A stretch of DNA of 64,000 bases from Hyphomicrobium sp. CS1BSMeth3 (GTDB taxonomy: Bacteria; Pseudomonadota; Alphaproteobacteria; Rhizobiales; Hyphomicrobiaceae). This document shows positions 1-64,000 of this stretch, one piece after another. Position 1 is the stretch's first letter. Each line of letters starts with the position of its first letter. The stretch spans positions 310,001-374,000 of the forward strand of contig NZ_FPEI01000006.1 in NCBI RefSeq assembly GCF_900117415.1, read 5' to 3'. The position numbers and the translations under genes are program-made. Under the pieces are notes generated by a model. That model saw only the letters and a list, made by a program, of their open reading frames with translations. It ran no database searches and was not told the DNA's origin.

Positions 1-1
1 C

Positions 2-979
2 GGTCCGCTCTACCTCGCCACACCTCCGGCGGAGCTCGAATGGCCACAACGCAAGTCACTGTGGGATGAAATCGGCGAGAGCGAGGCTGCCGGCTACCAG
101 CGCCTGCTCGCCGCCGCACGTGGTCGCAAGCACGAGGATATGGCGAGCCTTTTCCAGTTCGGCAGCGTCGCCGATCATCTGGCGGACAGGTTCGGCACGC
201 GCGGGCTGCCGATGTCCGTGTCGACCGCGTGTGCGTCCGGTGCGACAGCGATCCAACTCGGCGTCGAGGCCATTCGTCGAAGGCAGGCGAATGCGGTGTT
301 GTGCATCGGCACGGACAGCTCGGTCCAGATCGAGGCGCTGATACGGTTCATTTTGCTGTCTGCCCTTTCCACGCGAAATGAAACTCCCGAGAAAGCCTCG
401 CGACCATTCTCGAAGGATCGCGACGGCTTCGTCATGGCCGAGGGCGCCGGCGCTCTTGTCCTCGAGGAGTATGCGAGCGCAAAAGCGCGCGGGGCACGTG
501 TTCTCGGTTTCGTGCGGGGCTGTGGCGAGAAGGCCGATGACTATCACCGCACACGCTCAAAGCCCGACGGCACGGCGATTATTGGCGCCATTCGCAAGGC
601 TCTGCTGGACGCCGGCGTCGAGCCGGAAGAGATAGGATATGTGAATGCGCATGGGACCAGTACGCCCGAGAACGACAAGATGGAGTATCTCTCGCTCAAG
701 GCTGTGCTGGGAGACCATCTGGCGCGCACACCCGTCAGCTCGAACAAATCCATGATCGGCCATACGCTGTCGGCAGCCGGGGCTATTGAAGCCGTGTTTT
801 CGCTGATGACCATACGGACCGGAAAGCTACCGCCAACCATCAACTACGATGTGCCCGATCCGGAGATACCTCTTGATGTTGTGCCAAATGCAGCAAGGGA
901 TGCAGCAATCACGACGGTTCTCTCGAATTCATTCGGGTTCGGTGGGCAGAATGTTTCGCTCGTTTTGTCCAGCCCGTGA
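2..979 (+). CDS. beta-ketoacyl-ACP synthase, FabF-like (5' end outside window)
   Basis: The open frame runs in from the left edge, so the N-terminus is missing. What remains is the core and C-terminal half of a condensing enzyme that extends acyl chains by decarboxylative Claisen condensation. The active-site Cys lies in STACASGAT, the first catalytic His in NAHGTSTPEND and the second in MIGHTLSAAGAIE, giving the Cys-His-His triad of KAS I/II. The C-terminal GFGGQN motif is also typical. It could serve housekeeping fatty-acid synthesis or a specialised lipid or polyketide; the upstream context is not visible. No RBS or start can be assigned. It is followed by a 113-bp gap before an unrelated cupredoxin gene. 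Confidence 0.88.
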   Translation, partial: GPLYLATPPAELEWPQRKSLWDEIGESEAAGYQRLLAAARGRKHEDMASLFQFGSVADHLADRFGTRGLPMSVSTACASGATAIQLGVEAIRRRQANAVLCIGTDSSVQIEALIRFILLSALSTRNETPEKASRPFSKDRDGFVMAEGAGALVLEEYASAKARGARVLGFVRGCGEKADDYHRTRSKPDGTAIIGAIRKALLDAGVEPEEIGYVNAHGTSTPENDKMEYLSLKAVLGDHLARTPVSSNKSMIGHTLSAAGAIEAVFSLMTIRTGKLPPTINYDVPDPEIPLDVVPNAARDAAITTVLSNSFGFGGQNVSLVLSSP

Positions 980-1092
980 GGTTGCCTACGGCCGGGTGTT
1001 CCTTGCGCTGTGAGCTTGGTACGCACTCCCGAGCACAAAAGCTTCACGATGCGAATTGCTGGAAGCCCAACCTGGAAGAAAGAGGAAAGAGC

Positions 1093-1587
1093 ATGTCCGC
1101 AAGACTGACCATTGCTGCGCTCTGCCTTTCTGGAATGGTGGCAGTGGGAGCTCCACCGTTGAGCGAGCTGGTTTCCAAACCCGCAGAGGCGCATACCGAG
1201 CACGTATTCGCCGCCGGAGAACCAGGCGACCCCAGGAAGGCGTCCCGCACGATCGAGATCGGGATGGCGGAAGGTCCCGGCTCCATGACCTACAGCCTCG
1301 ACAGCATCGCGGTGCGCCGAGGAGAGCAGATCAGGTTCGTGCTCAGGAATACAGGAGATCTTGCCCACGAGTTTCTGCTCGACTCCATGGAGAACAACGC
1401 CAAGCACAAGAGCGAAATGGAGCAGAACCCGGAGATGGCGCACGACGAGGCCAATGGAAAGCGGCTCGAGCCAAAGACATCCAGCGAAATTGCCTGGCGC
1501 TTTACGAAGGCCGGCGAGTTCGAGTTCGCCTGCCTCATTCCCGGACACTACGAGGCAGGAATGAAGGGCATCATCGTCGTCAAGTAG
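1093..1587 (+). CDS. periplasmic cupredoxin (plastocyanin/azurin-like)
   Basis: 164 residues with an N-terminal hydrophobic export signal ending near residue 33. The C-terminal half is a blue-copper fold: a His in LAHEFLL, then Cys, His and Met in FACLIPGHYEAGMKG, which is a full type 1 copper set. Between them lies a Met/His/Glu-rich insert (MENNAKHKSEMEQNPEM) like those in copper-handling cupredoxins, so it may carry electrons or deliver copper. The ATG at 1093 is chosen because a purine-rich RBS (gaaagaggaaag) precedes it and it gives a clean signal peptide. It lies next to hemN and cytochrome c in a denitrification island, which fits supply of copper or electrons to NirK or the CuA subunit. 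That role is inference. Confidence 0.8.
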   Translation: MSARLTIAALCLSGMVAVGAPPLSELVSKPAEAHTEHVFAAGEPGDPRKASRTIEIGMAEGPGSMTYSLDSIAVRRGEQIRFVLRNTGDLAHEFLLDSMENNAKHKSEMEQNPEMAHDEANGKRLEPKTSSEIAWRFTKAGEFEFACLIPGHYEAGMKGIIVVK

Positions 1588-1690
1588 GTCGCAGCGTCGG
1601 TGACGAGGGAGCCATCGAGGACGTGCCCAAGATTACGTCCCGTTGCGGCGCTTGGTCAGCCCGTTCGTTTGCGTTAGCACAAAGCCGCTC

Positions 1691-1720
1691 TGATAAAACG
1701 ATGACAAGGCTCGTTTATCA
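1691..1720. promoter_or_regulatory. inverted repeat upstream of hemN
   Basis: TGATAAA and TTTATCA are perfect 7-bp arms separated by 16 bp, ending 26 bp before the hemN start. The region is more AT-rich than its surroundings. It could be an operator or a 5'-UTR hairpin. It does not match the FixK/FNR consensus. Confidence 0.35.
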
Positions 1721-1746
1721 TTGCCGTGAGAATGGAAGCGGCTGCC

Positions 1747-3102
1747 ATGATCGATTACCAAGCGATGGCGCGGTATGCTGATGAGCGGCTGCCGCGCTAC
1801 ACAAGCTATCCGACAGCACCGCTGTTCTCTTCGGCGGTAGCAGCGCCAGACTATTGTCATTGGCTTGCAGCGCTGCCTCCTGCAACCGAGACATCGCTTT
1901 ACCTCCACATACCGTTCTGCCGATCGATGTGCTGGTATTGCGGTTGTCACACGACCATCACTCGGCGCAACGAACCGATCAGCAACTACGTCGATGTTCT
2001 CCAACGCGAGATCGAATTGGTCGCGCGCCACGTGCCCGCTCCTCTTACGGTGCGTCATGTTCATTTTGGCGGTGGCACGCCCACGACCATCGAACCGGAA
2101 GCTCTGAGGGCACTTGTGGCACGACTGCGCGCGACGTTTCACGTCGTGCCCGGAGCAGAGATCGCAATCGAAATCGACCCGAGAACACTGACGCCGGATA
2201 TGACGGTGGCACTGGGCGAGGCTGGCTTCACGCGCGCCAGCCTCGGCGTGCAAAGCTTCGATCCTCGCGTGCAGAAGGAAATCAACCGCGTCCAGAGTGT
2301 TGACTGCACAGCCGCTGCGGTGGACGGCCTGCGCGCCGCCGGCATTGATGGCATCAACTTCGACCTGATCTATGGTCTGCCGCTGCAGACGACTGCTTCC
2401 TGTGTCGAGACGGTGGAGCAGTGCCTCGCCTTGCAGCCAGATCGCTTCTCAGTGTTCGGCTATGCCCATGTGCCCAAATTCAAGAAGCATCAGCGCAAGA
2501 TCAATGAGGCCGGTCTCCCGGGAGGTCATGCCAGGCACGACCAGGCGACGGCGATCGCGGATGTGCTGGTTGCGGCGGGTTACGTCCACGTCGGCCTCGA
2601 TCACTTCGCGCGCCCCGGCGACACCCTGGCTCGCGCGCAAGCCGAGGGCCGGCTGCGGCGCAACTTTCAAGGCTACACCACGGATGCATGCGGGGCATTG
2701 ATCGGCTTCGGCGCCTCGGCAATTGGCCGTCTTCCCCAAGGCTACATGCAAAACGAGGTGGCACTCGGCCGTTACGCCGATTGCATCATGCAGGGTGAGC
2801 TTGCCGCTGCGAGGGGATATCGGCTCACCCCTGACGACATCTTGCGGGCGGACCTCATAGAACGGCTGATGTGCGATCTTGCGGTCGACGTTGCCGAGGT
2901 CTGTGCCCGGCATGGGATAACGCCTGTAACCCTCGCCCCGGCACTGATCCGGTTACGTGCGCTCGCCAACGAAGGCATCGTTCACATAGACGGGGCGCGT
3001 ATCGTCGTTGCAGATCACGCACGTCCTCTGGTGCGCACCGTTGCGTCGACCTTCGATGCCTATCTTGGCGACTCTCAAAGGCTGTACAGCCGCGCGGTTT
3101 AG
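1747..3102 (+). CDS. hemN: oxygen-independent coproporphyrinogen III oxidase
   Basis: Radical-SAM enzyme that decarboxylates coproporphyrinogen III to protoporphyrinogen IX without O2, in the cytoplasm. The 4Fe-4S/SAM motif is C58-x3-C62-x2-C65, followed by GCHT. FGGGTPT and the N-terminal RYTSYPTAP motif are HemN hallmarks. Length (451 aa) matches the family. The ATG at 1747 is preferred because GGAAGCGG precedes it; in-frame ATG 1732 and GTG 1726 are alternatives. It lies in an island that needs much heme under low oxygen (cytochrome c, heme-copper enzyme, heme o synthase), which explains its placement. It is transcribed away from the cupredoxin by its own leader, which holds an inverted repeat. 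Confidence 0.93.
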   Translation: MIDYQAMARYADERLPRYTSYPTAPLFSSAVAAPDYCHWLAALPPATETSLYLHIPFCRSMCWYCGCHTTITRRNEPISNYVDVLQREIELVARHVPAPLTVRHVHFGGGTPTTIEPEALRALVARLRATFHVVPGAEIAIEIDPRTLTPDMTVALGEAGFTRASLGVQSFDPRVQKEINRVQSVDCTAAAVDGLRAAGIDGINFDLIYGLPLQTTASCVETVEQCLALQPDRFSVFGYAHVPKFKKHQRKINEAGLPGGHARHDQATAIADVLVAAGYVHVGLDHFARPGDTLARAQAEGRLRRNFQGYTTDACGALIGFGASAIGRLPQGYMQNEVALGRYADCIMQGELAAARGYRLTPDDILRADLIERLMCDLAVDVAEVCARHGITPVTLAPALIRLRALANEGIVHIDGARIVVADHARPLVRTVASTFDAYLGDSQRLYSRAV

Positions 3103-3166
3103 CGAGGCGGGGTGAGGTGCATTGCGCGCGCAGAGTCATGTCGCGAATGCGACACGCAATGAAGAC

Positions 3167-3180
3167 TTAACCGCGGTCAA
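3167..3180 (+). promoter_or_regulatory. FixK/FNR/Dnr-type box upstream of cytochrome c
   Basis: TTAAC-CGCG-GTCAA differs by one base from the TTGAC-N4-GTCAA consensus of FixK/Dnr/NnrR regulators. Its centre is about 78 bp before the cytochrome c ATG, which fits class II activation with a short leader. Confidence 0.6.
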
Positions 3181-3251
3181 GGAGCGCCCGGCGGTCTGAC
3201 GCCAAGGTGGCACAACGTGGATCCGAGCCACGAGCACCCCATGTTGGAGCC

Positions 3252-3647
3252 ATGCCGATGATTGCGCGCCTGCGGTTTCCAGTCGCCCTGATGAGTGTGT
3301 CACTGCTCGGCGCGACCGCGCTAGCCGAGGGCAATGCAGAGAATGGCGAAACCGTCTTCCGGAAGTGCCGGACTTGTCATGAGATTGGGCCGAATGCCAA
3401 AAATAAAGTTGGCCCTCACCTCAATGGGATCATCGGGCGCAAAGCGGCGGCGCGGGACGGCTATGCTTATTCTCCGGTATTCAAAGGGCTTGGTGAGAAG
3501 GGCGTGGTGTGGGACGAAGCAACGCTGCTCAAGTACATCACCAAGCCGAACGACATGGCGCCGCGCAGCAAAATGGTATTTCCCGGCCTGGCTGACGAGA
3601 GCGAGCGCAAGGATCTTCTTGAGTATCTGAAGAAGTTTCCTGAGTAG
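3252..3647 (+). CDS. class I cytochrome c (c2-like)
   Basis: 131-residue periplasmic electron carrier. A cleavable signal peptide ends at ...ATALA before EGNAENG. Heme attaches at C39-R-T-C42-H43, and Met in MVFPGL is the likely sixth ligand. The MAPRSKM...LADESERKDLLEYLKKF tail is typical of mitochondrial/c2-type cytochromes. The ATG at 3252 gives a proper signal peptide and has GGAG upstream; an ATG six bases further on is possible. A FixK-type box lies about 78 bp upstream. In this context it is a candidate donor to the CuA subunit II of the neighbouring sNOR-like complex or to NirK; that pairing is inferred. Confidence 0.9.
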   Translation: MPMIARLRFPVALMSVSLLGATALAEGNAENGETVFRKCRTCHEIGPNAKNKVGPHLNGIIGRKAAARDGYAYSPVFKGLGEKGVVWDEATLLKYITKPNDMAPRSKMVFPGLADESERKDLLEYLKKFPE

Positions 3648-3671
3648 GATTGGTGCGATTGTCTTCTGGGG

Positions 3672-4070
3672 TCATACGCCAAGCATCTTGTGCAGGCGTG
3701 CGTCCTTACTCTTGAAGTGATCGACGAACCAGTCCCGCACGGCGCGTCCGAGCGCCTCTTCATAGTCGACAAACGCGCCGCTTTCGTGGGCGTCGATGAT
3801 GTCGCGGATGTCATCCAGCAGCTTCTCGTGATCCGCCTTGTGCGCCGCGTACTCGTCGTATCGATGCTTGCGCATGACCGTTTCCTCGAGGGCAAAATGC
3901 GCGGATATCTTTGCGAACACCTCGCCGAGGAAGCCGCCGATGACTTCTTTTCCTGCGTTGCTCCCGATCTTGCTATGCAGCGCGTTGATAAGGTCCACGA
4001 GTTCCCGGTGTTCGTGATCGACCTCACGAACGCCAGTTTCGAACTCGGTTTGCCATTCGATGAGCGCCAT
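3672..4070 (-). CDS. bacteriohemerythrin
   Basis: 132-residue four-helix-bundle protein with a non-heme di-iron site. Ligands follow the family pattern: His21, His58 with Glu62, His77 and His81, His118 and Asp123. It binds O2 and, in several bacteria, is linked to NO handling. It is the last gene of the minus-strand operon, 8 bp after the preceding stop, so it is very likely co-transcribed with the heme-copper NO reductase-like genes. No signal peptide is seen, so it is cytoplasmic. Scavenging or delivery of O2 or NO to the membrane enzyme is an inference from position. Confidence 0.9.
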   Translation of the reverse strand: MALIEWQTEFETGVREVDHEHRELVDLINALHSKIGSNAGKEVIGGFLGEVFAKISAHFALEETVMRKHRYDEYAAHKADHEKLLDDIRDIIDAHESGAFVDYEEALGRAVRDWFVDHFKSKDARLHKMLGV

Positions 4071-4078
4071 GACTGCTC

Positions 4079-4585
4079 CTATCGGATCGTGAACGTTCCT
4101 TGGTCACTGCTGAAGTCTATTGCGAGATTCTGCTGCGCCTTGAGTTCGATAGTGACCCGGCGCTCGTAGTCGAATCCTTCCATTCTATTGCTGTCGCGCA
4201 GGCGCGCCGTAATCTCGTGCCGGCCGGGCGCAATCGAGAATTTTCGATAGATCCTAGCGGGACCATCTCGAGATAAGCCGGTCGGCTGAATGACGTCATC
4301 ATAGATGGGGACGTCACCGACGAGGAGCTGGACGCGCATCGGCAAGCGCTCGCGCCCGCATGTGTGCGGCCGGCGCTCGCGGGGCGGTAGCTTGGCGATT
4401 TCTTCCGGAGCCAGCCGCCGGCATTCCTCGACGCGCTTCGCGCCATGCGCGAAGCTGAACTTGATCTGCGCCTTGTCCGTCGGGAAATAGACAACCATCG
4501 GCCGGCTGGAGAAGTAACCGATAGCAAGCGCAAGAAGCCCATAGATTGCAGCTTGTCCCACGTATCTTGCCGCGTCGCTAATCAC
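4079..4585 (-). CDS. membrane-anchored protein of unknown function in the sNOR-like operon
   Basis: 168 residues starting from a GTG whose codon overlaps the end of the upstream fusion gene (the stop at 4578-4580 lies inside this gene). One N-terminal transmembrane segment (about residues 8-24, QAAIYGLLALAIGYF) is followed by a soluble, probably periplasmic domain with two Cys and a C-terminal beta-rich stretch (GRHEITARLRD, YERRVTIELKAQ). The topology resembles FixH-type assembly proteins, but I cannot claim homology. Translational overlap with the cytochrome b/ferredoxin fusion suggests it is a subunit or assembly factor of that protein. A longer 257-residue reading would begin inside the upstream gene and is not supported. 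Confidence 0.6.
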   Translation of the reverse strand: MISDAARYVGQAAIYGLLALAIGYFSSRPMVVYFPTDKAQIKFSFAHGAKRVEECRRLAPEEIAKLPPRERRPHTCGRERLPMRVQLLVGDVPIYDDVIQPTGLSRDGPARIYRKFSIAPGRHEITARLRDSNRMEGFDYERRVTIELKAQQNLAIDFSSDQGTFTIR

Positions 4586-6152
4586 GAATGAACTCCTCGA
4601 GTTTTGCCATCCGCTCGGCCACGGCCCGTGACGGCGGCGCGAGCAATTCATCGAGCTCACGCGAGAAGTCCCGAAGCGCGCTGTCGAGTTTGGTGCGTCC
4701 GTCGCGCCCCGCCCACACAACTCTGAGCCGTTCGGCTGGTACGCGTGCGCGCAAGTGCGGGTCGCGGGCCCTCGCAAGGCGTGCTTGCGTCCACCGGATG
4801 CCGAAGCGAGCATGGCCGCTGTTCTCGGAGCATCCGACCAGCACGACGCCATCGGCGAGGTTCTTGCTCAGCACGAAGTCGATGAATGAAGGCGGGAGCT
4901 GGCCGATGCAACGCAAGCTGACCGATGACGTCCCAGGCGGAAGGTTGCTGATGGAGGAACCGTGCTCGCAGCCGAAAACAAGTATGCGACTTTTGCCCTG
5001 CAGAGGCGCGGTTGCCGCGAGCACGGCATCGCGAAGTGCACTGATACTGTGATCGGGCAGATCGATGCCTGGAATTAGGTCGGACGCCGTTCGGAAGGGT
5101 GTCGAGGTCGGGCAGGATCCTGCGCAGATGCCGCATCCCACGCACAGTGCAGGGTTGACGATGGCCTGGCGTTCGAAGGGGCGTCCATCAGTCCGGTTGC
5201 CCATGATGATGGCGCTGTACGGGCAGTCGTTGAAGCATCTCGTGCAGCCGTTGCAATTGGCGAGATCGACCACGGCCGCCGCAGGTTTGCGCATGGGGGG
5301 CAGCCAGGGCATGGCAAGCAGGATCAGCAGCAGTGCTCCCGAGGCACCCCATGTCACCGGGCCCGGCCAGCGGTCCAGCAGCGGGTAGAGCGGCAGGTAG
5401 AACCAGTCCAGCCCGACGGTTGCTGGCACTTTGGCGAGGTCGGCGGGGCCTTGGCTCGTTGCCGGATGCACGAGCGAGAGGGCGAGCAACGCCACGAAAA
5501 CGCCGATGGCAAGGCCGCGCGGTGGATTGATGCGGGGCTTCGTCACGCGCTGGAGATGCACCCAGAGAATAACCAGCGCGATGAGCGGCACCGCGATGTG
5601 CATGAAGACCATGAGCGTGAAGAAGCGGCTCTCGAGCGTGTCGGGCGAGAAGAAGTTGCGCGCGATCGACGCGCCGAAGATGGGCAGTTTGTCGAGCCAC
5701 TCGGTGGTCACGAGCGCCACGTATTGCGCAAGCGTGTCCCAGACCATCCAGTAGCCGGTAATTCCGGCTACGAAGATGAGCACAAGAGCGGGAACGCCCG
5801 TCACCCAACTGAACCAGCGCACGCCGCGATACCGATCCAGCGCAAACTCCCTCAAAAGGTGCGCGATCACAACGACGATGAGCCCGTCCGACGCGTAGCG
5901 ATGGAGGCTGCGCATGACGCCTGCCGCATACCACTGGTCGCGGGTCATGTACTCGACCGAGGCGAAGGCGTCGTGGACGGCCGTCTCGAAAAAGATGAAC
6001 AAGTATATGCCGCTGACCGTGACCACCCAGTAGAAGAAGAAGCCGAGCGCGCCGAGGTTGAGCAACGGGTTCCACTCAGGTGGGAACACTTTGCCAAGCC
6101 CGCTCTCGGCCAGATCGAAGATCCGGCGGATGGAAAGCCGGAGCAGTCTCAT
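4578..6152 (-). CDS. cytochrome b / 2x[4Fe-4S] ferredoxin / FlpD(MvhD)-like fusion protein
   Basis: 524-residue, three-part protein. Residues about 1-270 form a multi-pass cytochrome b6-like unit (LNLGALGFFFYWVVTVSG; His pairs in SLHRYASDG...VIAHLLREF and FMHIAVPLI...LWVHLQRV). Next are two 4Fe-4S motifs, CNGCTRCFNDCP and CVGCGICAGSCP. The C-terminal 150 residues resemble the iron-sulfur subunit of methyl-viologen hydrogenase/FlpD (FGCEHG, LRCIGQLPPSF, VVLVGCSENSG). The start at 6152 forms ATGA overlap with the upstream SCO gene. The layout suggests an electron conduit between the quinone pool and a cytoplasmic or membrane partner. Its placement in an NO reductase-like operon is unusual; redox partners are unknown. 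Confidence 0.75.
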   Translation of the reverse strand: MRLLRLSIRRIFDLAESGLGKVFPPEWNPLLNLGALGFFFYWVVTVSGIYLFIFFETAVHDAFASVEYMTRDQWYAAGVMRSLHRYASDGLIVVVIAHLLREFALDRYRGVRWFSWVTGVPALVLIFVAGITGYWMVWDTLAQYVALVTTEWLDKLPIFGASIARNFFSPDTLESRFFTLMVFMHIAVPLIALVILWVHLQRVTKPRINPPRGLAIGVFVALLALSLVHPATSQGPADLAKVPATVGLDWFYLPLYPLLDRWPGPVTWGASGALLLILLAMPWLPPMRKPAAAVVDLANCNGCTRCFNDCPYSAIIMGNRTDGRPFERQAIVNPALCVGCGICAGSCPTSTPFRTASDLIPGIDLPDHSISALRDAVLAATAPLQGKSRILVFGCEHGSSISNLPPGTSSVSLRCIGQLPPSFIDFVLSKNLADGVVLVGCSENSGHARFGIRWTQARLARARDPHLRARVPAERLRVVWAGRDGRTKLDSALRDFSRELDELLAPPSRAVAERMAKLEEFIRD

Positions 6153-6949
6153 CGGAAGGACCTCATTCCGCGGCCGCTCGAGCGCCACCACTCTCTTATG
6201 AGCGCGAGAACGATCAGGCTAAAGCTGAAGAGCCCGATCCCGACGCTGATAAACAGCGAGTAGTTGAAATAGTAGCGGCCGGATTTGGGATCGTAGACCG
6301 TGCAGAAGTAGCGAATGCGATCGACGAGAATGTCGAGCGACTTCAGAGGTTCGCTGCGCCTGAGGACAAGCGCCTTGAGCGGATCCATGATGATCGGCGG
6401 CTCGAAGACCGCGCCATAGATCTGTTGGCTGACGCGCCCCTCTGCATCGATGAGGCTGACTTGCGCCAGATGATCAAAACCGCCGGCGCGGCTGTAGATG
6501 CCGAAGCCAACCGCCCTTGCCAGCGCGTCGAGGCTCTCCTCGTCTGCGGCGAGGAATTTCCAGTTGGGCAGGTCGATGCCGCGCGTGCGCGCGAACAGAC
6601 GCAATCTTTCAGGCGTATCGTTGCGGATGTCGAAACCGACCGTGATGACGGCGAAGCTGTCCTCGCCAAAGGCTCGGCGTCCGGCTTCGACAGCCGGATA
6701 GAGACTTTCGAGCAGGGTCGGGCAAACGTCGGCGCACCCAGTGTAGATCATGCTGACCAGCAGAGGCTTGCCGCGATAGTCGGAGAGCCTCACCGTGCGC
6801 CCGCTGGTATCGGTGAGCGCGAGATCTGGCAGTTGCTGGCCGAGGGCCGCCTGTGACAAGGCAATGGCATTCTCGGCATTGCTGGCGGCCAATGCGCTGC
6901 TCGGCACGAGGGCGAAAGCCAGCGCCAGCGCAAGGAATTTGCGTCTCAT
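6149..6949 (-). CDS. senC: SCO1/SenC copper chaperone
   Basis: 266-residue thioredoxin-fold protein that metallates CuA sites. An N-terminal signal sequence ends near ALAAS. The copper-binding Cys pair is C72-ADV-C76 and the third ligand is His160 in GGFDHLAQ. There is an extra C-terminal transmembrane helix (SLFISVGIGLFSFSLIVLAL), so it may be anchored at both ends. Its start at 6949 overlaps the ctaB stop as ATGA, and its own stop overlaps the start of the fusion gene the same way, so the three are translationally coupled. It serves the CuA-containing subunit II encoded upstream. senC is also the partner gene in described norSY-senC clusters. Confidence 0.9.
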   Translation of the reverse strand: MRRKFLALALAFALVPSSALAASNAENAIALSQAALGQQLPDLALTDTSGRTVRLSDYRGKPLLVSMIYTGCADVCPTLLESLYPAVEAGRRAFGEDSFAVITVGFDIRNDTPERLRLFARTRGIDLPNWKFLAADEESLDALARAVGFGIYSRAGGFDHLAQVSLIDAEGRVSQQIYGAVFEPPIIMDPLKALVLRRSEPLKSLDILVDRIRYFCTVYDPKSGRYYFNYSLFISVGIGLFSFSLIVLALIREWWRSSGRGMRSFR

Positions 6950-7857
6950 GCCAGCGGTCCGAGTAGCCATCGATCAAGCACGACGCCAGTCAGCAGTAGA
7001 AGGAGCTGGGCCAGCGATGCGAAAAAATTCCGTATCGCATTGCGGCGTGTCGGCGCGCGCGCGAGCCCAATGCTGGCCGCAGTGAAAAGGATGCCGCTCA
7101 CCACGGCGAACGCGAGGTAGATCATCCCCATGCCGAGCGCTGCCGGCGCCAGCGCAATGAGCGACAACGCGACCGTGTGCGCAAGAATGACCTGTGCGCA
7201 GATCCGATCGCCGACCACGAGTGGCAACATCGGAACGAGATTGGCGGCGTAGTCATCACGTGCAGCGATCGCCAGGCTCCAGAAATGCGGTGGCGTCCAA
7301 AGGAACAGGACGACAGCGAGGAGGATCGCCTCGATGGATATGACCGGATCGACGCTGGCGGCTCCGGCGAGCACGGCGAAGCTGCCGGCGAGGCCGCCGA
7401 TCACGATGTTGAGACACGTGCGCCGCTTCAGCCACATCGTATAGACGATGCCGTATGTGAACGCGCCCATGAAGGTGTAGAAGGCCGATTGGGCATTGCC
7501 GGCAATGCCGGCCATGATGACCGCCACTGCGAGCAGCGCCGCGATGCCGCCGAGCCACGCCCATCCGGCATCCAGACGGCCGCTCGCAAATGGCCGGGTC
7601 GATGTTCGAGCCATGCGCGCGTCGAGATCGGCTTCGGCCCATTGATTGAAGGCACCTGCGGCCCCGGCTGCCAGAAGAACGGCGATGGCGACAGCCGCCA
7701 TGCGCCACATCTCGGGAAGAGCTCCTGGAGATATCGCCAGCCCGCCGATCGCGCTGAGCATGATCGACACCGCGATCCGCGGCTTGAAGATGCCCATCAC
7801 TTCCCGGATGGTCAGCGGCTCCCGGAGAATGGCTGCAGCAGCATCAGCCCTGTTCAT
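6946..7857 (-). CDS. ctaB: heme o synthase (protoheme IX farnesyltransferase)
   Basis: 303-residue UbiA-family membrane prenyltransferase that adds a farnesyl group to heme b. The Asp-rich motif is NQWAEADLDARMARTSTRP, the second conserved region is GIVYTMWLKRRT and the WTPPHFWSLA signature is present. About nine transmembrane segments are visible. ATG 7857 follows GGAG at proper spacing; the in-frame extension upstream would run into the hairpin region. It implies that the adjacent heme-copper enzyme uses heme o or heme a in its active site, although no ctaA is seen here. The 195-bp gap to the subunit I gene holds two large stem-loops. Confidence 0.93.
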   Translation of the reverse strand: MNRADAAAAILREPLTIREVMGIFKPRIAVSIMLSAIGGLAISPGALPEMWRMAAVAIAVLLAAGAAGAFNQWAEADLDARMARTSTRPFASGRLDAGWAWLGGIAALLAVAVIMAGIAGNAQSAFYTFMGAFTYGIVYTMWLKRRTCLNIVIGGLAGSFAVLAGAASVDPVISIEAILLAVVLFLWTPPHFWSLAIAARDDYAANLVPMLPLVVGDRICAQVILAHTVALSLIALAPAALGMGMIYLAFAVVSGILFTAASIGLARAPTRRNAIRNFFASLAQLLLLLTGVVLDRWLLGPLA

Positions 7858-7892
7858 CGTCGGCTCCTGCGGGTTCCTGTGGAACCGGCCTC

Positions 7893-7962
7893 GTGTGATG
7901 ATCGAGAAATTTGCCACCTTTCAGGGCACCGTATCGAGCGAATTTCTCGATCTGAATCACAC
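7893..7962. repeat. large inverted repeat (hairpin 1 between subunit I gene and ctaB)
   Basis: Arms 7893-7899/7956-7962 (GTGTGAT) and 7901-7914/7938-7951 (ATCGAGAAATTTGC, one G-T wobble) give a stem of more than 20 bp with a short internal bulge. It lies 36 bp upstream of ctaB on the minus strand. Its core (GAAATTTGC/GCGAATTTC) resembles the core of the next hairpin. Confidence 0.75.
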
Positions 7963-7981
7963 GAGCAAATCTATGCTTCCA

Positions 7982-8053
7982 GTGCCTCTTTTGATTCCGA
8001 AGTTTGCTCGCGACACCAGGATCGGGGTGTGGCGAACTTCGGAATCGGGGCAC
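7982..8053. repeat. large inverted repeat (hairpin 2, just after the subunit I stop)
   Basis: Arms 7993-8007/8032-8046 (GATTCCGAAGTTTGC against GCGAACTTCGGAATC), inner ACACC/GGTGT (8013-8017/8026-8030) and outer GTGCC/GGCAC make a long stem. It begins at the stop codon of the subunit I gene. There is no U-tract, so it is more likely an mRNA stabiliser or processing site, or a repeated palindromic element, than a classical terminator. Confidence 0.75.
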
Positions 8054-9789
8054 TAGCCCATCGGCCAGAGCTGGGAGAGGTACTTCCAGTTGACGAAGTA
8101 GTAGAGGACGAAGGCCGTGAAGAAGACGGACACGAGAATGTACGTGCCCGGCAGCTTCCAGGTGCCCGCATTGCCATAGCTCGACACCGCATCGCCAACT
8201 TGGCGCTGAGGCATGGGGCCGAGCGACTCGACGATGTTCGACGCATCCACGGGCTTGCCCCACAGGACGCTCGCCACGACGATGACGACGAAAAGGGCTC
8301 CACCGATGGCGGCCATGACCGCGGATAAGCCGTTGAGAGCCAGCATCAGGAATGCGGCCGCCGGATAAGCGAAGGACAACGTCGCGTCAGAGAATGCGAC
8401 GTCCCAATGTCGCCGCGCGACGCCGAGCGTGCCTGCGCCCATCATGAAGAGCGAGATGCCCGCGACGCCAATGCCGAAGAGGTAGGGCTGCCACTTCGCC
8501 AGCCGAGGCCATATGACCTGGCGTTGGAAGATGAGGGGCAGCAGCAGGTAGGTGACGGCCATGAAGGCGAGCGTGGTGCCGGCGACGACCGTGGCGTGGA
8601 AATGCCCAGGCACGTAGAGCGTATTGTGCAGCATGATGTTGATCTGCTCGGTGCCGAGAACAACACCGGAGATGCCTCCAAGGAAGCCGAACATCACGAG
8701 CGAGAGGAACATTCCCGAGAAGGCCGGGTTCCCCCACGGTGCTTTCCGCAACCACTCGAAGGCGCCGCGCGTATAGCCGTTGCGCCGCTGGGCAGCTTCG
8801 ATTGCGCCAGGTACGGTCATGCCATGGATCATGCTGCCGAGCACGGCCATGTACATGAAGTACGAGGTGTTGAAGACGCGCCATTCCGCGCTGACACCCG
8901 GCTCCACCAGAAGGTGGTGAGCAGAGGCAAGCTGCAGGAACAGTATGTAGAGGAAAAACGCGGTGCGGCTCACCTTTTCGGAGAGCGGTTTGGCGCCGAG
9001 CAGGATGGCGATGATCGCGTACCAGATCGCGACATGGGCCGATACGTTGACCTGCTGGGAGCTGTGACCCATTGCCCACCAGACGAGCTTGTACATCACC
9101 GTATTGATCTCGGAGATGTAGCCTATTGACCAGAGCCAGGTCGGGATCAGGATGATGGCGCCCGATGCGATCGTGAAAATCGCGATGATACACGCCGTCA
9201 AGGCGCCAAAAGTAACCAGAGGGATCGAGCCTTCGTATGTCTTTTCTTCTTTGGCGATGACCAGCGTGCCGAGAAAGACGAGACAACCGAGCAGCGCGCC
9301 GACCGCGAACAGGATCAGGCCCAGGTAGAAGTTCGGATGCGCCTGGAGTGGTGGGTAGCTCGTGAACATCACGCTCGACTGCCCCTGCAGGACAGTGACA
9401 TTCGTGAGCAGACCGCCGCCCAGCATGAGCACGAAGCCGAGCCAGGCGATGCGCGGCGCAGCCAGCCTGCAGTTGAGCAGAACGGCCGACGCGAAGTAGA
9501 GCACGGCCATCTCGAAGAAAAGGATCCACAGCAGCAGTACATCGAGACCGTGCGCCGTGAGCACGAGATAGAACATGTCGGCAGGCAGCAGATGCACGGC
9601 CTGCCAGCGCGTCAGCGCCACCATCAGGCCGAACAGCCCGCCGATTGCCAGAAACACGATTGCGGCAACGGCATTCGCCTTGATCAGCCGCTGCGCTGCC
9701 AGATCGATCTTGAGACCGCTGGCCGGGCATATGCGGAACCTCGCAGCGATGCCACCGATCACACCCGTCTCAGCAGTTGCCATAGCCAT
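8053..9789 (-). CDS. norS: heme-copper nitric oxide reductase-like subunit I (sNOR type, NorS-like)
   Basis: 578 residues, about 12-14 membrane helices. Low-spin heme ligands His80 (TAHGLDV) and His398, high-spin heme ligand His396 (VPGHFH), and CuB ligands His242, His291 and His292 are all present. In oxygen reductases the residue four after the first CuB His is a Tyr cross-linked to it (HPEVY). Here the motif is GHSSQQ and the residue is Gln246. The alternative Tyr position used by cbb3 oxidases, two residues before the His pair, is Ser289. Without the Tyr the enzyme is expected to reduce NO rather than O2. Neighbours (CuA subunit, SenC, NirK, hemerythrin) match the norSY-senC clusters called sNOR in ammonia oxidisers. 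Database annotation may call it cytochrome c oxidase subunit I. Confidence 0.8.
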   Translation of the reverse strand: MAMATAETGVIGGIAARFRICPASGLKIDLAAQRLIKANAVAAIVFLAIGGLFGLMVALTRWQAVHLLPADMFYLVLTAHGLDVLLLWILFFEMAVLYFASAVLLNCRLAAPRIAWLGFVLMLGGGLLTNVTVLQGQSSVMFTSYPPLQAHPNFYLGLILFAVGALLGCLVFLGTLVIAKEEKTYEGSIPLVTFGALTACIIAIFTIASGAIILIPTWLWSIGYISEINTVMYKLVWWAMGHSSQQVNVSAHVAIWYAIIAILLGAKPLSEKVSRTAFFLYILFLQLASAHHLLVEPGVSAEWRVFNTSYFMYMAVLGSMIHGMTVPGAIEAAQRRNGYTRGAFEWLRKAPWGNPAFSGMFLSLVMFGFLGGISGVVLGTEQINIMLHNTLYVPGHFHATVVAGTTLAFMAVTYLLLPLIFQRQVIWPRLAKWQPYLFGIGVAGISLFMMGAGTLGVARRHWDVAFSDATLSFAYPAAAFLMLALNGLSAVMAAIGGALFVVIVVASVLWGKPVDASNIVESLGPMPQRQVGDAVSSYGNAGTWKLPGTYILVSVFFTAFVLYYFVNWKYLSQLWPMG

Positions 9790-9801
9790 GGCTTGATCCC
9801 C

Positions 9802-10371
9802 TCACTGTGGCTTGCCACCCGCCGCTGACCCGGGCTCGACGACATGAATGCGGCCGACCATGGTGTGGTGGCCGATGCCGCAGAACTCGTTGCACACGAC
9901 GCTGAATGTCCCCGTCTCCGTCGGCGTAAGCGTGATGACGTGCTCGATGCCGGGATGAACCTGAATGTTGATATTCACGGGCTGAAGCGAGAAGCCGTGC
10001 TGCCAATCCAGGGATGACAGATGCAGGCGATAGCTGCGCCCCTTCTCGAGCTCCAACACCGGCCACCACTCCCATAGCCGGCTCAGCATGTAGACGTCGC
10101 CCCCGGCTGGTGGCCGGGCGACCGGAATGCCGGTCGTGCCCTCTTCGCGAACCTTGAACTGTTTCGTGAACGCTTCGGTGCGCTTCTCGAACACCGCGGG
10201 GTCTATGCGGTAAGCTTGAGTGGAAAGGTTCTGGCGCCCTTCGATATGCCAGTAGACCATCGCGCCGAACATCACGAGGCCCCACAGGAAGGCGATCACT
10301 ATCCAAATGATCTCATCCTTTTCGATGGGCTCGTTCCACCAGACGCGCTTCTCGGGAGGATGGATAGCCAC
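9802..10371 (-). CDS. norY: CuA-containing subunit II of the sNOR-like complex (NorY-like)
   Basis: 189 residues with one N-terminal transmembrane helix (about 22-41) and a C-terminal periplasmic cupredoxin domain. The binuclear CuA site is complete: His125 (WQHGFSL), Cys160, Cys164, His168 and Met171 (CNEFCGIGHHTM). It takes electrons from a soluble donor such as pseudoazurin or cytochrome c and passes them to subunit I. The GTG start at 10371 is preceded by GAGGAG. The stop is 12 bp before the subunit I start. The single helix is like subunit II of B-type (ba3) oxidases rather than the two-helix form of aa3. Confidence 0.88.
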   Translation of the reverse strand: MAIHPPEKRVWWNEPIEKDEIIWIVIAFLWGLVMFGAMVYWHIEGRQNLSTQAYRIDPAVFEKRTEAFTKQFKVREEGTTGIPVARPPAGGDVYMLSRLWEWWPVLELEKGRSYRLHLSSLDWQHGFSLQPVNINIQVHPGIEHVITLTPTETGTFSVVCNEFCGIGHHTMVGRIHVVEPGSAAGGKPQ

Positions 10372-10383
10372 GACTCGCTCTCC

Positions 10384-10563
10384 TCACTTCGCAATGGGCA
10401 TCTGAGTGAGCTCGATGAGCCCCCAGAGAATGTAGAAGACGGTCGGGATCGTGACCCCGAGGAACAGGAGCAGAAACGGGTTGTCGAGAGCCCGTTGCAT
10501 TGCCGGAATGCGTTCCGGCGGCGAGACCGACGCGTGTGGTTGCTGTTGCCCTGCATTCGCCAT
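10384..10563 (-). CDS. 59-residue single-pass membrane peptide, first gene of the sNOR-like operon
   Basis: The sequence has a polar N-terminus, one transmembrane helix (NPFLLLFLGVTIPTVFYILW) and a short tail. A strong purine-rich RBS (GGGAGGGAG) precedes the ATG at 10563, and the stop is 12 bp upstream of the subunit II GTG. Small one-helix subunits such as the IIa subunit of ba3-type oxidases have this size and placement, so it is probably an accessory subunit of the complex. I cannot show homology. A FixK-type box is centred about 80 bp upstream of its start. Confidence 0.7.
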   Translation of the reverse strand: MANAGQQQPHASVSPPERIPAMQRALDNPFLLLFLGVTIPTVFYILWGLIELTQMPIAK

Positions 10564-10635
10564 GGTGGGCTCCCTCCCGAAGCTGATGGCCCGAAGCTGA
10601 TGGATTGAAACTGAGTGTCTGCACAGTTTCGTTCC

Positions 10636-10649
10636 TTGACTTCGGTTAA
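10636..10649 (-). promoter_or_regulatory. FixK/FNR/Dnr-type box between the sNOR-like operon and nirK
   Basis: TTGAC-TTCG-GTTAA is a near-consensus FixK/NnrR site. It is centred about 80 bp from the ATG of the 59-residue peptide (minus) and about 188 bp from nirK (plus), so it most likely activates the minus-strand operon and may also serve nirK with a long leader. Confidence 0.65.
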
Positions 10650-10830
10650 GCGTCCATCCGCGCATGTCAGCGCAGCGCGCGCGGTTGCGCGCGTGCCTGC
10701 TCATGGATGCGGTGCTGGCCGTGTCGGCTATCGGCAGGAAGTTTGCTGCAGCACAAAGAGGCTGTTTTGCGCCGCACCTAATCTTTCTTCGTAACATCCA
10801 GGCAAGACCAGCTCACGAAGGAGACAGGTC

Positions 10831-11934
10831 ATGTTCACCAGACGCGAGACACTCATGAGCGTCGCCGGCGCCGCTGTCGTCGCCGCGATGCCGGCAGCAC
10901 CTGCGGCCGCACAGGAGGCGGCCAATATCGCCAAGCTTCCTCGCAAGAAGGTAACCCTGGTGCAGCCTCCGTTCGTCCATGAGCATGATCAGGTGGCCAA
11001 GGGCGGCCCGAAGGTCGTCGAGTTCACGATGACCATCGAGGAGAAGCCGGTCGTCATCGATGATGAGGGCACGGTTCTCCAGGCCATGACCTTCAACGGC
11101 TCTATTCCGGGCCCGATGATGGTGGTTCACGAGGGGGACTACGTCGAGCTCACGCTTGTCAATCCGGCAACCAACGAGATGCCGCACAATATCGATTTTC
11201 ACGCTGCTACGGGTGCGCTCGGCGGCGCCGCACTGACGGACGTCAATCCCGGCGAGGAGGTCAAGCTGCGCTTCAAGGCAACGCGGACCGGTACCTTCGT
11301 CTATCACTGCGCGCCCAAAGGCATGATCCCCTGGCACGTCGTCGCGGGCATGAGCGGAACGATCATGATCCTGCCGCGCGACGGCCTGAAGGACGAGAAG
11401 GGCAAGCCGGTCCGTTACGATAGCGTCTACTATATCGGCGAGAACGAGTTCTACATTCCGCGCGATGCCAACGGGAAGTTCATCAACTACAAGACGCTTG
11501 GCGACAGCTTCCCCGAGACGCTCAAGGCCATGCGCGGTCTGATCCCGACCCACGTCGTCTTCAATGGCCGCGTTGGTGCGTTGACCGGCAAGAATGCGAT
11601 GACGGCGAAGGTCGGCCAGACCGTCCTGTTCGTCCATTCTCAGGCCAACCGCGATACACGGCCCCACCTGATCGGTGGCCACGGTGACTACGTTTGGGAG
11701 GAAGGCAAGTTCGCCAATCCACCGGCCAAGGATCTCGAGACTTGGTTCATCCGAGGCGGATCTGCGGGAGCGGCTCTCTATAAGTTCCTTCAGCCGGGCG
11801 TCTATGCCTACGTCAACCATAACCTGATCGAAGCAGCCGAGCTTGGCGCGACGGCACACGTGATCGTCGATGGGAAGTGGAATGACGACCTGATGACCCA
11901 GGTCAGCGCACCAGGGCCGATACGGACTAACTAG
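10831..11934 (+). CDS. nirK: copper-containing nitrite reductase (NO-forming)
   Basis: Reduces nitrite to NO in the periplasm. 367 residues with a Tat-type signal (TRRETLM). All metal ligands are visible: type 1 copper His119, Cys160, His169, Met174; type 2 copper His124, His159, His330; and the catalytic pair Asp122 and His279. Spacing matches the Alcaligenes/Achromobacter class I enzymes. The RBS is AAGGAG. It is divergent from the sNOR-like operon, with a FixK-type box in the 267-bp intergenic region. A GC-rich hairpin separates it from nirV. The product NO is the presumed substrate of the divergently encoded reductase. Confidence 0.97.
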
Positions 11935-11972
11935 CATCATCTCCAAGGCGGGGCGCTGTTGAGCGTGCCGGC

Positions 11973-11999
11973 GGCCCGCCTTCTTCCCGAAGGCGGGCC
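11973..11999 (+). terminator. stem-loop between nirK and nirV
   Basis: An 11-bp perfect stem (GGCCCGCCTTC / GAAGGCGGGCC) with a 5-nt loop and no following T-run. It could terminate part of nirK transcription or stabilise its 3' end, which would make nirK more abundant than nirV. Confidence 0.7.
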
Positions 12000-12023
12000 T
12001 ATTGCGCTCGGAGAGTTCGTATC

Positions 12024-12881
12024 ATGAAACTTCAAGCTGCCAGTGTTGCCGCCATCAGCGTACTCGCGATCGCAGCGGGTGCTGCCCTGCTGCAACCGAG
12101 CCATCGGGCTGCACCATCCTTGATCCAGACCGTAACGATCAAGCCGGCTTACTTTGCCTATCGCCTGCCGGGTGAGTTTCTGGCGGACGGCCGCGTCGTC
12201 GATGCAGCACGCTTCGATGCAAGTCCGAGGCACCCACTCGAAATCATGACCTATCAGGTCAGCGCCGCTGAGTATGCCGCCTGCGTTGCCGACGGGGCCT
12301 GCCAGCCGGCCGACAGCTCGGGAGCCGCTAAAGATCTTCCTGTAACGGGTGTCAGCTACCTGGATGCCGTCCGCTACGCCGAATGGTTATCTTCGAAAAC
12401 GGACGAGAGCTGGCGTCTGCCAACGGACGAGGAATGGGCGTTCGCCGCTGCCGAGCGGCTTGGTGACGATGCGCTCGGCAATGCCGATAGCGAGATCGCC
12501 AATCCAGCGGCGCGATGGCTCACGGCCTACCGCGAGCGCAACGCGCGCGAGGGGCGCGATACCCTGCCGAAGATGAGAGGCCATTTCGGCGCCAACAGCC
12601 GTGGCCTGTATGACATCGCCGGCAACGTATCGGAGTGGACTAGCACTTGCTACACGCGCACACACGTTGATGCAGCCGGCAAATCTGTGCAACGGACCGA
12701 GAATTGCGGCGTGCGCGTCACCGGCGGTCAGCATCGCGGATATATGACCAACTTTCTCCGCGACGGCAAAAGCGGGGGCTGCGCCGCCGGCATGGCGCCC
12801 GATAACCTCGGCTTCAGGCTCGTGAAAGACCCTGCACCATCGTTTGCGCGTCGCCTGTGGCAGGGTATGGCGAGAGGCTGA
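12024..12881 (+). CDS. nirV: NirV, formylglycine-generating-enzyme (SUMF1) domain protein
   Basis: 285 residues with an N-terminal hydrophobic anchor or signal (about 7-22) and a SUMF1/FGE-type domain (YQVSAAEYAACVADG, WRLPTDEEWAFAAA, GLYDIAGNVSEWTSTCY, GFRLVKD). nirV is the usual partner of nirK and is thought to help maturation or function of the nitrite reductase; its exact reaction is not known. Conserved Cys residues in the C-terminal third (STCY, ENCGV, GGCAAG) are kept. It is separated from nirK by 89 bp that includes a hairpin, so it probably depends on read-through. Confidence 0.9.
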   Translation: MKLQAASVAAISVLAIAAGAALLQPSHRAAPSLIQTVTIKPAYFAYRLPGEFLADGRVVDAARFDASPRHPLEIMTYQVSAAEYAACVADGACQPADSSGAAKDLPVTGVSYLDAVRYAEWLSSKTDESWRLPTDEEWAFAAAERLGDDALGNADSEIANPAARWLTAYRERNAREGRDTLPKMRGHFGANSRGLYDIAGNVSEWTSTCYTRTHVDAAGKSVQRTENCGVRVTGGQHRGYMTNFLRDGKSGGCAAGMAPDNLGFRLVKDPAPSFARRLWQGMARG

Positions 12882-13041
12882 CGCCAGCGCAAACAGGATC
12901 ATGGTCAGCCGCCGCGCCGATTGGTCCGGCGGCTACTTGCTCTTCAAGGGCATCGTGTATTCGGGCTGCTTGCCTGGGGGACGCGGTTTCATGCTCCTGC
13001 GCATCAGGCTCGCTCTGTGCTGTTGTAACTATAACACAGAA

Positions 13042-13069
13042 GGCCGGGCGGCTCTCGATCCGCCCGGCC
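13042..13069. terminator. bidirectional stem-loop between convergent nirV and pseudoazurin genes
   Basis: GGCCGGGCGG and CCGCCCGGCC form a perfect 10-bp stem with an 8-nt loop. It lies 33 bp after the pseudoazurin stop (minus strand) and about 160 bp after nirV, as expected for a shared terminator. The remaining 160 bp after nirV show no supported gene. Confidence 0.75.
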
Positions 13070-13102
13070 CTCCATGCGACGGCTTTGGTGAGTTGCCCCC
13101 GA

Positions 13103-13540
13103 TCAATCGACCGGTACCGTCGCGAGGAGGTCGGCAAAGACCTTCTTGGCCCTGCCAGGATGCGTCACTGCTTTGGCCTCTTCGAGATTCACGGGGTCAC
13201 CAACCAGGATCAGCGCGACCATGCCCATGCCGTAATGCGGGGTGCATTTGATCCCGTAGACGCCCTGAGCCGTCAGCTTGACGGTAAACTCCTCGTTGAT
13301 CTTGCTCTTGAAGAGCTCGGCTCCCTCAGGAAGCATGCCCTTGATGGCTTCGGCGTTGTGCGACTTGTCCGTCGGCACGAAGCGGATTGTGTCTCCCGGC
13401 GCCGCCTTCACCAAATCCGGCACGAACACCATCGCGCCTTTCTCGCCCTTGTTGAGCATGAGCACTTCATGCTCGGCCGCTTGAGCGCCACCCGCGAGCA
13501 TAAACGCCGCGAGGGCCGCCATTGCGATTGTCCGATTCAT
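13103..13540 (-). CDS. paz: pseudoazurin
   Basis: 145-residue periplasmic blue copper protein that donates electrons to NirK and related enzymes. The signal peptide ends at GGAQA. Type 1 copper ligands are His in SHNAEAI and Cys, His and Met in GIKCTPHYGMGM. ATG 13540 is preceded by AGAAAGG at good spacing; ATG 13546 is an alternative. It is divergent from a Crp/Fnr regulator gene. Its genomic place suggests it is the electron donor shared by NirK and perhaps the CuA subunit of the sNOR-like enzyme. Confidence 0.93.
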   Translation of the reverse strand: MNRTIAMAALAAFMLAGGAQAAEHEVLMLNKGEKGAMVFVPDLVKAAPGDTIRFVPTDKSHNAEAIKGMLPEGAELFKSKINEEFTVKLTAQGVYGIKCTPHYGMGMVALILVGDPVNLEEAKAVTHPGRAKKVFADLLATVPVD

Positions 13541-13704
13541 GATCATTGCCTTTCTGCGTGACACCTCGTTCGGTATCACTATTTTGATAGGCCGATCACA
13601 GCCGGCCGACGTTGTGGAATCACAAACAAAAGGACCAAGGGGCCGCGCGCGGCGATGCTTGTCACGCCTGTTGGGGCATGGGACAGTCAGCCAAAACGAG
13701 GAGT

Positions 13705-14415
13705 ATGCCGGTGGTCCGTCTTGACCGTGCTTTAATCGCCGGCCTGCCGCTTTTTTCCGGCATGGCACCCGCCGATCTCGACAAAGTGCTGGAAGGCGCG
13801 ACATCTCGGCGCGTCGCGAAAGAGGGCTTCATCTTCGAGCAGGGCGGCGAAGCCACTTCCTTCTTCGTGCTCCTCGACGGGCGCGTACGCGTCGTAAAGA
13901 CAACCCCGGACGGTCAGCAGGTGATTGTGCGCTACATCGTGCCTGGCGAAGTGCTCGGTATCGCCCGGGCTCTTGGCCGCAACACCTATCCTGCAAGCGC
14001 AATCGCTGTCGTCGATTGTGTTCTGCTCGCGTGGCCGGAGCGCCTGTGGCCGGAGTTCGCGGCGGCCTTCCCGAGCTTTGGCGCCAATACCTATAAAATG
14101 ATCGGCCAGCGGCTCGATGACGTCCAGACGCAAGTTGTCGAGATGGCTACGGAGCAGGTCGAGCAGCGGGTTGCTCACGCGTTGTTGCGGCTGGTCCAGC
14201 AGACCGGCAAGAAATCGAGTGACGGCATTCTGATCGATTTTCCAATCTCACGGCAGGATATTGCCGAGATGACCGGCACGACACTGCACACCGTCAGCCG
14301 ACTGCTCACCGCGTGGGAGCAGAAAGGACTCGTCAAGAGCGCGCGCCAGCAGGTCACGATTGTTGCGCCGCATCGCTTGCGCCTATTGGCCGACGGGCAG
14401 ACCGACAGCGAATAG
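13705..14415 (+). CDS. Crp/Fnr-family regulator (NnrR/Dnr-like)
   Basis: 236 residues: a cyclic-nucleotide-type beta-roll sensor (about 10-125), a dimerisation helix and a C-terminal winged helix (SRQDIAEMTGTTLHTVSRLL). No N-terminal Cys cluster for a 4Fe-4S centre is present, so it is not an FNR oxygen sensor. That absence, and its place beside pseudoazurin and nirK, suggests an NO-responsive NnrR/Dnr type. The Ser/Arg in the recognition helix fits binding to TTGAC-N4-GTCAA boxes, three of which lie in this window. ATG 13705 has ACGAGGAG upstream. Confidence 0.85.
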   Translation: MPVVRLDRALIAGLPLFSGMAPADLDKVLEGATSRRVAKEGFIFEQGGEATSFFVLLDGRVRVVKTTPDGQQVIVRYIVPGEVLGIARALGRNTYPASAIAVVDCVLLAWPERLWPEFAAAFPSFGANTYKMIGQRLDDVQTQVVEMATEQVEQRVAHALLRLVQQTGKKSSDGILIDFPISRQDIAEMTGTTLHTVSRLLTAWEQKGLVKSARQQVTIVAPHRLRLLADGQTDSE

Positions 14416-14501
14416 CGCGTTGGCCGGCTGTTTGATCGCCGCGAGCAGCTCTCGCCGAAGCTAATCTCCATCGAGCCCGTGCGCGCCTATTGCGTGCTAA
14501 A

Positions 14502-14567
14502 GCAACGGACTTGAAATTCACCTCAGTTCGAGGCTAGGCGGGGAGTGAATTTCAAGTCCAAAGTTGC
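14502..14567. repeat. large inverted repeat A
   Basis: Arms GGACTTGAAATTCAC (14507-14521) and GTGAATTTCAAGTCC (14545-14559) are perfect complements; outer GCAAC/GTTGC arms extend the stem around small bulges. Paired in tandem with repeat B. Confidence 0.8.
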
Positions 14568-14585
14568 ATTAGAAGACTATGAATC

Positions 14586-14660
14586 TAAAGCGTCTTTGGA
14601 CCTTAAATGCGACTTTGAGATCGGCCCAGGCGTGGGTCGCATTTAAGGTCCGACGCTTTA
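14586..14660. repeat. large inverted repeat B
   Basis: Arms GGACCTTAAATGCGAC (14598-14613) and GTCGCATTTAAGGTCC (14636-14651) are perfect, and outer TAAAGCGTC/GACGCTTTA extends the stem to 25 bp. Its layout, two hairpins in tandem with an AAAT core, echoes the pair at 7893-8053. Confidence 0.8.
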
Positions 14661-14736
14661 GTGCACGACCATAGTTCGGGTAAAAGTCGCCCTTCTTTGC
14701 GCGCCAGCAAATAGATCTCGCATGCTTCTTCGAGCC

Positions 14737-15090
14737 TCAGCGGCCGGTATGCGATGCGCGCCTGACGGCCCCGCCGCCGCCGAATCTCTGCCGGGCTGCT
14801 TCAGAGGCCATCAGCGGGGTCCACGGTGGCTCGTAGGTCAACTGCACCTCGATATCCCGCACGCCCTCGACCTCTCGCGCAGCAGACTGCACCGCCTCCT
14901 GGAGGAAAACCGTTGCCGGGCATCCGGGGGTCGTTGTCGTCATGGCTATCCGCGCGCTTCCGTCGTCGCTCACCGCGATCTCGTAGATCAATCCAAGCTC
15001 GACGAGGCTTTCGCCAAGCTCCGGGTCGATAACAATGCTCAGCGCATCACGTATCGCGACCGTCAATGCCTCTTTGTCCTTCGGGCTCAT
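14737..15090 (-). CDS. DUF59/MIP18-type Fe-S assembly factor
   Basis: 117 residues of the PaaD/SufT-like family (IDPELGESLVELGLIYEI, MTTTTPGCPATVFLQEAV, VQLTYEPPWTP). The conserved Cys in TPGCPA is present. Such proteins help insert or repair Fe-S clusters. Its ATG overlaps the stop of the DUF2249 gene, so the two are translationally coupled. Placement near NO-generating genes suggests protection or repair of NO-sensitive clusters, possibly those of the ferredoxin fusion; this is inference. Confidence 0.85.
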   Translation of the reverse strand: MSPKDKEALTVAIRDALSIVIDPELGESLVELGLIYEIAVSDDGSARIAMTTTTPGCPATVFLQEAVQSAAREVEGVRDIEVQLTYEPPWTPLMASEAARQRFGGGGAVRRASHTGR

Positions 15091-15620
15091 GGCGACGGCT
15101 CCTGTTCGACAGCCCGGATTTCGATACGGTACGAGCCGTCAGTCTCCATCGTGCCCCGCCATGCCAAACCCCGCGCCTTCAGCTCGTCGAAGAGGAACAG
15201 CGGTTCGCGTGGTAGTAGTGCGACGAGCGTCTCACCAGGGGCGAGTTGCTCGACGCCCTCGAGGGTACGCACCAACGGCTCCGGCGGATCGAGATCTCGA
15301 TTGTCCATCTGGATAGAGGGAGGCGGCCACGCATCAGCGCTGGCCGATGCGATCGTTGATGGCGCGGAGAGTTCGCGCGAGGTTGCAATGTCGCTCGGCG
15401 TGAAGATGACTTCCCAATCGCCATTTCCGATCTCGCGGGCTGATGGTGTAAAGCCTCGTGAACCCAACACCTGGAAGAGGGGGATTGGCTTGAAGGTCGC
15501 AAATAGCCGGAGGCTTTGGCCCGGCTTCAGCTCCGCGACTGCGTCCATGATCACACTGAACGGCTCCCCGCCTTCCTTGAGAATGGGGCGAACGTCGAGA
15601 TCGCGATGCGGCATGTTCAT
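15087..15620 (-). CDS. tandem DUF2249 protein
   Basis: 177 residues with two copies of the DUF2249 fold, each starting with a Leu-Asp-(V/P)-(R/P) motif (about 8-75 and 108-170) and each carrying the GETLVAL/GQSLRLF strand and LF-x-LxxRG helix. The domain is frequent in denitrifiers near hemerythrins and NO genes, and resembles TusA-like folds; its biochemical role is unknown. Start and stop are tightly spaced with neighbours (18 bp from the membrane protein gene, ATGA overlap with DUF59), indicating one operon. Confidence 0.82.
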   Translation of the reverse strand: MNMPHRDLDVRPILKEGGEPFSVIMDAVAELKPGQSLRLFATFKPIPLFQVLGSRGFTPSAREIGNGDWEVIFTPSDIATSRELSAPSTIASASADAWPPPSIQMDNRDLDPPEPLVRTLEGVEQLAPGETLVALLPREPLFLFDELKARGLAWRGTMETDGSYRIEIRAVEQEPSP

Positions 15621-15638
15621 GGCGGCCTCCGGGCCGGA

Positions 15639-17006
15639 TCAGCGGTTGGACGCAGCAGGTAGAAACAGGCGCGGCACGCGTGCACCTTCGGGAAGGCGCG
15701 CTTCCGGCGCCACGTTGTGCAGCCGGCGAGCAAGTATCAGCTCGGCGATTATGATGATCACGGCGATGAGCGTTGTCGCCGCGGCGGCGCGCAGCAAGCC
15801 CGGAGCTTCGGCGAGGAGCGCACCGGTTCCGATCGCGACGCTCGCAAAATAGAGTACGAACCACGGCTCAACCCGTCGTTCGACGACGAGATCCTGTACG
15901 CGAGGCGTCGGCCTGCGGCCCATGACGGGACCGTAGCATTCGAGCCATGTCAGGAACGGCACGATTTTGTAGAGCTGAGAGAGGCCAAGGCCGGAAAGCC
16001 AGCCGAAAGCGAACAAGTATGTGATGGCGCCCGCATGCACGTCGAGGGTGCCACGAACGGCGGCAGCGATGAACAGCGCGATAGCCGCATAAAGCGCGAC
16101 AAGGGCGCCCCCTGCCGCCCTGAGATTGAGCTCGGTCTTGCGTCGCTTGCGGTTCCTATAGAAGAAGGCGATATCAGTACCGTAGAGGACGACTGAGCCA
16201 AGAGCCAGGGCTCCTGCGACTGCCAAGACTATGCTCACTTTGGTACCGGCTGCCGCTCCGACCAACACCATGAGAGGCATCACGGCGACGACTAAGACGA
16301 GCGCCATGCTGAGGCTCAACCACGCCACGCGGCCAGTCGCGCGTTCCGTATCTGGGGACAGCATGAACATGGGCAGCAGCCGGTAGCTGACGCCGATCGC
16401 TGTACAACTCAGCCAACCTCCAAAGCCGGCAAGAGCGTGATACGGAACGGCATTCGCGTGCAGTTCGACGAGAGTAGACGTTGCCGTCACGCCGGAAAGA
16501 ACGAAAGCAAAGCTGCCGCCCAGAAGGAATGTGCCGCCTAGTGAGGCGAGGCCTGTTGCGACGAACCGGGCCGACAAGGGCAAGGTTGGTGCGTCGAGCA
16601 TAGTGCGTGCGAGGGGCCAGATAGCCGTCAAGAAACCCGCGGCAAGAAGAACGCCCCCCCATGCGAGCAGCGGTAGTTCGATCTCGACAACGCCGGCGAG
16701 ACGCAGAAACCCCGCGAGAAGGAGGCCCAATCCGGCAAGCAGGCTCAGCAGGGCGGGCAACACCAGCGCCTGATCGCGCAATGGCTTACCCACCAGGACT
16801 GGCACAAACTGGAAGAGTGCGCCGAGTATGAGCAGACTGAGCCAGCCGATCGCCACGAGGTGCACGATCACAAGCGTCTCTGGCGCTCTCAAGCCAGTCT
16901 GGGGATAACCAAATCCTGCCGCGATCGCCGTCAAACCTGCAAGCAGGCACAGCAGTGCAGCGGCAAAGTATGCCATCGTCCAGCGCGAGATGGATGCGCC
17001 AAGCAT
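15639..17006 (-). CDS. polytopic membrane protein (about 12 TM), NnrS/heme-copper-like, function unknown
   Basis: 455 residues, about 12 hydrophobic helices. Conserved-looking intramembrane His occur in VHLVAIGWLSLLILGALF, ELHANAVPYHALAGFGGW and LDVHAGAITYLFAFGW, followed by Gln/Tyr/Lys (QLYKIVPF). The pattern His-x3-Gly-Trp-(L)2 on several helices resembles heme-binding membrane proteins such as NnrS and heme-copper oxidase relatives, but it lacks the full CuB His set. It heads an operon with DUF2249 and DUF59 genes. The ATG at 17006 has a weak RBS, and ATG 16976 is possible. An NO-response role is likely from context. Confidence 0.65.
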   Translation of the reverse strand: MLGASISRWTMAYFAAALLCLLAGLTAIAAGFGYPQTGLRAPETLVIVHLVAIGWLSLLILGALFQFVPVLVGKPLRDQALVLPALLSLLAGLGLLLAGFLRLAGVVEIELPLLAWGGVLLAAGFLTAIWPLARTMLDAPTLPLSARFVATGLASLGGTFLLGGSFAFVLSGVTATSTLVELHANAVPYHALAGFGGWLSCTAIGVSYRLLPMFMLSPDTERATGRVAWLSLSMALVLVVAVMPLMVLVGAAAGTKVSIVLAVAGALALGSVVLYGTDIAFFYRNRKRRKTELNLRAAGGALVALYAAIALFIAAAVRGTLDVHAGAITYLFAFGWLSGLGLSQLYKIVPFLTWLECYGPVMGRRPTPRVQDLVVERRVEPWFVLYFASVAIGTGALLAEAPGLLRAAAATTLIAVIIIIAELILARRLHNVAPEARLPEGARVPRLFLPAASNR

Positions 17007-17317
17007 CGATCGAGACCATCAGTTGCGAAGGCGTCCTGTATCTAGGCACAAAACATGTATCAATGATATATATTTTATTGTGAGGGTGCTGCTGTGGCTC
17101 AAGATGGCGATCGTGTCGATGTGAGAAGCGTCCCGGCCTGAGGTCGCTTGCAGCGTATGACCATACGAGCGCGCCGGGGAACAAAGGTGCAGGAGACACA
17201 ACCGGCTGGTTGGCAATTTGATCCGCGTCAAAGTAGCGTGAGTAATAAGAGACATATAAAATACATCTATCAGGCAATCTTTGCTCGCCCGATCGTGCAA
17301 CGGGCAAGGAGGAGCTA
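17007..17317. other. divergent promoter region
   Basis: 311 bp between divergently transcribed genes. It contains two AT-rich tracts (about 17045-17090 and 17240-17280), unusual for this GC-rich window and suitable for promoters, and the FixK-type box listed separately. No coding sequence is supported. Confidence 0.6.
17218..17231 (+). promoter_or_regulatory. FixK/FNR consensus box
   Basis: TTGAT-CCGC-GTCAA is the best FixK/FNR match in the window. It is centred about 94 bp before the GTG of the second Crp/Fnr gene and about 218 bp before the 12-TM gene, so it probably drives the regulator gene. Confidence 0.75.
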
Positions 17318-18052
17318 GTGGAACGTGGGCCACTGATCCGCAACGCATCGCCGATGGAGCCTGAGGATTGGCACCTCGTCCGATCGACGCCGCTCTTTGG
17401 ACGCATTCCAAAGGATGTCACGGCGAGGCTCGTGGGATCGTCAGGGCCGAGGTGCTACGAAAAAGGTGCGCTGCTCTTCCAGCAGGGGGATCCGGCCGAT
17501 GCCTTCTATGTCATCCTCGAGGGCTGGGTGAAGATTGCGCGTCTCACCTCGGAGGGCGGCGAGGCCGTCGTCGGCATGTTCCGGCGCGGCGAGACCTTTG
17601 CCGAGGCCGCGATGTTTCTCGGTGGCCGCTATCCGGCCAATGCCGAGGTGGTAGCGCCGTCGCGTTTGCTGAAAATTGACGGGGAGAACCTGCGCAAGAG
17701 TATCCGCGAGAACCCGGACCTCGCGCTCTGCATGCTGGCCTCGGCATCCCACCACCTGAAGTTCCTCGTCGAGCAGATCGAGCAGATCAAGCTGCTGTCC
17801 GCCCCGCAGCGCATCGCCGACTTCCTGATCCAGCAGTGCCGCACCCGCCGCGGTTCTTGCGTGGTGGTTCTGCCTTACGAGAAGGCGCTGATCGCCAATC
17901 GCCTCGGCATGAAGCCCGAGAGCTTCTCGCGCGCGATCGGCAGGCTGCGCAATCTCGGCGTCTCCGTCGATCACGAGTACGTTTCAATCGCCGACGTGAG
18001 CACGCTCGTTGCCTTCGTCGAGAAGAGCGAGGAGAGCGAGCGCGCACGCTGA
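17318..18052 (+). CDS. Crp/Fnr-family regulator (Dnr/FixK-like)
   Basis: 244 residues with a beta-roll domain (about 25-140) and a C-terminal helix-turn-helix (NRLGMKPESFSRAIGRLRNLG). No Fe-S Cys cluster is seen at the N-terminus. The GTG start at 17318 follows a near-perfect AAGGAGGAGC RBS. The recognition helix (PESFSRAIGRL) is of the Dnr/FnrN type, and its own promoter holds a TTGAT-N4-GTCAA box, which suggests autoregulation or a cascade with the other Crp/Fnr protein. It is divergent from the 12-TM/DUF2249/DUF59 operon. Confidence 0.85.
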   Translation: MERGPLIRNASPMEPEDWHLVRSTPLFGRIPKDVTARLVGSSGPRCYEKGALLFQQGDPADAFYVILEGWVKIARLTSEGGEAVVGMFRRGETFAEAAMFLGGRYPANAEVVAPSRLLKIDGENLRKSIRENPDLALCMLASASHHLKFLVEQIEQIKLLSAPQRIADFLIQQCRTRRGSCVVVLPYEKALIANRLGMKPESFSRAIGRLRNLGVSVDHEYVSIADVSTLVAFVEKSEESERAR

Positions 18053-18141
18053 CGGCCCACCTTGGCAAGGACACCTACAGCCACATTCACTACGACGGAG
18101 CACAGGCGAGGACTATTTCGGTCCGGGAAGCCGGCCTGCAG

Positions 18142-18207
18142 TCATTCCCAGACGGCTTCATGCACGGTTGTTTCTGGCATCGGCACGACTGCGAGCTATT
18201 CAAGTGA
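18142..18207 (+). pseudogene. remnant of a Vsr-type (very short patch repair) endonuclease
   Basis: The conserved Vsr signature HGCFWHRHDC is followed by ELFK and a stop. Nothing upstream supplies the rest of the domain in a continuous frame, and no cytosine methyltransferase is nearby. It lies between the Crp/Fnr gene and the GMC gene, probably a scar of a lost restriction-modification island. Confidence 0.6.
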
Positions 18208-18246
18208 CCCAAGACAGGCGTGCATTTTCCCTACCCTTGCACTGAG

Positions 18247-19896
18247 CTACAGAGCAGAGTCGTCGCGAACTTCTCCGCAATCACCGAGGATGAGTTCCGA
18301 ACCGCGCAATCCGATCATGAGGGATGCGGCATTGGTGTTCGCCGACGTGATCTTGGGCATCACCGAGGCGTCGACTACGCGCAAGCCCTCGACACCGCGA
18401 ACCCGAAGCAAAGGATCGACGACAGCGCCCTCGCCCTTTCCCATGCGGCAGGTTCCTACCGGGTGGAATACGGTGCCGCCATGGGACTGCGCGAATTTCA
18501 AGAGGTCGGCATCCGTAAGCGCATCGGGGCCGGGCAGAACCTCGCGAGTCCACAGACCTCGGAATGCCGGTTGCGCAAAGATTTCCCGCAGCAGCTTCAG
18601 GCCTGCGACGGTTACTTTGCGGTCCAACTCGGCGGACAGATAGCGAGGCTCGATCTGTGGTGATGCGAGCGGATCCGCGGAGCGAATTCTGAGCCGGCCG
18701 CGCGACTCGGGATGACACTGCCACATGGCAGCGGTGAAACCGGAGTACGTGTGCAGCGGGTCGCCCGGCTTGTCGACCGAGAGCGGCATCACGTTGAACT
18801 GAATGTCGGGACGGCCGTTCCGGGCAAACGTGGTGCACGCTGCGCCGCCAACCTGTCCGGCTCCGATGGTCAATGGCCCACGACCGTGTGCGAGCCATTG
18901 CCAGCCCATCCTCGCGAGCGCGATCGGATTGCGCACGTCGTTGTTTAGCGATTGGCGCGAACCGAGTTCAACAATGCTGCGCGCCTGATAGTGATCCTGA
19001 AGGTTCTCGCCGACGTCGGGAAGGTCGGCCACAACATTGATCCCGAGCGAGCGCAGATGCTCAGCCGCTCCAATGCCTGAAAGCTGTAAGAGCTGCGGCG
19101 ATTGCAGAGCGCCGGCCGCGAGGATGACCTCGCGTGAGGCGCGTGCGGTCACGCGCTCGCGCCCGGATGCCCATTCCATGCCGACGGCGCGCGCGCCTTT
19201 GAGCAGGACGCGCGTCGCGTGAGCGCCCGTCTGAACGGTCAGATTGGGCCGCGAGAGCGTCGGATGGAGAAATGCAACGGCTGAGCTTTCACGCCAACGC
19301 TTGCCGATGCTCAACTGATATGAGCCAACACCGTAGGTGGTCTCGCCGTTGAAGTCAGGATTGTAGGGGAGGCCGAACTGTTGAGCCGCTGCAAGCCACG
19401 CACCGCACATGGGATGGTCGTTGCGCAGCGTCGAGACGCTCAACTCGCCATGCGCTCCGCGGTGCTGGCTCTGTGGTCCGTCGAAAGTTTCCAGCCGCCG
19501 GAAGCAAGGCAGCACGTCGCGATAGTTCCAGCCATCGGCGCCCGCTTTCTCCCAATCGTCGAAGTCCTCGTGCTGACCTCGAATGAAGATAAGGCCATTG
19601 ATGGAGCTGGATCCGCCGATAATGCGTCCGCGCGGCCAGGCAATGGCGCGCCCCGCTGTGCCTTCCGCCGGCTCGGTCGGAAACAGCCGTGAAAAGCGCG
19701 CGTCGTAGATCGTACGGAAATAGCCGACCGGCAACTTGAGCCAGAAATTGCGATCCCACCCGCCTGCCTCGAGAAGCAGGACCTTGCATCGAGGATCAGC
19801 GGAAAGCCGGTTGGCGAGAATGCAGCCCGCCGAACCGGCTCCCACGATGATGTAGTCGTACGTCGCTTCCGACAAAGCCTCAGGCCTTCGTTGCAT
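18247..19896 (-). CDS. GMC-family FAD oxidoreductase (choline dehydrogenase-like)
   Basis: About 549 residues. The ADP-binding motif DYIIVGAGSAGCILANRLS, GMC signature 1 (RGRIIGGSSSINGLIFIRG) and signature 2 (GALQSPQLLQLSGIG) are present, as are the catalytic His in HPVGTCRMG and the Asn in TSANTNAAS. It oxidises an alcohol to an aldehyde using FAD. It is the last gene of an operon with an ABC importer, so it probably acts on the imported compound. The start is uncertain: ATG 19896 overlaps the upstream stop by 17 bp, and a TTG at 19875 preceded by GAAGG is also possible. Confidence 0.88.
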   Translation of the reverse strand: MQRRPEALSEATYDYIIVGAGSAGCILANRLSADPRCKVLLLEAGGWDRNFWLKLPVGYFRTIYDARFSRLFPTEPAEGTAGRAIAWPRGRIIGGSSSINGLIFIRGQHEDFDDWEKAGADGWNYRDVLPCFRRLETFDGPQSQHRGAHGELSVSTLRNDHPMCGAWLAAAQQFGLPYNPDFNGETTYGVGSYQLSIGKRWRESSAVAFLHPTLSRPNLTVQTGAHATRVLLKGARAVGMEWASGRERVTARASREVILAAGALQSPQLLQLSGIGAAEHLRSLGINVVADLPDVGENLQDHYQARSIVELGSRQSLNNDVRNPIALARMGWQWLAHGRGPLTIGAGQVGGAACTTFARNGRPDIQFNVMPLSVDKPGDPLHTYSGFTAAMWQCHPESRGRLRIRSADPLASPQIEPRYLSAELDRKVTVAGLKLLREIFAQPAFRGLWTREVLPGPDALTDADLLKFAQSHGGTVFHPVGTCRMGKGEGAVVDPLLRVRGVEGLRVVDASVMPKITSANTNAASLMIGLRGSELILGDCGEVRDDSAL

Positions 19897-20881
19897 CCAT
19901 GAAGATGGACGGATCAAAGTACTGGGAAGCGGGAATCGGATTCGGAATGTTCCCCGTGGAGGCGAAGAAGTCCGTCACCTGCTGGAGCCACTTGGTGACG
20001 CTCTCGTCGCCGTAGAGCTTGCGCCACTCGGCCACCGGGAATGTCTTCTGAGCGCCGTACTGTTCCTTGAAGTCCTTGAGCGGGACCTGCGGGTACTGCT
20101 TCTTCTGCAGCACTTCCAGCGCCTCGTCCGTCTTGCCCGTGAGATACTCGTTGCCTTCGCTCCAGGCTTTCACGACGCGCACGAGCACATCGCGGCTCTT
20201 GCTGTGGAAGTCTGCGGTCGTTGCCCAACCCGACATGATCGCGGCCTTGGGATAGTACGCCGAGGCATCGACGAGCTTCTTCGCGCCAGGCACCTTGTCG
20301 CGCACGGTGATGTTGAACGGCACCCAGAGCGCGACAGCCGGCACGGCTCCGGAGATGAACGATGTCACCGCGTCGGGCATGCGCTGATTGAGCAGCTCGA
20401 TATCCTTGCCCGTCATGTTGTTGGCCTTGAGGGCCGTGTCGAGGAAGACGTGCGCCGTCGTGCCCGCCGTCGTCGCAATGCGCTTGCCCTTGAGATCGGC
20501 GATCGACTTGATGCCCTGGTCCTCGCGGACCCAGAGCTGCGCAGTGGCGAACTCCACGGCATTGGCGAGGAACATCTTGCCCTGGCCGCGCGCGGGAAAG
20601 TTCGAGATGACGGCGCCAGTTGAGAGTACGTCGAGGCTGCCGCCGATCATGGCCTGAAAGATCTCGAGGCCTGTCTGAAACTGCTTGAACTCCGGCTCGA
20701 GGCCGTATTTTGCGAAGGCGCCGAGATGATCGGCAAGCCACATCTGGCCATCGACGGCCAGGGTATGCAGGTAGCCCACCCTGATCTTGACTTTCGCCTG
20801 CGCAATAGCGGGCGAGCCCAGTGTCATGACGCCAGCCGCTGCGCCCGCACCTTGCAGAAATGTTCTGCGGTCGACCTTCAT
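19880..20881 (-). CDS. ABC importer substrate-binding protein (NMT1/TauA-like)
   Basis: 333 residues with a Tat signal (DRRTFLQGAGAAAG) ending near AIAQA. The fold is that of aliphatic sulfonate/nitrate/thiamine-precursor binding proteins (VGYLHTLAVDGQMWLADHLGAF, GGSLDVLSTGAV, LKGKRIATTAGTT). It delivers its ligand to the permease and ATPase encoded upstream. The ligand is unknown; the neighbouring GMC oxidoreductase and enolase-superfamily enzyme suggest a hydroxylated or acidic organic compound. ATG 20881 has AAGGAGG upstream. It is 26 bp downstream of the ATPase gene. Confidence 0.85.
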   Translation of the reverse strand: MKVDRRTFLQGAGAAAGVMTLGSPAIAQAKVKIRVGYLHTLAVDGQMWLADHLGAFAKYGLEPEFKQFQTGLEIFQAMIGGSLDVLSTGAVISNFPARGQGKMFLANAVEFATAQLWVREDQGIKSIADLKGKRIATTAGTTAHVFLDTALKANNMTGKDIELLNQRMPDAVTSFISGAVPAVALWVPFNITVRDKVPGAKKLVDASAYYPKAAIMSGWATTADFHSKSRDVLVRVVKAWSEGNEYLTGKTDEALEVLQKKQYPQVPLKDFKEQYGAQKTFPVAEWRKLYGDESVTKWLQQVTDFFASTGNIPNPIPASQYFDPSIFMDATKA

Positions 20882-20907
20882 AGGTTTCCTCCTTCGACGC
20901 TCTTGCT

Positions 20908-21714
20908 TCAAGACTGCCGTTGTTTTGCCTGCTGCGCATATTCCTGCATTACGAGACCGCGCACGTGTGCACGAAGCTCGCCGAACTCCTTGCTTTCATG
21001 CAGTCCCTCCCTGCGGGGATAGCTGAACGGAACCTCGATAATCTCGCGAATGCGCGTGGGGCGCGCGGTCATGACGATAATGCGGTTGGAAAGATAGACT
21101 GCCTCTTCGACCGAGTGCGTGATGAGCATCACGGTCTTGCCTTCTGCTGCGAGCACCTCGAGGAGCAGATCCTGCATGGCCGTACGTGTCTGCGCATCGA
21201 GCGCACCGAAAGGCTCATCCATGAGCAGGAAATGCGGCTTGACAGCATAAGCGCGCGCAAGCGCGAGGCGCTGGCGCATGCCGCCTGAAAGCATACGCGG
21301 CCATGAATCCGCGAAATCCGACAGCCCCATGAGCCGCATGTAGCGCTGGCAGATCTCCTCACGCTCCTCAGGGCTCGTGCGATTGGCGCGCAGATTGAGA
21401 CCAAAGGCGATGTTCTCTCTCACGGAGAGCCATGGAAAGACGCCATACTCCTGGAAGATGACACCGCGATCCGGCCCAGGGCCACTGATCGGCTGGCCAT
21501 CGAGCGCAACCGTGCCCGCCGTTGGCTGCATGAAGCCAGCCACGATGTTCATCATCGTGGTCTTGCCGCAACCCGAGGGGCCGATGACGGACACGAACTC
21601 GCGATCGTGAATGTGGTAGCTCACGTCGTCGACAACGTGCATCTGGCCGCCGGCCGGCGTGTCGAAGCGAACGGAGACTTTGTCGAAGACGATACGGGGT
21701 GGTCCGATGCTCAC
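20908..21714 (-). CDS. ABC importer ATPase (SsuB/TauB-like)
   Basis: 268 residues. Walker A GPSGCGKTT, Q-loop FQEYGVFPW, signature LSGGMRQRLALARA, Walker B FLLMDEPFGALD and the switch His in LITHS are all intact. It powers import by the adjacent permease. The GTG start forms a GTGA overlap with the permease stop, so the two are coupled. Confidence 0.92.
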   Translation of the reverse strand: MSIGPPRIVFDKVSVRFDTPAGGQMHVVDDVSYHIHDREFVSVIGPSGCGKTTMMNIVAGFMQPTAGTVALDGQPISGPGPDRGVIFQEYGVFPWLSVRENIAFGLNLRANRTSPEEREEICQRYMRLMGLSDFADSWPRMLSGGMRQRLALARAYAVKPHFLLMDEPFGALDAQTRTAMQDLLLEVLAAEGKTVMLITHSVEEAVYLSNRIIVMTARPTRIREIIEVPFSYPRREGLHESKEFGELRAHVRGLVMQEYAQQAKQRQS

Positions 21715-22499
21715 GCGATGCGCTCCTGCCAGGAGACGAAGCGGCGCGCGAGCGTGCGAAGGCCGAGATCCATCAAGAGCGCGATGAAACCGATGCAGAT
21801 GATGCCGACGTAGATAATATCGAGCTGGAAGAACGAGCCGGCATTCTGGATAAGCGCGCCGAGGCCCTGCTGCGCGGCAATCAGCTCTGAGGCAACAAGC
21901 GTCGCCCAGGCTACGCCGAGCGCCACGCGAAGTGCAGTGAGCATGTGCGGCACTGCCAGGGGAATGATCACCTTCCGGAAGATCTCGCCGTCCGTTGCTC
22001 CGAGCGTGCGCGCGACGCGCACATAGATCGGGCTGATCTGCGAGATGCCCTCGTACATGACGATCACGCCGGCAAAAAACGAGGCGTAGAACAGAATGAC
22101 CGTCTTCGCGAGTTCATCGACGCCGAAGTAGACGATGACGAGCGGAATGAGCGCGATCGGCGGCAGCGCGCGGAAGAAGTTGATCAGAGGATCGATGAAC
22201 GTGCGAATCGTTTTGTACCAGCCAAGCACGAAGCCGACGGGAACAGCGAGTGCGATGCCGCATAGGACGCCGAGGAAGACGCGACGCGTGGACATGAGGA
22301 TGTCCATCGGCAGGCGGTCGCGCATCAGTTCGACGAAGCGCTTGGCCACCTCATGCGGGGTCGGCACGAGTGCAGGATTGATCAAACCGCTGTAGTGAAT
22401 GCCGTACCAGCCAGCCAAAAGGGCAAGCCAGGGGGCAAGGATGAGAGCCGCTCGACGCACGTTTCCTCGAATTGTTCTTGTTCGTTCTGGTCTAAACAT
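21711..22499 (-). CDS. ABC importer permease (SsuC/TauC-like)
   Basis: 262 residues, about six transmembrane helices, with the EAA-type coupling loop (VARTLGATDGEIFRKVIIPLAVP). It is the first gene of the operon. ATG 22499 lies inside an inverted repeat that may be the GntR operator. A GTG at 22460 preceded by GAGGAAAC is an alternative start that would leave the operator in the leader. A longer reading to 22553 would overlap the divergent gntR gene and is unlikely. Confidence 0.85.
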   Translation of the reverse strand: MFRPERTRTIRGNVRRAALILAPWLALLAGWYGIHYSGLINPALVPTPHEVAKRFVELMRDRLPMDILMSTRRVFLGVLCGIALAVPVGFVLGWYKTIRTFIDPLINFFRALPPIALIPLVIVYFGVDELAKTVILFYASFFAGVIVMYEGISQISPIYVRVARTLGATDGEIFRKVIIPLAVPHMLTALRVALGVAWATLVASELIAAQQGLGALIQNAGSFFQLDIIYVGIICIGFIALLMDLGLRTLARRFVSWQERIA

Positions 22500-22528
22500 C
22501 CCAAAGGTACTATTTATAGGATGTTTAG
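22492..22528. promoter_or_regulatory. probable GntR operator (inverted repeat)
   Basis: CTAAACATCC and GGATGTTTAG are perfect 10-bp arms separated by 17 AT-rich bases (including TATTTATA). It sits between the divergent permease and gntR genes, where a regulator of both would bind. Confidence 0.6.
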
Positions 22529-22551
22529 CGCAAGCCAAATTCTGAACCCTC

Positions 22552-23289
22552 ATGCCCCAAGCGATGCATCACATATTCGGCGACACGCCCATCCCCCGCT
22601 ACGTTCAACTTGCGGATCTCTTCCGCCAGCGCCTGGACAAGGGGGTATGGCTGCCCGGCAGCGTCCTGCCTTCCATTGAGCAGCTCATGGAAGAATTCGA
22701 GGTCGCGCGCGTGACGGTGCGCCAGGCCATCTCTTTGCTGGCCGAGGAGGGCTTGCTCTCTCCACAGCGTGGTCGCGGCACGTTTGTCACGGGCAAGGCA
22801 ACGACCCGCCGACAACTGCGCGTGGAGACGACACTTGGCGATCTCGTCGCCATGTATAGCGGCGATCGACCGGAGCACGCGACCCTCGCCGAGGACATCG
22901 CGAGCCCCGTCATCTTCGAGCGCGACGGCATTGCCGCGCCCAAGTATTTCCATTTGCGGCGCGTGCATTCGCGCAATGGCGAACGCTACTGCGTCATTTC
23001 CATTTATGTGGATTATCGCGTGTTCCGCCGGGCGCCATCCCGCTTCCGTCGCGAGCTCGCACTTCCCGTGCTGACGTCGCTACCCGGTCTGAAGATCGCC
23101 TCCGCGCGCCAGACGCTTACGATATCGACGGCGGACGTGGAGACGTCGCGCCTGCTTGGCATCGCCGTGAACACGCCCATGGCTGAGGTTCGCCGTGTCA
23201 TGTGCGGGCCCGATCGAACTGTTATCTATCTCGCCGAGGTCAGCTACCGCGGCGACTACATTCATCTGGAAATGGACCTCAAGCCATGA
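22552..23289 (+). CDS. GntR-family regulator (HutC/UTRA type)
   Basis: 245 residues: an N-terminal winged helix (VARVTVRQAISLLAEEGLLSPQRGRGTFV) and a C-terminal UTRA ligand-sensing domain (IFERDG...RYCVISIYVDY...GDYIHLEMDL). It is divergent from the ABC/GMC operon and its stop overlaps the start of the enolase-superfamily gene as ATGA, so it likely controls both directions. The inducer is presumably the substrate of the importer. ATG 22564 is an alternative start. Confidence 0.9.
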   Translation: MPQAMHHIFGDTPIPRYVQLADLFRQRLDKGVWLPGSVLPSIEQLMEEFEVARVTVRQAISLLAEEGLLSPQRGRGTFVTGKATTRRQLRVETTLGDLVAMYSGDRPEHATLAEDIASPVIFERDGIAAPKYFHLRRVHSRNGERYCVISIYVDYRVFRRAPSRFRRELALPVLTSLPGLKIASARQTLTISTADVETSRLLGIAVNTPMAEVRRVMCGPDRTVIYLAEVSYRGDYIHLEMDLKP

Positions 23290-24419
23290 GCACCGAGCTG
23301 AAACTTCGCCGCGTGACAACTCGCGTCTTCCGCTGTCCTCTCGAGCGGCCTGTGACGACGTCATTCGGCACTATGCGCGACCGTCCCATGGTCCTGATCG
23401 AGGTCGAAGACGATCAGGGGGCACGAGGCTGGGGCGAGGCTTGGTGCAATTTCCCGGCCGTGGGCGCGGAGCATCGCGCGCGTCTTGTCGACAGCGTCCT
23501 GACGCCACTGCTGCTCGCGCGCACCTTCCGCAATCCCGTTCAGGCCTTCGAGCACATGACGTCGTCCACCGCCGTTCTGGCGCTGCAGAGCGCGGAGCCA
23601 GGGCCGTTTGCGCAAACCATAGCTGGCGTCGATACCGCGCTGTGGGATCTCGCGGCACGGCGAGCGGGAAAGCCCCTATGGCAGCTACTCGATGATAGGG
23701 GCGGGGCGACGATTGGCGTCTATGCAAGTGGCCTCAATCCGGATAGGCCCGAGCATCTCGCCAAGTCGAAGCAGCAGGCGGGTTACACCAGCTTCAAACT
23801 GAAGGTCGGCTTTGGGACGGAGCGTGACATCACCAATCTCACCAAACTACGAAGCACGCTGGGGCCCGAAGCGGGCCTCATGGTCGATGCCAATCAGGGC
23901 TGGAGTGTCGATCAGGCGCTAGAGATGCTGCCAAAGCTCGAGAAGTTCGGGCTCGGTTGGCTCGAGGAGCCCATTCGCGCCGATGTGCCATGGAGCGAAT
24001 GGCAGCGCCTGAAGAGTGCAACGCGAATCCCGCTGGCGGGCGGAGAGAACATTGCGGGGGTTGCGGACTTCGAGCGCGCTTTCGACGCCTCGGTGCTTGA
24101 CGTCGTGCAGCCGGACCTCGCGAAATGGGGTGGGCTCAGCGCCACGCTTCGCGTCGCGCGCCGCATTCGTGAGCTGGGGCTGCGGTTCTGTCCGCACTAT
24201 CTCGGAGGTGGCATCGGTCTGTTGGCTTCGGCCCATCTCCTTGCCGCCGTCGGCGGCGATGGTCTGCTCGAGATTGACGCCAACCCCAATCCCTTACGCT
24301 CAATCATCGCTGTCGATCTAGAAGACGTGCGGGATGGGGGAGTGACGCTGCCGGCGCGGTCTGGTCTCGGAGTTGAGCCAGACTTGGTTACACTCGACCG
24401 CTATCTGGTCCAGCATTGA
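23286..24419 (+). CDS. enolase-superfamily enzyme (mandelate racemase/muconate lactonizing type)
   Basis: 377 residues. Catalytic KxK is K171-x-K173 (FKLKVG); metal ligands are Asp201 (VDANQG), a Glu in LEEPI (about 227) and Glu254 (GGEN). QPDLAKWGG supplies the Asp/Lys face and His304 lies in CPHYLGGG. These enzymes abstract the alpha-proton of a carboxylate, giving racemisation, dehydration or cycloisomerisation; a KxK with a His suggests the mandelate racemase or sugar-acid dehydratase side. The ATGA overlap with gntR shows co-expression. The substrate is probably taken up by the divergent ABC importer. Confidence 0.88.
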   Translation: MSTELKLRRVTTRVFRCPLERPVTTSFGTMRDRPMVLIEVEDDQGARGWGEAWCNFPAVGAEHRARLVDSVLTPLLLARTFRNPVQAFEHMTSSTAVLALQSAEPGPFAQTIAGVDTALWDLAARRAGKPLWQLLDDRGGATIGVYASGLNPDRPEHLAKSKQQAGYTSFKLKVGFGTERDITNLTKLRSTLGPEAGLMVDANQGWSVDQALEMLPKLEKFGLGWLEEPIRADVPWSEWQRLKSATRIPLAGGENIAGVADFERAFDASVLDVVQPDLAKWGGLSATLRVARRIRELGLRFCPHYLGGGIGLLASAHLLAAVGGDGLLEIDANPNPLRSIIAVDLEDVRDGGVTLPARSGLGVEPDLVTLDRYLVQH

Positions 24420-24442
24420 GAGCCTGCACGGGGGCCGCCGTT

Positions 24443-24496
24443 GATCGCTCGGCGGGTCTGGTCGGTGAGCTCGAAGCGGAGCGGACCGGATTTGGA
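24443..24496 (-). pseudogene. tyrosine recombinase remnant
   Basis: Minus-strand frame reads SKSGPLRFELTDQTRRAI, matching the (T)G-P-V-R-FELTDQTRQAV segment of a tyrosine recombinase common in rhizobia. No flanking catalytic residues are preserved. The rest of this 200-bp gap shows no gene. Confidence 0.55.
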
Positions 24497-24619
24497 TCAA
24501 ATCTCCCGTGACTTGGTTACCGGCCTACGAGTCTGACCGCTGCAGACGAAGTTGCCAGGCGGCATCACGCGATGCATTCGCGCATTGCCGCGATTGCCAC
24601 CGAATGTCATCGGCGCATC

Positions 24620-25087
24620 TCACACGGGCAGCACCGTCGTGTGCTTTACGACGCGCATAATGAGTGTCGAGCGGTAGGCGCCGATACCAGGCAGCTTGGC
24701 CAGCCTGTCGAGCACGAAGCGTTGGTAGTCCTCGACATCGCGCGCGACGACTGTGAGCTGGAAATCCCACTCGCCGAATAGGATCATGCATTCGATCACC
24801 TCGGGCATGGCAGAGACCGAAGCGGAAAAGCCGTCGATGGCATCGCGTGTCTGAGCGGCGAGCCGTACATCCACCTTGACCCGCACGCCGAGCCCAATTC
24901 TCTCAGGGTCTACAAGGGCGACATAGCGGCTGATGACACCTGCCTCCTCCAGCGCACGTACGCGCCTCAGCGTCGGCGCCGCAGTCAATGCGATGTGCTC
25001 GGCCAGAGCATCATTGCGCATGGCGCCATCGCGCTGCAGCTCTCGCAGGATGCGTCGGTCGGCATCGTCGAGCTTATAGGTCGGCAT
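24620..25087 (-). CDS. Lrp/AsnC-family regulator
   Basis: 155 residues: N-terminal helix-turn-helix (LDDADRRILRELQRDG... TAAPTLRRVRALEEAGVI) and C-terminal RAM domain (GEWDFQLTVVARDVEDYQRFVLDRL). Such regulators sense amino acids. It is divergent from an AidB-like acyl-CoA dehydrogenase gene across a 126-bp AT-rich gap, so it may regulate that gene and itself. Confidence 0.92.
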   Translation of the reverse strand: MPTYKLDDADRRILRELQRDGAMRNDALAEHIALTAAPTLRRVRALEEAGVISRYVALVDPERIGLGVRVKVDVRLAAQTRDAIDGFSASVSAMPEVIECMILFGEWDFQLTVVARDVEDYQRFVLDRLAKLPGIGAYRSTLIMRVVKHTTVLPV

Positions 25088-25213
25088 GATAGATCTCCCG
25101 GCGCAATCTGATTGCTAGAAATGGTATAGATCGATCGAAATACGCAATCCACGACGTCCGCATTACTTTTAAATTGCCGGCATGTTCGCCATTGCGCAAG
25201 AGGGAGACCGTCC

Positions 25214-26896
25214 ATGACCGCATCAGTTTCCGACGATCCCGCCTTGGGGTTTGCAACTCACGAGGTGATGAATCAGGCCGGTGCGCTCGAGAACTACAAT
25301 GCCTTCTCAAATGACAAGCCGCTGGCTGAAGCCATCAAGGTCTTCGGCGCGGATTGGTCGGCTGACCACCTCGCGCACGCTGGCGCGCTCGTCGGCAGCG
25401 AGAAGGTGCAGGCGTTGGCGCGCCAGGCCAATCGCCACACGCCAGAGCTGCGCACGCACGACCGCTTCGGGCATCGCGTCGACATCGTGGAGTTCCATCC
25501 CGCCTACCACGAGCTGATGGAGATGATCTTCGGCTGTGGCGCGCATTCGTTCGCGTGGACCAACCCGCGCCCCGGTGCCCATGTCGCGCGTGCTGCGCTC
25601 AGCTATCTCTGGAACCAGGGTGAGAACGGCATCTGCTGTCCGATGGGCATGACGTTCGCCTCGCTCGCTGCCCTCCGGCACGATCCGACACTGCTGGAGG
25701 AGTGGGCACCGCTCATCAATCGGCCTGCCTACGACGCCCGCGCAGGGTACGCCAAAACCAAGGCCGGCGTCACGGTCGGCATGGCGATGACGGAGAAGCA
25801 AGGCGGCTCCGACTTGCGTGCCACCATGACCAGGGCCCGGCCGGAGTCACCGCGACGAGGCTCCGGCGCACCCTATCTGCTCACCGGACACAAGTGGTTC
25901 TTCTCGGTGCCGATGAGCGATCTGTTCCTGACGCTGGCGCAGACTGACAAGGGCCTGTCCTGCTTCCTGGCGACCGGATGGCTCCCCGACGGTAGCCGCA
26001 ACCGGCTCAAGCTGCAGCGGCTCAAAGACAAGTGCGGCAACAAGTCGAATGCCAGCAGCGAGGTCGAGTTCTACGGGCTCCATGCCGTCATGCTGGGAGA
26101 GGAAGGCCGCGGCATCCGCACCATCATCGAGATGGCACACCTGACGCGACTCGACTTCGCAGTCGGCTCGTCTGGATTGATGCGTCAGGCTCTGTCCCAG
26201 GCGATCCACCACACCAGCAACAGGCGCGCCTTCCAACGCAGCCTGATCGATCTGCCGATCATGCGCAACGTTGTCGCTGACCTCGCTGTAGAGAGCGAGG
26301 CGCTGATGTGGATGAGCATGCGGCTTGCGCAGGCGCTCGATCACGCCGAGACCGATCGAGCGGAGGCCATGTTGTCGCGCATCGCAACGCCTGTTGCAAA
26401 GTACTGGGCCTGCAAGCGGGCGCCGCAGTTTGTCGCCGAGGCGCTCGAATGCCACGGCGGCAATGGGTTCATCGCCGACCATCTCATGGAGCGGCTCTAT
26501 CGCGAGGCGCCGCTCAACGGTATCTGGGAGGGCACCGGCAATGTCATCTGTCTCGATGTGCTGCGCGCCATGCAGCGCGAGCCAGACAGCGCCGGCGTGT
26601 TCCTCGGCGAGGTGCGCAAGGCGAGAGGCGGCGATACCCGCCTCGATACCTTCACCGATCGGCTCGAACGGCGGCTGATGAAGGTGAACGATCTTGAGCC
26701 CATCGCCCGCCGCGTCGTCGAGATGATGGCCTTCGCGCTTCAGGCGAGCCTACTCGTGCGGTACTCGACGCCTGCGGTTGCCAGCGCTTTCTGCGCAACG
26801 CGCCTCGACGGCGACTGGGGTCGCGCCTTCGGCACGCTGCCCCACGGGCTGGATACGCAGTCCATTGTCGATAGAGCCCGCATCGAAGCAAGCTGA
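25214..26896 (+). CDS. aidB: acyl-CoA dehydrogenase family protein, AidB-like
   Basis: 560 residues, the length of the AidB subgroup rather than the 380-400 of classical acyl-CoA dehydrogenases. GMAMTEKQGGSDLRA and YLLTGHKWFFSVP mark the middle domain; ALECHGGNGFIADHLMERLYREAPLNGIWEGTGNV is the C-terminal FAD/catalytic region with the Glu of WEGTGN. AidB proteins bind FAD, show isovaleryl-CoA dehydrogenase activity and bind DNA in the E. coli Ada response. Which role applies is unknown. The divergent Lrp gene suggests amino-acid-linked control, perhaps leucine breakdown. Confidence 0.88.
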   Translation: MTASVSDDPALGFATHEVMNQAGALENYNAFSNDKPLAEAIKVFGADWSADHLAHAGALVGSEKVQALARQANRHTPELRTHDRFGHRVDIVEFHPAYHELMEMIFGCGAHSFAWTNPRPGAHVARAALSYLWNQGENGICCPMGMTFASLAALRHDPTLLEEWAPLINRPAYDARAGYAKTKAGVTVGMAMTEKQGGSDLRATMTRARPESPRRGSGAPYLLTGHKWFFSVPMSDLFLTLAQTDKGLSCFLATGWLPDGSRNRLKLQRLKDKCGNKSNASSEVEFYGLHAVMLGEEGRGIRTIIEMAHLTRLDFAVGSSGLMRQALSQAIHHTSNRRAFQRSLIDLPIMRNVVADLAVESEALMWMSMRLAQALDHAETDRAEAMLSRIATPVAKYWACKRAPQFVAEALECHGGNGFIADHLMERLYREAPLNGIWEGTGNVICLDVLRAMQREPDSAGVFLGEVRKARGGDTRLDTFTDRLERRLMKVNDLEPIARRVVEMMAFALQASLLVRYSTPAVASAFCATRLDGDWGRAFGTLPHGLDTQSIVDRARIEAS

Positions 26897-27224
26897 TGAT
26901 GCCTGGCATCCACCACGAGTGAGACGATCAGGCAAAGCCCTATGTCGTTGTTGGCCCATCTCGACGGGCAGCCGACGGAGGCTATCGGATCACCGCGACC
27001 GTAGGCGATGACATGCGCGAGAATGTGCCGGCTCGCCGCCGCAACGGTCGATCCCATAAGCGGAAGTCGAACAACTTGCAGTGGGCGACGCCATAAGCGC
27101 CGCCGCAGGCAAAGCGTCGAAGGGTCAGATATCGACATTCTCGGCAACCTCGATCGCATTGTCGACCTCGATCCGGGTCCGCCTTGATCCTATGCAGACA
27201 TCGCGATCGGAGCAGTGGCTTGCG
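26897..27224. other. intergenic region, recombinase scar, otherwise empty
   Basis: The 328 bp between the convergent aidB-like and VIT/VWA genes hold a recombinase C-terminal remnant (listed separately) and no supported gene. The motif GGTCGATCCC also recurs in the gap near 47.5-47.7 kb. Confidence 0.5.
27125..27183 (-). pseudogene. tyrosine recombinase C-terminal remnant
   Basis: Minus-strand frame reads TRIEVDNAIEVAENVDI then stop, matching the C-terminal YLGIEVDDALEIAE-(K/Q)-ID end of the same recombinase family. Only the tail survives. Confidence 0.5.
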
Positions 27225-29405
27225 TTAGTGCGGCGATGCGCTCGCCAATTGGCGCCGCCGCAGGAGCGCTGCAACCAGCATCAGAAGCACCGCAGCTAGG
27301 CCGCCGAGCGCTTCCGGCTCGGGGGCTGCAGTGCCGCCGAAGCCGATACCGGTGGTGCGCGTCGGCGAGTGGCCAGGAGCGGAGACGTGTCGGACCGCAG
27401 GCTGCGGCCTGGGGATGCCATAGGCCCCCGGGCCGACGCCATGCACCATGGGAAGGTTGATCCGGCTGTCGCGCGCCGATGCCGGCTCGGCATTCACGAT
27501 CTGCTGGCTGACGGCGACGAATGAGGTCCATTGCGTCGCAAGCGAATGCGCAAGGCCGAGATCCGTTACGCGTTTCTCGATCTGCGCATTGGACTGCCTG
27601 CTGTGCCGTAGGTGCACCGGCACAATCAGCTCGCGCGTGCTGTCGGCGATCTGCGAGCGCGCCCATACCAGCGGGATCGCTCCGGTCGTGGCCCCCGTGG
27701 GCCCGGCGGGTAGCTCGACCACGAGCGGCAAGGTCGCGGTGCGCCCATTGATCTTGCCCGTCACCCTGATGGTATGTGATCCAGACGCGGAGAAGCGCCC
27801 CTGGACACGGATGGAGTCCCCTGCGAAAAGATCGGGAATGGTGGCCGGCGTCACTTCCGATACCTTGACGTCGCCCCAGTCGATGGTGACGTCCGTCATC
27901 ACCGTGGCTTCGAGCTTCCTGGCGAAGGCAATGGCTGCGTCGCCGCCCTTCTCGGTAGGATCAACCACGCGGGCGAAGCCGCGCCCGACTCGCGCCATCT
28001 CGTTGAGCAGGTAGTGGTTGACCGCCGAGCCGATGCCGAAGACGTACGTGCGGGTCTGGCCGATGTTCGCCGCGACCATGCGCAGGATCTCGGCCTCGTT
28101 GCCCACGTAGCCGTCCGACAGGAACACCAGGATGCGGCGGGCACCAGTCATGACCGGCATGTCGAAGGCTTTAGTCAGGCCCGCAACGACCTCGGTGCCG
28201 CCGTCCGCCGTCAGGCTGTTCACATAGCTCAGTCCTCGGCGAAGGTTGTCCGGGTTGGCTGGAATGGCGGACGTCGCAAGTTCGGTCGCATTGTTGGAGA
28301 AGCGAATGATGCGGAAATAGTCGCTCGGCCTCAGTGCCTCCAGGGCGTGCTTCATGAACAGCTTGCTGGCGTCGATCGGAGCGCCATGCATCGAGCCGGA
28401 GGTATCGAGCAAGAACACGATCTCACGCGGAGTGATGTCGCTGTCGGCGATGATCTGTGGTGGCTCGAGCATCAGCGAGAATGTGCCGCCATTGCTGTCC
28501 CTGTGAGCCAGCATTCCGGCCTGCACGGTCTTGCCCGCAAGCGTGTAGAGCAGCACGAAGTCCCGGTTGTCGATGGTGCGGCCGCGCGCCAGCGTTACCG
28601 TGCGCGACGTCGCGTTGGCATCTCCGATCGAAGATATGCCATGCGTTGCGCTCAACACCTGCGGAATGGCGACGCCGGCGGCGAGGTTGATGCGGAGCGC
28701 GACGCGGTCCTCGTCGATCTCTCCGGGGGCCGTCAGGCCGTTGACCGGCGGGTAGGATGGGATCGGGCCGAAACTCCATTCCCCGGCGGTCTCGGCTGGA
28801 GGACGCGGCGCATCGATCTGCCGCGTTTCTGTCGCGGCGACTACATTGGTGGGCGGACGCGGTTCGTAGCGTGGGCCTACAACGAGCGGGATCTTGAGCT
28901 GGTATGCGCCGTCGACGCGCGGCACCGTCTGCACGTACTTGAGCGTCACAATGATTGGCATGCCGGGCATGAGGTTGGCGACGCTCTGGGTGAACATGTT
29001 CGGGCGATGCTGCTCCAACAGTGCGGCGGCGTTGCCTTTGCGTTGGGCAGTCTCGAATGTCTGGCGCGCGGCTTCCTTGCGTTCGATGCGGGCTGCGACG
29101 ATCTCATCACCGATCTGCATTTGCATCGCGTGGACTGCGGCCTCTTCGTTCAGCGGGAAAAGATAGGTCGCGTTGAGCGGTGTGAGTGTCGGATTAACGA
29201 ACGTCTGCACCACGGTGACCGCGGCGAGGTCACCCTGCACATCGGCTGTGATGTCGGTTTTAAGCGAGGGGAATCGCACGGTGCGGCCGTCCACCTCGCT
29301 TCTGATCTCACCTGCGATTTCGGTAGGCGTTCCGGCAGCGGCCAATGCTGCAGGCCATGCGAGCGTCCCGAGCGATACGAGAACGGCAATCCATTTCGAA
29401 AGCAT
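27225..29405 (-). CDS. VIT/VWA surface protein with PEP-type sorting signal, exosortase substrate
   Basis: 726 residues. A signal peptide ends near ALAAAG. A VIT domain (about 28-150, with FVNPTLTPLNATYLFPL and the GNAAALLEQHRPNMF motif) is followed by a von Willebrand A domain with MIDAS DTSGS. The tail is PEPEALGGL at 695-703, a hydrophobic helix and RRR, the three-part sorting signal processed by exosortases. The gene starts 6 bp after the exosortase gene, so this is most likely its dedicated substrate, released or anchored outside the cytoplasmic membrane. Function could be adhesion or surface assembly. It is close to the marine proteobacterial sortase-target type but uses exosortase instead. 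Confidence 0.88.
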   Translation of the reverse strand: MLSKWIAVLVSLGTLAWPAALAAAGTPTEIAGEIRSEVDGRTVRFPSLKTDITADVQGDLAAVTVVQTFVNPTLTPLNATYLFPLNEEAAVHAMQMQIGDEIVAARIERKEAARQTFETAQRKGNAAALLEQHRPNMFTQSVANLMPGMPIIVTLKYVQTVPRVDGAYQLKIPLVVGPRYEPRPPTNVVAATETRQIDAPRPPAETAGEWSFGPIPSYPPVNGLTAPGEIDEDRVALRINLAAGVAIPQVLSATHGISSIGDANATSRTVTLARGRTIDNRDFVLLYTLAGKTVQAGMLAHRDSNGGTFSLMLEPPQIIADSDITPREIVFLLDTSGSMHGAPIDASKLFMKHALEALRPSDYFRIIRFSNNATELATSAIPANPDNLRRGLSYVNSLTADGGTEVVAGLTKAFDMPVMTGARRILVFLSDGYVGNEAEILRMVAANIGQTRTYVFGIGSAVNHYLLNEMARVGRGFARVVDPTEKGGDAAIAFARKLEATVMTDVTIDWGDVKVSEVTPATIPDLFAGDSIRVQGRFSASGSHTIRVTGKINGRTATLPLVVELPAGPTGATTGAIPLVWARSQIADSTRELIVPVHLRHSRQSNAQIEKRVTDLGLAHSLATQWTSFVAVSQQIVNAEPASARDSRINLPMVHGVGPGAYGIPRPQPAVRHVSAPGHSPTRTTGIGFGGTAAPEPEALGGLAAVLLMLVAALLRRRQLASASPH

Positions 29406-29411
29406 GACAGG

Positions 29412-31019
29412 TCAGCCTTTCTTCGGTGGTTGAAACGCCAGTCGGGAAGGTGGGTCGACGCCCAGCACGCGGAGGGCGGACGACGAAAAATCGGCGTGCT
29501 CGGAGACGGGGAGATCGGCCGGTGATATCCGCTGGATGGCTGTCCACTGCGCCGCCTCTCCTCGCAGCCAGTGCCACACGGCAGTGGCGACGCTTCCCGT
29601 CAGGTGGCCACGATCGGAGAGGAACGTCACGTCGATGCGATAGCGCTCGCCCGTGGGCGCGACCGCCAGATAATGCGCGGTCGGGATCGGCTCGAATACG
29701 AGACCGCCGTAGCTCACGTCGAAGCCGATGCCGCGCAGGCATTCATCCGGCGCGTGCAGGTGCCGCAATGGAGATGACGTCCGCACAAGCAGCAGGCGGT
29801 GTGCGCCGTAGCTCGCCTTGACTGCGGCACCTCCGTACCGCGTGAAGTAAGCGGCCTCGCGTGAGTCGATCGGAATGGGCTCTGCGCGCTCTCCCATGAT
29901 CCACGCTGGCGCCTGGAGAGCGAAGTCCCTGCGGGCGACATCGACGGGGCTGCGCGGCAGGTTGACGATGACGAGCGCGAGAGCAAGTGCGGCAAAGGCA
30001 AAGGGCAGCCGGCGATGCGACTTGGGGTCGGCGGTCGATGAGGCGGTGCTGCACGCAGGAGCGCAACCAAGATGGTCGGCAGCGCGCGCCGGCGGGCCCG
30101 CCATCGCCATCCAGGCAGTGAGCGGCAGTAGGCCCAACAGCAGACTGCAGTAGCCGATTGCGTCATGCCAGGGCTTGGCCATCACATCTATTCCGCCGAT
30201 TGCGGAGGGAAATGCGATGCCGATCGCGAGCAGAGTGATGCGAAGGATATTGGCAGCAACCGCGGATGCCAGAAGCAAGGCGAGTCCCGTCAGGGCCATC
30301 GGCACTCGCGGACGCAGGACCGTGCAGGCCATCGAGAAGGCCAGTGCGCTCAGCAGCAATGTGCGCGCTCCCGAGCACGGCAGGTCGATCAGCACGTCGC
30401 GCCCGGCGAGCACGATGCGGACGCCCTCACACACGACCGCATCGAACGCGCTGCGCAATATCACGCACGCGCCGTCAGCGGAGATCTGCTGCAGCGCGTA
30501 GCCCAAGCAACGTTGGAGTATCCGTTCGAGCGGCAAGGCAAATGCGAAGGTGATTGCGAGCCAGGCGGGCGATATCGATCGCTTGCGCTCGTTCAGATGC
30601 AGCAGCAGGCCGATGGCGTAGACGTCGACGACGAGCGTCAAGGCGCCAAGCACGTTGATTGCGCTGAGCTGTCCGACAAGCCGCACCACGGCGGATATGG
30701 CGAGGAGGCCGATCGCGCGGGTGGACTTCAGCGAGGCGGATCTCGCCACCGGACTCGCCGTGCTCCAGAGCAGGAGTGCCGCGACCATCGCAACGACGAG
30801 TAGTCCGTTGGAGTCATAGGCCGGATCGCGCCAGGTGTTGATCAGCCAGGCGATGGGATCGAGCGCCAGTATCGCAGCGGCAAGGGCGAGAACCAGGGCC
30901 GCGAGTTGGCTTGGCGTTAGCCTCCGCAGCAGCGTGAAGCTGCCAGGGCGCCGCACGGCTTCAAAGATGTACAGGTGTCTTGAGAGCATGCGATCGATAT
31001 CCGGTGTGCTGGATGGCAT
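29412..31019 (-). CDS. exosortase with EpsI-like C-terminal domain
   Basis: 535 residues. The N-terminal half has about eight membrane helices with the exosortase triad Cys215 (LPCSGARTLL), Arg260 (NILRITLLAIG) and His285 (KPWHDAIGY). The C-terminal part (about 360-535) is a periplasmic EpsI-like domain with HAPDECLRGIGF. It cleaves the PEP-type tail of its target, probably the VIT/VWA protein 6 bp downstream. The arrangement is like the one-substrate exosortases with a VIT-domain partner (exosortase T type), from memory of the family. uppS lies 18 bp upstream. ATG 31019 is used; ATG 30989 is possible. Confidence 0.87.
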   Translation of the reverse strand: MPSSTPDIDRMLSRHLYIFEAVRRPGSFTLLRRLTPSQLAALVLALAAAILALDPIAWLINTWRDPAYDSNGLLVVAMVAALLLWSTASPVARSASLKSTRAIGLLAISAVVRLVGQLSAINVLGALTLVVDVYAIGLLLHLNERKRSISPAWLAITFAFALPLERILQRCLGYALQQISADGACVILRSAFDAVVCEGVRIVLAGRDVLIDLPCSGARTLLLSALAFSMACTVLRPRVPMALTGLALLLASAVAANILRITLLAIGIAFPSAIGGIDVMAKPWHDAIGYCSLLLGLLPLTAWMAMAGPPARAADHLGCAPACSTASSTADPKSHRRLPFAFAALALALVIVNLPRSPVDVARRDFALQAPAWIMGERAEPIPIDSREAAYFTRYGGAAVKASYGAHRLLLVRTSSPLRHLHAPDECLRGIGFDVSYGGLVFEPIPTAHYLAVAPTGERYRIDVTFLSDRGHLTGSVATAVWHWLRGEAAQWTAIQRISPADLPVSEHADFSSSALRVLGVDPPSRLAFQPPKKG

Positions 31020-31037
31020 GATGTCGACGAGGCGACG

Positions 31038-31799
31038 TCATGGAGCACTAGCGGGGGCGCGGGATGCGCGATCGTGATCGGCGCTCGCAGTCGGTTGACC
31101 GGCGGTGGTCGACAATCCTCCGAAGCGCCGATCGCGCGCCCGAAAGTCCCCAAGCGCCAGCGCCAGATCGTGCGCACGAAAGTCGGGCCACAGTCGGTCC
31201 GTGAAATACAACTCGGCGTAGGCAGCTTCCCACAACAGGAAATCTGACAGTCGCTTCTCTCCGCCGGTGCGGATCAACAGATCGACGTCGGCCGGCACGC
31301 TATTGCCGGCGAGCTGCTGTGCGAGCTCCTCGCGCGTTGGCGGAGGCCGGCAGGCTGCGACGGCGCCGAGGATCGCATCGCGACTCGAATAGTCGATGGC
31401 AAGCCGGAGTGTCAGCCGCGTCCCGCGTGCGGTGACTGCTTCGGCGTGCGCAATCAGCTTTGCCAGTTCATCCGACAGGCGATCACGGCGACCGATCGCG
31501 ACCAGCTTGACCGACGCTTCGACGAGGGGAGTGAGATCGCGAACAAGATAGAAGCGAAAGAGGTCCATCAACGCGGCCACTTCGGAGGCGGGTCTGCGCC
31601 AGTTGTCGGACGAGAAGGCGTATACCGACAGCGTCGCGACACCCATGCCGGGTGCAGCTTTGACGACACCGCGCAGCGCGGCGATGCCCGCGAAATGTCC
31701 TGACGTGCGTGGAAGACCTTTGGTTGTCGCCCAGCGGCCGTTGCCATCCATGATGATGGCGACGTGGAGGTTGTCTTGGTTATGTACACTACTTTGCAT
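31038..31799 (-). CDS. uppS: isoprenyl transferase (undecaprenyl diphosphate synthase family)
   Basis: 253 residues. HVAIIMDGNGRWA carries the catalytic Asp18; YAFSSDNWRRP and DLLIRTGGEKRLSDFLLWEAAYAEL are family signatures. It makes cis-polyprenyl diphosphate. The housekeeping copy is usually in the frr-uppS-cdsA-dxr region; this one sits 18 bp before an exosortase gene, so it may be a second, specialised copy that supplies a lipid carrier for that system. The ATG at 31799 lies inside a CTTTG-N5-CAGAG palindrome, which would place a repressor directly on the start. Confidence 0.92.
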   Translation of the reverse strand: MQSSVHNQDNLHVAIIMDGNGRWATTKGLPRTSGHFAGIAALRGVVKAAPGMGVATLSVYAFSSDNWRRPASEVAALMDLFRFYLVRDLTPLVEASVKLVAIGRRDRLSDELAKLIAHAEAVTARGTRLTLRLAIDYSSRDAILGAVAACRPPPTREELAQQLAGNSVPADVDLLIRTGGEKRLSDFLLWEAAYAELYFTDRLWPDFRAHDLALALGDFRARDRRFGGLSTTAGQPTASADHDRASRAPASAP

Positions 31800-31806
31800 T
31801 GCAGAG
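31792..31806. promoter_or_regulatory. operator-like palindrome at the uppS start
   Basis: CTTTG-CATTG-CAGAG, one mismatch from a perfect palindrome, overlaps the uppS ATG. It matches the site at 32845-32859. Confidence 0.6.
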
Positions 31807-31838
31807 TTTCCATTTAAAAAAGGGGGCCGTCGGCTCGC

Positions 31839-32228
31839 TCACGCTGGTCGTGGCCGCAGTCGGAGTGCCGGTGCTTTAGTCGGTGTCTTGGCCTCGCCGG
31901 CTGCCTTTGCCGCGTCGAGCACGACGCGCTCGAGGACTTCGATATAGTCGAGAAACCTGCGGCGGCCGGACGCTGTGAGACGGCACGTCGTTAGCGGGCG
32001 CTTACGCTCGAAGGTTTTGATGATCTCGACGACATGCGCTTCCTCGAGCACCTGCAGGTGCCGGCTGAGGTTGCCGTCGGTCAATCCGCACAGATGCTTC
32101 AGGTCAGAGAACGCCAAGCCCTTGGGATGAGCCATGAGCGAGGTCATGATGCCGAGCCGCGCCTTCTCGTGAAGCACACGGTCGAGCCCCTCATACGAGA
32201 ATGGTGCCTCGTCACCGGATTTCGACAT
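31839..32228 (-). CDS. winged-helix transcriptional regulator (ArsR/MarR-like)
   Basis: 129 residues. The core RLGIMTSLMAHPKGLAFSDLKHLCGLTDGNLSRHLQVLEEAHVVEI is the compact winged helix found in one-domain regulators encoded beside membrane proteins. ATG 32228 follows GAGGGAGG and lies 17 bp inside the end of the membrane protein gene, so the two are coupled. Two CTTTG-N5-CAAAG-type palindromes, one before this operon and one at the uppS start, are its likely operators. Confidence 0.85.
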   Translation of the reverse strand: MSKSGDEAPFSYEGLDRVLHEKARLGIMTSLMAHPKGLAFSDLKHLCGLTDGNLSRHLQVLEEAHVVEIIKTFERKRPLTTCRLTASGRRRFLDYIEVLERVVLDAAKAAGEAKTPTKAPALRLRPRPA

Positions 32229-32829
32229 CGTCGCCTCCCTCGGCAACGCGCAGAATGATAGCGAGCACCAGCTGGCCGATCCCGAACGGCAGCCCCATGG
32301 ACCAGGGCGAGAGCGTGCGCGTCTCGCTGGCCAGAGCGAGCACAGTGGCACCCGTAACAAAGTACCACGCGGCGGCGATGATGATGGTACGCGGCAGGAA
32401 GCGGACGGCCGCGAAGAGGCCAAGAGCAATCAGCATCTGCCACAATCCGGGAAGCAGCCAGAGTGCATCATCGGCCAGCCGCATCAGCACTGCAGCGATC
32501 ACCGCGCCTGCAGCTCCGACAGGGAGGAAATGCTCCACAGCACTGACAAGCATGGCATCGGCCAGGCCGGAATGCTGGCGGCGGGTGCGCGCACGCATCT
32601 CCACGCCGATCAGCACTGCCGAGACGGCCGCCACAGCGATCCAGACGCTAAGGAAGCTGACGGGATCCTGGTGCGGTAGAAGCTGCATGGACTGGGCCGC
32701 CGCCGCCGCGATCGAGAGCAAGCCGGTGGCCGCGATGACCGTCGGGCCAAATCCACGAAACGTCGTGCCGGCCGCAAGTTGAAGGCGGATGTTACCGATG
32801 TCCGCCAAGGCCTTGTGGAGATCGCTCAT
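32212..32829 (-). CDS. integral membrane protein of unknown function
   Basis: 205 residues with about six hydrophobic helices and the N-terminal motif LHKALADIGNIRLQLAAGTTFRGFGP, typical of small membrane proteins encoded with a winged-helix regulator. No catalytic motif is seen. ATG 32829 is chosen; a TTG at 32841 is in frame upstream. A perfect CTTTG-N5-CAAAG palindrome lies 16 bp before the start. It may be the sensor or the target of the regulator it is coupled to. Confidence 0.7.
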   Translation of the reverse strand: MSDLHKALADIGNIRLQLAAGTTFRGFGPTVIAATGLLSIAAAAAQSMQLLPHQDPVSFLSVWIAVAAVSAVLIGVEMRARTRRQHSGLADAMLVSAVEHFLPVGAAGAVIAAVLMRLADDALWLLPGLWQMLIALGLFAAVRFLPRTIIIAAAWYFVTGATVLALASETRTLSPWSMGLPFGIGQLVLAIILRVAEGGDDVEIR

Positions 32830-32844
32830 CTCTACATCCAATTA

Positions 32845-32859
32845 CTTTGCATTCCAAAG
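32845..32859. promoter_or_regulatory. operator palindrome before membrane protein/regulator operon
   Basis: CTTTG-CATTC-CAAAG, perfect 5-bp arms with a 5-bp spacer, in a TTACTTTGCATT context shared with the uppS site. Confidence 0.65.
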
Positions 32860-33427
32860 CATAGACGGCCGCGACGCGGAAGGCAAGTACCTTATGATTC
32901 GCCTCGCCAGTTCGGTCGGGCGTCGACATTTTCTCGTGTTGAGGATTGGAGCACGTCAGAGGGCAGAGGAAGCAGACATCCGGCGCATGTACAGATCAGA
33001 GCTCGGTGCTCGCTGCATTGCGAGCATCTGGCGACCAACATGGGTATAGCCCCTGGTCAGCCTCCCCGATCAGCTATCCGAGCTTTGAGCTTGCCGCTTT
33101 GGGCGCGTCAGTCTTTGCGTGCCGGCTCGCCCATGTCGCTGCGGCCGGCGAATAGGAATTGCCCCGGCTTGTGCCACTCACTCGCAGATATTCGTCGACG
33201 GCCTGACGAGGCTGGTCGGTCAGCTCAAACCGAACTGTCCGCCCGTCTTCTTCTGGCGGATAGTTGTGCCATCCATCGAGCAACCACTCGGGGCAACGTC
33301 ATCGATCTGGACTGCGACGACGTCACAATCACCAGCCGACGACCCGGAGCAGAAATCGCACGCAGCCGCCACCGTACTAGATCTCGATTTCTTAGTAGCC
33401 CGCCGGGCCAGGCCGGGGCGGCGATGG
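32860..33427. other. 568-bp intergenic region with recombinase scar
   Basis: No intact gene. The part at 33108-33330 is a frameshifted recombinase remnant (listed separately); 32860-33100 shows nothing supportable. Confidence 0.55.
33108..33330 (-). pseudogene. frameshifted tyrosine recombinase remnant
   Basis: Minus strand reads DCDVVAVQIDDVAPSGCSMD and then GTTIRQKKTG in one frame, shifts to RTVRFELTDQPRQAVDEYL in the next, and shifts again to HKPGQFLFAGRSDMGEPARKD. In order these match the middle of the XerD-like rhizobial recombinase (CDVVAL...DDVAPNG...RQKKTG-RPVRFELTDQTRQAVDDYL...KPGEFLF). It is the longest of four remnants in the window. Confidence 0.7.
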
Positions 33428-34441
33428 TCAAGCCGTCATTCGACGCACGATCTGAAACCCTAGATCGACAATGCGCTTGTGGGTCGCCTCGCCGTTGCCG
33501 CGGCGCAGGACAAGCCGTGCAGCTTCCTCACCAATGGCAAAGCCTGGAACACGGACGGTGGTCAGTGCGAGACCGTTCTCACTCGCCATTTCGAAGTCTC
33601 CGAATCCGGCAATGGCAATGTCGTCCGGAACCCTGAGGCCGCGCCGGCGCGCCTCCGAGAGCGCGCCCAGGGCAATGCTGTCGCTGGCGCAGAACACGGC
33701 CGTGGTGTCCTCCCAGCGCATCAAAAGATGCGCTAGTCCGCTCGCGCCTGCGCTCGGATCATCGCCGAGCCCGGCCACCGACGCGACACGCGGTGCATGA
33801 AGGCTGCGCGCAGCGAGAGCATCCTTGTAGCCGGCGCGGCGCAATTGACCGCGCCTGTCGAACGGGCTCGAGCGACCTATGAAGCCGATGCCCTTATGGC
33901 CTGCGTCCGCCAGGAACTCGGTCATGGCGTTGCCGGCTGCGCGGTTGGAGAAGCCGACAGCGCTGTCGATTGGTGCCTCGGGCAACTCCCACAACTCTAC
34001 GATCGGTATCCGCGCACGCTTCAACAAGCGGTTCGCCATGTCGGTATGCTGGGTGCTGGTCAGCACGAGGCCGTCAGGGCGGCGCGCCAGCATGGCGGCG
34101 ATGGAGTCAGCCTCGATTTCCGGCGTGTAGTTGGTTGTCGCCAGTAGGAGCTGATAGCCCTGCTCCCGCAGGGTCTGGGAAAGGCCATCCACCGTGGATG
34201 CGAAGAACGAGCCGCCGAGCGTCGAGACCAGGGCTCCGATGATCCGGCTGCGACGCGAGGACAAGGCTCCCGCAGCCTCGTCCGGCACGTAGCCCAGCTT
34301 GCGAATCGCTGCCTGCACGCGCCGGCACGTCTCAGGCCGCACCTTGTCGGGGGTGCGCAGCACGCGCGAGACTGTCATCGTTGACACCCTCGCCGCAGCC
34401 GCGACTTCGCTCATGCGCACCCAACTGCGCTTGTCTGCCAC
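33428..34441 (-). CDS. LacI-family regulator
   Basis: 337 residues. The N-terminal helix-turn-helix and hinge (MSEVAAAARVSTMTVSRVLRTPDKVRPETCRRVQAAIRKLGYVPDEAA) precede a periplasmic-binding-protein-like sensor domain (IIGALVSTLGGSFFASTVDGL, AVFCASDSIALGAL). It is closest in style to the GntR/IdnR branch. It is divergent from the PhyH/TRAP cluster, and a perfect LacI-type palindrome lies between them, so it should repress that cluster until its ligand appears. Confidence 0.92.
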   Translation of the reverse strand: MADKRSWVRMSEVAAAARVSTMTVSRVLRTPDKVRPETCRRVQAAIRKLGYVPDEAAGALSSRRSRIIGALVSTLGGSFFASTVDGLSQTLREQGYQLLLATTNYTPEIEADSIAAMLARRPDGLVLTSTQHTDMANRLLKRARIPIVELWELPEAPIDSAVGFSNRAAGNAMTEFLADAGHKGIGFIGRSSPFDRRGQLRRAGYKDALAARSLHAPRVASVAGLGDDPSAGASGLAHLLMRWEDTTAVFCASDSIALGALSEARRRGLRVPDDIAIAGFGDFEMASENGLALTTVRVPGFAIGEEAARLVLRRGNGEATHKRIVDLGFQIVRRMTA

Positions 34442-34499
34442 TTAAGGCCTCACCTTTCAAAGTCCCGCAGGAGCCGGCGTTGACATATCAGCGAGGGCA

Positions 34500-34515
34500 A
34501 TGTTAGCGATAACAT
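34500..34515. promoter_or_regulatory. LacI-type operator
   Basis: ATGTTA-GCGA-TAACAT is a perfect palindrome with a central CG, the form bound by LacI/GntR-family repressors. It lies 43 bp before the PhyH start and 59 bp before lacI. Confidence 0.75.
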
Positions 34516-34557
34516 AAATAAAAATCTCAATTTCAAATCCGGTTCGGGAGGACGCCC

Positions 34558-35454
34558 ATGCTCAGCAAGGAGCAGATCGAGTTCTACAACGAGAACGGCT
34601 ATCTGATGGTGGAGAACGTTCTCACCCCGGATCAGCTCGCGCGCTTGCGCGAAATCTCCTACGACTTCATCGACAAATCGAGAGCCGTCACCACGAGCGA
34701 CGATGTGTTCGATCTCGATGAAGGTCATTCGGCTCAGACGCCCAAGCTCACGCGCATCAAGCTGCCGCACAAGCAGCATCCCTATTATTGGGAGATCGCG
34801 AAGAACTCGCGCATCACCGAGGTGCTCCGCCAGCTCCTGGGTCCCGATGTGCTGCTGCAGACCTCCAAGCTCAACACCAAGGCCCCCGGCGGCGGCGCGG
34901 CTGTGGAATGGCATCAGGACTGGGCCTTCTATCCGCACACCAACGACGACATTCTTGCCTGCGGTGTCATGCTGGAGGATGTCGACCTCGTAAACGGTCC
35001 GCTGCAGGTGATTCCAGGCTCTCACAAAGGCCCCGTCCTCAGCCACAACAACAAGGACGGCGTGTTCTGCGGCGCCATCGATCCCGAAGATCCCGACTTC
35101 CACTCCAAGCAGGCCGTGACGCTGACCGGCAAGGCAGGCAGCATGACCGTGCATCATGCGCGGACGCTGCACGGCTCGGCCCCGAACCGCAGTGATCGCG
35201 CGCGCCTTCTCCTGTTCTACGAGTGCCTGGCGGCTGACGCCTGGCCGCTCGCCGGCGCGAGCTCTTACATGCATCGCCTTAGCGCCAAGGACTTCCTGGC
35301 CGACCTCGAAGCGCGCACGATCATCGGCAAGCCATCGCTTGTTCCGCGTATGGAGGCGGTTCCGGTCGTCCTTCCCCTGCCGCCGGCACCCGATGCCGGC
35401 TCCATCTTCAAGACGCAGAAGACCGGCGGCGCCAAGACCGCGTTCGCGGCTTGA
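34558..35454 (+). CDS. phytanoyl-CoA dioxygenase (PhyH) family protein
   Basis: 298 residues. A cupin-fold Fe(II)/2-oxoglutarate oxygenase with iron ligands His119-x-Asp121 (EWHQDW) and His205 (TLHGSAPNRS); Arg214 or Arg216 would bind 2-oxoglutarate. It hydroxylates a small organic substrate in the cytoplasm. The RBS is GGGAGGA. It is the first gene of a cluster with a TRAP transporter 54 bp downstream, so its substrate is probably the imported acid. The C-terminal 30 residues are Pro/Ala-rich and probably disordered. Confidence 0.88.
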   Translation: MLSKEQIEFYNENGYLMVENVLTPDQLARLREISYDFIDKSRAVTTSDDVFDLDEGHSAQTPKLTRIKLPHKQHPYYWEIAKNSRITEVLRQLLGPDVLLQTSKLNTKAPGGGAAVEWHQDWAFYPHTNDDILACGVMLEDVDLVNGPLQVIPGSHKGPVLSHNNKDGVFCGAIDPEDPDFHSKQAVTLTGKAGSMTVHHARTLHGSAPNRSDRARLLLFYECLAADAWPLAGASSYMHRLSAKDFLADLEARTIIGKPSLVPRMEAVPVVLPLPPAPDAGSIFKTQKTGGAKTAFAA

Positions 35455-35508
35455 AAAACCGCTATCCGGCGGTCGCTAAAAAACGAAAAACGTACGGGAG
35501 GATTGTCC

Positions 35509-36495
35509 ATGCGTAGCATCAAGTCGTTGTCGACTATCGCAGTCGTGGGTTTGTCGATGCTGCTGCTGCCGGCCGCGGCATCGGCCCAGAAGACACTGAC
35601 ATTCGGCGGATCCGACGCCATCGGCTCGTTGCTCGATCGCCAGAACGTGCTCTTCACCAAGCTCGTCAACGAACGCGCGGCGGGCAAGCTCAAGATCAAC
35701 TTCATCCAGGGCGAGCAGCTCGGCAACGATCAGCAGGTGATCGAGCAAATGATCGCCGGCTCGGTCCACATCTACGGTGATGTGCTCGATTGGTACGCCA
35801 ACTGGGTGAAGGACTTCGCCATCATGGGCTGGGGTTTCACCTTCCGCGATGTGGCTCACCTGCAGAAGTTCACCGAGAGCGCGCCTTATCAGAAGCTCGC
35901 CGATGAGCTGCGCGCCAAGCAGGGCATCCGCATCCTGGCGGCGTCGGCAACCCAGCCGCGCGTCATGTTCGCCAACAAGCCGATCACGAAGCTCGATGAC
36001 ATCTCGGGCATCAAGATGCGCGTGCCCGAGATCAAAGTATATGTGAAGCTCTGGGAGACGCTGGGCGCCCGCCCGAGCCGTCTTGCCTGGGCGGAAGTGT
36101 TCCTCGGCCTCAAGAACGGCGTTGTCGACGCGGCGGAAGGGCCCGTCTCGGCCGCCTTCTCCGCGAAGTTCCACGAGGCGGCGAAGCACGTCATCCGCAC
36201 TGATCACATCTACTCATCGGCGCACATCACCATCAACGAGAAGGCCTACCAGGAGCTCAGCCCGGAGCTGCAGAAGATCCTGGTGGCGGCGGCCAAGGAG
36301 GCTGTGGATTGGGCGCGCGACCAGTCGGCAAAGGAGACCGAGGAGGTCATGTCCAAGATGGCGGCAGCCGGTGCCACTGTGCACAAGGTCGACATCACGG
36401 CAATCCAGGCACGCTCGCAGCAGGCCGTCGCCGACATGGAGAAAGACGGCGCCTGGTCGCCAGGCCTCTGGAAAGCGATCCAGGAAATCAAGTAG
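35509..36495 (+). CDS. dctP: TRAP transporter substrate-binding protein
   Basis: 328 residues with a signal peptide ending at AASAQ. The DctP-fold features GEQLGNDQQVIEQMIAGSVHIYGD, ITKLDDISGIKMRVPE and the Arg in MRVPEIKVY, which pairs with a substrate carboxylate, are present. WAEVFLGLKNGVVDAAEGP is also typical. ATG 35509 follows GGGAGGATT. It belongs with the DctQ and DctM genes that follow and carries an organic acid whose identity is unknown. Confidence 0.9.
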   Translation: MRSIKSLSTIAVVGLSMLLLPAAASAQKTLTFGGSDAIGSLLDRQNVLFTKLVNERAAGKLKINFIQGEQLGNDQQVIEQMIAGSVHIYGDVLDWYANWVKDFAIMGWGFTFRDVAHLQKFTESAPYQKLADELRAKQGIRILAASATQPRVMFANKPITKLDDISGIKMRVPEIKVYVKLWETLGARPSRLAWAEVFLGLKNGVVDAAEGPVSAAFSAKFHEAAKHVIRTDHIYSSAHITINEKAYQELSPELQKILVAAAKEAVDWARDQSAKETEEVMSKMAAAGATVHKVDITAIQARSQQAVADMEKDGAWSPGLWKAIQEIK

Positions 36496-36562
36496 CGCAG
36501 CGTCGTTTGCGGTCCTTGCTCTTCGGCGCTTGAGTAGCGAGGGCTTACCGGGGGATCGAGCC

Positions 36563-37126
36563 ATGGCTTTCTCGCTGCGCCTCTTCCGGCGCGTCCTCCA
36601 ATACATTGGTCACGTCGAGCGCTGGCTCGGCGTGACCTTGATCGCCATCATGGTGATCGCCATTACCACGCAGGTGTTCACGCGCTACGTCTTCAATCGC
36701 CCGATCATCTGGGTCGAGGAGCTGGCGACCTACTCGTTCATCTGGAGTGCCTTCATCGGCGCCAGCCTGGGCCTGAAGTACGGCCGCCATATCAAGATCG
36801 AGACCTTCGTCGACTATCTGCCCGATCACGCCAAGGCAGCAAGCCGCATCCTCGTCAATCTGATCGTCATTGCGATCATGTGGATGCTCGTGCGCGAGGT
36901 CGGCAAGATCATCGACATCGAGAGCCGCTCGACGTCCGTCTCTCTGCCATGGCCCGTGCCGCGGGCATGGTTCTATTCGATCCCGCTCGCCGCCTCGTGC
37001 GTCTCCATGCTGGCGACGTGCGTCTATCTCGTGCTCGTCGAGGTCGCGACGCTCGCTGGTGCAAAAGGAGTAGACGCGAAGGAGGGTGTCATGGGGCTGC
37101 CTCCTTCGGAGCAAAGTCACATCTGA
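36563..37126 (+). CDS. dctQ: TRAP transporter small permease
   Basis: 187 residues, four transmembrane helices, with the family motifs QVFTRYVFNRPIIWVEELATY and GRHIKIETFVDYLP. It forms the TRAP membrane unit with DctM. The start is 67 bp after dctP. Confidence 0.9.
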   Translation: MAFSLRLFRRVLQYIGHVERWLGVTLIAIMVIAITTQVFTRYVFNRPIIWVEELATYSFIWSAFIGASLGLKYGRHIKIETFVDYLPDHAKAASRILVNLIVIAIMWMLVREVGKIIDIESRSTSVSLPWPVPRAWFYSIPLAASCVSMLATCVYLVLVEVATLAGAKGVDAKEGVMGLPPSEQSHI

Positions 37127-37136
37127 GGGCGCGCGC

Positions 37137-38426
37137 GTGGATTTTTCCATTCTGCTGATGTTCGCGGTATTCGGCGCCCTGATCGCCATCGAGGTGCCGA
37201 TCGCCTTCGCGCTCGCGGGTAGCGCGCTGCTCTACCTGATCCTCAATCCCGTCGTGCCTCTTACCATCGTCGTGCAGCGCATGGCGCCCGGCATCGACAG
37301 CTTTCCCTTGCTGGCCGTGCCGTTGTTCATACTCGCCGGCCAGCTTTTGAACACCTCGGGAATCGCCGCGCGCATATTCCATTTCGCGCACGCCCTGGTT
37401 GGTCACATCAGAGGCGGCCTCGCCCACTGCAACATCGTCGCCAGCATGATTTTCTCGTCGATGTCGGGCGTAGCGCAGGCCGATGCCGCCGGTCTCGGTC
37501 TCATCGAGGTCAAGGCTATGCGCGAGCGCGGCTTCGATCCGGCATTCGCGGCAGCGGTCAGCGCGGCCTCGGCCACGATCGGGCCGATCATTCCGCCGAG
37601 CGTGATCATGGTGATCTACGGCCTGATGGCCCAGGTCTCGGTGGCCGACCTTTTCCTAGCGGGCATCCTGCCAGGCATCCTCATGGGCGTGGCGATGATG
37701 GGTATGGTCTATTTCCTGGCCGTGACGGGGCGCGTGCATTGCCCAGTGGAGCGGCGGGCGACCCTGGCCGAGCTGTCGCAGTCGTTCCTGGCCGGATTGC
37801 CGGCATTCCTTGCACCCATCGTGCTGGTCGGCGGCTTGATGCTCGGCATTGCAACGCCCACCGAGCTCGGTGCCTTGACGGTCGTCTATGCCATCGCGCT
37901 GGGTTTCTGGTATCGCGAGCTCACCTGGAAAATGGTGTTCGACGCCATAAACGAGACCCTCATTTTCTGCGGCGTCCTCGTCTTCATCATCGCCGCAGCC
38001 GTGCCGTTCGGATGGCTCATCTCGTTTACACGCCTGCCGGCAGAGCTGTCGGCCGTGGTGCTGCAATTCACGCAGGACCCTGTCGTCGTCCTTGCCATCA
38101 TCAACGTGCTGCTGCTGTTCCTCGGCTGCTTCATGGAGACGACGGCGATCCTTCTGATCGTCACGCCGACGCTGCTGCCCATCATCCTCGCGGTCGGAAT
38201 CGATCCTGTACACTTCGGCATCATCATCTCGCTGAACCTGATTGTCGGCGCCATAACGCCGCCCTTCGGGGTGATCCTGTTCATCTTGAAGGATATTGCC
38301 AAGATCACGTTTGCGCAGATGGTGCGTGCGGTGCTGCCGTTCTATATCCCGCTGGGAATTGCGTTGCTGATCATCACCTACTGGCCTGGGTTCGTTTTGT
38401 TCGTGCCGTCGCTGTTCAAAGGTTGA
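37137..38426 (+). CDS. dctM: TRAP transporter large permease
   Basis: 429 residues and about 11-12 helices, with DctM motifs such as FPLLAVPLFILAGQLLNTSG, SAASATIGPIIPPSVIMVIY and NLIVGAITPPFGV. The GTG start at 37137 follows GAGGG and lies 10 bp after dctQ. It drives sodium- or proton-coupled uptake of the ligand delivered by DctP. Confidence 0.92.
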   Translation: MDFSILLMFAVFGALIAIEVPIAFALAGSALLYLILNPVVPLTIVVQRMAPGIDSFPLLAVPLFILAGQLLNTSGIAARIFHFAHALVGHIRGGLAHCNIVASMIFSSMSGVAQADAAGLGLIEVKAMRERGFDPAFAAAVSAASATIGPIIPPSVIMVIYGLMAQVSVADLFLAGILPGILMGVAMMGMVYFLAVTGRVHCPVERRATLAELSQSFLAGLPAFLAPIVLVGGLMLGIATPTELGALTVVYAIALGFWYRELTWKMVFDAINETLIFCGVLVFIIAAAVPFGWLISFTRLPAELSAVVLQFTQDPVVVLAIINVLLLFLGCFMETTAILLIVTPTLLPIILAVGIDPVHFGIIISLNLIVGAITPPFGVILFILKDIAKITFAQMVRAVLPFYIPLGIALLIITYWPGFVLFVPSLFKG

Positions 38427-39016
38427 ACGATTTCCACTTGGCTAAGAGCCGCCATAGCCTAGTGGCAGGCGCAGTCGGGACACAGCGCGCCGCCGCGAGC
38501 TCGAAGCCGCTCGTACGTTGCCTCGTTGTCCGCTGCGAGGCGGTCGACCTACGGAGGATCGCCAGTTGCCCGAATAAGCACCAGATTGAACGCGTACATA
38601 CTTTGTCTTTTGGCGGCTGCAATAGCGGGCCTTGATGCGTTGCCGCTCAAAGACTGAAAGCACGATACGGCCATTGTGCCGATGTCGACCGGCTGCAGCC
38701 GCGATAGTTCGGTTCGGTTCTCTTCGGCAGGTTCCGAAGTATGACCGGACGTCATACCCGATGTGTCAGCGGTCACGCCGCTGAGCCAGCCGATGTGTGC
38801 AAACTCCGCAGAGCGCCGCAGTGCCTCGACGCAACATCCCAGAAGCAGAAGATCTGCTCCTCAAACTGACGGCGCCGGGTATGCAGTCGGCCAAGTCCGC
38901 TAAGCGGGCTTCACGTACGGAATTTAGGCAGACGACACACTCCCTTCCGCCAGCTTCTCGCGCCTTCGGTGCTGTGGCGGCCGCTGTTCAAGGTGTAGCA
39001 AGCACTGCAGGCCATA
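38427..39016. other. 590-bp intergenic region, no gene recognised
   Basis: No reading frame here shows a recognisable domain or RBS. The region separates the TRAP cluster from the IclR cluster and is probably decayed sequence plus the iclR upstream region. Confidence 0.5.
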
Positions 39017-39033
39017 ATTCTGCAATGTAGAAC
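39017..39033. promoter_or_regulatory. IclR-type operator, distal site at iclR
   Basis: ATTCTGC-AAT-GTAGAAC, one mismatch from GTTCTRC-N3-GTAGAAC. Its centre is exactly 85 bp from the proximal site. Confidence 0.7.
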
Positions 39034-39101
39034 GCAGTAGTGGAGTGATCTGCTTCTTCACTTGACCACAATGGTTCAGCTCCGCATGATATCCTTAGGT
39101 C

Positions 39102-39118
39102 GTTCTACGGAGCAGAAC
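39102..39118. promoter_or_regulatory. IclR-type operator, proximal site at iclR
   Basis: GTTCTAC-GGA-GCAGAAC, an imperfect palindrome just before ATG 39125. It supports that start over the ones further upstream and suggests autorepression. Confidence 0.7.
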
Positions 39119-39124
39119 ACAAGG

Positions 39125-39928
39125 ATGGTAGTCGACAGAAACCGGTTTATTGCGTCAGCCGCAGGAACGTTCGAACTCCTGGAGGTTTTTGGGGAACACC
39201 CAGGCCAGATGTCGCTCTCGGCACTCGCGGCTAAGGTTGGCAGGCCCAAGAGCAGTGTGCATCGCGGATTGGCGACATTGATCGGCATCGGCTTTGTCGA
39301 GCAGGATCCGACCACCTCGCATTACCGATTGACGTTGAAGACGTGGCGGATCGGGATGGCTGCGCTCGCAGATTTTGATCTCGTGACATTGGCGCGCCCG
39401 CATCTCGAAAGGCTCATGGCTGCCGCCGATGAGACCGTGCATCTCTCGATGCTCGATCCTTCCGGCGACGTGATCTACGTCTCGAAGGTCGAGAGCGCAC
39501 GGTCGATCCGCGTGCAGACGCAGCTCGGAAAACTCAACCCGTCGCATTTGACGGCGACCGGACGGGCGATCCTCGCCTTTCGGAAGGACATGGCCGACAA
39601 GGTTCTTGCTCGACCACTCAAGCCAGTGACGTCCCTCAGCATCGTCGATCCGAAGCGCATTCGAACCGCCTTAGATGACGTGGTGCGCAAGGGGGTCGCG
39701 GTTACAAAGGGCGAGAACCACGTCGAGATGGGCGGTATCGCTGCCCCCATACGGGATCACAGCGGAGAGGTGGTCGCGTCGTGCGGCGTCGCCATTCCGA
39801 TATTCCGTATGGACCGAAAGCTCATCGAGCGGTGCGCGCCTTTCGTCATTAGCGCTGCGACCGCAATCTCCGAGAAGCTCGGTCACCAGCCTGATGTTCG
39901 TTTGACCAAGCGGTACGGAACGTCCTGA
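39125..39928 (+). CDS. IclR-family regulator
   Basis: 267 residues from ATG 39125. Winged helix MSLSALAAKVGRPKSSVHRGLATLIGIGFVEQD and a C-terminal effector domain (TGRAILAFRKD, CGVAIPIFRMD). In-frame starts at 39071 (ATG) and 39062 (TTG) would place the proximal operator inside the gene and give an unusual N-terminus, so 39125 is preferred and gives the usual family length. It is followed by one base and then the acyl-CoA synthetase gene, so it heads the catabolic operon. The same operators occur before the second binding-protein gene at 47.2 kb. Confidence 0.88.
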   Translation: MVVDRNRFIASAAGTFELLEVFGEHPGQMSLSALAAKVGRPKSSVHRGLATLIGIGFVEQDPTTSHYRLTLKTWRIGMAALADFDLVTLARPHLERLMAAADETVHLSMLDPSGDVIYVSKVESARSIRVQTQLGKLNPSHLTATGRAILAFRKDMADKVLARPLKPVTSLSIVDPKRIRTALDDVVRKGVAVTKGENHVEMGGIAAPIRDHSGEVVASCGVAIPIFRMDRKLIERCAPFVISAATAISEKLGHQPDVRLTKRYGTS

Positions 39929-39929
39929 G

Positions 39930-41438
39930 ATGCATGTCAGGGCCGCTAGCACCGTCGTGGGTGAGATCGGCCGCCATTGGTCACGCATTTCGCCGCATGC
40001 AATCGCATTGGAAGATGGCTCGGCAGCCCTCACCTATCTCCAGCTGTACGAGCGTGTGGAGAGTCTCGCCGCGCGATTAGTTCGCAAGGGAATTCGTCAG
40101 GGTAATGTCGTCTCGGCGCTCTTGCCGAACAGCTGCGATTGCATCGTGGCCGTTCTCGCCGCCGCGCGCGCCGGCGCCACGTTCTGTCCACTCAATCCGC
40201 GTTTTACTGCGCGCGAGCTAGCCCGCCTCATGCGGGTCGCCAAGCCTCGGGCGGTGCTCGTCGACTGCCACCGTCATCCTGCGCTCTCAGATCCTGCGCT
40301 ACTGGAACTCTGCCGTGAAGGCCTCATCGTCCACCTCGACGCGGACGAAGCGTCGCCTATCGTCCCGCTTCCCTCGGTCGATCCAGCGGATTTCTTTAGC
40401 CTGATGTTTACGTCCGGTACGACTGGAGAGCCGAAGGGCGCCCTGGCGACACACGCGGCGCGCGTGGCCTGGATCTCCAGCGGCATCTCCGAGTATGGCG
40501 TGACGCGCGACGATTTCTATCTCAGCGCCATGCCGCTCGTGCACTCAGCGGGATTGACGCTGGCGCTGATCCACCTTGAGGCCGGCGCGCGCGTGCGCAT
40601 CATGCCGCGCTTCGATGCGAAAGCGTTCCTTCGTCTCATCTCGGATCAGAAAATAACATCGGCGCTCGCGGTCCCGACGATGCTAGCGATGCTCCTAACG
40701 GAGCTCGATGACGGCTGCGGGAAATACGAGTTATCGGGCCTGCGTCGGCTTATAACGTGCGGCGCGCCATTGTCGCAGACAACAAAGAGCGCGGTTCTGA
40801 AGGGCCTCTCGTCACGTCTCTACGATTTCTACGGATCTACCGAATCCAATAGTATGACGGTGCTGCGCCCAAGCGATCAGTTGCGCAAGCCGCGCTCGGT
40901 TGGCAAGCCCTTCCCCGGCGTAACGATCAGGATCTCGGGCCCCTCCGGCGAGGCGCTATCATCGCAGCAGGTCGGTGAGATCTGGAGCTGCAATCCATCC
41001 ACGATGAGCCGCTATCTTGATGCGCCGGAGGCGACAGCCGCTGCCTTCTCCGGCCAGTGGTACCGCACCGGCGATCTCGGATATCTCGACGACGAAGGCT
41101 ACCTTCATCTCGCCGGCCGCGCGCAAGAGATGATCATCAGCGGCGGCATGAATATCTATCCCTCGGAAATAGAAGGCGTCTTGATGGAACATCCCGATGT
41201 CCGCGACTGCGCGGTAGTGGGGATGGCTGACGAGACATGGGGCCAACTGGTGAAGGCCTATATCGCACCTCGCGGCGAGGCCCGTCCAACGCTCGGCGAG
41301 ATGCAAGCGCACTGCAAACGGCAATTGGCTGATTTCAAGAAGCCGAGGCAAATCGAGATCGTTACCGAGATCCCGCGCAATGCAGGAGGCAAAGTCGTCA
41401 AATCAGCTCTGACGAATGCGTCGGCCCATCCGGCATGA
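39930..41438 (+). CDS. AMP-forming acyl-CoA synthetase
   Basis: 502 residues. P-loop FTSGTTGEPKG, acyl-adenylate motif YGSTES, YRTGDLGYLDDEGYLHLAGRA and the C-terminal catalytic Lys in NAGGKVVK are intact. It activates a carboxylic acid to its CoA thioester in two steps. The ATG begins one base after the iclR stop. With the ABC importer and LLM monooxygenase downstream it would take an imported or oxidised acid into a CoA-dependent pathway. The substrate cannot be told from sequence. Confidence 0.92.
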   Translation: MHVRAASTVVGEIGRHWSRISPHAIALEDGSAALTYLQLYERVESLAARLVRKGIRQGNVVSALLPNSCDCIVAVLAAARAGATFCPLNPRFTARELARLMRVAKPRAVLVDCHRHPALSDPALLELCREGLIVHLDADEASPIVPLPSVDPADFFSLMFTSGTTGEPKGALATHAARVAWISSGISEYGVTRDDFYLSAMPLVHSAGLTLALIHLEAGARVRIMPRFDAKAFLRLISDQKITSALAVPTMLAMLLTELDDGCGKYELSGLRRLITCGAPLSQTTKSAVLKGLSSRLYDFYGSTESNSMTVLRPSDQLRKPRSVGKPFPGVTIRISGPSGEALSSQQVGEIWSCNPSTMSRYLDAPEATAAAFSGQWYRTGDLGYLDDEGYLHLAGRAQEMIISGGMNIYPSEIEGVLMEHPDVRDCAVVGMADETWGQLVKAYIAPRGEARPTLGEMQAHCKRQLADFKKPRQIEIVTEIPRNAGGKVVKSALTNASAHPA

Positions 41439-41500
41439 CGCTGACGCGGATCTAAGCCCGATAAACGGGCCTTCAAAGAAAATTCAGCCAGGAGGAAACA

Positions 41501-42547
41501 ATGTCTTTGAGGCGAAAACCGAATTTTCCTGCTTCGCAGTCGCGAGTGTTGGCGATCGGGTTCGCGTGCCTTGTTGGTGCGCTAGCTGCGATCGCGCCCG
41601 CGCGCGCAGAAGTCTCCGAAGTGCGCATAGTCCGTCAGTTCGGCATCCACTATCTGCCACTCGTGATCATGGAGCACGAGAACCTGATCGAGAAGGCCGC
41701 TGCGGCAGAGGGACGAAAGGATCTGAAGGTGATGTGGGCGCGGCTGTCCGGCGGCGCTTCGGTCAACGATGCTCTGCTCGCGAAAGCCGTGGACCTCTCC
41801 GCTGGCGGTGTCGGCCCGCTCCTCGTGCTCTGGGATCGGAGCAAAGGTGGGAAAGGCGACGTGAAAGCGCTTGCCGCAGTCAGTGACGTCCCCATGACGC
41901 TAACGACCCGAAATCCGAAGATTAAATCGATCGAAGATTTCACCGATAAGGACAAGATCGCGCTTCCGGCCGCCAAGACATCAATGCAGGCTGTCACGCT
42001 GCAGATGGCTGCCGCGAAGAAGTGGGGGCCGAAGGAATTCGAGCGTCTCGATCGGCTCACGATGTCCCTGCCGCATCCCGATGCGACCACGGCCATGCTG
42101 TCGGGCGCGGGGCAGATCAACTCTCACTTCACTGCCGCCCCGTTCGATTTCCTCCAGCTCAAGACGCCCGGTATCCATGCGGTCCTCGACAGCTACGAGG
42201 TCTATGGCGGCCCAGCCACACTCATCCTCCTCTACGCAGCTCAAAGCTTCTGCGACGACAATCCGAAGACGTGTCAGACCGTCGTGAAGGCGATGGGGCA
42301 GGCAATGGACTTGGTGCGATCCGATAAGAAGCGTGCGGCCGAGATCTATCTCAGCGTGACCAAGGAAAAGACGACGGTCGAGGATCTCGTCGCAATGCTG
42401 GAGAACCCCAAGATCCAGTTCCGGCTCGAGCCGAGTGCAACGGTTCCTGCTGCCGAATTCCTGCATTCGACGGGCCGCATCAAGAACAAGCCGGCATCTT
42501 GGAAGGACTACTTCTTTCCCTTCTCGCACGGTCTGAATGGTAGCTGA
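41501..42547 (+). CDS. ABC importer substrate-binding protein (NMT1/SsuA-like), copy 1
   Basis: 348 residues with a long signal peptide ending near APARA. Motifs VRIVRQFGIHYLPLVIMEHE, KAVDLSAGGVGPLLVLWDRS and KGGKGDVKAL define a clade it shares with the protein encoded at 46099-47157. RBS AGGAGG. It overlaps the ATPase gene by TGATG. It presumably delivers an aromatic or sulfonate-like ligand; the LLM monooxygenase downstream hints at a C-S or C-N bonded compound. Confidence 0.87.
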   Translation: MSLRRKPNFPASQSRVLAIGFACLVGALAAIAPARAEVSEVRIVRQFGIHYLPLVIMEHENLIEKAAAAEGRKDLKVMWARLSGGASVNDALLAKAVDLSAGGVGPLLVLWDRSKGGKGDVKALAAVSDVPMTLTTRNPKIKSIEDFTDKDKIALPAAKTSMQAVTLQMAAAKKWGPKEFERLDRLTMSLPHPDATTAMLSGAGQINSHFTAAPFDFLQLKTPGIHAVLDSYEVYGGPATLILLYAAQSFCDDNPKTCQTVVKAMGQAMDLVRSDKKRAAEIYLSVTKEKTTVEDLVAMLENPKIQFRLEPSATVPAAEFLHSTGRIKNKPASWKDYFFPFSHGLNGS

Positions 42548-43422
42548 TGATGTTCGACACGAAGACGAAGACAGCGGGGACTGCGAGCGTGCGTGATGGC
42601 GTTGGTCAGCCTCGACTGAATGAGGGCGGCAGAGCCGTTGGCGCAGTATCCGTCCTGTCCGGGCGCGGGGTTACGCTGCAATACAAGACGCCGGATCATC
42701 TGGTGGTTGCTACCTACCGCGTTGACTTCGATGTCCACGCGTCGGATCGCTTTGTCGTCCTCGGGCCATCGGGGTGCGGGAAGTCGACGCTTCTGAAGGC
42801 AGTCGGTGGATACATTGCGCCCACGGAGGGTGAAATTCGCCTCAAGGGAGAGCTGGTCCGAAAGCCTGGGCCGGATCGAATCATGGTGTTCCAGGAGTTC
42901 GACCAGCTTCTCCCCTGGAAGTCGGTACGCGAGAACGTGACCTTCGCTTTGACGGAAAGTGGTCGCGCCTCGGGTAAGGCAGCCGACGAGCGCGCAATGC
43001 ACTACATCGAGAAGGTAAAGCTCACGAAGTTTGCCAACTCCTATCCGCATATGCTTTCGGGTGGCATGAAACAGCGCGTCGCGATCGCTCGCGCCATGGC
43101 CATGGAGCCTGAGATTCTGTTGATGGATGAGCCCTTCGCCGCGCTCGACGCACTAACCAGGCGAAGGATGCAGGAAGAACTCCTGCAACTCTGGGACGAC
43201 ACGCGCTTCACCATGATGTTTGTCACGCACTCCATAGAGGAGGCCGTGATGCTGAGTTCGCGCATTCTCCTGCTATCGCCGCATCCGGGGCGCGTGCGCG
43301 CGGAGTTCAACAGCAACGGCAAGGACGAAATTGAGCCGCTGACCGGGCAGAAGCTGTCCGTTGCGATCAACGGCCTTCTCTTTGCCGATCAACCAGAGAT
43401 CGAGGGCGACGATCATGACTGA
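42547..43422 (+). CDS. ABC importer ATPase
   Basis: 291 residues. Walker A GPSGCGKST, Q-loop FQEFDQLLPW, signature LSGGMKQRVAIARAMA, Walker B EILLMDEPFAALD, switch VTHSIEEA. An N-terminal extension of about 50 residues precedes the NBD and is unusual for SsuB-type proteins. It overlaps the permease gene by 8 bp. Confidence 0.92.
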   Translation: MMFDTKTKTAGTASVRDGVGQPRLNEGGRAVGAVSVLSGRGVTLQYKTPDHLVVATYRVDFDVHASDRFVVLGPSGCGKSTLLKAVGGYIAPTEGEIRLKGELVRKPGPDRIMVFQEFDQLLPWKSVRENVTFALTESGRASGKAADERAMHYIEKVKLTKFANSYPHMLSGGMKQRVAIARAMAMEPEILLMDEPFAALDALTRRRMQEELLQLWDDTRFTMMFVTHSIEEAVMLSSRILLLSPHPGRVRAEFNSNGKDEIEPLTGQKLSVAINGLLFADQPEIEGDDHD

Positions 43423-44284
43423 TACGGCTGCTAGGCGCCCCGCGTACATTCGTGAAGTCATCGACGCCGGCAACTACGGTACCGTCGAGAAACCTCTGAC
43501 GATCTGGGAGCGCGCCTACCGGATCGAAGCCCTGCGAAAGGCCGTCCTGCTCGTCATTCTGGCGGGTGCATGGCAGGCTTACGCGCTCCACCTCAACAAC
43601 TCTCTATTGTTCCCGACCTTCACCGAGACCATCCAGGCGCTGTGGACGAACATCACGACGCTTGGGCTTCTGGAAAAGGTCTGGATGTCGATCAGCGTGC
43701 TCGCGCGCGGCTATCTGATTGGGCTTTTCCTCGCTGCGACGCTGACGGTGCTGGCGATGAACACCCGCATCGGCAGGGACCTCCTCGAGATCCTCACGTC
43801 GATGTTCAATCCCCTGCCAGCAATCGCGCTGCTGCCGCTCGCGCTGCTGTGGTTCGGTCTCGGCAATCAAAGCCTGATCTTCGTCCTGATCCACTCCGTG
43901 CTTTGGCCGGTGGCGCTGAACACGCACGCGGGCTTTCTTGCGGTTTCGAACACATTGCGCATGGTCGGCCGCAACTATGGTCTTTCGAGCCTGCGCCTTG
44001 TCATGAAAATTCTGATCCCCGCGGCGCTGCCGAGCATTCTTGCGGGCCTCAAAATCGGCTGGGCGTTCGCGTGGCGAACGCTTATCGCGGCTGAACTCGT
44101 CTTCGGGGCAAGCTCAGGTTCCGGCGGTCTGGGTTGGTTCGTCTTCGAGCGCAAGAATGACCTCGATATTCCCGGCGTCTTTGCCGGCCTTCTGACCGTC
44201 ATTCTGATCGGCCTTTTCGTCGAGTACGTGATCTTCCGCCGCCTCGAGCAGCGGACCGTCGTCCGGTGGGGGATGCAACAGTAA
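43415..44284 (+). CDS. ABC importer permease
   Basis: 289 residues with about six helices and the coupling motif VGRNYGLSSLRLVMKILIPAALP. It starts inside the end of the ATPase gene (8-bp overlap). It is the only permease of its type in this cluster, so it may serve both binding-protein paralogues. Confidence 0.9.
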   Translation: MTDTAARRPAYIREVIDAGNYGTVEKPLTIWERAYRIEALRKAVLLVILAGAWQAYALHLNNSLLFPTFTETIQALWTNITTLGLLEKVWMSISVLARGYLIGLFLAATLTVLAMNTRIGRDLLEILTSMFNPLPAIALLPLALLWFGLGNQSLIFVLIHSVLWPVALNTHAGFLAVSNTLRMVGRNYGLSSLRLVMKILIPAALPSILAGLKIGWAFAWRTLIAAELVFGASSGSGGLGWFVFERKNDLDIPGVFAGLLTVILIGLFVEYVIFRRLEQRTVVRWGMQQ

Positions 44285-44360
44285 TGCAAGCGTCTCGATA
44301 TGCCGGCCCCAAATCCAACAATGTGTGCGCAGTTGTCGTTGTGCTAACTGGGAGCGTCCG

Positions 44361-45668
44361 ATGAAGAAACAGCTTCATCTCAATCTCTTCATCTACGGTC
44401 GCGGTCATCACGAGGCCGCCTGGCGGCATCCGCGTGCATCGAAGCGTTCGCTGATGGATATCGAGCACTACGTCGAGTGCGCGAAGAAGGCAGAAGCCGC
44501 CCACTTCGATTCCATCTTTCTGGCGGATGTTCTGAACCTGCCGCCCGACGTTGATACCTCGGCGCGCATCTGGCTCGAACCCTTGACGACGCTCGGCGCC
44601 GTCGCTCATGCGACCAGCCGCATCGGTCTGATCGCGACGGCATCGACTACACATACAGAGCCGTTCAATCTTGCGCGCCAGTTCTGCTCGCTCGACCACA
44701 TTAGCCAAGGCCGCGCTGGCTGGAACATCGTGACGTCATTCAGCAATGCCGGCAGCCGGAACTTCGGTGGCGGTGGTCGGCTTTCGCACGCAGAGCGCTA
44801 CGACGTCGGCGAGGAGTTCGTCAACGTCACGAAGGCGCTCTGGAATAGTTGGCGTGACGATGCCGTCGTCGATGATCGTGATGGCGGTATCTTCATCGAC
44901 AAACATCGCGTCAAGGAGATCGACCACAAAGGCCAGAGCTTTGAAGTAGCCGGTCCCCTCAATCTGCCTCGTAGCCCGCAAGGCTGGCCGGTGCTGGTGC
45001 AAGCGGGGTCCTCCGACACCGGCAAGGCATTTGCAGCGCGCCATGCCGAGGCAGTGTTCACGGCGCACATACAGAAGGGTACGGCCCAGGAGTTCTATCG
45101 CGACATCAAGTCTCGCGTCGTCGAGGTCGGCCGGGCACAGGATCAGCTTCTGGTGCTGCCGGGGATCAGTCCCATGATTGCCGGCACCGAAGCCGAAGCC
45201 AATCGTCTGCAGCAGGAACTCAACGAGCTGGCAGATACGAATGTAGGCCTCACCCGGCTCTCCGATCGCTTCGACGGGTACGATTTCTCTGGCATCAAGC
45301 TCGATCAGGTGCTGCGTCCAGAGGATTTCCCGGATCCCGCTGAAAATCAGAGTTCTCGGGGACGCACCGAGCTGATCGTCGGGGCGGTGCGTCGGGAGCA
45401 GCTTACGATGCGGCAACTGCTGGCCAAGCTCGCTGGTGCGCGCGGCCACTTCGTTATCGCCGGGACCCCGGAGCAGGTTGCAGATGTCATGGAGGACTGG
45501 ATCGACAGCGGAGCCGCCGATGGCTTCAACGTCATGCCGCCGGTCCTGCCGTGGATGTTGGACGCTTTCACGGAGGAGGTTGCCCCCATACTCAAGCGGA
45601 GGGGACGCTTCCGCGCCGAATACAATGGGCGGACGCTGAGGGATCACTACGGTCTAAATCGGCCCTGA
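44361..45668 (+). CDS. LLM flavin-dependent monooxygenase (NtaA/SnaA/DszA/SoxA family)
   Basis: 435 residues. The bacterial-luciferase-like TIM barrel motifs HFDSIFLADVL, HISQGRAGWNIVTSFS, GWPVLVQAGSSDTGKAFAARHAEAVF and the C-terminal GFNVMPPVLP identify the nitrilotriacetate monooxygenase component A group. These enzymes use FMNH2 from a separate reductase and O2 to cleave C-N or C-S bonds. No flavin reductase is encoded next to it. It is the last gene of the IclR operon, with RBS GGGAG. Confidence 0.9.
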   Translation: MKKQLHLNLFIYGRGHHEAAWRHPRASKRSLMDIEHYVECAKKAEAAHFDSIFLADVLNLPPDVDTSARIWLEPLTTLGAVAHATSRIGLIATASTTHTEPFNLARQFCSLDHISQGRAGWNIVTSFSNAGSRNFGGGGRLSHAERYDVGEEFVNVTKALWNSWRDDAVVDDRDGGIFIDKHRVKEIDHKGQSFEVAGPLNLPRSPQGWPVLVQAGSSDTGKAFAARHAEAVFTAHIQKGTAQEFYRDIKSRVVEVGRAQDQLLVLPGISPMIAGTEAEANRLQQELNELADTNVGLTRLSDRFDGYDFSGIKLDQVLRPEDFPDPAENQSSRGRTELIVGAVRREQLTMRQLLAKLAGARGHFVIAGTPEQVADVMEDWIDSGAADGFNVMPPVLPWMLDAFTEEVAPILKRRGRFRAEYNGRTLRDHYGLNRP

Positions 45669-46098
45669 CCACCTGCGCGTCACGCGGAGCGACAACACTC
45701 TGCAGGGATCGCAGATGACCCGTTGCGATATATGGCCTTCGGTCGGCTGTGATCCCTCAGCGGGATCGCTTTCCGCGTCGCTGTGCGTTGGTTCGCCGAC
45801 CATTCTCGGCGCGCTTTTTGCGCGGAGGAGGAGCGCTTTTCGGTTTGCTCGCCTCGCGTGGGAGGAGCGAGGCGCTCTATTGCCAGGTAGTCGGAGCGCC
45901 TCGCAGTCACCCATCACCGCCGCCCGCGAACAGCTTCGCGACCGCCGATCTTTCCTCACTCTCTGCGGATCCTGCTTGTGTCGCAGTCTTGTCGTGTCTC
46001 CCTGGGCCGCGATGAGCTGCAGATTCCATTACGCATTCTGATCATTCTGCGCCGCAAGTTCTGACAAGGACACTGGGCCATCTCTATTGGGACAGCAA
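45669..46098. other. 430-bp intergenic region, no gene recognised
   Basis: The gap lies between convergent genes. Short open frames on both strands show no domain, no RBS and biased composition (Arg/Ser-rich), so none is annotated. Confidence 0.5.
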
Positions 46099-47157
46099 TC
46101 AGCTGCCGGGAAGACTGTGCGCCGACGGGAAGAATAGATCCTTCCACGATTCCGTTCGTGTTTTGACGCGACCAATCTTGTGCATGAAATCGGCATACGT
46201 CTTGATGCCGCTAGGAGAGATCTTGAAGACCGACGAGGGCTCTTCGAGAATCTTCACTAGCTCCTCAACGTTGATCTTGTCGTTGGTGAGCGCCAGATAG
46301 ATTTTGGCGGCGCGTCCCTTATCCAATGAAATGAGTTTCATGGCTTCACCGAGGGCCGTGACGACTGCAGCGTATGTCTTCGGATTCTGGTCGTGGAATT
46401 TCTGAGTTGTGTAAAGCACGAGGCACGTAGCAGGGCCGCCTATGATGTCGGAGCTATCGAGCACCTTGTGCACATTCGGGCTCCTCAGCTGAATGGCATC
46501 CCATGGCGGCGCGGCGAAATGTGCTGCGATGCTTCCTGATCCCGATATCAGTGAGGCCGTCGCGTCGGCGTGCGCCAGCGATACCGTGAACCTATCGTAG
46601 TGATCGTACCCCTTGTCTCCCCACTTCTTCGCCGCAGCCATTTGAAGGAGAACTGCCTGCATCGAAGTTTTCACAGCAGGTAGCGCAATCTTGTTTTTCT
46701 CGTTGAAATCGTCGAGGCTCTTGATATTGGGGTTGTTGGTATTGAGTATCATTGGAAGGTCGCTCAGGGCGCCGGCGGCCTTGATGTCACCCTTGCCTCC
46801 TTTGGAGCGGTCCCAAAGTACGATAAGAGGACCGACGCCACCGGCTGCAAAATCCACTGCCCCTGAAAGCATGGCGTCATTCACCGCAGCGCCACCGGCA
46901 AGTCGTGACCACGTGACCTTAAGATCAGGCAGGCCTTGCTCTTTAGCCGCCTTCTCCACCAGTTTCTCATGATCCATGACGAACAGGGCAAGCGAAAGAA
47001 TGCTAGGCTGCCGGACGATGCGAACTTCGCCCACCTCCGCGGCAGCCTTAGTTGGCACAAACACTGCTGCGGCCAGGAGCATCATCGCAACGATGTGCCA
47101 TGGGCGGTGGTATTTGGAGCCTGCGATTGAGCTATGTCTTGTCTTGATTTCGTGCAT
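46099..47157 (-). CDS. ABC importer substrate-binding protein (NMT1-like), orphan paralogue
   Basis: 352 residues. Signal peptide ends near TKAAA. It shares with the 41501-42547 protein the blocks EVRIVRQ, AGGVGPL-(L/I)-VLWDRSKGGKGD, (I/L)ALPA-(A/V)-KTSMQAV, AAAKKWG and the ending SWKD-(Y/L)-FFP. It has no permease or ATPase of its own. Its promoter carries two IclR-type palindromes with the same spacing as those at iclR, so it should be in the same regulon and may extend the ligand range of that importer. Confidence 0.87.
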   Translation of the reverse strand: MHEIKTRHSSIAGSKYHRPWHIVAMMLLAAAVFVPTKAAAEVGEVRIVRQPSILSLALFVMDHEKLVEKAAKEQGLPDLKVTWSRLAGGAAVNDAMLSGAVDFAAGGVGPLIVLWDRSKGGKGDIKAAGALSDLPMILNTNNPNIKSLDDFNEKNKIALPAVKTSMQAVLLQMAAAKKWGDKGYDHYDRFTVSLAHADATASLISGSGSIAAHFAAPPWDAIQLRSPNVHKVLDSSDIIGGPATCLVLYTTQKFHDQNPKTYAAVVTALGEAMKLISLDKGRAAKIYLALTNDKINVEELVKILEEPSSVFKISPSGIKTYADFMHKIGRVKTRTESWKDLFFPSAHSLPGS

Positions 47158-47205
47158 CGTTTCCTCAGCTCTTTTTCATAGTTCTTCCTGCAGAAGCGCT
47201 CGCGA

Positions 47206-47222
47206 GTTCTACTATGTAGAAC
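47206..47222. promoter_or_regulatory. IclR-type operator, proximal site at the orphan binding-protein gene
   Basis: GTTCTAC-TAT-GTAGAAC is a perfect palindrome, the best copy in the window, centred 57 bp before the ATG at 47157. Confidence 0.8.
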
Positions 47223-47290
47223 CGTCTTGAGCTCTTGAATTATAATCGGAATTCCTCTCGATGCATGTTGTAGTTCATGAAGTAGTATAA

Positions 47291-47307
47291 GTTCTGCAAT
47301 GTAGAAC
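47291..47307. promoter_or_regulatory. IclR-type operator, distal site at the orphan binding-protein gene
   Basis: GTTCTGC-AAT-GTAGAAC, one mismatch from a perfect palindrome. It is centred 85 bp from the proximal copy, the same distance as at iclR, and differs by one base from the distal iclR site. Confidence 0.8.
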
Positions 47308-47630
47308 TATTTGATATCTGCGCATCAGTAAGGCGCCGCCCGCTTGGGCTTAACTGCCCCTCATTTGCATATGCTTTGTGGCCCGGCGTCGGACGCACTC
47401 GGCAGCATATGGGCGCGAGCGCGTGCTCGAGATTGCGGTCATACCGTCAGAGGCGATCCGCTGCGCCTCAGCGATCGGTTGCGATGGGCGGGGAGCTCAC
47501 ACGCCCTTCACCAGAGCTGCTCTGGCCAATATCGGAGGTCGATCCCGCAAGCTGCCATCCCATGAGGCTTGATCGGCAGGGCAACGAGCGCCGCCGCCGC
47601 GTCCGGTATCGGAGGTAGTGCGCCACGCAC

Positions 47631-47695
47631 TCAGATGTCGATCTTTTTGGTGATCTCGATAGCGGCATCGAACTCGATGCTGAGATTGGCCCGTC
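47631..47695 (-). pseudogene. tyrosine recombinase C-terminal remnant
   Basis: Minus-strand frame ends SIEFDAAIEITKKIDI then stop, matching the C-terminal end of the same recombinase family as the remnants at 24.4, 27.1 and 33.2 kb. Confidence 0.45.
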
Positions 47696-47926
47696 GCGTC
47701 AGCCTCGTCGCAAGATCAGTCAATGGTCGATCCCACGAACTGACATCGGCGCCTTTCCGGAAGCGGCTCAGTCTTTATGTCTGGTCGCAGGGGGCAAGCG
47801 GTCGTGCCAGAGAAACAAAGCGAAGTTGACCCAGAAATGCCAATTGAGGCGTGTCCTCCGGGTAGCCGCGAGGCATTATTGCCCATTGCACGATCGTCCG
47901 ATGGTCGGAAGCATAGGAGCACAGAC

Positions 47927-48724
47927 CTAGCGCCTATGCACGCCTCCACTGCGGATCATGACTTCAGCGCCTAGCGCGAGGGCCACGGTGGCGATCATGG
48001 TCAGCGTGGAGACGGCGTTGATCTCCGGTGTAATGCCATATCGCAGCATCGCCCAGATTGTAGTCGGGAGCGTGTTCTCGGTCCCGGTCGTGAAAAAGGT
48101 GACGACCACTTCGTCGAAACTCAGCGTGAAGGCAATCAGGGCGCTGCCAAGCACGGCCGGACGCAGCAGTGGCAGGAGTATATCGATGAGCACGCGAGTT
48201 CGCGTCGCACCGAGGTCGGCCGCGGCTTCCTCGATGCGCGGATCGAGCCCGACGAGGCGCGCGCTGACGACGAGAATGACGTAGGGGACAGCCACCACGG
48301 TGTGTCCAACGATGACCGTGAGCAGCGAAAGCTGCATCGAAAGCAGGTTGAACATATTGAGCAGCGCGATACCGACCACGAGGCGTGGCGTCATCATCGG
48401 CGTCGATAGCAAAGGCCGCATGAACTTCTGAGTGCGCGCTCCACTGCGGGCTAGTCCGATGGCCGCCAGCGTCCCGAATGTCGTCGCCAAAACCATCGTC
48501 GCGAATGCTACGAGCGTGCTATTCCAAAGGGCGGCCAGCAGTTCGTCGGACTCGAGGAAGCGCCAATACCACTTGAGGGTCAGGCCCCGCATCGGGAACG
48601 AGGGGAAATCACTGTCATTGAATGAGAACGCAACTATTACGAATAGCGGGAGAAGGAGAAACAGAACGACCAGCGCCGTCCAGACCGCGAGGGCCAAAGT
48701 CCCGATGCCTTGCTCGCGCGTCAT
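47927..48724 (-). CDS. polyamine-type ABC importer permease 2 (PotC-like)
   Basis: 265 residues, six helices, with the EAA loop EEAAADLGATRTRVLIDILLPLLRPAVLGS and FSFDEVVVTFFTTGTENTLP typical of PotC. It overlaps the PotB-like gene by TGATG. It is the last gene of the operon. Confidence 0.9.
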   Translation of the reverse strand: MTREQGIGTLALAVWTALVVLFLLLPLFVIVAFSFNDSDFPSFPMRGLTLKWYWRFLESDELLAALWNSTLVAFATMVLATTFGTLAAIGLARSGARTQKFMRPLLSTPMMTPRLVVGIALLNMFNLLSMQLSLLTVIVGHTVVAVPYVILVVSARLVGLDPRIEEAAADLGATRTRVLIDILLPLLRPAVLGSALIAFTLSFDEVVVTFFTTGTENTLPTTIWAMLRYGITPEINAVSTLTMIATVALALGAEVMIRSGGVHRR

Positions 48725-49569
48725 CACTTCAGCCCCTGGACCTTGCCGATGCGGAGTAGGCCGAGCGCCACGATGAGGATGCCCGTCATCAGTGTCAGCG
48801 CCAGTGCCGATCCGAAAGCGTACTCGAAAACGAGGCCGAACTGCTGGGCGATGACGCTGCCGATCATTAGGACGCTCGGGCCTCCGAGCAGCTCAGGCGA
48901 CACGTAGGAGCCTGCCGCGGGAATGAAGACGAGGAGGCAGCCCGTGGAGATACCAGGACGCGAGAGCGGCAGGGTCACCGTCCAGAATGAGGTCCATGGG
49001 CTCGCGCCGAGGTCGCTGCTCGCCTCCAGCAGTCGGTCATCGAGTTTATCGAGGACGGCGAATACCGGGAGAATAAAGAACGGCAGATAGATGTGGACGA
49101 GGGCGATAATGACCGCGAACTCGGTGTAGAGAAACCAGCGCACGGGCTGATCCGTCACGCCGATGCCCTGCAGGAACCAGTTGAACGCGCCGCTCGTCCC
49201 CAGCACCAGCATCCATGCGAAGCTGCGCACGAGATAGCTCGTCCATAGTGGCAGCACGATGAGTGTGAGGACGAAGACGCGCAGACGCTTCAGCCGCCGC
49301 GCGAGATAGTAGGCGACCGGATAGCCGACCAGCGCAGCCAAGATCGTGACGATCGTCGCAATGGCGAACGTGCGCACGATGATTGAGAGATAGAGCGGCT
49401 GCGCGAGCTTCGTGTAGTTGGTGAGCGTAAAGGTGGGCACGAGCTGGTAGTTCGCGACCACCCAGAAGCTCACCACCAGCATCGCGGCGATGGGCAGGGC
49501 GAAAAACAGCCCGAACCACGCCGTGGCGGGCGTCAGGAGCGGAACAATGCTGCTGCGCCCTGTGCGCAT
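48724..49569 (-). CDS. polyamine-type ABC importer permease 1 (PotB-like)
   Basis: 281 residues, six helices, with LEASSDLGASPWTSFWTVTLPLSRPGI as coupling loop and the PotB-like Y-VSPELLGGPS segment. It starts at 49569, where ATG overlaps the DUF1028 stop by one base. Confidence 0.9.
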   Translation of the reverse strand: MRTGRSSIVPLLTPATAWFGLFFALPIAAMLVVSFWVVANYQLVPTFTLTNYTKLAQPLYLSIIVRTFAIATIVTILAALVGYPVAYYLARRLKRLRVFVLTLIVLPLWTSYLVRSFAWMLVLGTSGAFNWFLQGIGVTDQPVRWFLYTEFAVIIALVHIYLPFFILPVFAVLDKLDDRLLEASSDLGASPWTSFWTVTLPLSRPGISTGCLLVFIPAAGSYVSPELLGGPSVLMIGSVIAQQFGLVFEYAFGSALALTLMTGILIVALGLLRIGKVQGLK

Positions 49570-50255
49570 CAGCTTGCCTGCTGCTTCTTGAGCCAATCCT
49601 CCCAGCCCTCCATTTCGGGCTTGTGTGGCCGCTCCTTGTAGTAGGGGATGAGCGGTCGCCAGAGGTCGAGGAGTTTCGTCATGCCGACAATGGCGTCCTC
49701 CGGCCCGGGTGCCCAGTCGACGCGAAGGTCCGTTCGCGCATACGCTTCGGTGTCGTAGACGAGGATGACCGACGAGCGCTGTCCGCCGAGGTCGCCACCG
49801 GCATCTCGTCCGGCTGTGATCGCCGCGAGCAGCCGGTCCTCGAGGATCTTACCCTTCGATGCGAGAAAGGCCTCGTTCATGTCTTTGACGACACGATCGC
49901 TCTTGAGATAGTTGCCCATCACCAGATAGCCATCGCCAGTGATCGAACCCTTGTAGTCCTTGTTGCTGTCGCCGGTATGCACAGCCGCGCGCCCATGTCG
50001 GTCGACAATGCCAATTTGCCGCCAGGCAAAGCCCGGATCGGTCTCGCTCAACTCCTTCAGCACCTTCTCAGGCGAATGCCCCATCGTCAGCAACTCGATC
50101 GCCAGCGGCCCAAGACCCGGATCCGTATAGGCCTGCGTACTGACGGCGCCGACGTTGGCGCGGATGAAGGGGCACCGTCCGCCGACAGCAAGGGGATTGG
50201 TGCATTGAGCAATACCAAGCAGATTGCCCTCGCGGGCGATGGCCGTGAACGTCAT
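49569..50255 (-). CDS. DUF1028 family protein (putative Ntn-hydrolase-like)
   Basis: 228 residues. The N-terminus MTFTAIAREGNLLGIAQCT, VGGRCPFIRANVGAVSTQAYTDPGLGP and GNYLKSDRVVKDM match the DUF1028 family, which has an Ntn-hydrolase-like fold and is often encoded beside peptide or amino-acid utilisation genes. Function is unproven; amide-bond hydrolysis is possible. It overlaps both the ATPase gene (ATGA) and the permease gene, so it is inside the transporter operon rather than beside it, which argues that it acts on the transported compound. Confidence 0.85.
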   Translation of the reverse strand: MTFTAIAREGNLLGIAQCTNPLAVGGRCPFIRANVGAVSTQAYTDPGLGPLAIELLTMGHSPEKVLKELSETDPGFAWRQIGIVDRHGRAAVHTGDSNKDYKGSITGDGYLVMGNYLKSDRVVKDMNEAFLASKGKILEDRLLAAITAGRDAGGDLGGQRSSVILVYDTEAYARTDLRVDWAPGPEDAIVGMTKLLDLWRPLIPYYKERPHKPEMEGWEDWLKKQQAS

Positions 50256-51367
50256 GGGCTACTCTCCGAGGCGTTTGAGTTTCTTTCAGCAGGAATGAGC
50301 CAGAGAGCGGTGGCCGGCAGCTCCAGGGTGATGGTGTGGCCTGGGATGATGGCCGCTGCTTCGGGGGCGGTGGAGGAGATGCTCGTTTGAATGCGGACAT
50401 CCGCCGGACCGCGAAACTCGACGAGCATGTCCGCGCCGCGGAAAGTTGCGGATTCGACAGTCGCGCGCAGCGTGTTGGCGCCGTCGCCGCTGGCTACCGC
50501 GACTCTCACGCTTTCCGGACGGATGATGGCGTGCACTTTGTCGCCCGATCGCACAGTCGGACCTGATGCGACGAACATGCCGGCGGGCGTCTCGATACGA
50601 GCGCCACCGTCCTCGATGGTTCGTACTGTCCCGTCGAGGATCGAAATGTCGCCGACGAACTCGGCGACGTAGCGATTGGCGGGACGGTGGTAGATCTCGG
50701 CCGGCGTACCGCGCTGCGCAACGCGACCTTTCTCCATGACGACCACGCGATCGGACAGCCCGAGCGCTTCGTGCTGGTCGTGCGTTACATAGACGAACGT
50801 GATGGCCGCAGATCGCTGCAGTGACTTGAGCTCCGCCTGCATGCGCTGCCGGAGTTTCAGATCGAGAGCCGCAAGCGGCTCGTCGAGCAACAGCACGCGG
50901 GGCTTAGTGACGAGTGCTCGTGCGAGAGCAACACGTTGCTGTTGGCCGCCGCTCAGCTCGGACGGATAGGATTTGGCTTTCTCACTCAGACCGACCACAT
51001 CGAGCTGCGCCGCCACCTTGGCCTTGATCTCGGCGTCAGGTATCCGGCGTCGCTGCAACCCGTAAGCAACGTTCTTCTCCACCGTCATATGGGGGAATAG
51101 CGCGTAGCTCTGAAAGACCATTCGGGTGGGTCGATCTATCGGCGAGAAGGACTCGACTGGAGTGCCCGCAATGCGGATTGATCCGCTATTTGGTGTCTCG
51201 AGGCCGCCGATCATGCGCAGCAGGGTAGTTTTTCCGCAGCCGGAGGGGCCGAGCAGCGTGACGAAATGCCCCTCGCCAAGAGCGAGGGACACATTGTCGA
51301 TCGCCGTGTGGGCGCCGAAGGATTTCCTCACGCGGTCGATCTCGATAAGGCTATGCTCGGCCGTCAT
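50252..51367 (-). CDS. polyamine-type ABC importer ATPase (PotA-like)
   Basis: 371 residues. Walker A GPSGCGKTT, Q-loop FQSYALFPHMTV, signature LSGGQQQRVALARALV, Walker B VLLLDEPLAALD and a C-terminal TOBE domain (about 280-365). Starts at 51367, 51376 (ATG) or a TTG at 51406 overlapping the upstream stop are all possible. It is placed between the binding protein and DUF1028. Confidence 0.9.
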   Translation of the reverse strand: MTAEHSLIEIDRVRKSFGAHTAIDNVSLALGEGHFVTLLGPSGCGKTTLLRMIGGLETPNSGSIRIAGTPVESFSPIDRPTRMVFQSYALFPHMTVEKNVAYGLQRRRIPDAEIKAKVAAQLDVVGLSEKAKSYPSELSGGQQQRVALARALVTKPRVLLLDEPLAALDLKLRQRMQAELKSLQRSAAITFVYVTHDQHEALGLSDRVVVMEKGRVAQRGTPAEIYHRPANRYVAEFVGDISILDGTVRTIEDGGARIETPAGMFVASGPTVRSGDKVHAIIRPESVRVAVASGDGANTLRATVESATFRGADMLVEFRGPADVRIQTSISSTAPEAAAIIPGHTITLELPATALWLIPAERNSNASESSP

Positions 51368-51402
51368 CGTTCCCATCGGCTCGATCTTGCCCGCTAAGAT
51401 GG

Positions 51403-52485
51403 TCAAGCAGCTTTGACCTCGGTCCAGATCTCGGTCCAGCGCGGCTTGTTCTTTGGCAGCTGCTTGAACTGGAGATTGGCCATCCGCTCAGGCTGAATGC
51501 CGAGTTCCTTGATGAGATCCGCGGGCAGGCGCTCGAGCGCCTTCGACGAGGTGCTCGCGTAGCGCGTCGCGCGGGCCAGCACCTCACCATACTCCGGGCT
51601 GATGGTGAAGTTGGCGTAGCTCTCCACGTGAGCGCGATTCTTGCCGCCCTTGACCGCGGCGATGCCCTCGGACCAGCCGAGCGCCCCCTCCTTTGGCCAG
51701 ATCCACCGGATATCCATGCCATTGTTCCGCAGCGGCGCCACGACCGATAGCGTTGCCCAGGCGATCGCCACTTCCTTGTTCGCGAACATCGTGCGCAGAT
51801 CGGCAATGTTCCGCCAGTAGGTGCGGTTCATCGCCTTCTGCATGATCATGACCTTCTTGACTTCTTGCAGGGCTTTCTCGTCGAGATCGAAGGGGTTCTT
51901 GATGCCGAGATAGAGAGCACCCACGGCGATGGCATCTTCGGAATCGTCGCGCATGGCAACGCGCCCCTTGAACTTCCCTTCGAACAGCAGCTTCAGGCTG
52001 TCGACATCACCTGTCTCCGCGAAATTGTAGGCCACGGCGTTGGCACCCCACACGAACGGGACGCCATAGAATTTGCCGCCCGGTGACCAGTCCGGAATGG
52101 TCGTGAAGGCCTTGGTGACCTGCGCGAGATTGGGTATCTTGGCTGGGTCGAGCGGCTCGATAAGGTCGGCGTCGGCAGCCACCTTCACGTAGGTGTGGAG
52201 CGGTACGATCATGTCATAGAGACGCGTGCCGCCACCACGAAGCTTGGCGATCATCTCGTCGGCGCCTGAATAGATGGTGGTCTTGACGTCGAGACCTTGC
52301 TCCTTGCCCGCGGCGACGATCTTCTCGTTCGCGAACGTCGGGTAGGTGAAGAGATTGAGTTGCGGCGTCTGGGCGAAGGTGGGCCGTGGAACGATCGGCA
52401 TTGCGCCGGAGGCGGCGAGCAAAGCGAGCAACCTCCGGCGGGATATGCCAGCGGGGGCGAGAACGCGAATTTCCCGACGTGTCAT
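51403..52485 (-). CDS. polyamine-type ABC substrate-binding protein (PotD-like)
   Basis: 360 residues with a Tat signal (SRRRLLALLAASGAMP) ending near TFAQT. PQLNLFTYPTFANEKIV, DEMIAKLRGGGTRLYDMIVP and PDWSPGGKFYGVPFVWGANAVAYN are typical of the spermidine/putrescine group. ATG 52485 follows AGAGAGG. The ligand may not be a polyamine; the adjacent DUF1028 and glutamate cyclase-like genes point to an amino-acid derivative. Confidence 0.9.
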   Translation of the reverse strand: MTRREIRVLAPAGISRRRLLALLAASGAMPIVPRPTFAQTPQLNLFTYPTFANEKIVAAGKEQGLDVKTTIYSGADEMIAKLRGGGTRLYDMIVPLHTYVKVAADADLIEPLDPAKIPNLAQVTKAFTTIPDWSPGGKFYGVPFVWGANAVAYNFAETGDVDSLKLLFEGKFKGRVAMRDDSEDAIAVGALYLGIKNPFDLDEKALQEVKKVMIMQKAMNRTYWRNIADLRTMFANKEVAIAWATLSVVAPLRNNGMDIRWIWPKEGALGWSEGIAAVKGGKNRAHVESYANFTISPEYGEVLARATRYASTSSKALERLPADLIKELGIQPERMANLQFKQLPKNKPRWTEIWTEVKAA

Positions 52486-52501
52486 TTCCTTACCTCTCTG
52501 G

Positions 52502-53506
52502 TCAAAATGGACGTTTGTAGCCCTTGATCTGCGCGTTTCGAACAATGCCGGCGAGCATCGTCACGACGGCCTGCTGCATGGCGAGCGGCGTGCCGTCGAC
52601 AGCGAGGATGTGGCGGCCGGTGCTGCCGTCCACCGCGTGCGTTGCAACGCACGCCTCGATCATGCGCCGCTCGGTCTCGACGTCATGGAGCAGGTCCGTG
52701 CGACCGAACAGGATCGACAACGCCGCGATGACGCCGTAGGCGCCCCAGTTCGAGACGTTGGCCGGGAACAGCACGTCAGTTGCGACGCGGGTCGCCAGAC
52801 GTTCGCCGCCGGGCTTCCATTTCTTGACGGCACCCTCGATCCGTCCGAAGCCGATCTCGTTTCCGTTGTCGCCGATCCCGATGGAGGGAATGCCTCGGGC
52901 CGCCGCCAAGTCGAAGATGTGCTCGGCGCGCGCACGCGATGCCGCAGCAGGCGTGCCTGAGGACATGTGCGCGATACCCTCGGCGTTCGGGCCGATTTTT
53001 TCAGTGGCGATCACCAAGGTGGGCGAGAAGCTCTCGAAGTAGGCCTCCGCCTGTGTCACGGCGCTGCTGTCGGCGGCGAGCGGCAGAACAGTGGTCGTGA
53101 AGGCGGTTTTCGAAGCGTAGTCAGGATTGCGGAGACCTAGGCCCGCCGCCAGAGCCGTTGCGGACAAGTTCTCGACGAACTCTGCCTCCGTAAGAAGTAT
53201 GGGCGTGGCGCCGGTTGCTGCATGGATGCCGAGAGCGAGCACGGCGGCGCCCGGTGGTCCGTCGGTCTCGCCGGCTGGCATGTAGAGCGGGTCGCCGGCG
53301 CCGGTCGCGATGAAGATCGTCTTGCCGGCCTTGGCGTGCGCGGCAATAAGCTGGGCCGCTTGCAAACTCAGCGGCAGGCCACCCTGGGCATCGAGCGCCG
53401 CGCCGTAGAGGTTCTCGATCACGCCTCGCGACGAGACCGAGATCCGCGCTTCTACGGTCACCAGCCGGTCGATCGCACGACAGGCCGTCACGATATCCTG
53501 GTCCAT
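52502..53506 (-). CDS. glutamate cyclase-like domain protein (DUF4392)
   Basis: 334 residues. The IFIATGAGDPLYMPAGETDGPPG, ATEKIGPNAEGIAHMSSG, IPSIGIGDNGNEIGFG and NWGAYGV blocks match the D-glutamate cyclase (DGLUCY C-terminal) family, which turns D-glutamate into 5-oxoproline. Activity on glutamate is inferred from the family only. It is the first gene of the transporter operon, 16 bp upstream of the binding-protein start, and divergent from a LysR gene that probably controls the whole operon. Confidence 0.82.
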   Translation of the reverse strand: MDQDIVTACRAIDRLVTVEARISVSSRGVIENLYGAALDAQGGLPLSLQAAQLIAAHAKAGKTIFIATGAGDPLYMPAGETDGPPGAAVLALGIHAATGATPILLTEAEFVENLSATALAAGLGLRNPDYASKTAFTTTVLPLAADSSAVTQAEAYFESFSPTLVIATEKIGPNAEGIAHMSSGTPAAASRARAEHIFDLAAARGIPSIGIGDNGNEIGFGRIEGAVKKWKPGGERLATRVATDVLFPANVSNWGAYGVIAALSILFGRTDLLHDVETERRMIEACVATHAVDGSTGRHILAVDGTPLAMQQAVVTMLAGIVRNAQIKGYKRPF

Positions 53507-53647
53507 TCAATAGCCCTGCATCGAGCGCGATTTTGTCACCACCGCCTGCAATTAGGCAGATGCCAAAGCGATCACACAAGAAGAGAAAATCGCTTGCAGC
53601 GATGCCGAAGTGGCATCACACTGCCCGTCTGCATCGGAAACAGGCAG

Positions 53648-54550
53648 ATGCTGCACAATTCACTTCGCTACATCCTGGCGGTCGCGCAGGCCGGATCCAT
53701 TCGCGTGGCTGCCAACATGCTCAACGTCGCGCAATCGGCCATCAGTCGGCAGATCATCAATGTGGAGGCGGATCTCGGCGTGAGCCTCTTCGAGCGTCAT
53801 GCCCGCGGCGTGTCGTTGACGCCGGCCGGCGAGGTGTTTCTCCGCTTCGCGAGAGACACGCGGGGGCTTTCGGAGCGTGTGCGTTCCGAGATCGATGCAC
53901 TGAGCGGCTTTCGCCGCGGCGTGGTGCGGATCTGGGCGATCGACTCCGTCTCGCAGGATGTGCTGCCGCGCGCCATCATCCATTTCACGGCCGAAAATCC
54001 AGGCATCCGCTTCGAGGTTACCGTGGCCTCGACGGAAGAGGTGGTTGCTGCCGTCGAGGACGTGCGCGCGGATATCGGCATTGCATTTCAGCCGCAGCTT
54101 CCAGCCGCTGTGCGCGCTTCCCTGCGCTTGCGCTTCCCGGTGCACGCCCTGATGTCCGTGGATCACCCCTTAGCCAAGGCCGATAGCCTCTCGCTCACCG
54201 AAGCCTTGGAGTATCCCATTGCGCTGACGCCGGCCGGCTCAGGCAGCCGCATTCTCCTTGAGGCGACCGCACTGGCTGCTGGCGTGGGGCTCATGCCGAA
54301 GTTCGAGAGCAATTCTATCCAGATGCTTTCGAACTTTGCGCAAAGCACGTCGGGTATCACTTTTCTCTCGCGATTATGCGCAGCATCCGGTTTGAAATCA
54401 GGGCAACTCGCGGCCGTCCGCCTGCGTGACCGTCTGATGAGCGTGGCGCGTATAGAGATGCTGTTGCTTAGGGACCGGGCGTTACCTGCGGCAGCCGCGC
54501 AATTCCACGAGCATATGGCGCGCGCCTTGCGGTATGCATCCAAGCAATGA
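53648..54550 (+). CDS. LysR-family regulator
   Basis: 300 residues. N-terminal helix-turn-helix RVAANMLNVAQSAISRQIINVEADLGVSLFERHARGVSLTPAGE and a C-terminal effector domain. The ATG at 53648 gives the normal LysR length; a longer in-frame extension upstream would overlap the divergent gene. It is divergent from the glutamate cyclase/Pot operon with 141 bp between them. Confidence 0.9.
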   Translation: MLHNSLRYILAVAQAGSIRVAANMLNVAQSAISRQIINVEADLGVSLFERHARGVSLTPAGEVFLRFARDTRGLSERVRSEIDALSGFRRGVVRIWAIDSVSQDVLPRAIIHFTAENPGIRFEVTVASTEEVVAAVEDVRADIGIAFQPQLPAAVRASLRLRFPVHALMSVDHPLAKADSLSLTEALEYPIALTPAGSGSRILLEATALAAGVGLMPKFESNSIQMLSNFAQSTSGITFLSRLCAASGLKSGQLAAVRLRDRLMSVARIEMLLLRDRALPAAAAQFHEHMARALRYASKQ

Positions 54551-55101
54551 CGGTCTGCTGATTGCTTCGGCAGGTCATTTCGGAGCGGACAAAGTTGCCG
54601 GCGAGGGTGCGTTGGGTTGCGCACTAATTGCTGCTTTCATGTGCTCCGGTCGCCCGACATGTCGCTCTAGCCCGTCGATGGGCGACGACGGATTTAGAGT
54701 GTAAAGCGGACGCAACTTGATCAGCACACTCGTCGAAAAGTGAGCGGTCATCAAGTCTGCTTTCTCCGCTAGCGCGTAGACGCATTATCCCAATTGCAGA
54801 CATCCAGCCAGCTCGCTTCGACGATCCCGGGTTGCAGAAAGGATGTCTGCTATGCAAGGTATCGCGAGGGCGCCGCATAGGTGGCCAATCGACAGAGTTC
54901 TGGTGTCGAGCGTGAATGGGCGGACGATCATGTCTTCCGGGTCGCGCGGATAATCCGCTAGGCTGACATACGCGAGATGGCCAGCTTCCGCGCCGCAGCG
55001 GTTGGTCCTTGCGCGCTCACTAAAGCGCTCGCATCTCGCCACGACGCATCCACGGCCGGGCGCCGGGGTGGCGGAGATAGCCCTTTCACGGATGACGTGT
55101 C
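54551..55101. other. 551-bp intergenic region, no gene recognised
   Basis: Contains short open frames without domains. GTCTGCTTTC-like words (near 54.75 and 54.84 kb) recur in the other scar-bearing gaps. The last 100 bp should hold the promoter of the second LysR gene. Confidence 0.5.
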
Positions 55102-56106
55102 ATGAATTTTCGGCAACTCGAGGCGTTCATCGCCATTGTTCAGCTTGGAAGCTTTGCGGCGGCCGCAACGCGCCTCAACGCGACTCAGTCAGCGATCTCT
55201 GCCCGGGTTCAAGAACTGGAAAGCAGCCTCGGTATCGAACTCTTCGATCGGCGCCACAGGCGTGTGCGGCTAACGCCTAAGGGACGCGAGCTCTTGGAGT
55301 ATGCGGAGCGCGCGATGGACCTGGCGAGCGAGATTAAGCATCGCGTGGGGGCGCCGGAGATTTTTTCTGGGGTTGTCCGGGTTGGGGTCGCCGAGTTGAT
55401 TGCTCTCACTTGGCTGCCTCAGTTCGTTGCTTTGGTGAGTGAGCGCTACCCGCTTATTTCGCTCGATTGTCATGTGTCGCTCACCAGGAACGTAGCGGCG
55501 CGTCTTAAAGCCGGCGAGATAGATGTCGCTTTGATACCAGACGCAGTCGGGCTGGACAGCGGATACGAGCGGCAAGGAATCGGGGCCAACCGTCTCGTTT
55601 GGATGGCCAGTCCACGCCTCGGCTTGCATGGGCGAACGCTCGCCCAAGAGGAGTTGGTTGAAAATCGCTTGATATTGATGGGCCCGGGATCACTCTACCA
55701 CGACGTAGGCTTGGCTAATTCGTCGCGAAGTGCGATCGCCCGGCCTATGCCCATCATCTGTGATAGTATGAACACTGTGGCTTACCTTACCAAGGCGGGT
55801 CTCGGGATAAGCCTGCTATCACCTGAGTGTTACGCATACGAAATTGCATCGGACCAGCTTGTTCTCCTTTCAACGTCCCACGTCCCGCGTCTCCTGGAAT
55901 TCGTCGCCGCTTACCCGAGAGGGCGTCAGAACGCCGCCTATCGCGCTATTGCTGAGATGGCTCGGGAGGCCAGCACGTTCCCGCGAGAGCAGGAGCACGA
56001 AGGGAATGTCGGCAAGAATGCTGCGGGTGCCGCGACGCCCATGAAGCCGGCCAAGACAAGGCGGCAAAGTCCCATCAAAATAATCGATGACATCCCAACA
56101 AAATAA
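55102..56106 (+). CDS. LysR-family regulator
   Basis: 334 residues. MNFRQLEAFIAIVQLGSFAAAATRLNATQSAISARVQELESSLGIELFDRR is the winged helix, followed by the effector domain (VVRVGVAELIALTWLP, MNTVAYLTKAGLGISLLSP). A Lys/Pro-rich, low-complexity tail of about 40 residues extends beyond the usual family length. It is upstream of, and in the same direction as, an LLM/CoA-transferase/TRAP cluster that it may activate. Confidence 0.9.
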   Translation: MNFRQLEAFIAIVQLGSFAAAATRLNATQSAISARVQELESSLGIELFDRRHRRVRLTPKGRELLEYAERAMDLASEIKHRVGAPEIFSGVVRVGVAELIALTWLPQFVALVSERYPLISLDCHVSLTRNVAARLKAGEIDVALIPDAVGLDSGYERQGIGANRLVWMASPRLGLHGRTLAQEELVENRLILMGPGSLYHDVGLANSSRSAIARPMPIICDSMNTVAYLTKAGLGISLLSPECYAYEIASDQLVLLSTSHVPRLLEFVAAYPRGRQNAAYRAIAEMAREASTFPREQEHEGNVGKNAAGAATPMKPAKTRRQSPIKIIDDIPTK

Positions 56107-56168
56107 GTCGCTTATTCCCGCACCAGCTCACGGATAGCATCCTCCCTCAGGTCGGGAGGAAATATACA

Positions 56169-57338
56169 ATGAACACCGTGGCCGGTGAGAATGCGCCGCT
56201 TCAGCGCGCGCTTCAGCAGCCCTTGATGCTGGGGCTGTTCCTGCCTCTTCAGTCAGGCGCATGGAGTCCGTCGACGGCCCCGCGCGGGACGTCTTGGTCC
56301 TTCGACTACAATAAGCGCTGCGCCGTGCGCGCCGAGGAGTTGGGTTTCGATCTCGTGTTCGGCCTCGCCCAGTGGCTTGGAAAGGGCGGTTACGGCGGGG
56401 GGATGAAATTCCGCGAGATGTCGACTGATCCGCTCATCGTCACGGCGGGTCTTGCGGCCGCCACGAAGCGTGTCCTGCTGATTTCGACCGTACATGTGCT
56501 CTATGGCTGGCACCCCCTGCACCTAGCGAAGTTTGGCGCGACGATCGACGAGATGAGCGGCGGGCGCTGGGGCCTGAATGTCGTCACGGGGTACAAACCG
56601 AGCGAGTTCGAGATGTTCGCGCTCGCGCCGATCGAGCATGATCACCGCTATGTCATGGCGGACGAGTTCGTCACGCTTTTGAAGCGTCTCTGGGAGGACG
56701 GCGAGAACGTCACCTTCGACGGCCGATTTTGGAAGACGAAGGAAGCCTTCGTGGCGCCGAAACCGAAGCATGGCCGCTGCATACTGGTGAACGCGGCCTC
56801 GTCCGGCGCCGGCCTTGCCTATGCCGTCAAGCACTCGGATCTGATCTTCGTGACGAGCCCCGCCGGCGCCGATCTCGACAAGGCCTGCGCGTCGCTTCCC
56901 GCGCACAACGCACGTATCAAGCAGTCCGCGCGCGAGCAAGGGCGCGAGGTGCGGACTATCATCAACCCGCATGTGATTTGCCGCGAGACCGAGGCCGAGG
57001 CGAGGGCTCATCTCCAGAGCATCATCAAGCATGAAGACAAGGTTGCCGCCGAGAATTTCTTCAAGATGATGATCGGCGGGGATCAAGCTTCATGGAAGAA
57101 TTCCCAGCGCGAGCAGTGGGTGGTTGGCGGAAATGTTCATATCGTCGGCAGCCCCGAGCAGGTGGTCGACGGCTTCAGGCGCTTGAAGGAAGCCGGCTGC
57201 GACGGCATCCAGGTTAACTTCTTCGACTTCCTTCCTGACCTCGAGTTCTTCGGCAAGCGTGTCCTGCCCCTCATGGAGCAGGCCGGACTGAGGTTGCCGG
57301 TTTCTGCTGCTCTGTCCCCAACGGAGGCCTCAGCGTGA
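56169..57338 (+). CDS. LLM flavin-dependent oxidoreductase (SfnG/RutA-like)
   Basis: 389 residues. TIM-barrel luciferase-like fold: GLFLPLQSGAWS, AEELGFDLVFGLAQWLGKGGYG, TVHVLYGWHPLHLAKFGATIDEMSGGRWGLNVVTGYKPSEFEMF. This pattern is close to the SfnG/SsuD/RutA group of FMNH2-dependent monooxygenases, which attack sulfones, sulfonates or pyrimidine rings. RBS GGGAGGA. It is first in a probable operon with a CoA-transferase and an enoyl-CoA hydratase. No flavin reductase lies nearby. Confidence 0.87.
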   Translation: MNTVAGENAPLQRALQQPLMLGLFLPLQSGAWSPSTAPRGTSWSFDYNKRCAVRAEELGFDLVFGLAQWLGKGGYGGGMKFREMSTDPLIVTAGLAAATKRVLLISTVHVLYGWHPLHLAKFGATIDEMSGGRWGLNVVTGYKPSEFEMFALAPIEHDHRYVMADEFVTLLKRLWEDGENVTFDGRFWKTKEAFVAPKPKHGRCILVNAASSGAGLAYAVKHSDLIFVTSPAGADLDKACASLPAHNARIKQSAREQGREVRTIINPHVICRETEAEARAHLQSIIKHEDKVAAENFFKMMIGGDQASWKNSQREQWVVGGNVHIVGSPEQVVDGFRRLKEAGCDGIQVNFFDFLPDLEFFGKRVLPLMEQAGLRLPVSAALSPTEASA

Positions 57339-57423
57339 TCCGCTCTGTCCCTCCGCCAGTCGAGCGCCCGCCCCCCACGCACGACCGTCCGATGAGATGC
57401 CGCTTGTGCACGAAGGACGTACG

Positions 57424-58617
57424 ATGACGGAGGCAGGGATGGCTGGCGAAGCTAGCAAGCAAGCGCAAAAGCCGCTTGCAGGTGTGCGGGTTCTTGAGTT
57501 CGGGCAGTTTGCAGCCGGCCCATACGCAACCCTTCTCCTCGGCGACTGGGGTGCCGACGTTGTCAAGGTCGAGCCACCGGGAGGGGAATCTCTGCGCGGG
57601 TGGCCCCCGATGGTCTCTGGCCCCGACGGGCAGTACAGCTTGAACTTCGCGTCGGTGAACAGGAACAAGCGCAGCATCGTACTCGATCTCAAGGACGAGA
57701 AATCGCAAGATACGGCATGGCGCTTGATCGAGAACGCGGACATCCTCCTTGAGAACTACAGGCCCGGCGTGATGCGGCGCCTCGGTTTCGGGTATGAGGA
57801 AGCGAGCAAGCGCAATCCCAGATTGGTCTACTGTTCAGTGTCCGGCTACGGCCAGACCGGCCCCTATGCGCAACGCGGCGCATTCGACGTCGCCGTGCAG
57901 GGCATGAGCGGGATGATGAGCGTGACCGGCGAGCGAGAAGGGCCACCGGCCAAATGCGGGGTGCCGGTCGCCGATTTCGGCACGGCGACGATGGCGGCTC
58001 TCGCCTGCGTGGTCGCGCTTCGATCCGCCGAGCAAACCGGCACCGGGAGCCGCCTCGACGTATCCATGCTGTCGTGCATGCTCTCGATGGCGGCACTGCA
58101 GACGAGCGAGTACTGGGGGACGGACATGGCGCCTGCCCGACTGGGCTCGGCCCATCCTCGCAATGCTCCCTACCAGGCCTTCCAAGGCAGCGACGGCAAG
58201 TGGCTCATCATCGCGGCAGGTAACGAGAAGCTGTGGCGGAGCGTTTGCGATATCGCAGGTACGCCAGAGCTGCTGGATGATCCACGATTCTCCACCTTGG
58301 CCGCGCGTGCGAAGAACCAAGTCGCGCTCGCAGATACGCTCTCACCCGTGCTCGCGACGAAGACCGCCGACGAGTGGCTGAAACTACTGGACGCCGTCGG
58401 CGTGCCGGTCGCGCCTATTCTTGATTACGCCGAGGCCCTCGCCGATCCTCACGTGCTCGCGAGCGGGCTGATCGGCTCGATGAACCTCCCGAACGGGGCG
58501 AGCACGCCGACCGTCGGTAATGCGGTACGAATGACGGGCTACCACTTCTCGGTTTTCCAACGGCCACCCGGAGTGGGCGAGCATTCCGAGCAAGTCCTCA
58601 CCGAGTGGACGCCGTGA
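57424..58617 (+). CDS. CoA-transferase family III (CaiB/BaiF)
   Basis: 397 residues. LAGVRVLEFGQFAAGPYATLLLGDWGADVVKVEPPGG, the catalytic Asp in GAFDVAVQGMSG, and RPGVMRRLGFGYE are hallmarks of class III CoA-transferases, which move CoA between carboxylates through an aspartyl-CoA anhydride. ATG 57424 has AAGGACG upstream. The stop overlaps the start region of the enoyl-CoA hydratase gene, so the pair should act in sequence. Confidence 0.92.
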   Translation: MTEAGMAGEASKQAQKPLAGVRVLEFGQFAAGPYATLLLGDWGADVVKVEPPGGESLRGWPPMVSGPDGQYSLNFASVNRNKRSIVLDLKDEKSQDTAWRLIENADILLENYRPGVMRRLGFGYEEASKRNPRLVYCSVSGYGQTGPYAQRGAFDVAVQGMSGMMSVTGEREGPPAKCGVPVADFGTATMAALACVVALRSAEQTGTGSRLDVSMLSCMLSMAALQTSEYWGTDMAPARLGSAHPRNAPYQAFQGSDGKWLIIAAGNEKLWRSVCDIAGTPELLDDPRFSTLAARAKNQVALADTLSPVLATKTADEWLKLLDAVGVPVAPILDYAEALADPHVLASGLIGSMNLPNGASTPTVGNAVRMTGYHFSVFQRPPGVGEHSEQVLTEWTP

Positions 58618-59354
58618 TCTGGATGCGCGCTCTGACGGGTCCCCTCGACGGCACCGGCGACATGGTGGTGCGCACGACACTAAGTCTCTCGGCGTGCGAA
58701 ATTCGCCTCAGCCGGCCGGATCGCGCAAATGCGCTGAGCCCCACGCTGGTGGAGACGCTGATGCGCGCCGTGACCCGCGCGTATTCGGACGGTACGCGTC
58801 TTCTGGTTCTCCGCGGCGAAGGCCGGAATTTCTGCGCTGGCTTTGATCAGAGCGACGCGGCGACCATCGACCATCTCGAGATCTCCGCGCGCACAATGCA
58901 GATCGAGGCGCTTCTGCAGCTTCTTTGGCAGGCTCCCTTCGTGACAGTCGCCCGGGTGCATGGTGCAGCGTTCGGTGCCGGCGCGGATCTGGTGGCGGCC
59001 TGCGATTACCGGCTCGGTACGGATGGCATCCGGATGGCTTTTCCGGGCTTTCGGAAGTTTGGCGTCACCTTGGGCACGCGCCGCCTTGCTACGCTCATCG
59101 GTAGCGATCGGGCGTTCGATCTGGTTCTTCGCGGTCGCACCGTTGACGCGGAGGAGGCCATCTCAATGCGCCTGCTCACCCACCGCCTAAACGATGAAGG
59201 TGCTACCGCCTTCATCCGACAGCTCGCATCGGAAATCGAAGAGCTTGGAACGCGGCCATTTGCTGCCCTGCGGGAAGCCACGCGAGGGGAGGGGGCTGCG
59301 GCCGGCGACCTCAGCCGTGTTGTTCGCTCGATTGGGGAGGTGAACTCGCCCTAG
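58614..59354 (+). CDS. enoyl-CoA hydratase/isomerase family protein
   Basis: About 246 residues. Crotonase fold with oxyanion-hole regions GRNFCAGFD and HGAAFGAGADLVAACDYR. The Glu normally found in the (E/P)xxxG(L/I)xP segment is not evident (FPGFRKFGVTLGTRRL), so it may not be a hydratase; other crotonase reactions are possible. The start is uncertain: GTG 58614 overlaps the upstream stop as GTGA, with ATG 58623 and 58662 as alternatives. Confidence 0.8.
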   Translation: MIWMRALTGPLDGTGDMVVRTTLSLSACEIRLSRPDRANALSPTLVETLMRAVTRAYSDGTRLLVLRGEGRNFCAGFDQSDAATIDHLEISARTMQIEALLQLLWQAPFVTVARVHGAAFGAGADLVAACDYRLGTDGIRMAFPGFRKFGVTLGTRRLATLIGSDRAFDLVLRGRTVDAEEAISMRLLTHRLNDEGATAFIRQLASEIEELGTRPFAALREATRGEGAAAGDLSRVVRSIGEVNSP

Positions 59355-59450
59355 TTCGAGCTTGGGCAATATTCGTCGAACCGGCGCCTCGAAGTAGTGC
59401 CTGTGCTGAAGCAATCATAGAAACCATAGAACATGGGGAAGGAAACAACG

Positions 59451-60470
59451 ATGCGAAGCATTACACTCGCCATAGGTGCGTTGATTGCCGGAAGCGCCGC
59501 TGCGTGGTCGGCAGAAACATATCCATCAATGAACCTGAGGCTTGCTCACAGCGTGCCGCCGACCACGGCTCAGTCCAAGATCGAACAATGGTGGGTGGAC
59601 GAGATCAACAAGCGATCCGGCGGGAAAATCAAGATCCAGATCCTCTGGGCCGAGAGCGGTGGAAAGTCCACCGAGATCATCGAACTCGTAGGCAGCGGCG
59701 CGATCGAGCTCGGCGCGACGCCGGCCTCGTACTATCCCTCCGAGCTCCCTTTGAACGGGGTCACGACCTCGTTGCCGATGATCTTCCGCGACAACGCAGA
59801 GGCGGCTCGGGTGCAGGACGGCTTGATCGCCGATGTTCCTGCGATGAGAGAGGAGCAGAAAAAGAACGGCGTTTGGTCGCTGTATTGGAACAGCCTCGGT
59901 CCTTACCGGGTCTTGTGCAAGATGCCGATTACCGCCCTAGCGGACCTCAAAGGCAAGCGGATGAGAAGCTACGGTGCCTACGTTCCACATATGTGGAAGG
60001 CGCTCGATGCGGTTGGCGAGGTCGTGCTCACGAACGAGGTCTACGAGTCGCTGGATAGGGGACGCCTCGACTGCACCTACTTCTCATACCAGCTTATCGT
60101 GGACCTGAAGCAATACGAGGTTGCGAAGCAACTGAGCACTGCCAACTTCGGTGCGCTGTCGACCTGGCCGGTTTGGGTGAACTACGATCTCTGGCACAAG
60201 AAGTGGCCCGAGTCGGTCAAGAAGCTGTTCACGGAAGTCAGCGCCGAGGCAGCTGCGCGGTCGGTCAAAGCGATTGCTCAGGCAGAGGAAGAAGCGCTAG
60301 CCTTCCTTCAGAAAAATGGCGTGCAGGTAGTCGAATTCAAGAATCAGAATGAGCTGAACGCGCGCGTTCCGGATATGCGCGCCTTCTGGCTCGAGCAGAT
60401 GAAGGAACGCGGTCTCGGTGTTCCAGCGCAGCAGGTGTTCGACTACTGGGTAGCAAAGTCGCCCAAGTAG
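59451..60470 (+). CDS. dctP: TRAP transporter substrate-binding protein
   Basis: 339 residues with a signal peptide ending near AWSAE. LRLAHSVPPTTAQSKIEQWW, GSGAIELGATPASYYPSELPL and LADLKGKRMRSYGAYVPHMWKALDAVGEVVL fit the DctP family; the Arg in RMRSYG is at the usual carboxylate-binding position. RBS GGGGAAGG. A GC-rich hairpin follows the gene. Confidence 0.88.
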   Translation: MRSITLAIGALIAGSAAAWSAETYPSMNLRLAHSVPPTTAQSKIEQWWVDEINKRSGGKIKIQILWAESGGKSTEIIELVGSGAIELGATPASYYPSELPLNGVTTSLPMIFRDNAEAARVQDGLIADVPAMREEQKKNGVWSLYWNSLGPYRVLCKMPITALADLKGKRMRSYGAYVPHMWKALDAVGEVVLTNEVYESLDRGRLDCTYFSYQLIVDLKQYEVAKQLSTANFGALSTWPVWVNYDLWHKKWPESVKKLFTEVSAEAAARSVKAIAQAEEEALAFLQKNGVQVVEFKNQNELNARVPDMRAFWLEQMKERGLGVPAQQVFDYWVAKSPK

Positions 60471-60490
60471 GCCCATCACGTACACTGGCG

Positions 60491-60514
60491 CGGGGACGCT
60501 TACGAGCGTCCCCG
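60491..60514 (+). terminator. stem-loop between dctP and dctQ
   Basis: CGGGGACGCT-TACG-AGCGTCCCCG, a perfect 10-bp stem with a 4-nt loop, 21 bp after dctP. It has no T-run. It likely attenuates read-through or stabilises the dctP mRNA so the binding protein is made in excess over the permeases. Confidence 0.75.
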
Positions 60515-60535
60515 ATATCTGTGAGGAGACCCCGA

Positions 60536-61093
60536 ATGCTTCGGGCTATCAATCGCGCGATCTCGCTGCTCAGCCAGCTCTGCTTCATACTTTCTGCAGC
60601 GGCTCTTTTCGTGATCGCGGCCTATGGCGCCGCAGATGTGGCGGTCGCGGTCGCAGGCGGTGGCGGCTTGCCTGTCACGCGCGAGGCGTCGTCAGTTCTC
60701 CTGGCCGCCGCCGTCTTTCTTTCGTTCGGATACTCGCAATACAGGCGCCAGGACATCCGCGTCGACGTCTTGATCGAGCTCTGCCCGTCTCGGGTTCAAC
60801 GGCTGTCCCTCCTCCTTTCTCTGATACTGGGCATCTTCGTGTTCGCCGTGCTCACATGGCAGTCCTGGGAGCTGTTCCTCCGGAGCTGGCGAGTGGGGGA
60901 GACTGCGGTCGCCCTCGTGCGGTTTCCGATCTATCCCGCGAAGCTGGCCCTTGCGCTCGGCAGTCTCGCCGCGACTCTCGAGCTCACCCGTCAATTGGTC
61001 ATTTTCTTCTGCGGAAGAGCCGCGGAGCCGACGGGCGCAGGAGAAAGCTCGGACGCCACCGCAGGTACCCGCGCCGGTCTGAAAGATATCTAA
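60536..61093 (+). CDS. dctQ: TRAP transporter small permease
   Basis: 185 residues with four helices and the DctQ motif VFLSFGYSQYRRQDIRVDVLIE. RBS GAGGAG. ATG 60536 is preferred to an in-frame start five codons upstream. Confidence 0.87.
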   Translation: MLRAINRAISLLSQLCFILSAAALFVIAAYGAADVAVAVAGGGGLPVTREASSVLLAAAVFLSFGYSQYRRQDIRVDVLIELCPSRVQRLSLLLSLILGIFVFAVLTWQSWELFLRSWRVGETAVALVRFPIYPAKLALALGSLAATLELTRQLVIFFCGRAAEPTGAGESSDATAGTRAGLKDI

Positions 61094-61129
61094 GGCAGGG
61101 ACGCCGTCCACTGTCAGGGGGAATGTGGC

Positions 61130-62443
61130 TTGGAAACGCTGGCAATCGGAATCTATGGGATCGGCGCGCTGCTCGCGCTTCTCGCTTTCGGAGTGCCTGT
61201 CGCCATCGTGCTCGCTACAGTCGGGGCCGCTGGGCTGTGGTTCGTCGGTGGGCAACCGCTCCTTCTGACAACCTTCCGTACGTTGCCGTTCGGAGTGGTG
61301 AGCGACTACCAGTTTGTCGTCCTGCCGATGTTCATTTTCATGGGCACTCTGGCCGCGAGAACCGGGCTGGTCTCGGAACTTTACAATGCGGCGTACCGGT
61401 GGATGAGCCGGCTGCGGGGCAGCCTCTACATGACGACGACGCTGGCGTCGGCCGGCTTTGCGGCCATTTCGGGCTCGACGGTCGTCAATGCCGTCGTGTT
61501 TACCCGGATGGCACTTCCGGAAATGCTGCGACACGGCTACGATCCGAAGCTGAGCAGCGGCTGCATCGCGGCCGCGGGGACGTTCGCGGCGCTCATCCCG
61601 CCATCGATCATCATGGTGGTGTATGCTGTCATGACTGGCGAGTCGGTCGGGCAGCTGTTGATCGCCGGCGTCGTGCCAGGACTTCTGACGGCCGGCGCTT
61701 ACGTGCTCGCGATTCCGGTTCTCGTCCGGCTGATGCCGGATGCCGCTCCCACGACCCTCGAGCGATTTTCGTTTAGCGAGCGCTTGGTCAGCCTGAAGCC
61801 CATCTGGGCCGTCATTCTGCTTTCCGGCGTAGTTCTCGGCGGCATCTATGGCGGACTGCTTTTTCCGTCTTCGGCGGCCACAGTCGGTGCGGCCGGCGTC
61901 CTCTTGATCGGCCTTGCACGCCTGCGGATTGGCTGGGCGGACCTGCGAGACTCCCTTGAAGAGACCGCGTCGCTCACCGGCATGATATTCTTCATCATCA
62001 TCGGTGGATTGATCTTTTCGCGTTTCCTCGTCAACAGCGGTGTGACCGGAGAGTTCAACGATTTCCTGACGTCTTCGGGCATGACGAAGGCAGCGTTCCT
62101 CGCCGTCATCGTGGTCGTCTATCTCATTCTCGGCTGCCTGATCGACAGCCTCTCGATCATGATCGTGACCATGCCGATCGTATATCCGCTCCTCAAGCCT
62201 TTGGCCATCGACCCGATTTGGTTCGGCGTTCTGATTGTCAAGCTGATCGAGCTCTCGACCATAACGCCTCCCGTCGGGCTGAACTTGTTCGCCGTCCTCA
62301 CTGCGGCCGAGGGAAAGGTCTCTACCCGACAGATCTACATCGGCGTGCTGCCCTTCGTCCTGATCGAGCTGATCGTGCTCGCCGTGCTCATTGCCTTCCC
62401 CGAGATCTCGCTCTGGCTGCCGGCCCAGATGAGTGGGAAGTGA
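61130..62443 (+). CDS. dctM: TRAP transporter large permease
   Basis: 437 residues, about 12 helices; FAALIPPSIIMVVYAVMTGESVG and ELSTITPPVGLNLF are DctM signatures. The start is a TTG at 61130 behind CAGGGGGA; no ATG fits the frame. It pairs with the preceding dctQ and dctP. Confidence 0.9.
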   Translation: METLAIGIYGIGALLALLAFGVPVAIVLATVGAAGLWFVGGQPLLLTTFRTLPFGVVSDYQFVVLPMFIFMGTLAARTGLVSELYNAAYRWMSRLRGSLYMTTTLASAGFAAISGSTVVNAVVFTRMALPEMLRHGYDPKLSSGCIAAAGTFAALIPPSIIMVVYAVMTGESVGQLLIAGVVPGLLTAGAYVLAIPVLVRLMPDAAPTTLERFSFSERLVSLKPIWAVILLSGVVLGGIYGGLLFPSSAATVGAAGVLLIGLARLRIGWADLRDSLEETASLTGMIFFIIIGGLIFSRFLVNSGVTGEFNDFLTSSGMTKAAFLAVIVVVYLILGCLIDSLSIMIVTMPIVYPLLKPLAIDPIWFGVLIVKLIELSTITPPVGLNLFAVLTAAEGKVSTRQIYIGVLPFVLIELIVLAVLIAFPEISLWLPAQMSGK

Positions 62444-62753
62444 TTTATGCCTCGGCGTCTGCCTGCTTGATGAGTGCCACAGTCAGTCGGGGCGTTCACC
62501 GGACAAGTTCCCAACATGTTACAGGCCTAAATCGTCCACTCCTGAGGTGCCGGCGCCTCGGCAGCTTCTTCGGTCGATTCCATTTACGGGCATCCAGGCA
62601 GAGAGATGGTCGATGCCTCGCGAGCGCAGATCGATGTCAGCTTCCGCAAAAGGAGCGGCCCTCACGAAGACGCAACTGCAACAAGGCCCGGCTGGACACC
62701 CTTGGATGCGGGCTTCGGAACTTGGGCCGCAGCTCGCTGCATCGACGGCGGCT
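62444..62753. other. 310-bp intergenic region, no gene recognised
   Basis: Between convergent dctM and GMC genes. No terminator-like hairpin or domain-bearing frame is evident. Confidence 0.5.
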
Positions 62754-64000
62754 CTATCGCGCGTCCTGCTGGATCATGTCAGAAGCCTTCTCGGCGATCA
62801 TGATCGTGGGGGCATTCGTGTTGCCCGAGGTCAAGGTCGGCATGATCGAAGCGTCGACGACGCGAAGGCCCGATATGCCCCTCAAGCGAAGACGATCGTC
62901 GACGACAGACATGTCGTCGTGGCCCATCTTGCAGGTTCCCACAGGGTGATAGATCGTCGTCGCGGACTGGCGTGCAGCTTCCAGCAGCTCATCGTCGGTC
63001 TGCAGATGGGGGCCTGGTGCGTACTCGGACTCGATCACTTCTGCCAGAGGCGCGGCTGAGGCGATCTTGCGCGAGAAGCGCATTCCCGCCACCTGCGTCG
63101 TCCGGTCTAGTTCGGTCGCAAGATAGTTGGGATGAATCGCCGGATAGGCAAAGGCGTCCGCAGACGTCAGCAGAATTTCACCGCGACTCTCCGGTCGGAG
63201 CTGACACGTCGACATGGTGAAAGCGGAGAACTTATGAAGACCCGCGCCGAGCTTGTCGGCGCTCAATGGCTGGACATGGTACTGGATATCAGGCGCCTCC
63301 AGTCCAGGCCGCGTGCGCACGAACGCACAGGCCTGGCTCGCACCCATGGCCAGCGGCCCGCGCCGCGTGAGCATGAACTGAATGCCAGCCATCGTCCGGC
63401 CGACGATATTGCGAACCTCGTCGTTCACGCTGATCGGCCGATTGAGCTTGTAGACGATGCGCACCTGCAGATGATCCTGCAGGTTCTTGCCGACGCCCGG
63501 ATGGGGGGCGACAACTTCGATGCCATGATCCTTGAGATGCGCCGGCGGTCCAATGCCCGACAGCATGAGGATCTGCGGTGAGCCTATGGCGCCGGCGGAA
63601 AGTATGACTTCGCGCCTAGCTCTCACCTCGTATTGCTTGCCATCGAGTGCATACTGGATGCCGACCGCGCGCCCGTTCTCGACAATGACGCGTTGCGTGT
63701 GTGCGTTCGTGCGGACGCCGAGATTGCCGCGTCGCTTCGCGGGGCGCAGGTAACCTGCCGCTGTAGAACAGCGCAGTCCATTACGCGCGGTCAGCTGGAA
63801 GTAGCCGGCGCCATCCTGCTCCTCGCCATTGAAGTCACCCGTGCGCGGCACGCCCACGGCTTCGGCTGCATCGATGAAGCGCTCACATATCTCGCGCTCG
63901 ATCCGCATATTGCTGACACCGAGGGGGCCGCCCGCTCCGTGATAGTCGTCCGCTCCTCTTTCCTGATCCTCCGCGCGCATGAAGTAGGGAAGCACGTCGT
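62754..64000 (-). CDS. GMC-family FAD oxidoreductase (5' end outside window)
   Basis: Over 410 residues; the frame runs off the right edge, so the N-terminal FAD-binding motif is missing. GMC signature 2 ([16 protein letters not shown]), the catalytic region [10 protein letters not shown] and [20 protein letters not shown] are present. It is clearly related in architecture to the GMC protein at 18.2-19.9 kb. It oxidises an alcohol; next to the TRAP and CoA cluster it may act on the same imported compound, although it is convergent with it. Confidence 0.9.

Follow-up and report, generated by a model that had tools for sequence, protein, structure and literature searches.

A putative eNOR-type nitric oxide reductase operon divergent from nirK in Hyphomicrobium sp. 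CS1BSMeth3

The window analysed here, a stretch of 64,000 nucleotides from Hyphomicrobium sp. CS1BSMeth3, carries on its minus strand (10563 to 3672) an operon encoding, in order, a 59-aa protein, subunit II and subunit I of a heme-copper enzyme, the heme o synthase CyoE, an SCO-family protein, a cytochrome b/4Fe-4S/FlpD-like protein, a 167-aa protein and a hemerythrin (Table 1). Intergenic gaps within the operon are 12 bases or fewer, except for 195 bases between the cyoE and subunit I genes. An earlier note on this DNA had placed an NO reductase gene next to nirK, and nirK is indeed adjacent, divergent from the operon, and is the sole match to TIGR02376 above cut-off in the source genome. 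The neighbouring FGE-sulfatase domain gene occupies the position of nirV, and HemN is encoded in the same island. Besides the FNR/Dnr-like box between the divergent units, further intergenic boxes lie at 3167-3180 (1 mismatch) and 17218-17231 (exact); the window holds 11 matches to the consensus that we assumed for this box, compared to 4.07 expected, and the remaining ones do not all precede genes. The nir island also encodes a 455-aa protein (15639-17006, minus strand) without a Pfam or NCBIfam match, whose neighbours are a DUF59 (SufT-like) gene and an unmatched 177-aa gene.

Table 1. Features of the putative eNOR operon and the adjoining nir genes, in window coordinates.
Feature	Position	Strand	Remarks
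Mono-heme cytochrome c, possible electron donor	3255..3647	plus	PF00034; NF043008 (cytochrome c-550) below cut-off
Bacteriohemerythrin, last gene of the operon	3672..4070	minus	NF033749 108.5 bits, cut-off 84
167-aa protein	4079..4582	minus	matches no family; one predicted N-terminal helix, beta-sandwich-like remainder, a pair of invariant Cys
Cytochrome b (N-terminal) + 4Fe-4S + FlpD-like protein	4578..6149	minus	PF00033, PF12837, PF00037, PF02662
SCO1/SenC-family protein, probable copper chaperone	6149..6970	minus	PF02630
Heme o synthase CyoE/CtaB	6946..7857	minus	TIGR01473 252.4 bits, cut-off 210.3
Putative eNOR-type subunit I (heme-copper catalytic)	8053..9789	minus	578 aa; Gln246 replaces the cross-linked Tyr
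Subunit II, cupredoxin with complete CuA motif	9802..10371	minus	GTG start, 189 aa
59-aa protein, encoded first in the operon	10384..10563	minus	no Pfam or NCBIfam match
FNR/Dnr-like box TTGACTTCGGTTAA	10636..10649		1 mismatch; between the divergent operon and nirK
nirK, copper nitrite reductase (makes NO)	10831..11934	plus	TIGR02376 531.7 bits, cut-off 296.3
FGE-sulfatase domain protein	12024..12881	plus	PF03781
Pseudoazurin, possible electron donor	13103..13537	minus	TIGR02375 168.6 bits, cut-off 109.85
CRP/FNR-family regulator	13612..14415	plus	no NCBIfam model above cut-off

The subunit I open reading frame matches PF00115 at 2.6e-66, and its best solved relative, both by sequence (E 1.5e-39) and by Foldseek, is the ba3 O2 reductase of Thermus thermophilus. 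The six metal-binding histidines claimed for it (H80, H242, H291, H292, H396 and H398) are all present as stated. Alignment with B-family oxidases places Gln246 (codon 9054-9052) in the column of the GHPxVY Tyr, as had been claimed, and alignment to ba3, which keeps this residue as Tyr237, also sets it on the cross-linked Tyr. The earlier note had further assigned Ser289 to the alternative Tyr site of cbb3 oxidases; Ser289 is present but in the wrong column, the CcoN Tyr aligning with Leu285. Its conclusion that Tyr is absent from that site is unchanged by the correction, and a Tyr supplied from another helix, which it had named as grounds for rejecting an NO reductase, is likewise not found there. 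Glu, the active-site residue of cNOR and qNOR, is also absent from subunit I, Gln246 standing instead. By sequence and tree position subunit I falls with the B family, and it lacks the cross-linked Tyr of B-family O2 reductases (Gln246; Leu285). The complete CuA site claimed for subunit II consists of C160-x3-C164-x3-H168-x2-M171 and H125, the latter aligning with the corresponding His of ba3 subunit II. The C-x3-C-x3-H-x2-M motif recurs in 84/84 related subunits II examined, and Glu20, which we take to match ba3 Glu15, is kept in 84/85.

We gathered 203 distinct heme-copper ORFs longer than 350 aa from the collected loci and aligned them. Column 246 holds Gln in 141 ORFs, Tyr in 31, Asn in 12, Phe in 12, Gly in 4, Ala in 2 and a gap in 1, with the 141 Gln246 rows coming from the genome-contig scan (79), genome searches including the source protein (58) and plasmids (4). 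The scan confirmed at least 498 relatives, the best 80 of which lie in many phyla and were picked using two peptide patterns, one of them with QQ, so that a bias toward Gln is possible. Among matches from searches blind to the motif, Gln occupies column 246 in 55/55 rows with at least 50% identity (L007-L011, L015-L043, L169-L183 and L185-L190, leaving out the fragments L013 and L191 and the duplicate loci L006 and L184), indicating that Gln246 is not due to chance. Weak motif-blind matches (25-30% identity; L012, L014 and L192-L198) have Tyr or Phe in this column.

Gln245, Asn248, Tyr257, Asn307, Tyr310, Ser319 and His322 are kept in all 141 Gln246 rows, and column 325 is Thr in 114, Ser in 23 and Ala in 4. 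In contrast, the 15 B oxidases in the alignment, selected as rows with Val-Tyr-Trp in columns 245/246/248, have Thr322 in 15/15 and Tyr310 and Asn307 each in 0/15. A single K-type proton channel is predicted for eNOR. Compared to ba3 itself, using a list of ba3 channel residues that we assume to be correct, subunit I keeps Y257, S319 and T325 and differs at Val253 and at His322, where ba3 has Thr. Retention of these path residues, together with a Tyr310 that sits on predicted helix 301-336 and is found in every Gln246 row versus no B oxidase, could suit a high-affinity O2 reductase that works without the cross-linked Tyr, Tyr310 perhaps standing in as the redox residue. We consider such an enzyme improbable, for reasons given with the host genome and nir linkage below.

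The operon, with up to eight genes, is found repeatedly across phyla, and a Defluviimonas plasmid has the identical gene order. Among the related loci, which are the best 80 of at least 498 relatives as ranked against Thermomicrobium and many of which are truncated at contig borders, a search at E 1e-5 detected homologues of subunit II in 80/80, the 59-aa protein in 71/80 (some matches weak), the cytochrome b/4Fe-4S protein in 66/80, SCO in 58/80 (some matches weak), the 167-aa protein in 49/80, CyoE in 38/80 and hemerythrin in 20/80. Ten loci encode, near eNOR, a further heme-copper-like protein (L065:9771-11255, L069:2321-3691, L083:9704-11212, L100:13068-14981, L103:15854-17584, L107:8538-10451, L113:797-2206, L116:16012-17586, L125:13292-15253 and L135:8693-10246). 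It matches PF00115 in both cases examined, retains GHxxQ and PxHYHG but is missing the helix VII CuB His pair, and is possibly an accessory subunit or a degenerate enzyme.

Table A4 of PMC8756737, in its excerpted form, gives the active-site residue as Tyr in O2 reductases, Gln in eNOR, Glu in cNOR/qNOR, Asn in sNOR and CuANOR, and Asp in gNOR. A phylogeny of 63 representative rows, with 9 HCO-like ones omitted and the rows sorted by their residue in column 246, united the 21 Gln rows, including the source subunit I, in one clade (100/99), apart from a clade of 11/12 Asn rows with Ruegeria pomeroyi and Thermomicrobium roseum (100/100). B oxidases grouped at 97/89, and the Gln clade, the B oxidases and a small divergent group were joined at 100/98. 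Because of the Gln residue in the published table and the position in the Gln clade, subunit I is, judged from its sequence, eNOR-type and not sNOR; the Gln clade is assigned to eNOR through the Gln rule and through the taxonomic range that papers report for this family. The description of the gene as an sNOR-type NO reductase is thereby kept in its second half, as the best reading, and dropped in its first (Gln rather than Asn, separate clades), while its placement outside the cNOR and qNOR types holds. cNOR/qNOR (NorB) would share the proposed reaction from NO to N2O, but has Glu at the active-site position according to the excerpted PMC8756737, compared to Gln and a CuA-bearing subunit II here.

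Assignment to sNOR, the norSY-senC family of nitrifiers, is highly improbable. The likeness consists of a B-type heme-copper protein with an altered Tyr, an SCO/SenC-family gene within the operon and a CuA-type motif in subunit II, as in Ruegeria and Thermomicrobium. However, Asn in the excerpted table (PMC8756737) stands against Gln246 here, and the Asn clade, with Ruegeria pomeroyi (L207) and L168 among its members, stands apart and does not enclose the Gln clade. Genome G455 has Gln-type L093 and Asn-type L168 as two distinct genes, and no Asn-type gene is present among the PF00115 matches of the source genome. Thr replaces His322 in 11/12 Asn246 rows. The norS-norY-senC order is likewise not found, since subunit I is followed by cyoE and then by SCO; on the megaplasmid of Ruegeria pomeroyi, formerly called Silicibacter pomeroyi, the Asn-bearing protein is followed by an SCO gene. 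The sNOR stretches L207, L208 and L223 lack the cytochrome b/4Fe-4S partner, unlike the eNOR operon. Thermomicrobium roseum DSM 5159 carries an Asn-type (L208:3875-5359) and a Gln-type gene (L047:7980-9710) on one plasmid. The twelfth Asn row, a divergent heme-copper protein in genome G456 (L149), does not join the sNOR clade in the tree and is placed close to C-type rows.

The family itself is known: eNOR has been published from Alphaproteobacteria, and so has an operon that joins it with NirK. Passages of PMC6431628 describe ba3-a1 enzymes of Magnetospirilli without the catalytic Tyr, and passages of PMC8879329 state that this alphaproteobacterial subtype was given the name eNOR once NO reductase activity had been reported for it, citing a preprint. 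Excerpts of further papers place eNOR in one operon with NirK in Ardenticatena (PMC4653789), report it from iron oxidisers (PMC8114936, PMC10734462) and already use eNOR reference sequences or profiles (PMC12569097, which mentions a set of 67 NOR reference sequences, and PMC11707229). Our locus shares with eNOR, the ba3-a1 subtype of the B family, the Gln in place of the cross-linked Tyr, a cupredoxin subunit II directly upstream, a tree place beside the B oxidases, NirK linkage and occurrence in Alphaproteobacteria, and shows no difference among the residues compared. The enzyme of Rhodothermus marinus is reportedly a characterised eNOR.

It had been foretold that automated annotation would call this gene an oxidase, and the 4 Gln-type plasmid relatives examined carry the annotation cbb3-type or b(o/a)3-type oxidase; NCBIfam yields no call above cut-off for subunit I. 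With such genes annotated as oxidases, the N2O-forming capacity of the source bacterium and of many uncultured taxa is easily overlooked, and the gene-level correction of sNOR to eNOR is useful for annotation.

The 6.0-Mb source genome has five PF00115 matches, comprising three aa3-like genes, one cbb3-like gene (called by motifs that we take to mark these types) and subunit I, with no other NOR-type gene among them and no NosZ above cut-off in the genome. Subunit I was matched at 1e-20 in 7/60 genomes (source included), at 73-97% identity in G003, G010, G019, G029 and G036 and at 29% in G042; the enzyme of G010, a genome of the same family, is 92% identical to the source subunit I. Matches were also found in 35/398 genomes of the phylum (source included; four only at 27-28% and one via a short fragment) and in 26/300 genomes from the order to which G453 belongs (three with just 25-30% identity). 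The description of the island as alphaproteobacterium-like fits. In G457, a 3.1-Mb Longimicrobiales MAG (locus L070), the sole PF00115 match lies at the place of the Gln-type enzyme; this carrier may be without a heme-copper O2 reductase, which would be compatible with O2 reduction by the Gln-type enzyme in this carrier or with gaps in the assembled genome.

A role in O2 reduction finds room in G457, and passages of PMC6967387 argue that the related sNOR may be an oxidase. The source genome, however, has its three aa3-like genes and one cbb3-like gene available for O2, the Tyr has been lost clade-wide while nir neighbours recur, and the NO reductase activity that PMC8879329, in the passages noted above, reports for the alphaproteobacterial subtype also speaks against it.

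We then assessed nir linkage among the same related loci (best 80 of at least 498). A cytochrome-d1-domain protein is encoded in 10/80, with those of L091, L098 and L116 scoring low against Thermus NirS and possibly NirN-like, and NirK above cut-off is encoded in 3/80, with one below cut-off in L117. In total 13/80 have NirK or a cytochrome-d1 protein and 67/80 have neither, many flanks being short. No match to the NirK or cytochrome-d1 queries was found in any of 18 control neighbourhoods, which are stretches of 5.6 to 17.4 kb around other heme-copper genes (4 from the source genome and 14 from carriers G453, G454, G455, G456 and G458). The comparison of 13/80 among these best-ranked loci versus 0/18 gives a Fisher p=0.059. 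If a 3-Mb genome is assumed to hold two nir genes, the expected number is 0.7 and the probability of seeing at least 13 is 3e-13, a value that depends on the assumed genome size and nir gene number. On Thermus plasmids, an eNOR relative lies near nirS or near a NirK-like gene below cut-off.

An NO reductase beside nirK is the best reading of these genes. The locus very probably encodes an eNOR-type enzyme that clears the NO made by the adjoining NirK, and the source bacterium is thus likely to convert nitrite to nitrous oxide, a greenhouse gas. The enzyme would be a B-family heme-copper protein that has lost the cross-linked Tyr (now Gln246) and would catalyse 2 NO + 2 e- + 2 H+ → N2O + H2O, releasing N2O as its product; a site without the Tyr would not be built for four-electron splitting of O2. 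Electrons may be donated by cytochrome c or pseudoazurin and pass via CuA to the low-spin heme (H80/H398), and from there to the heme-CuB site (H396; H242, H291 and H292). Protons would probably come from the cytoplasm via a K-type path altered from that of ba3, with Y257, S319 and T325 kept and His322 replacing Thr. Heme o, or the heme a made from it, would be provided by CyoE and copper by SCO.

A physiological variant of the eNOR explanation is that NO removal serves mainly for protection and conserves little energy, the enzyme being co-expressed with hemerythrin and NirK. The hemerythrin gene and FNR-like boxes in the island and the lack of a NosZ above cut-off in the source genome are consistent with this, but the CuA electron entry and the K-type path residues suggest a respiratory enzyme, and the gene is the sole NOR-type PF00115 gene, beside the sole nirK above cut-off. 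We regard a mainly protective role as rather unlikely, and note that both can hold together.

More speculatively, the putative eNOR could belong to a larger respiratory unit, in which the cytochrome b/4Fe-4S/FlpD-like and two-Cys beta-sandwich proteins feed it from quinol or a cytoplasmic iron-sulfur donor, joined in some taxa by the heme-copper-like protein without the CuB His pair, and Gln245, Gln246, Asn248, Asn307, Tyr310 and His322 make up a reshaped active site that follows proton and radical chemistry of its own. We put this forward only tentatively. The conserved cytochrome b/iron-sulfur partner provides a testable handle on electron supply to eNOR.

Departures at metal-ligand positions were seen in other rows of the alignment. 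The Gln clade has as its sister (98/95) a group, comprising L014:1303-2976, L165:1408-3090, L195 and L196, with Tyr in the proximal heme His column (GYFH) and also Tyr for the first His of the HH pair; this sister group is absent among the PF00115 matches of the source genome and present in same-family genome G010. In the eNOR-type proteins of Thermus plasmids (L045:7983-9668 and L046:3983-5665), Lys replaces the second His of GHFH, a low-spin heme ligand.

Follow-up and report, generated by a model that had tools for sequence, protein, structure and literature searches.

A glutamine-bearing heme-copper protein beside nirK in Hyphomicrobium: a probable eNOR with conserved partner genes

Genes of the locus and active-site residues

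The window, by which we mean the whole stretch of DNA analysed, comprises 64,000 nucleotides of a contig of the alphaproteobacterium Hyphomicrobium sp. CS1BSMeth3. It contains a minus-strand operon around a heme-copper subunit I gene and, divergent from it, the copper nitrite reductase gene nirK (Table 1). Subunit I is a B-type heme-copper protein of 578 amino acids. Its open reading frame fills its interval exactly, and the plus strand of the same interval is interrupted by stops. Because the protein matches Pfam COX1 (224.7 bits, residues 35-468) and the Thermus thermophilus ba3 oxidase structure, it is no chance reading frame. The ba3 enzyme is its best match among solved structures (139 bits, about 25% identity), and Foldseek agrees.

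Table 1. Features of the nirK-eNOR region of the window. Locus counts refer to the best 80 of at least 576 named relatives (70-97% identity).
Feature	Position	Strand	Remarks
Small c-type cytochrome (c-550 like), candidate electron donor	3207..3647	+	PF00034; NF043008 99 bits, below cut-off
Bacteriohemerythrin	3672..4070	-	NF033749 108.5 bits, above cut-off; 66/80 loci
Membrane-anchored beta-sandwich protein	4079..4585	-	invariant Cys pair; GTG start inferred; 67/80 loci
Cytochrome b / 2x[4Fe-4S] / FlpD fusion	4578..6191	-	about six membrane helices, LDWFYLP; start uncertain; 76/80 loci
SCO1/SenC copper chaperone	6149..6970	-	PF02630; 78/80 loci
Heme o synthase (CtaB/CyoE)	6946..7857	-	TIGR01473 252 bits, above cut-off; start uncertain, ORF open from 7917; 64/80 loci
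Probable eNOR subunit I	8053..9789	-	heme b, high-spin heme and CuB; Gln246 replaces Tyr
Probable eNOR subunit II	9802..10371	-	complete CuA site; Glu20 invariant; 79/80 loci
Small single-helix protein, upstream of subunit II	10384..10563	-	start is an ATG inside the stretch 10384-10572; 78/80 loci
TTG-N8-CAA site, possible FNR/NNR-type box	10743..10756	+	between nirK and eNOR operon
nirK, copper nitrite reductase	10831..11934	+	TIGR02376 531.7 bits; divergent from eNOR operon
FGE-sulfatase-like protein	12024..12881	+	PF03781; adjoins nirK also in L006 and L029
Pseudoazurin, candidate electron donor	13103..13555	-	TIGR02375 168.5 bits
CRP/FNR-family regulator	13612..14415	+	family matches

The original prediction had placed six metal-binding histidines at positions 80, 242, 291, 292, 396 and 398, and all of them lie there. 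Gln245, Gln246 and Ser289 were likewise read correctly, with Gln246 standing in place of the cross-linked Tyr. When subunit I is aligned to ba3, His242 falls on His233, and Gln246, four residues further on, falls on Tyr237. Thus the cross-linked Tyr of helix VI, the mark of B-type O2 reductases, is absent. The prediction was mistaken on one point, in which Ser289 was named as the equivalent of the alternative Tyr of cbb3 oxidases. The equivalent residue is Leu285, six residues before the His pair, as judged from the cbb3 of the same host, which reads YIWAGPHH and whose Tyr we take to be the cross-linked one.

The same residues were followed in 242 sequences, consisting of the best 120 of 8000 matches to the window protein, the best 120 of 1575 matches to a Thermus plasmid protein that is 46% identical to it, and the two queries. 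These are the top-scoring neighbours of each query rather than a random sample, and all 242 (121 + 121) have Gln at the Tyr position. The His pair was located by pattern in 170 of the 242 sequences and not in the other 72; in these 170 the position of Leu285 is occupied by Ile or Leu, and no Tyr was seen in helix VII. Within a 51-row alignment reaching down to 41% identity, Gln246 is invariant, as are His242, His291, His292 and His396, while His80 and His398 are kept in at least 90% of the rows. The motif GHFH is replaced by GHFK in the enzymes of Thermus and HR23 (L087 11983-13668, P0133, P0141, P0154); the Lys takes the place of the second His, which by homology would be a heme b ligand.

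Directly upstream of subunit I lies the partner subunit with the complete CuA site that had been predicted (His125, Cys160, Cys164, His168 and Met171). Each of these residues, as well as Glu20, is kept in 89 of 89 aligned sequences, with two genomes counted twice. In subunit I, Tyr257, Ser319 and His322 are invariant in the 51-row alignment. The equivalents of these three and of Glu20 of subunit II presumably line the proton channel of ba3. The likeness to the T. thermophilus enzyme thus includes K-channel-like residues; two channel positions differ, however, in addition to the replacement of Tyr237, since the window protein has Val for Tyr244 and His for Thr312. Because of these two exchanges the proton path predicted from the alignment is not the ba3 path unchanged.

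Relationship to eNOR, sNOR and other NO reductases

The eNOR family is said to go back to Hemp and Gennis in 2008. We assign the window protein to it, as a CuA/CuB NO reductase related to the B-type O2 reductases, with a probability of about 0.85, NO being the probable substrate on the strength of residues, tree and gene context. Table A4 of an earlier study, which lists active-site residues, assigns Asn to sNOR and Gln to eNOR (PMC8756737). Passages of the same study report eNOR from many Alpha-, Beta-, Gamma- and Deltaproteobacteria, where it often goes under the wrong name of oxidase, and a passage of another counts eNOR among the biochemically characterised NO reductases, citing Murali 2024 for the characterisation (PMC11388526). 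The window protein has the features of this family: Gln for Tyr, a B-type-related subunit I, a separate CuA subunit II encoded upstream, and the usual misnaming as cytochrome c oxidase. Moreover, it shares a nirK neighbour with the eNOR of Ardenticatena, in which both lie in one operon (PMC4653789). What sets it apart is that the operon here adds heme o synthase, SCO, the cytochrome b/Fe-S/FlpD fusion, the beta-sandwich protein and hemerythrin. It is therefore a further member of an already published family, and the exchange of Tyr for Gln is in itself not new; what is less familiar is its set of conserved partner genes.

A phylogeny of subunit I had been proposed as a check. The 52-row maximum-likelihood tree, whose references include three NorY, four cNOR subunits of ammonia-oxidizing bacteria (AOB) and two C-type proteins, recovers a clade of 26 Gln-bearing (QQ) rows with 99/99 support. 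It stands apart from nine Tyr-bearing B oxidases (100/97), three sNOR (100/100), and the A, C and cNOR proteins. Within it, the window protein groups (99/99) with QQ proteins of Thermus, Chloroflexi (Caldilinea, Anaerolineae) and Armatimonadota. It does not group with cNOR or C-type proteins in this tree, which has no qNOR row. Several long branches meet in the tree, the sNOR stem included, and three odd proteins without the full CuB His pair attach by long branches close to the Gln clade.

The clade is connected with published eNOR by the Gln mark, by the distribution and by one Thermus record, the tree rows containing no biochemically tested eNOR. A search with the Thermus query returned, among the matches listed, proteins of Thermus, Armatimonadota, Anaerolineae, Caldilinea and Burkholderiales. 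The record, P0141, is an N-terminally truncated multispecies Thermus sequence, which we take to be the Thermus entry of the published eNOR tree. In that tree, as far as the part concerned goes, a Thermus entry has a missing N-terminal region (PMC8756737).

The original prediction had called the protein an NO reductase beside nirK, outside the cNOR type, and this part is supported by Gln246, the tree and the gene context. It had also called it an sNOR, and this label has to be given up. The succession of a CuA subunit, a B-type-related subunit I lacking the Tyr and a SCO/SenC gene does recall norS-norY-senC of AOB. For comparison we used the AOB family, picked because a true nitrosocyanin exceeds the cut-off in one of 398 Pseudomonadota genomes. 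NorY was present in three of the ten AOB genomes whose PF00115 proteins were taken (L195-L197); the CuA subunit gene adjoins all three and a SenC/SCO gene two of them (L195 and L197). These NorY proteins, however, read GHVFIN, with the Asn of sNOR, and form a distant clade of their own, the Tyr-bearing B oxidases being nearer to the window protein than they are. sNOR subunit I is also shorter (about 500 amino acids), and the gene order here is subunit II-subunit I-heme o synthase-SCO, with further genes on both sides. Finally, searching 81 AOB-family genomes with the window protein yielded nothing above 29.4 bits, 25 of them having any match, and 27 of 28 fetched AOB loci show HPEVY or HPWVY while one gave no motif. 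An sNOR identity is thus rejected by residue and tree position, and we consider it highly improbable. The bNOR/qCuANOR of Bacillus azotoformans, compared by description and not as a tree row, is likewise a B-type-related NO reductase with a CuA subunit, a small extra ORF and a SCO gene, but has, in the sections of its description that treat the site, Asn at the Tyr position (PMC3475470).

Conserved partner genes of the operon

The genes downstream of subunit I recur with it. When only the 65 of the 80 loci with at least 5 kb of downstream sequence are counted, SCO and the cytochrome b fusion are found in 65, the beta-sandwich protein and hemerythrin in 64 each, and heme o synthase in 51. Another ten stretches of genomic DNA, of which L203 and L204 come from the same genomes as L007 and L014, all have the small ORF, subunit II and SCO with subunit I, and seven have the cytochrome b fusion. 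As for the other three, two (L199, L202) are cut off by the end of their contig, and in one the gene is carried by a different contig (L229, genome G088). In L229-L231 the cytochrome b gene is away from eNOR, still beside the beta-sandwich gene and nirS.

A survey of 398 Pseudomonadota genomes, the host included, found the cytochrome b fusion together with the Gln-type subunit I in 30, eNOR only in one, cytochrome b only in four and neither in 363 (cytochrome b at E ≤1e-20, at most three candidates scored per genome). Fisher's test gives p ~1e-39 with relatedness ignored, many of the genomes sharing a family. In the single eNOR-only genome (G108) the contig ends soon after SCO, and the four with cytochrome b only (G160, G176, G184, G317) are incomplete or fragmented. 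On the two Thermus plasmids, none of the five extra operon proteins was found in the 12 and 8 kb flanks of the relatives.

In the cytochrome b fusion, 74 sequences longer than 420 residues all keep four His to bind two hemes, eight Cys to hold two [4Fe-4S] clusters, and the Asp-Trp of LDWFYLP, a motif reminiscent of PEWY in cytochrome bc complexes. In the window's copy of this fusion Gly459 replaces the fourth FlpD Cys, which is Cys in 71 of the 74. The beta-sandwich protein is tied to the membrane by a single anchor, and its Cys pair is invariant in 59 sequences; neither Pfam nor NCBIfam yielded a family for it, and structure comparison gave no informative neighbour.

A description of this pair of proteins was not found in the portions of the literature that our search reached, and possibly they form an undescribed partner module. 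We tentatively propose, as a possibility to which we give somewhat less than even odds, that the eNOR of Pseudomonadota is the core of a dedicated NO-respiration system with obligate partners and not a stand-alone two-subunit enzyme. The six-helix diheme cytochrome b, with its Qo-like LDWFYLP and its cytoplasmic 2x[4Fe-4S] and FlpD parts, and the beta-sandwich protein would supply the NO reductase with electrons or take part in its maturation, so that electrons from quinone or from low-potential cytoplasmic donors would be coupled to an NO reduction that conserves energy. In any case the near one-to-one co-occurrence is a testable handle on the electron supply of eNOR, which is unsettled in those parts of the literature that we covered.

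Host genome, proposed pathway and nirK side

The host genome (6.02 Mb, 99.8% complete) encodes NarG (2171 bits) and a single nirK above cut-off. Models of clade I and clade II nosZ found no nosZ in it, the best scores of 23 and 37 bits both falling on the CuA domain of subunit II. Its PF00115 proteins number five, namely three aa3 oxidases with HPEVY, one cbb3 and the window protein. This search found neither cNOR nor qNOR in the host, and it does detect cNOR subunits in AOB genomes (241-253 bits). Since narG and nirK are present and no cNOR or qNOR was found, the window enzyme is the host's only heme-copper NO-reductase candidate, flavorubredoxin and flavohemoglobin lying outside the search. 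The simplest reading is that the host reduces nitrate to N2O with the Gln-type enzyme as its only heme-copper NO reductase, and very likely N2O is its end product. NO reductases set the community emission of N2O, a greenhouse gas. Because oxidase names are commonly given to members of this family, such a narG-nirK host would be scored as having no NO reductase.

The gene is patchily distributed. Of four congeners searched, G003 has a homolog and G001, G002 and G004 have none, and in a set of 39 relatives close homologs, with 80% identity or more, are present in G003, G010, G019 and G024, in the last as two contig pieces. Of the 398 Pseudomonadota genomes, 31, counting the host, contain a homolog with 50% identity or more, which in one of them is a short fragment. 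Heme-copper-like proteins of 457-477 amino acids without the CuB His pair were seen in L104 (G017) and L109 (G019), and in L014 (G019) and L029 a gene for such a protein is found within a few kb of eNOR. Another heme-copper-like protein, of 558 amino acids (L108, G010:C63), shows FHNMHYLP and YHMF where the CuB motifs usually stand and sits on a very long branch.

NirS-like or nirK genes lie in the fetched flanks of 30 of the 80 related loci. NirS-like genes account for 28 of these loci: 17 are at least 42% identical to Thermus NirS, three are partial at the locus edge, and eight, at 26-34% identity, may be NirN or NirF instead. Linkage to nirK is rare (2/80 loci).

These data also bear on whether the protein could be a high-affinity O2 reductase that does without the cross-linked Tyr and reduces NO as a side reaction. 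Its relationship to B-type enzymes and its ba3-like CuA fit such a role, and an oxidase function has been argued for the N. europaea sNOR from its induction under O2 limitation, in the part of that work dealing with it (PMC6967387). Tyr is at neither known position, however, and Gln is found throughout the best-listed sequences. Moreover, the gene is linked to nirK, nirS or other NO genes in several lineages, and the host already has four oxidases and no other heme-copper NO reductase was found. We regard an O2 reductase as quite unlikely.

In the pathway that we propose for an eNOR, NirK would release NO in the periplasm, and the small cytochrome c or pseudoazurin might deliver electrons to CuA of subunit II. 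From there they would pass to heme b and on to the heme/CuB pair (His396; His242, His291 and His292), at which two NO would be converted to N2O and water. With Gln246 at the site of the redox-active Tyr, the one-electron donor needed in O2 splitting would be missing, and two-electron NO coupling could do without it. Protons would come from the cytoplasm through the K-channel-like path described above, so that NO reduction may be electrogenic. Assembly would be the task of SCO, heme o synthase and possibly the beta-sandwich protein, hemerythrin may buffer O2 or NO, and the cytochrome b/Fe-S/FlpD protein would be a dedicated electron-transfer partner, in either direction.

The enzyme might instead detoxify NO at low turnover. 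Such a role would suit the hemerythrin in the operon, the presence in one of four congeners, and the NO-responsive genes near the Thermus relatives. On the two plasmids opened, the relative adjoins nirS in T. thermophilus pTF24b and a multicopper oxidase gene in pHB5018d; it is followed on both by an Rrf2 regulator, and pHB5018d carries a protein annotated as DUF542. Complete metal sites, a candidate proton path and a co-occurring electron-transfer protein fit respiration, however, as does a narG-nirK host in which no other heme-copper NO reductase was found, and we consider detoxification unlikely.

Strains of T. antranikianii produce N2O without detected nor genes, which the authors, in the passage concerned, blame on primers (PMC9270275). 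Two T. antranikianii proteins, P0133 and P0135, are Gln-type subunits I. As an alternative to the primers, the Gln-type enzyme may explain this N2O.

We take the FGE-sulfatase-like protein beside nirK to be NirV-like. The window contains 16 TTG-N8-CAA sites, where 9.6 are expected and 4 of 100 shuffled sequences had that many. Three of them lie in divergent intergenic stretches, between nirK and the eNOR operon (the site in Table 1), between the pseudoazurin and CRP genes (13612-13625) and between a 455-amino-acid ORF and a CRP gene (17218-17231). Three sites in these 748 bases have a chance of about 0.001 (Poisson), the stretches having been chosen after the sites were seen. This placement suggests an FNR/NNR-type control of nitrogen-oxide genes. 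The 455-amino-acid protein (15639-17006, minus strand) belongs to no Pfam, NCBIfam or PADLOC family. It has many predicted membrane helices and its gene adjoins DUF2249 and FeS_assembly_P genes, an order that is repeated in L006.
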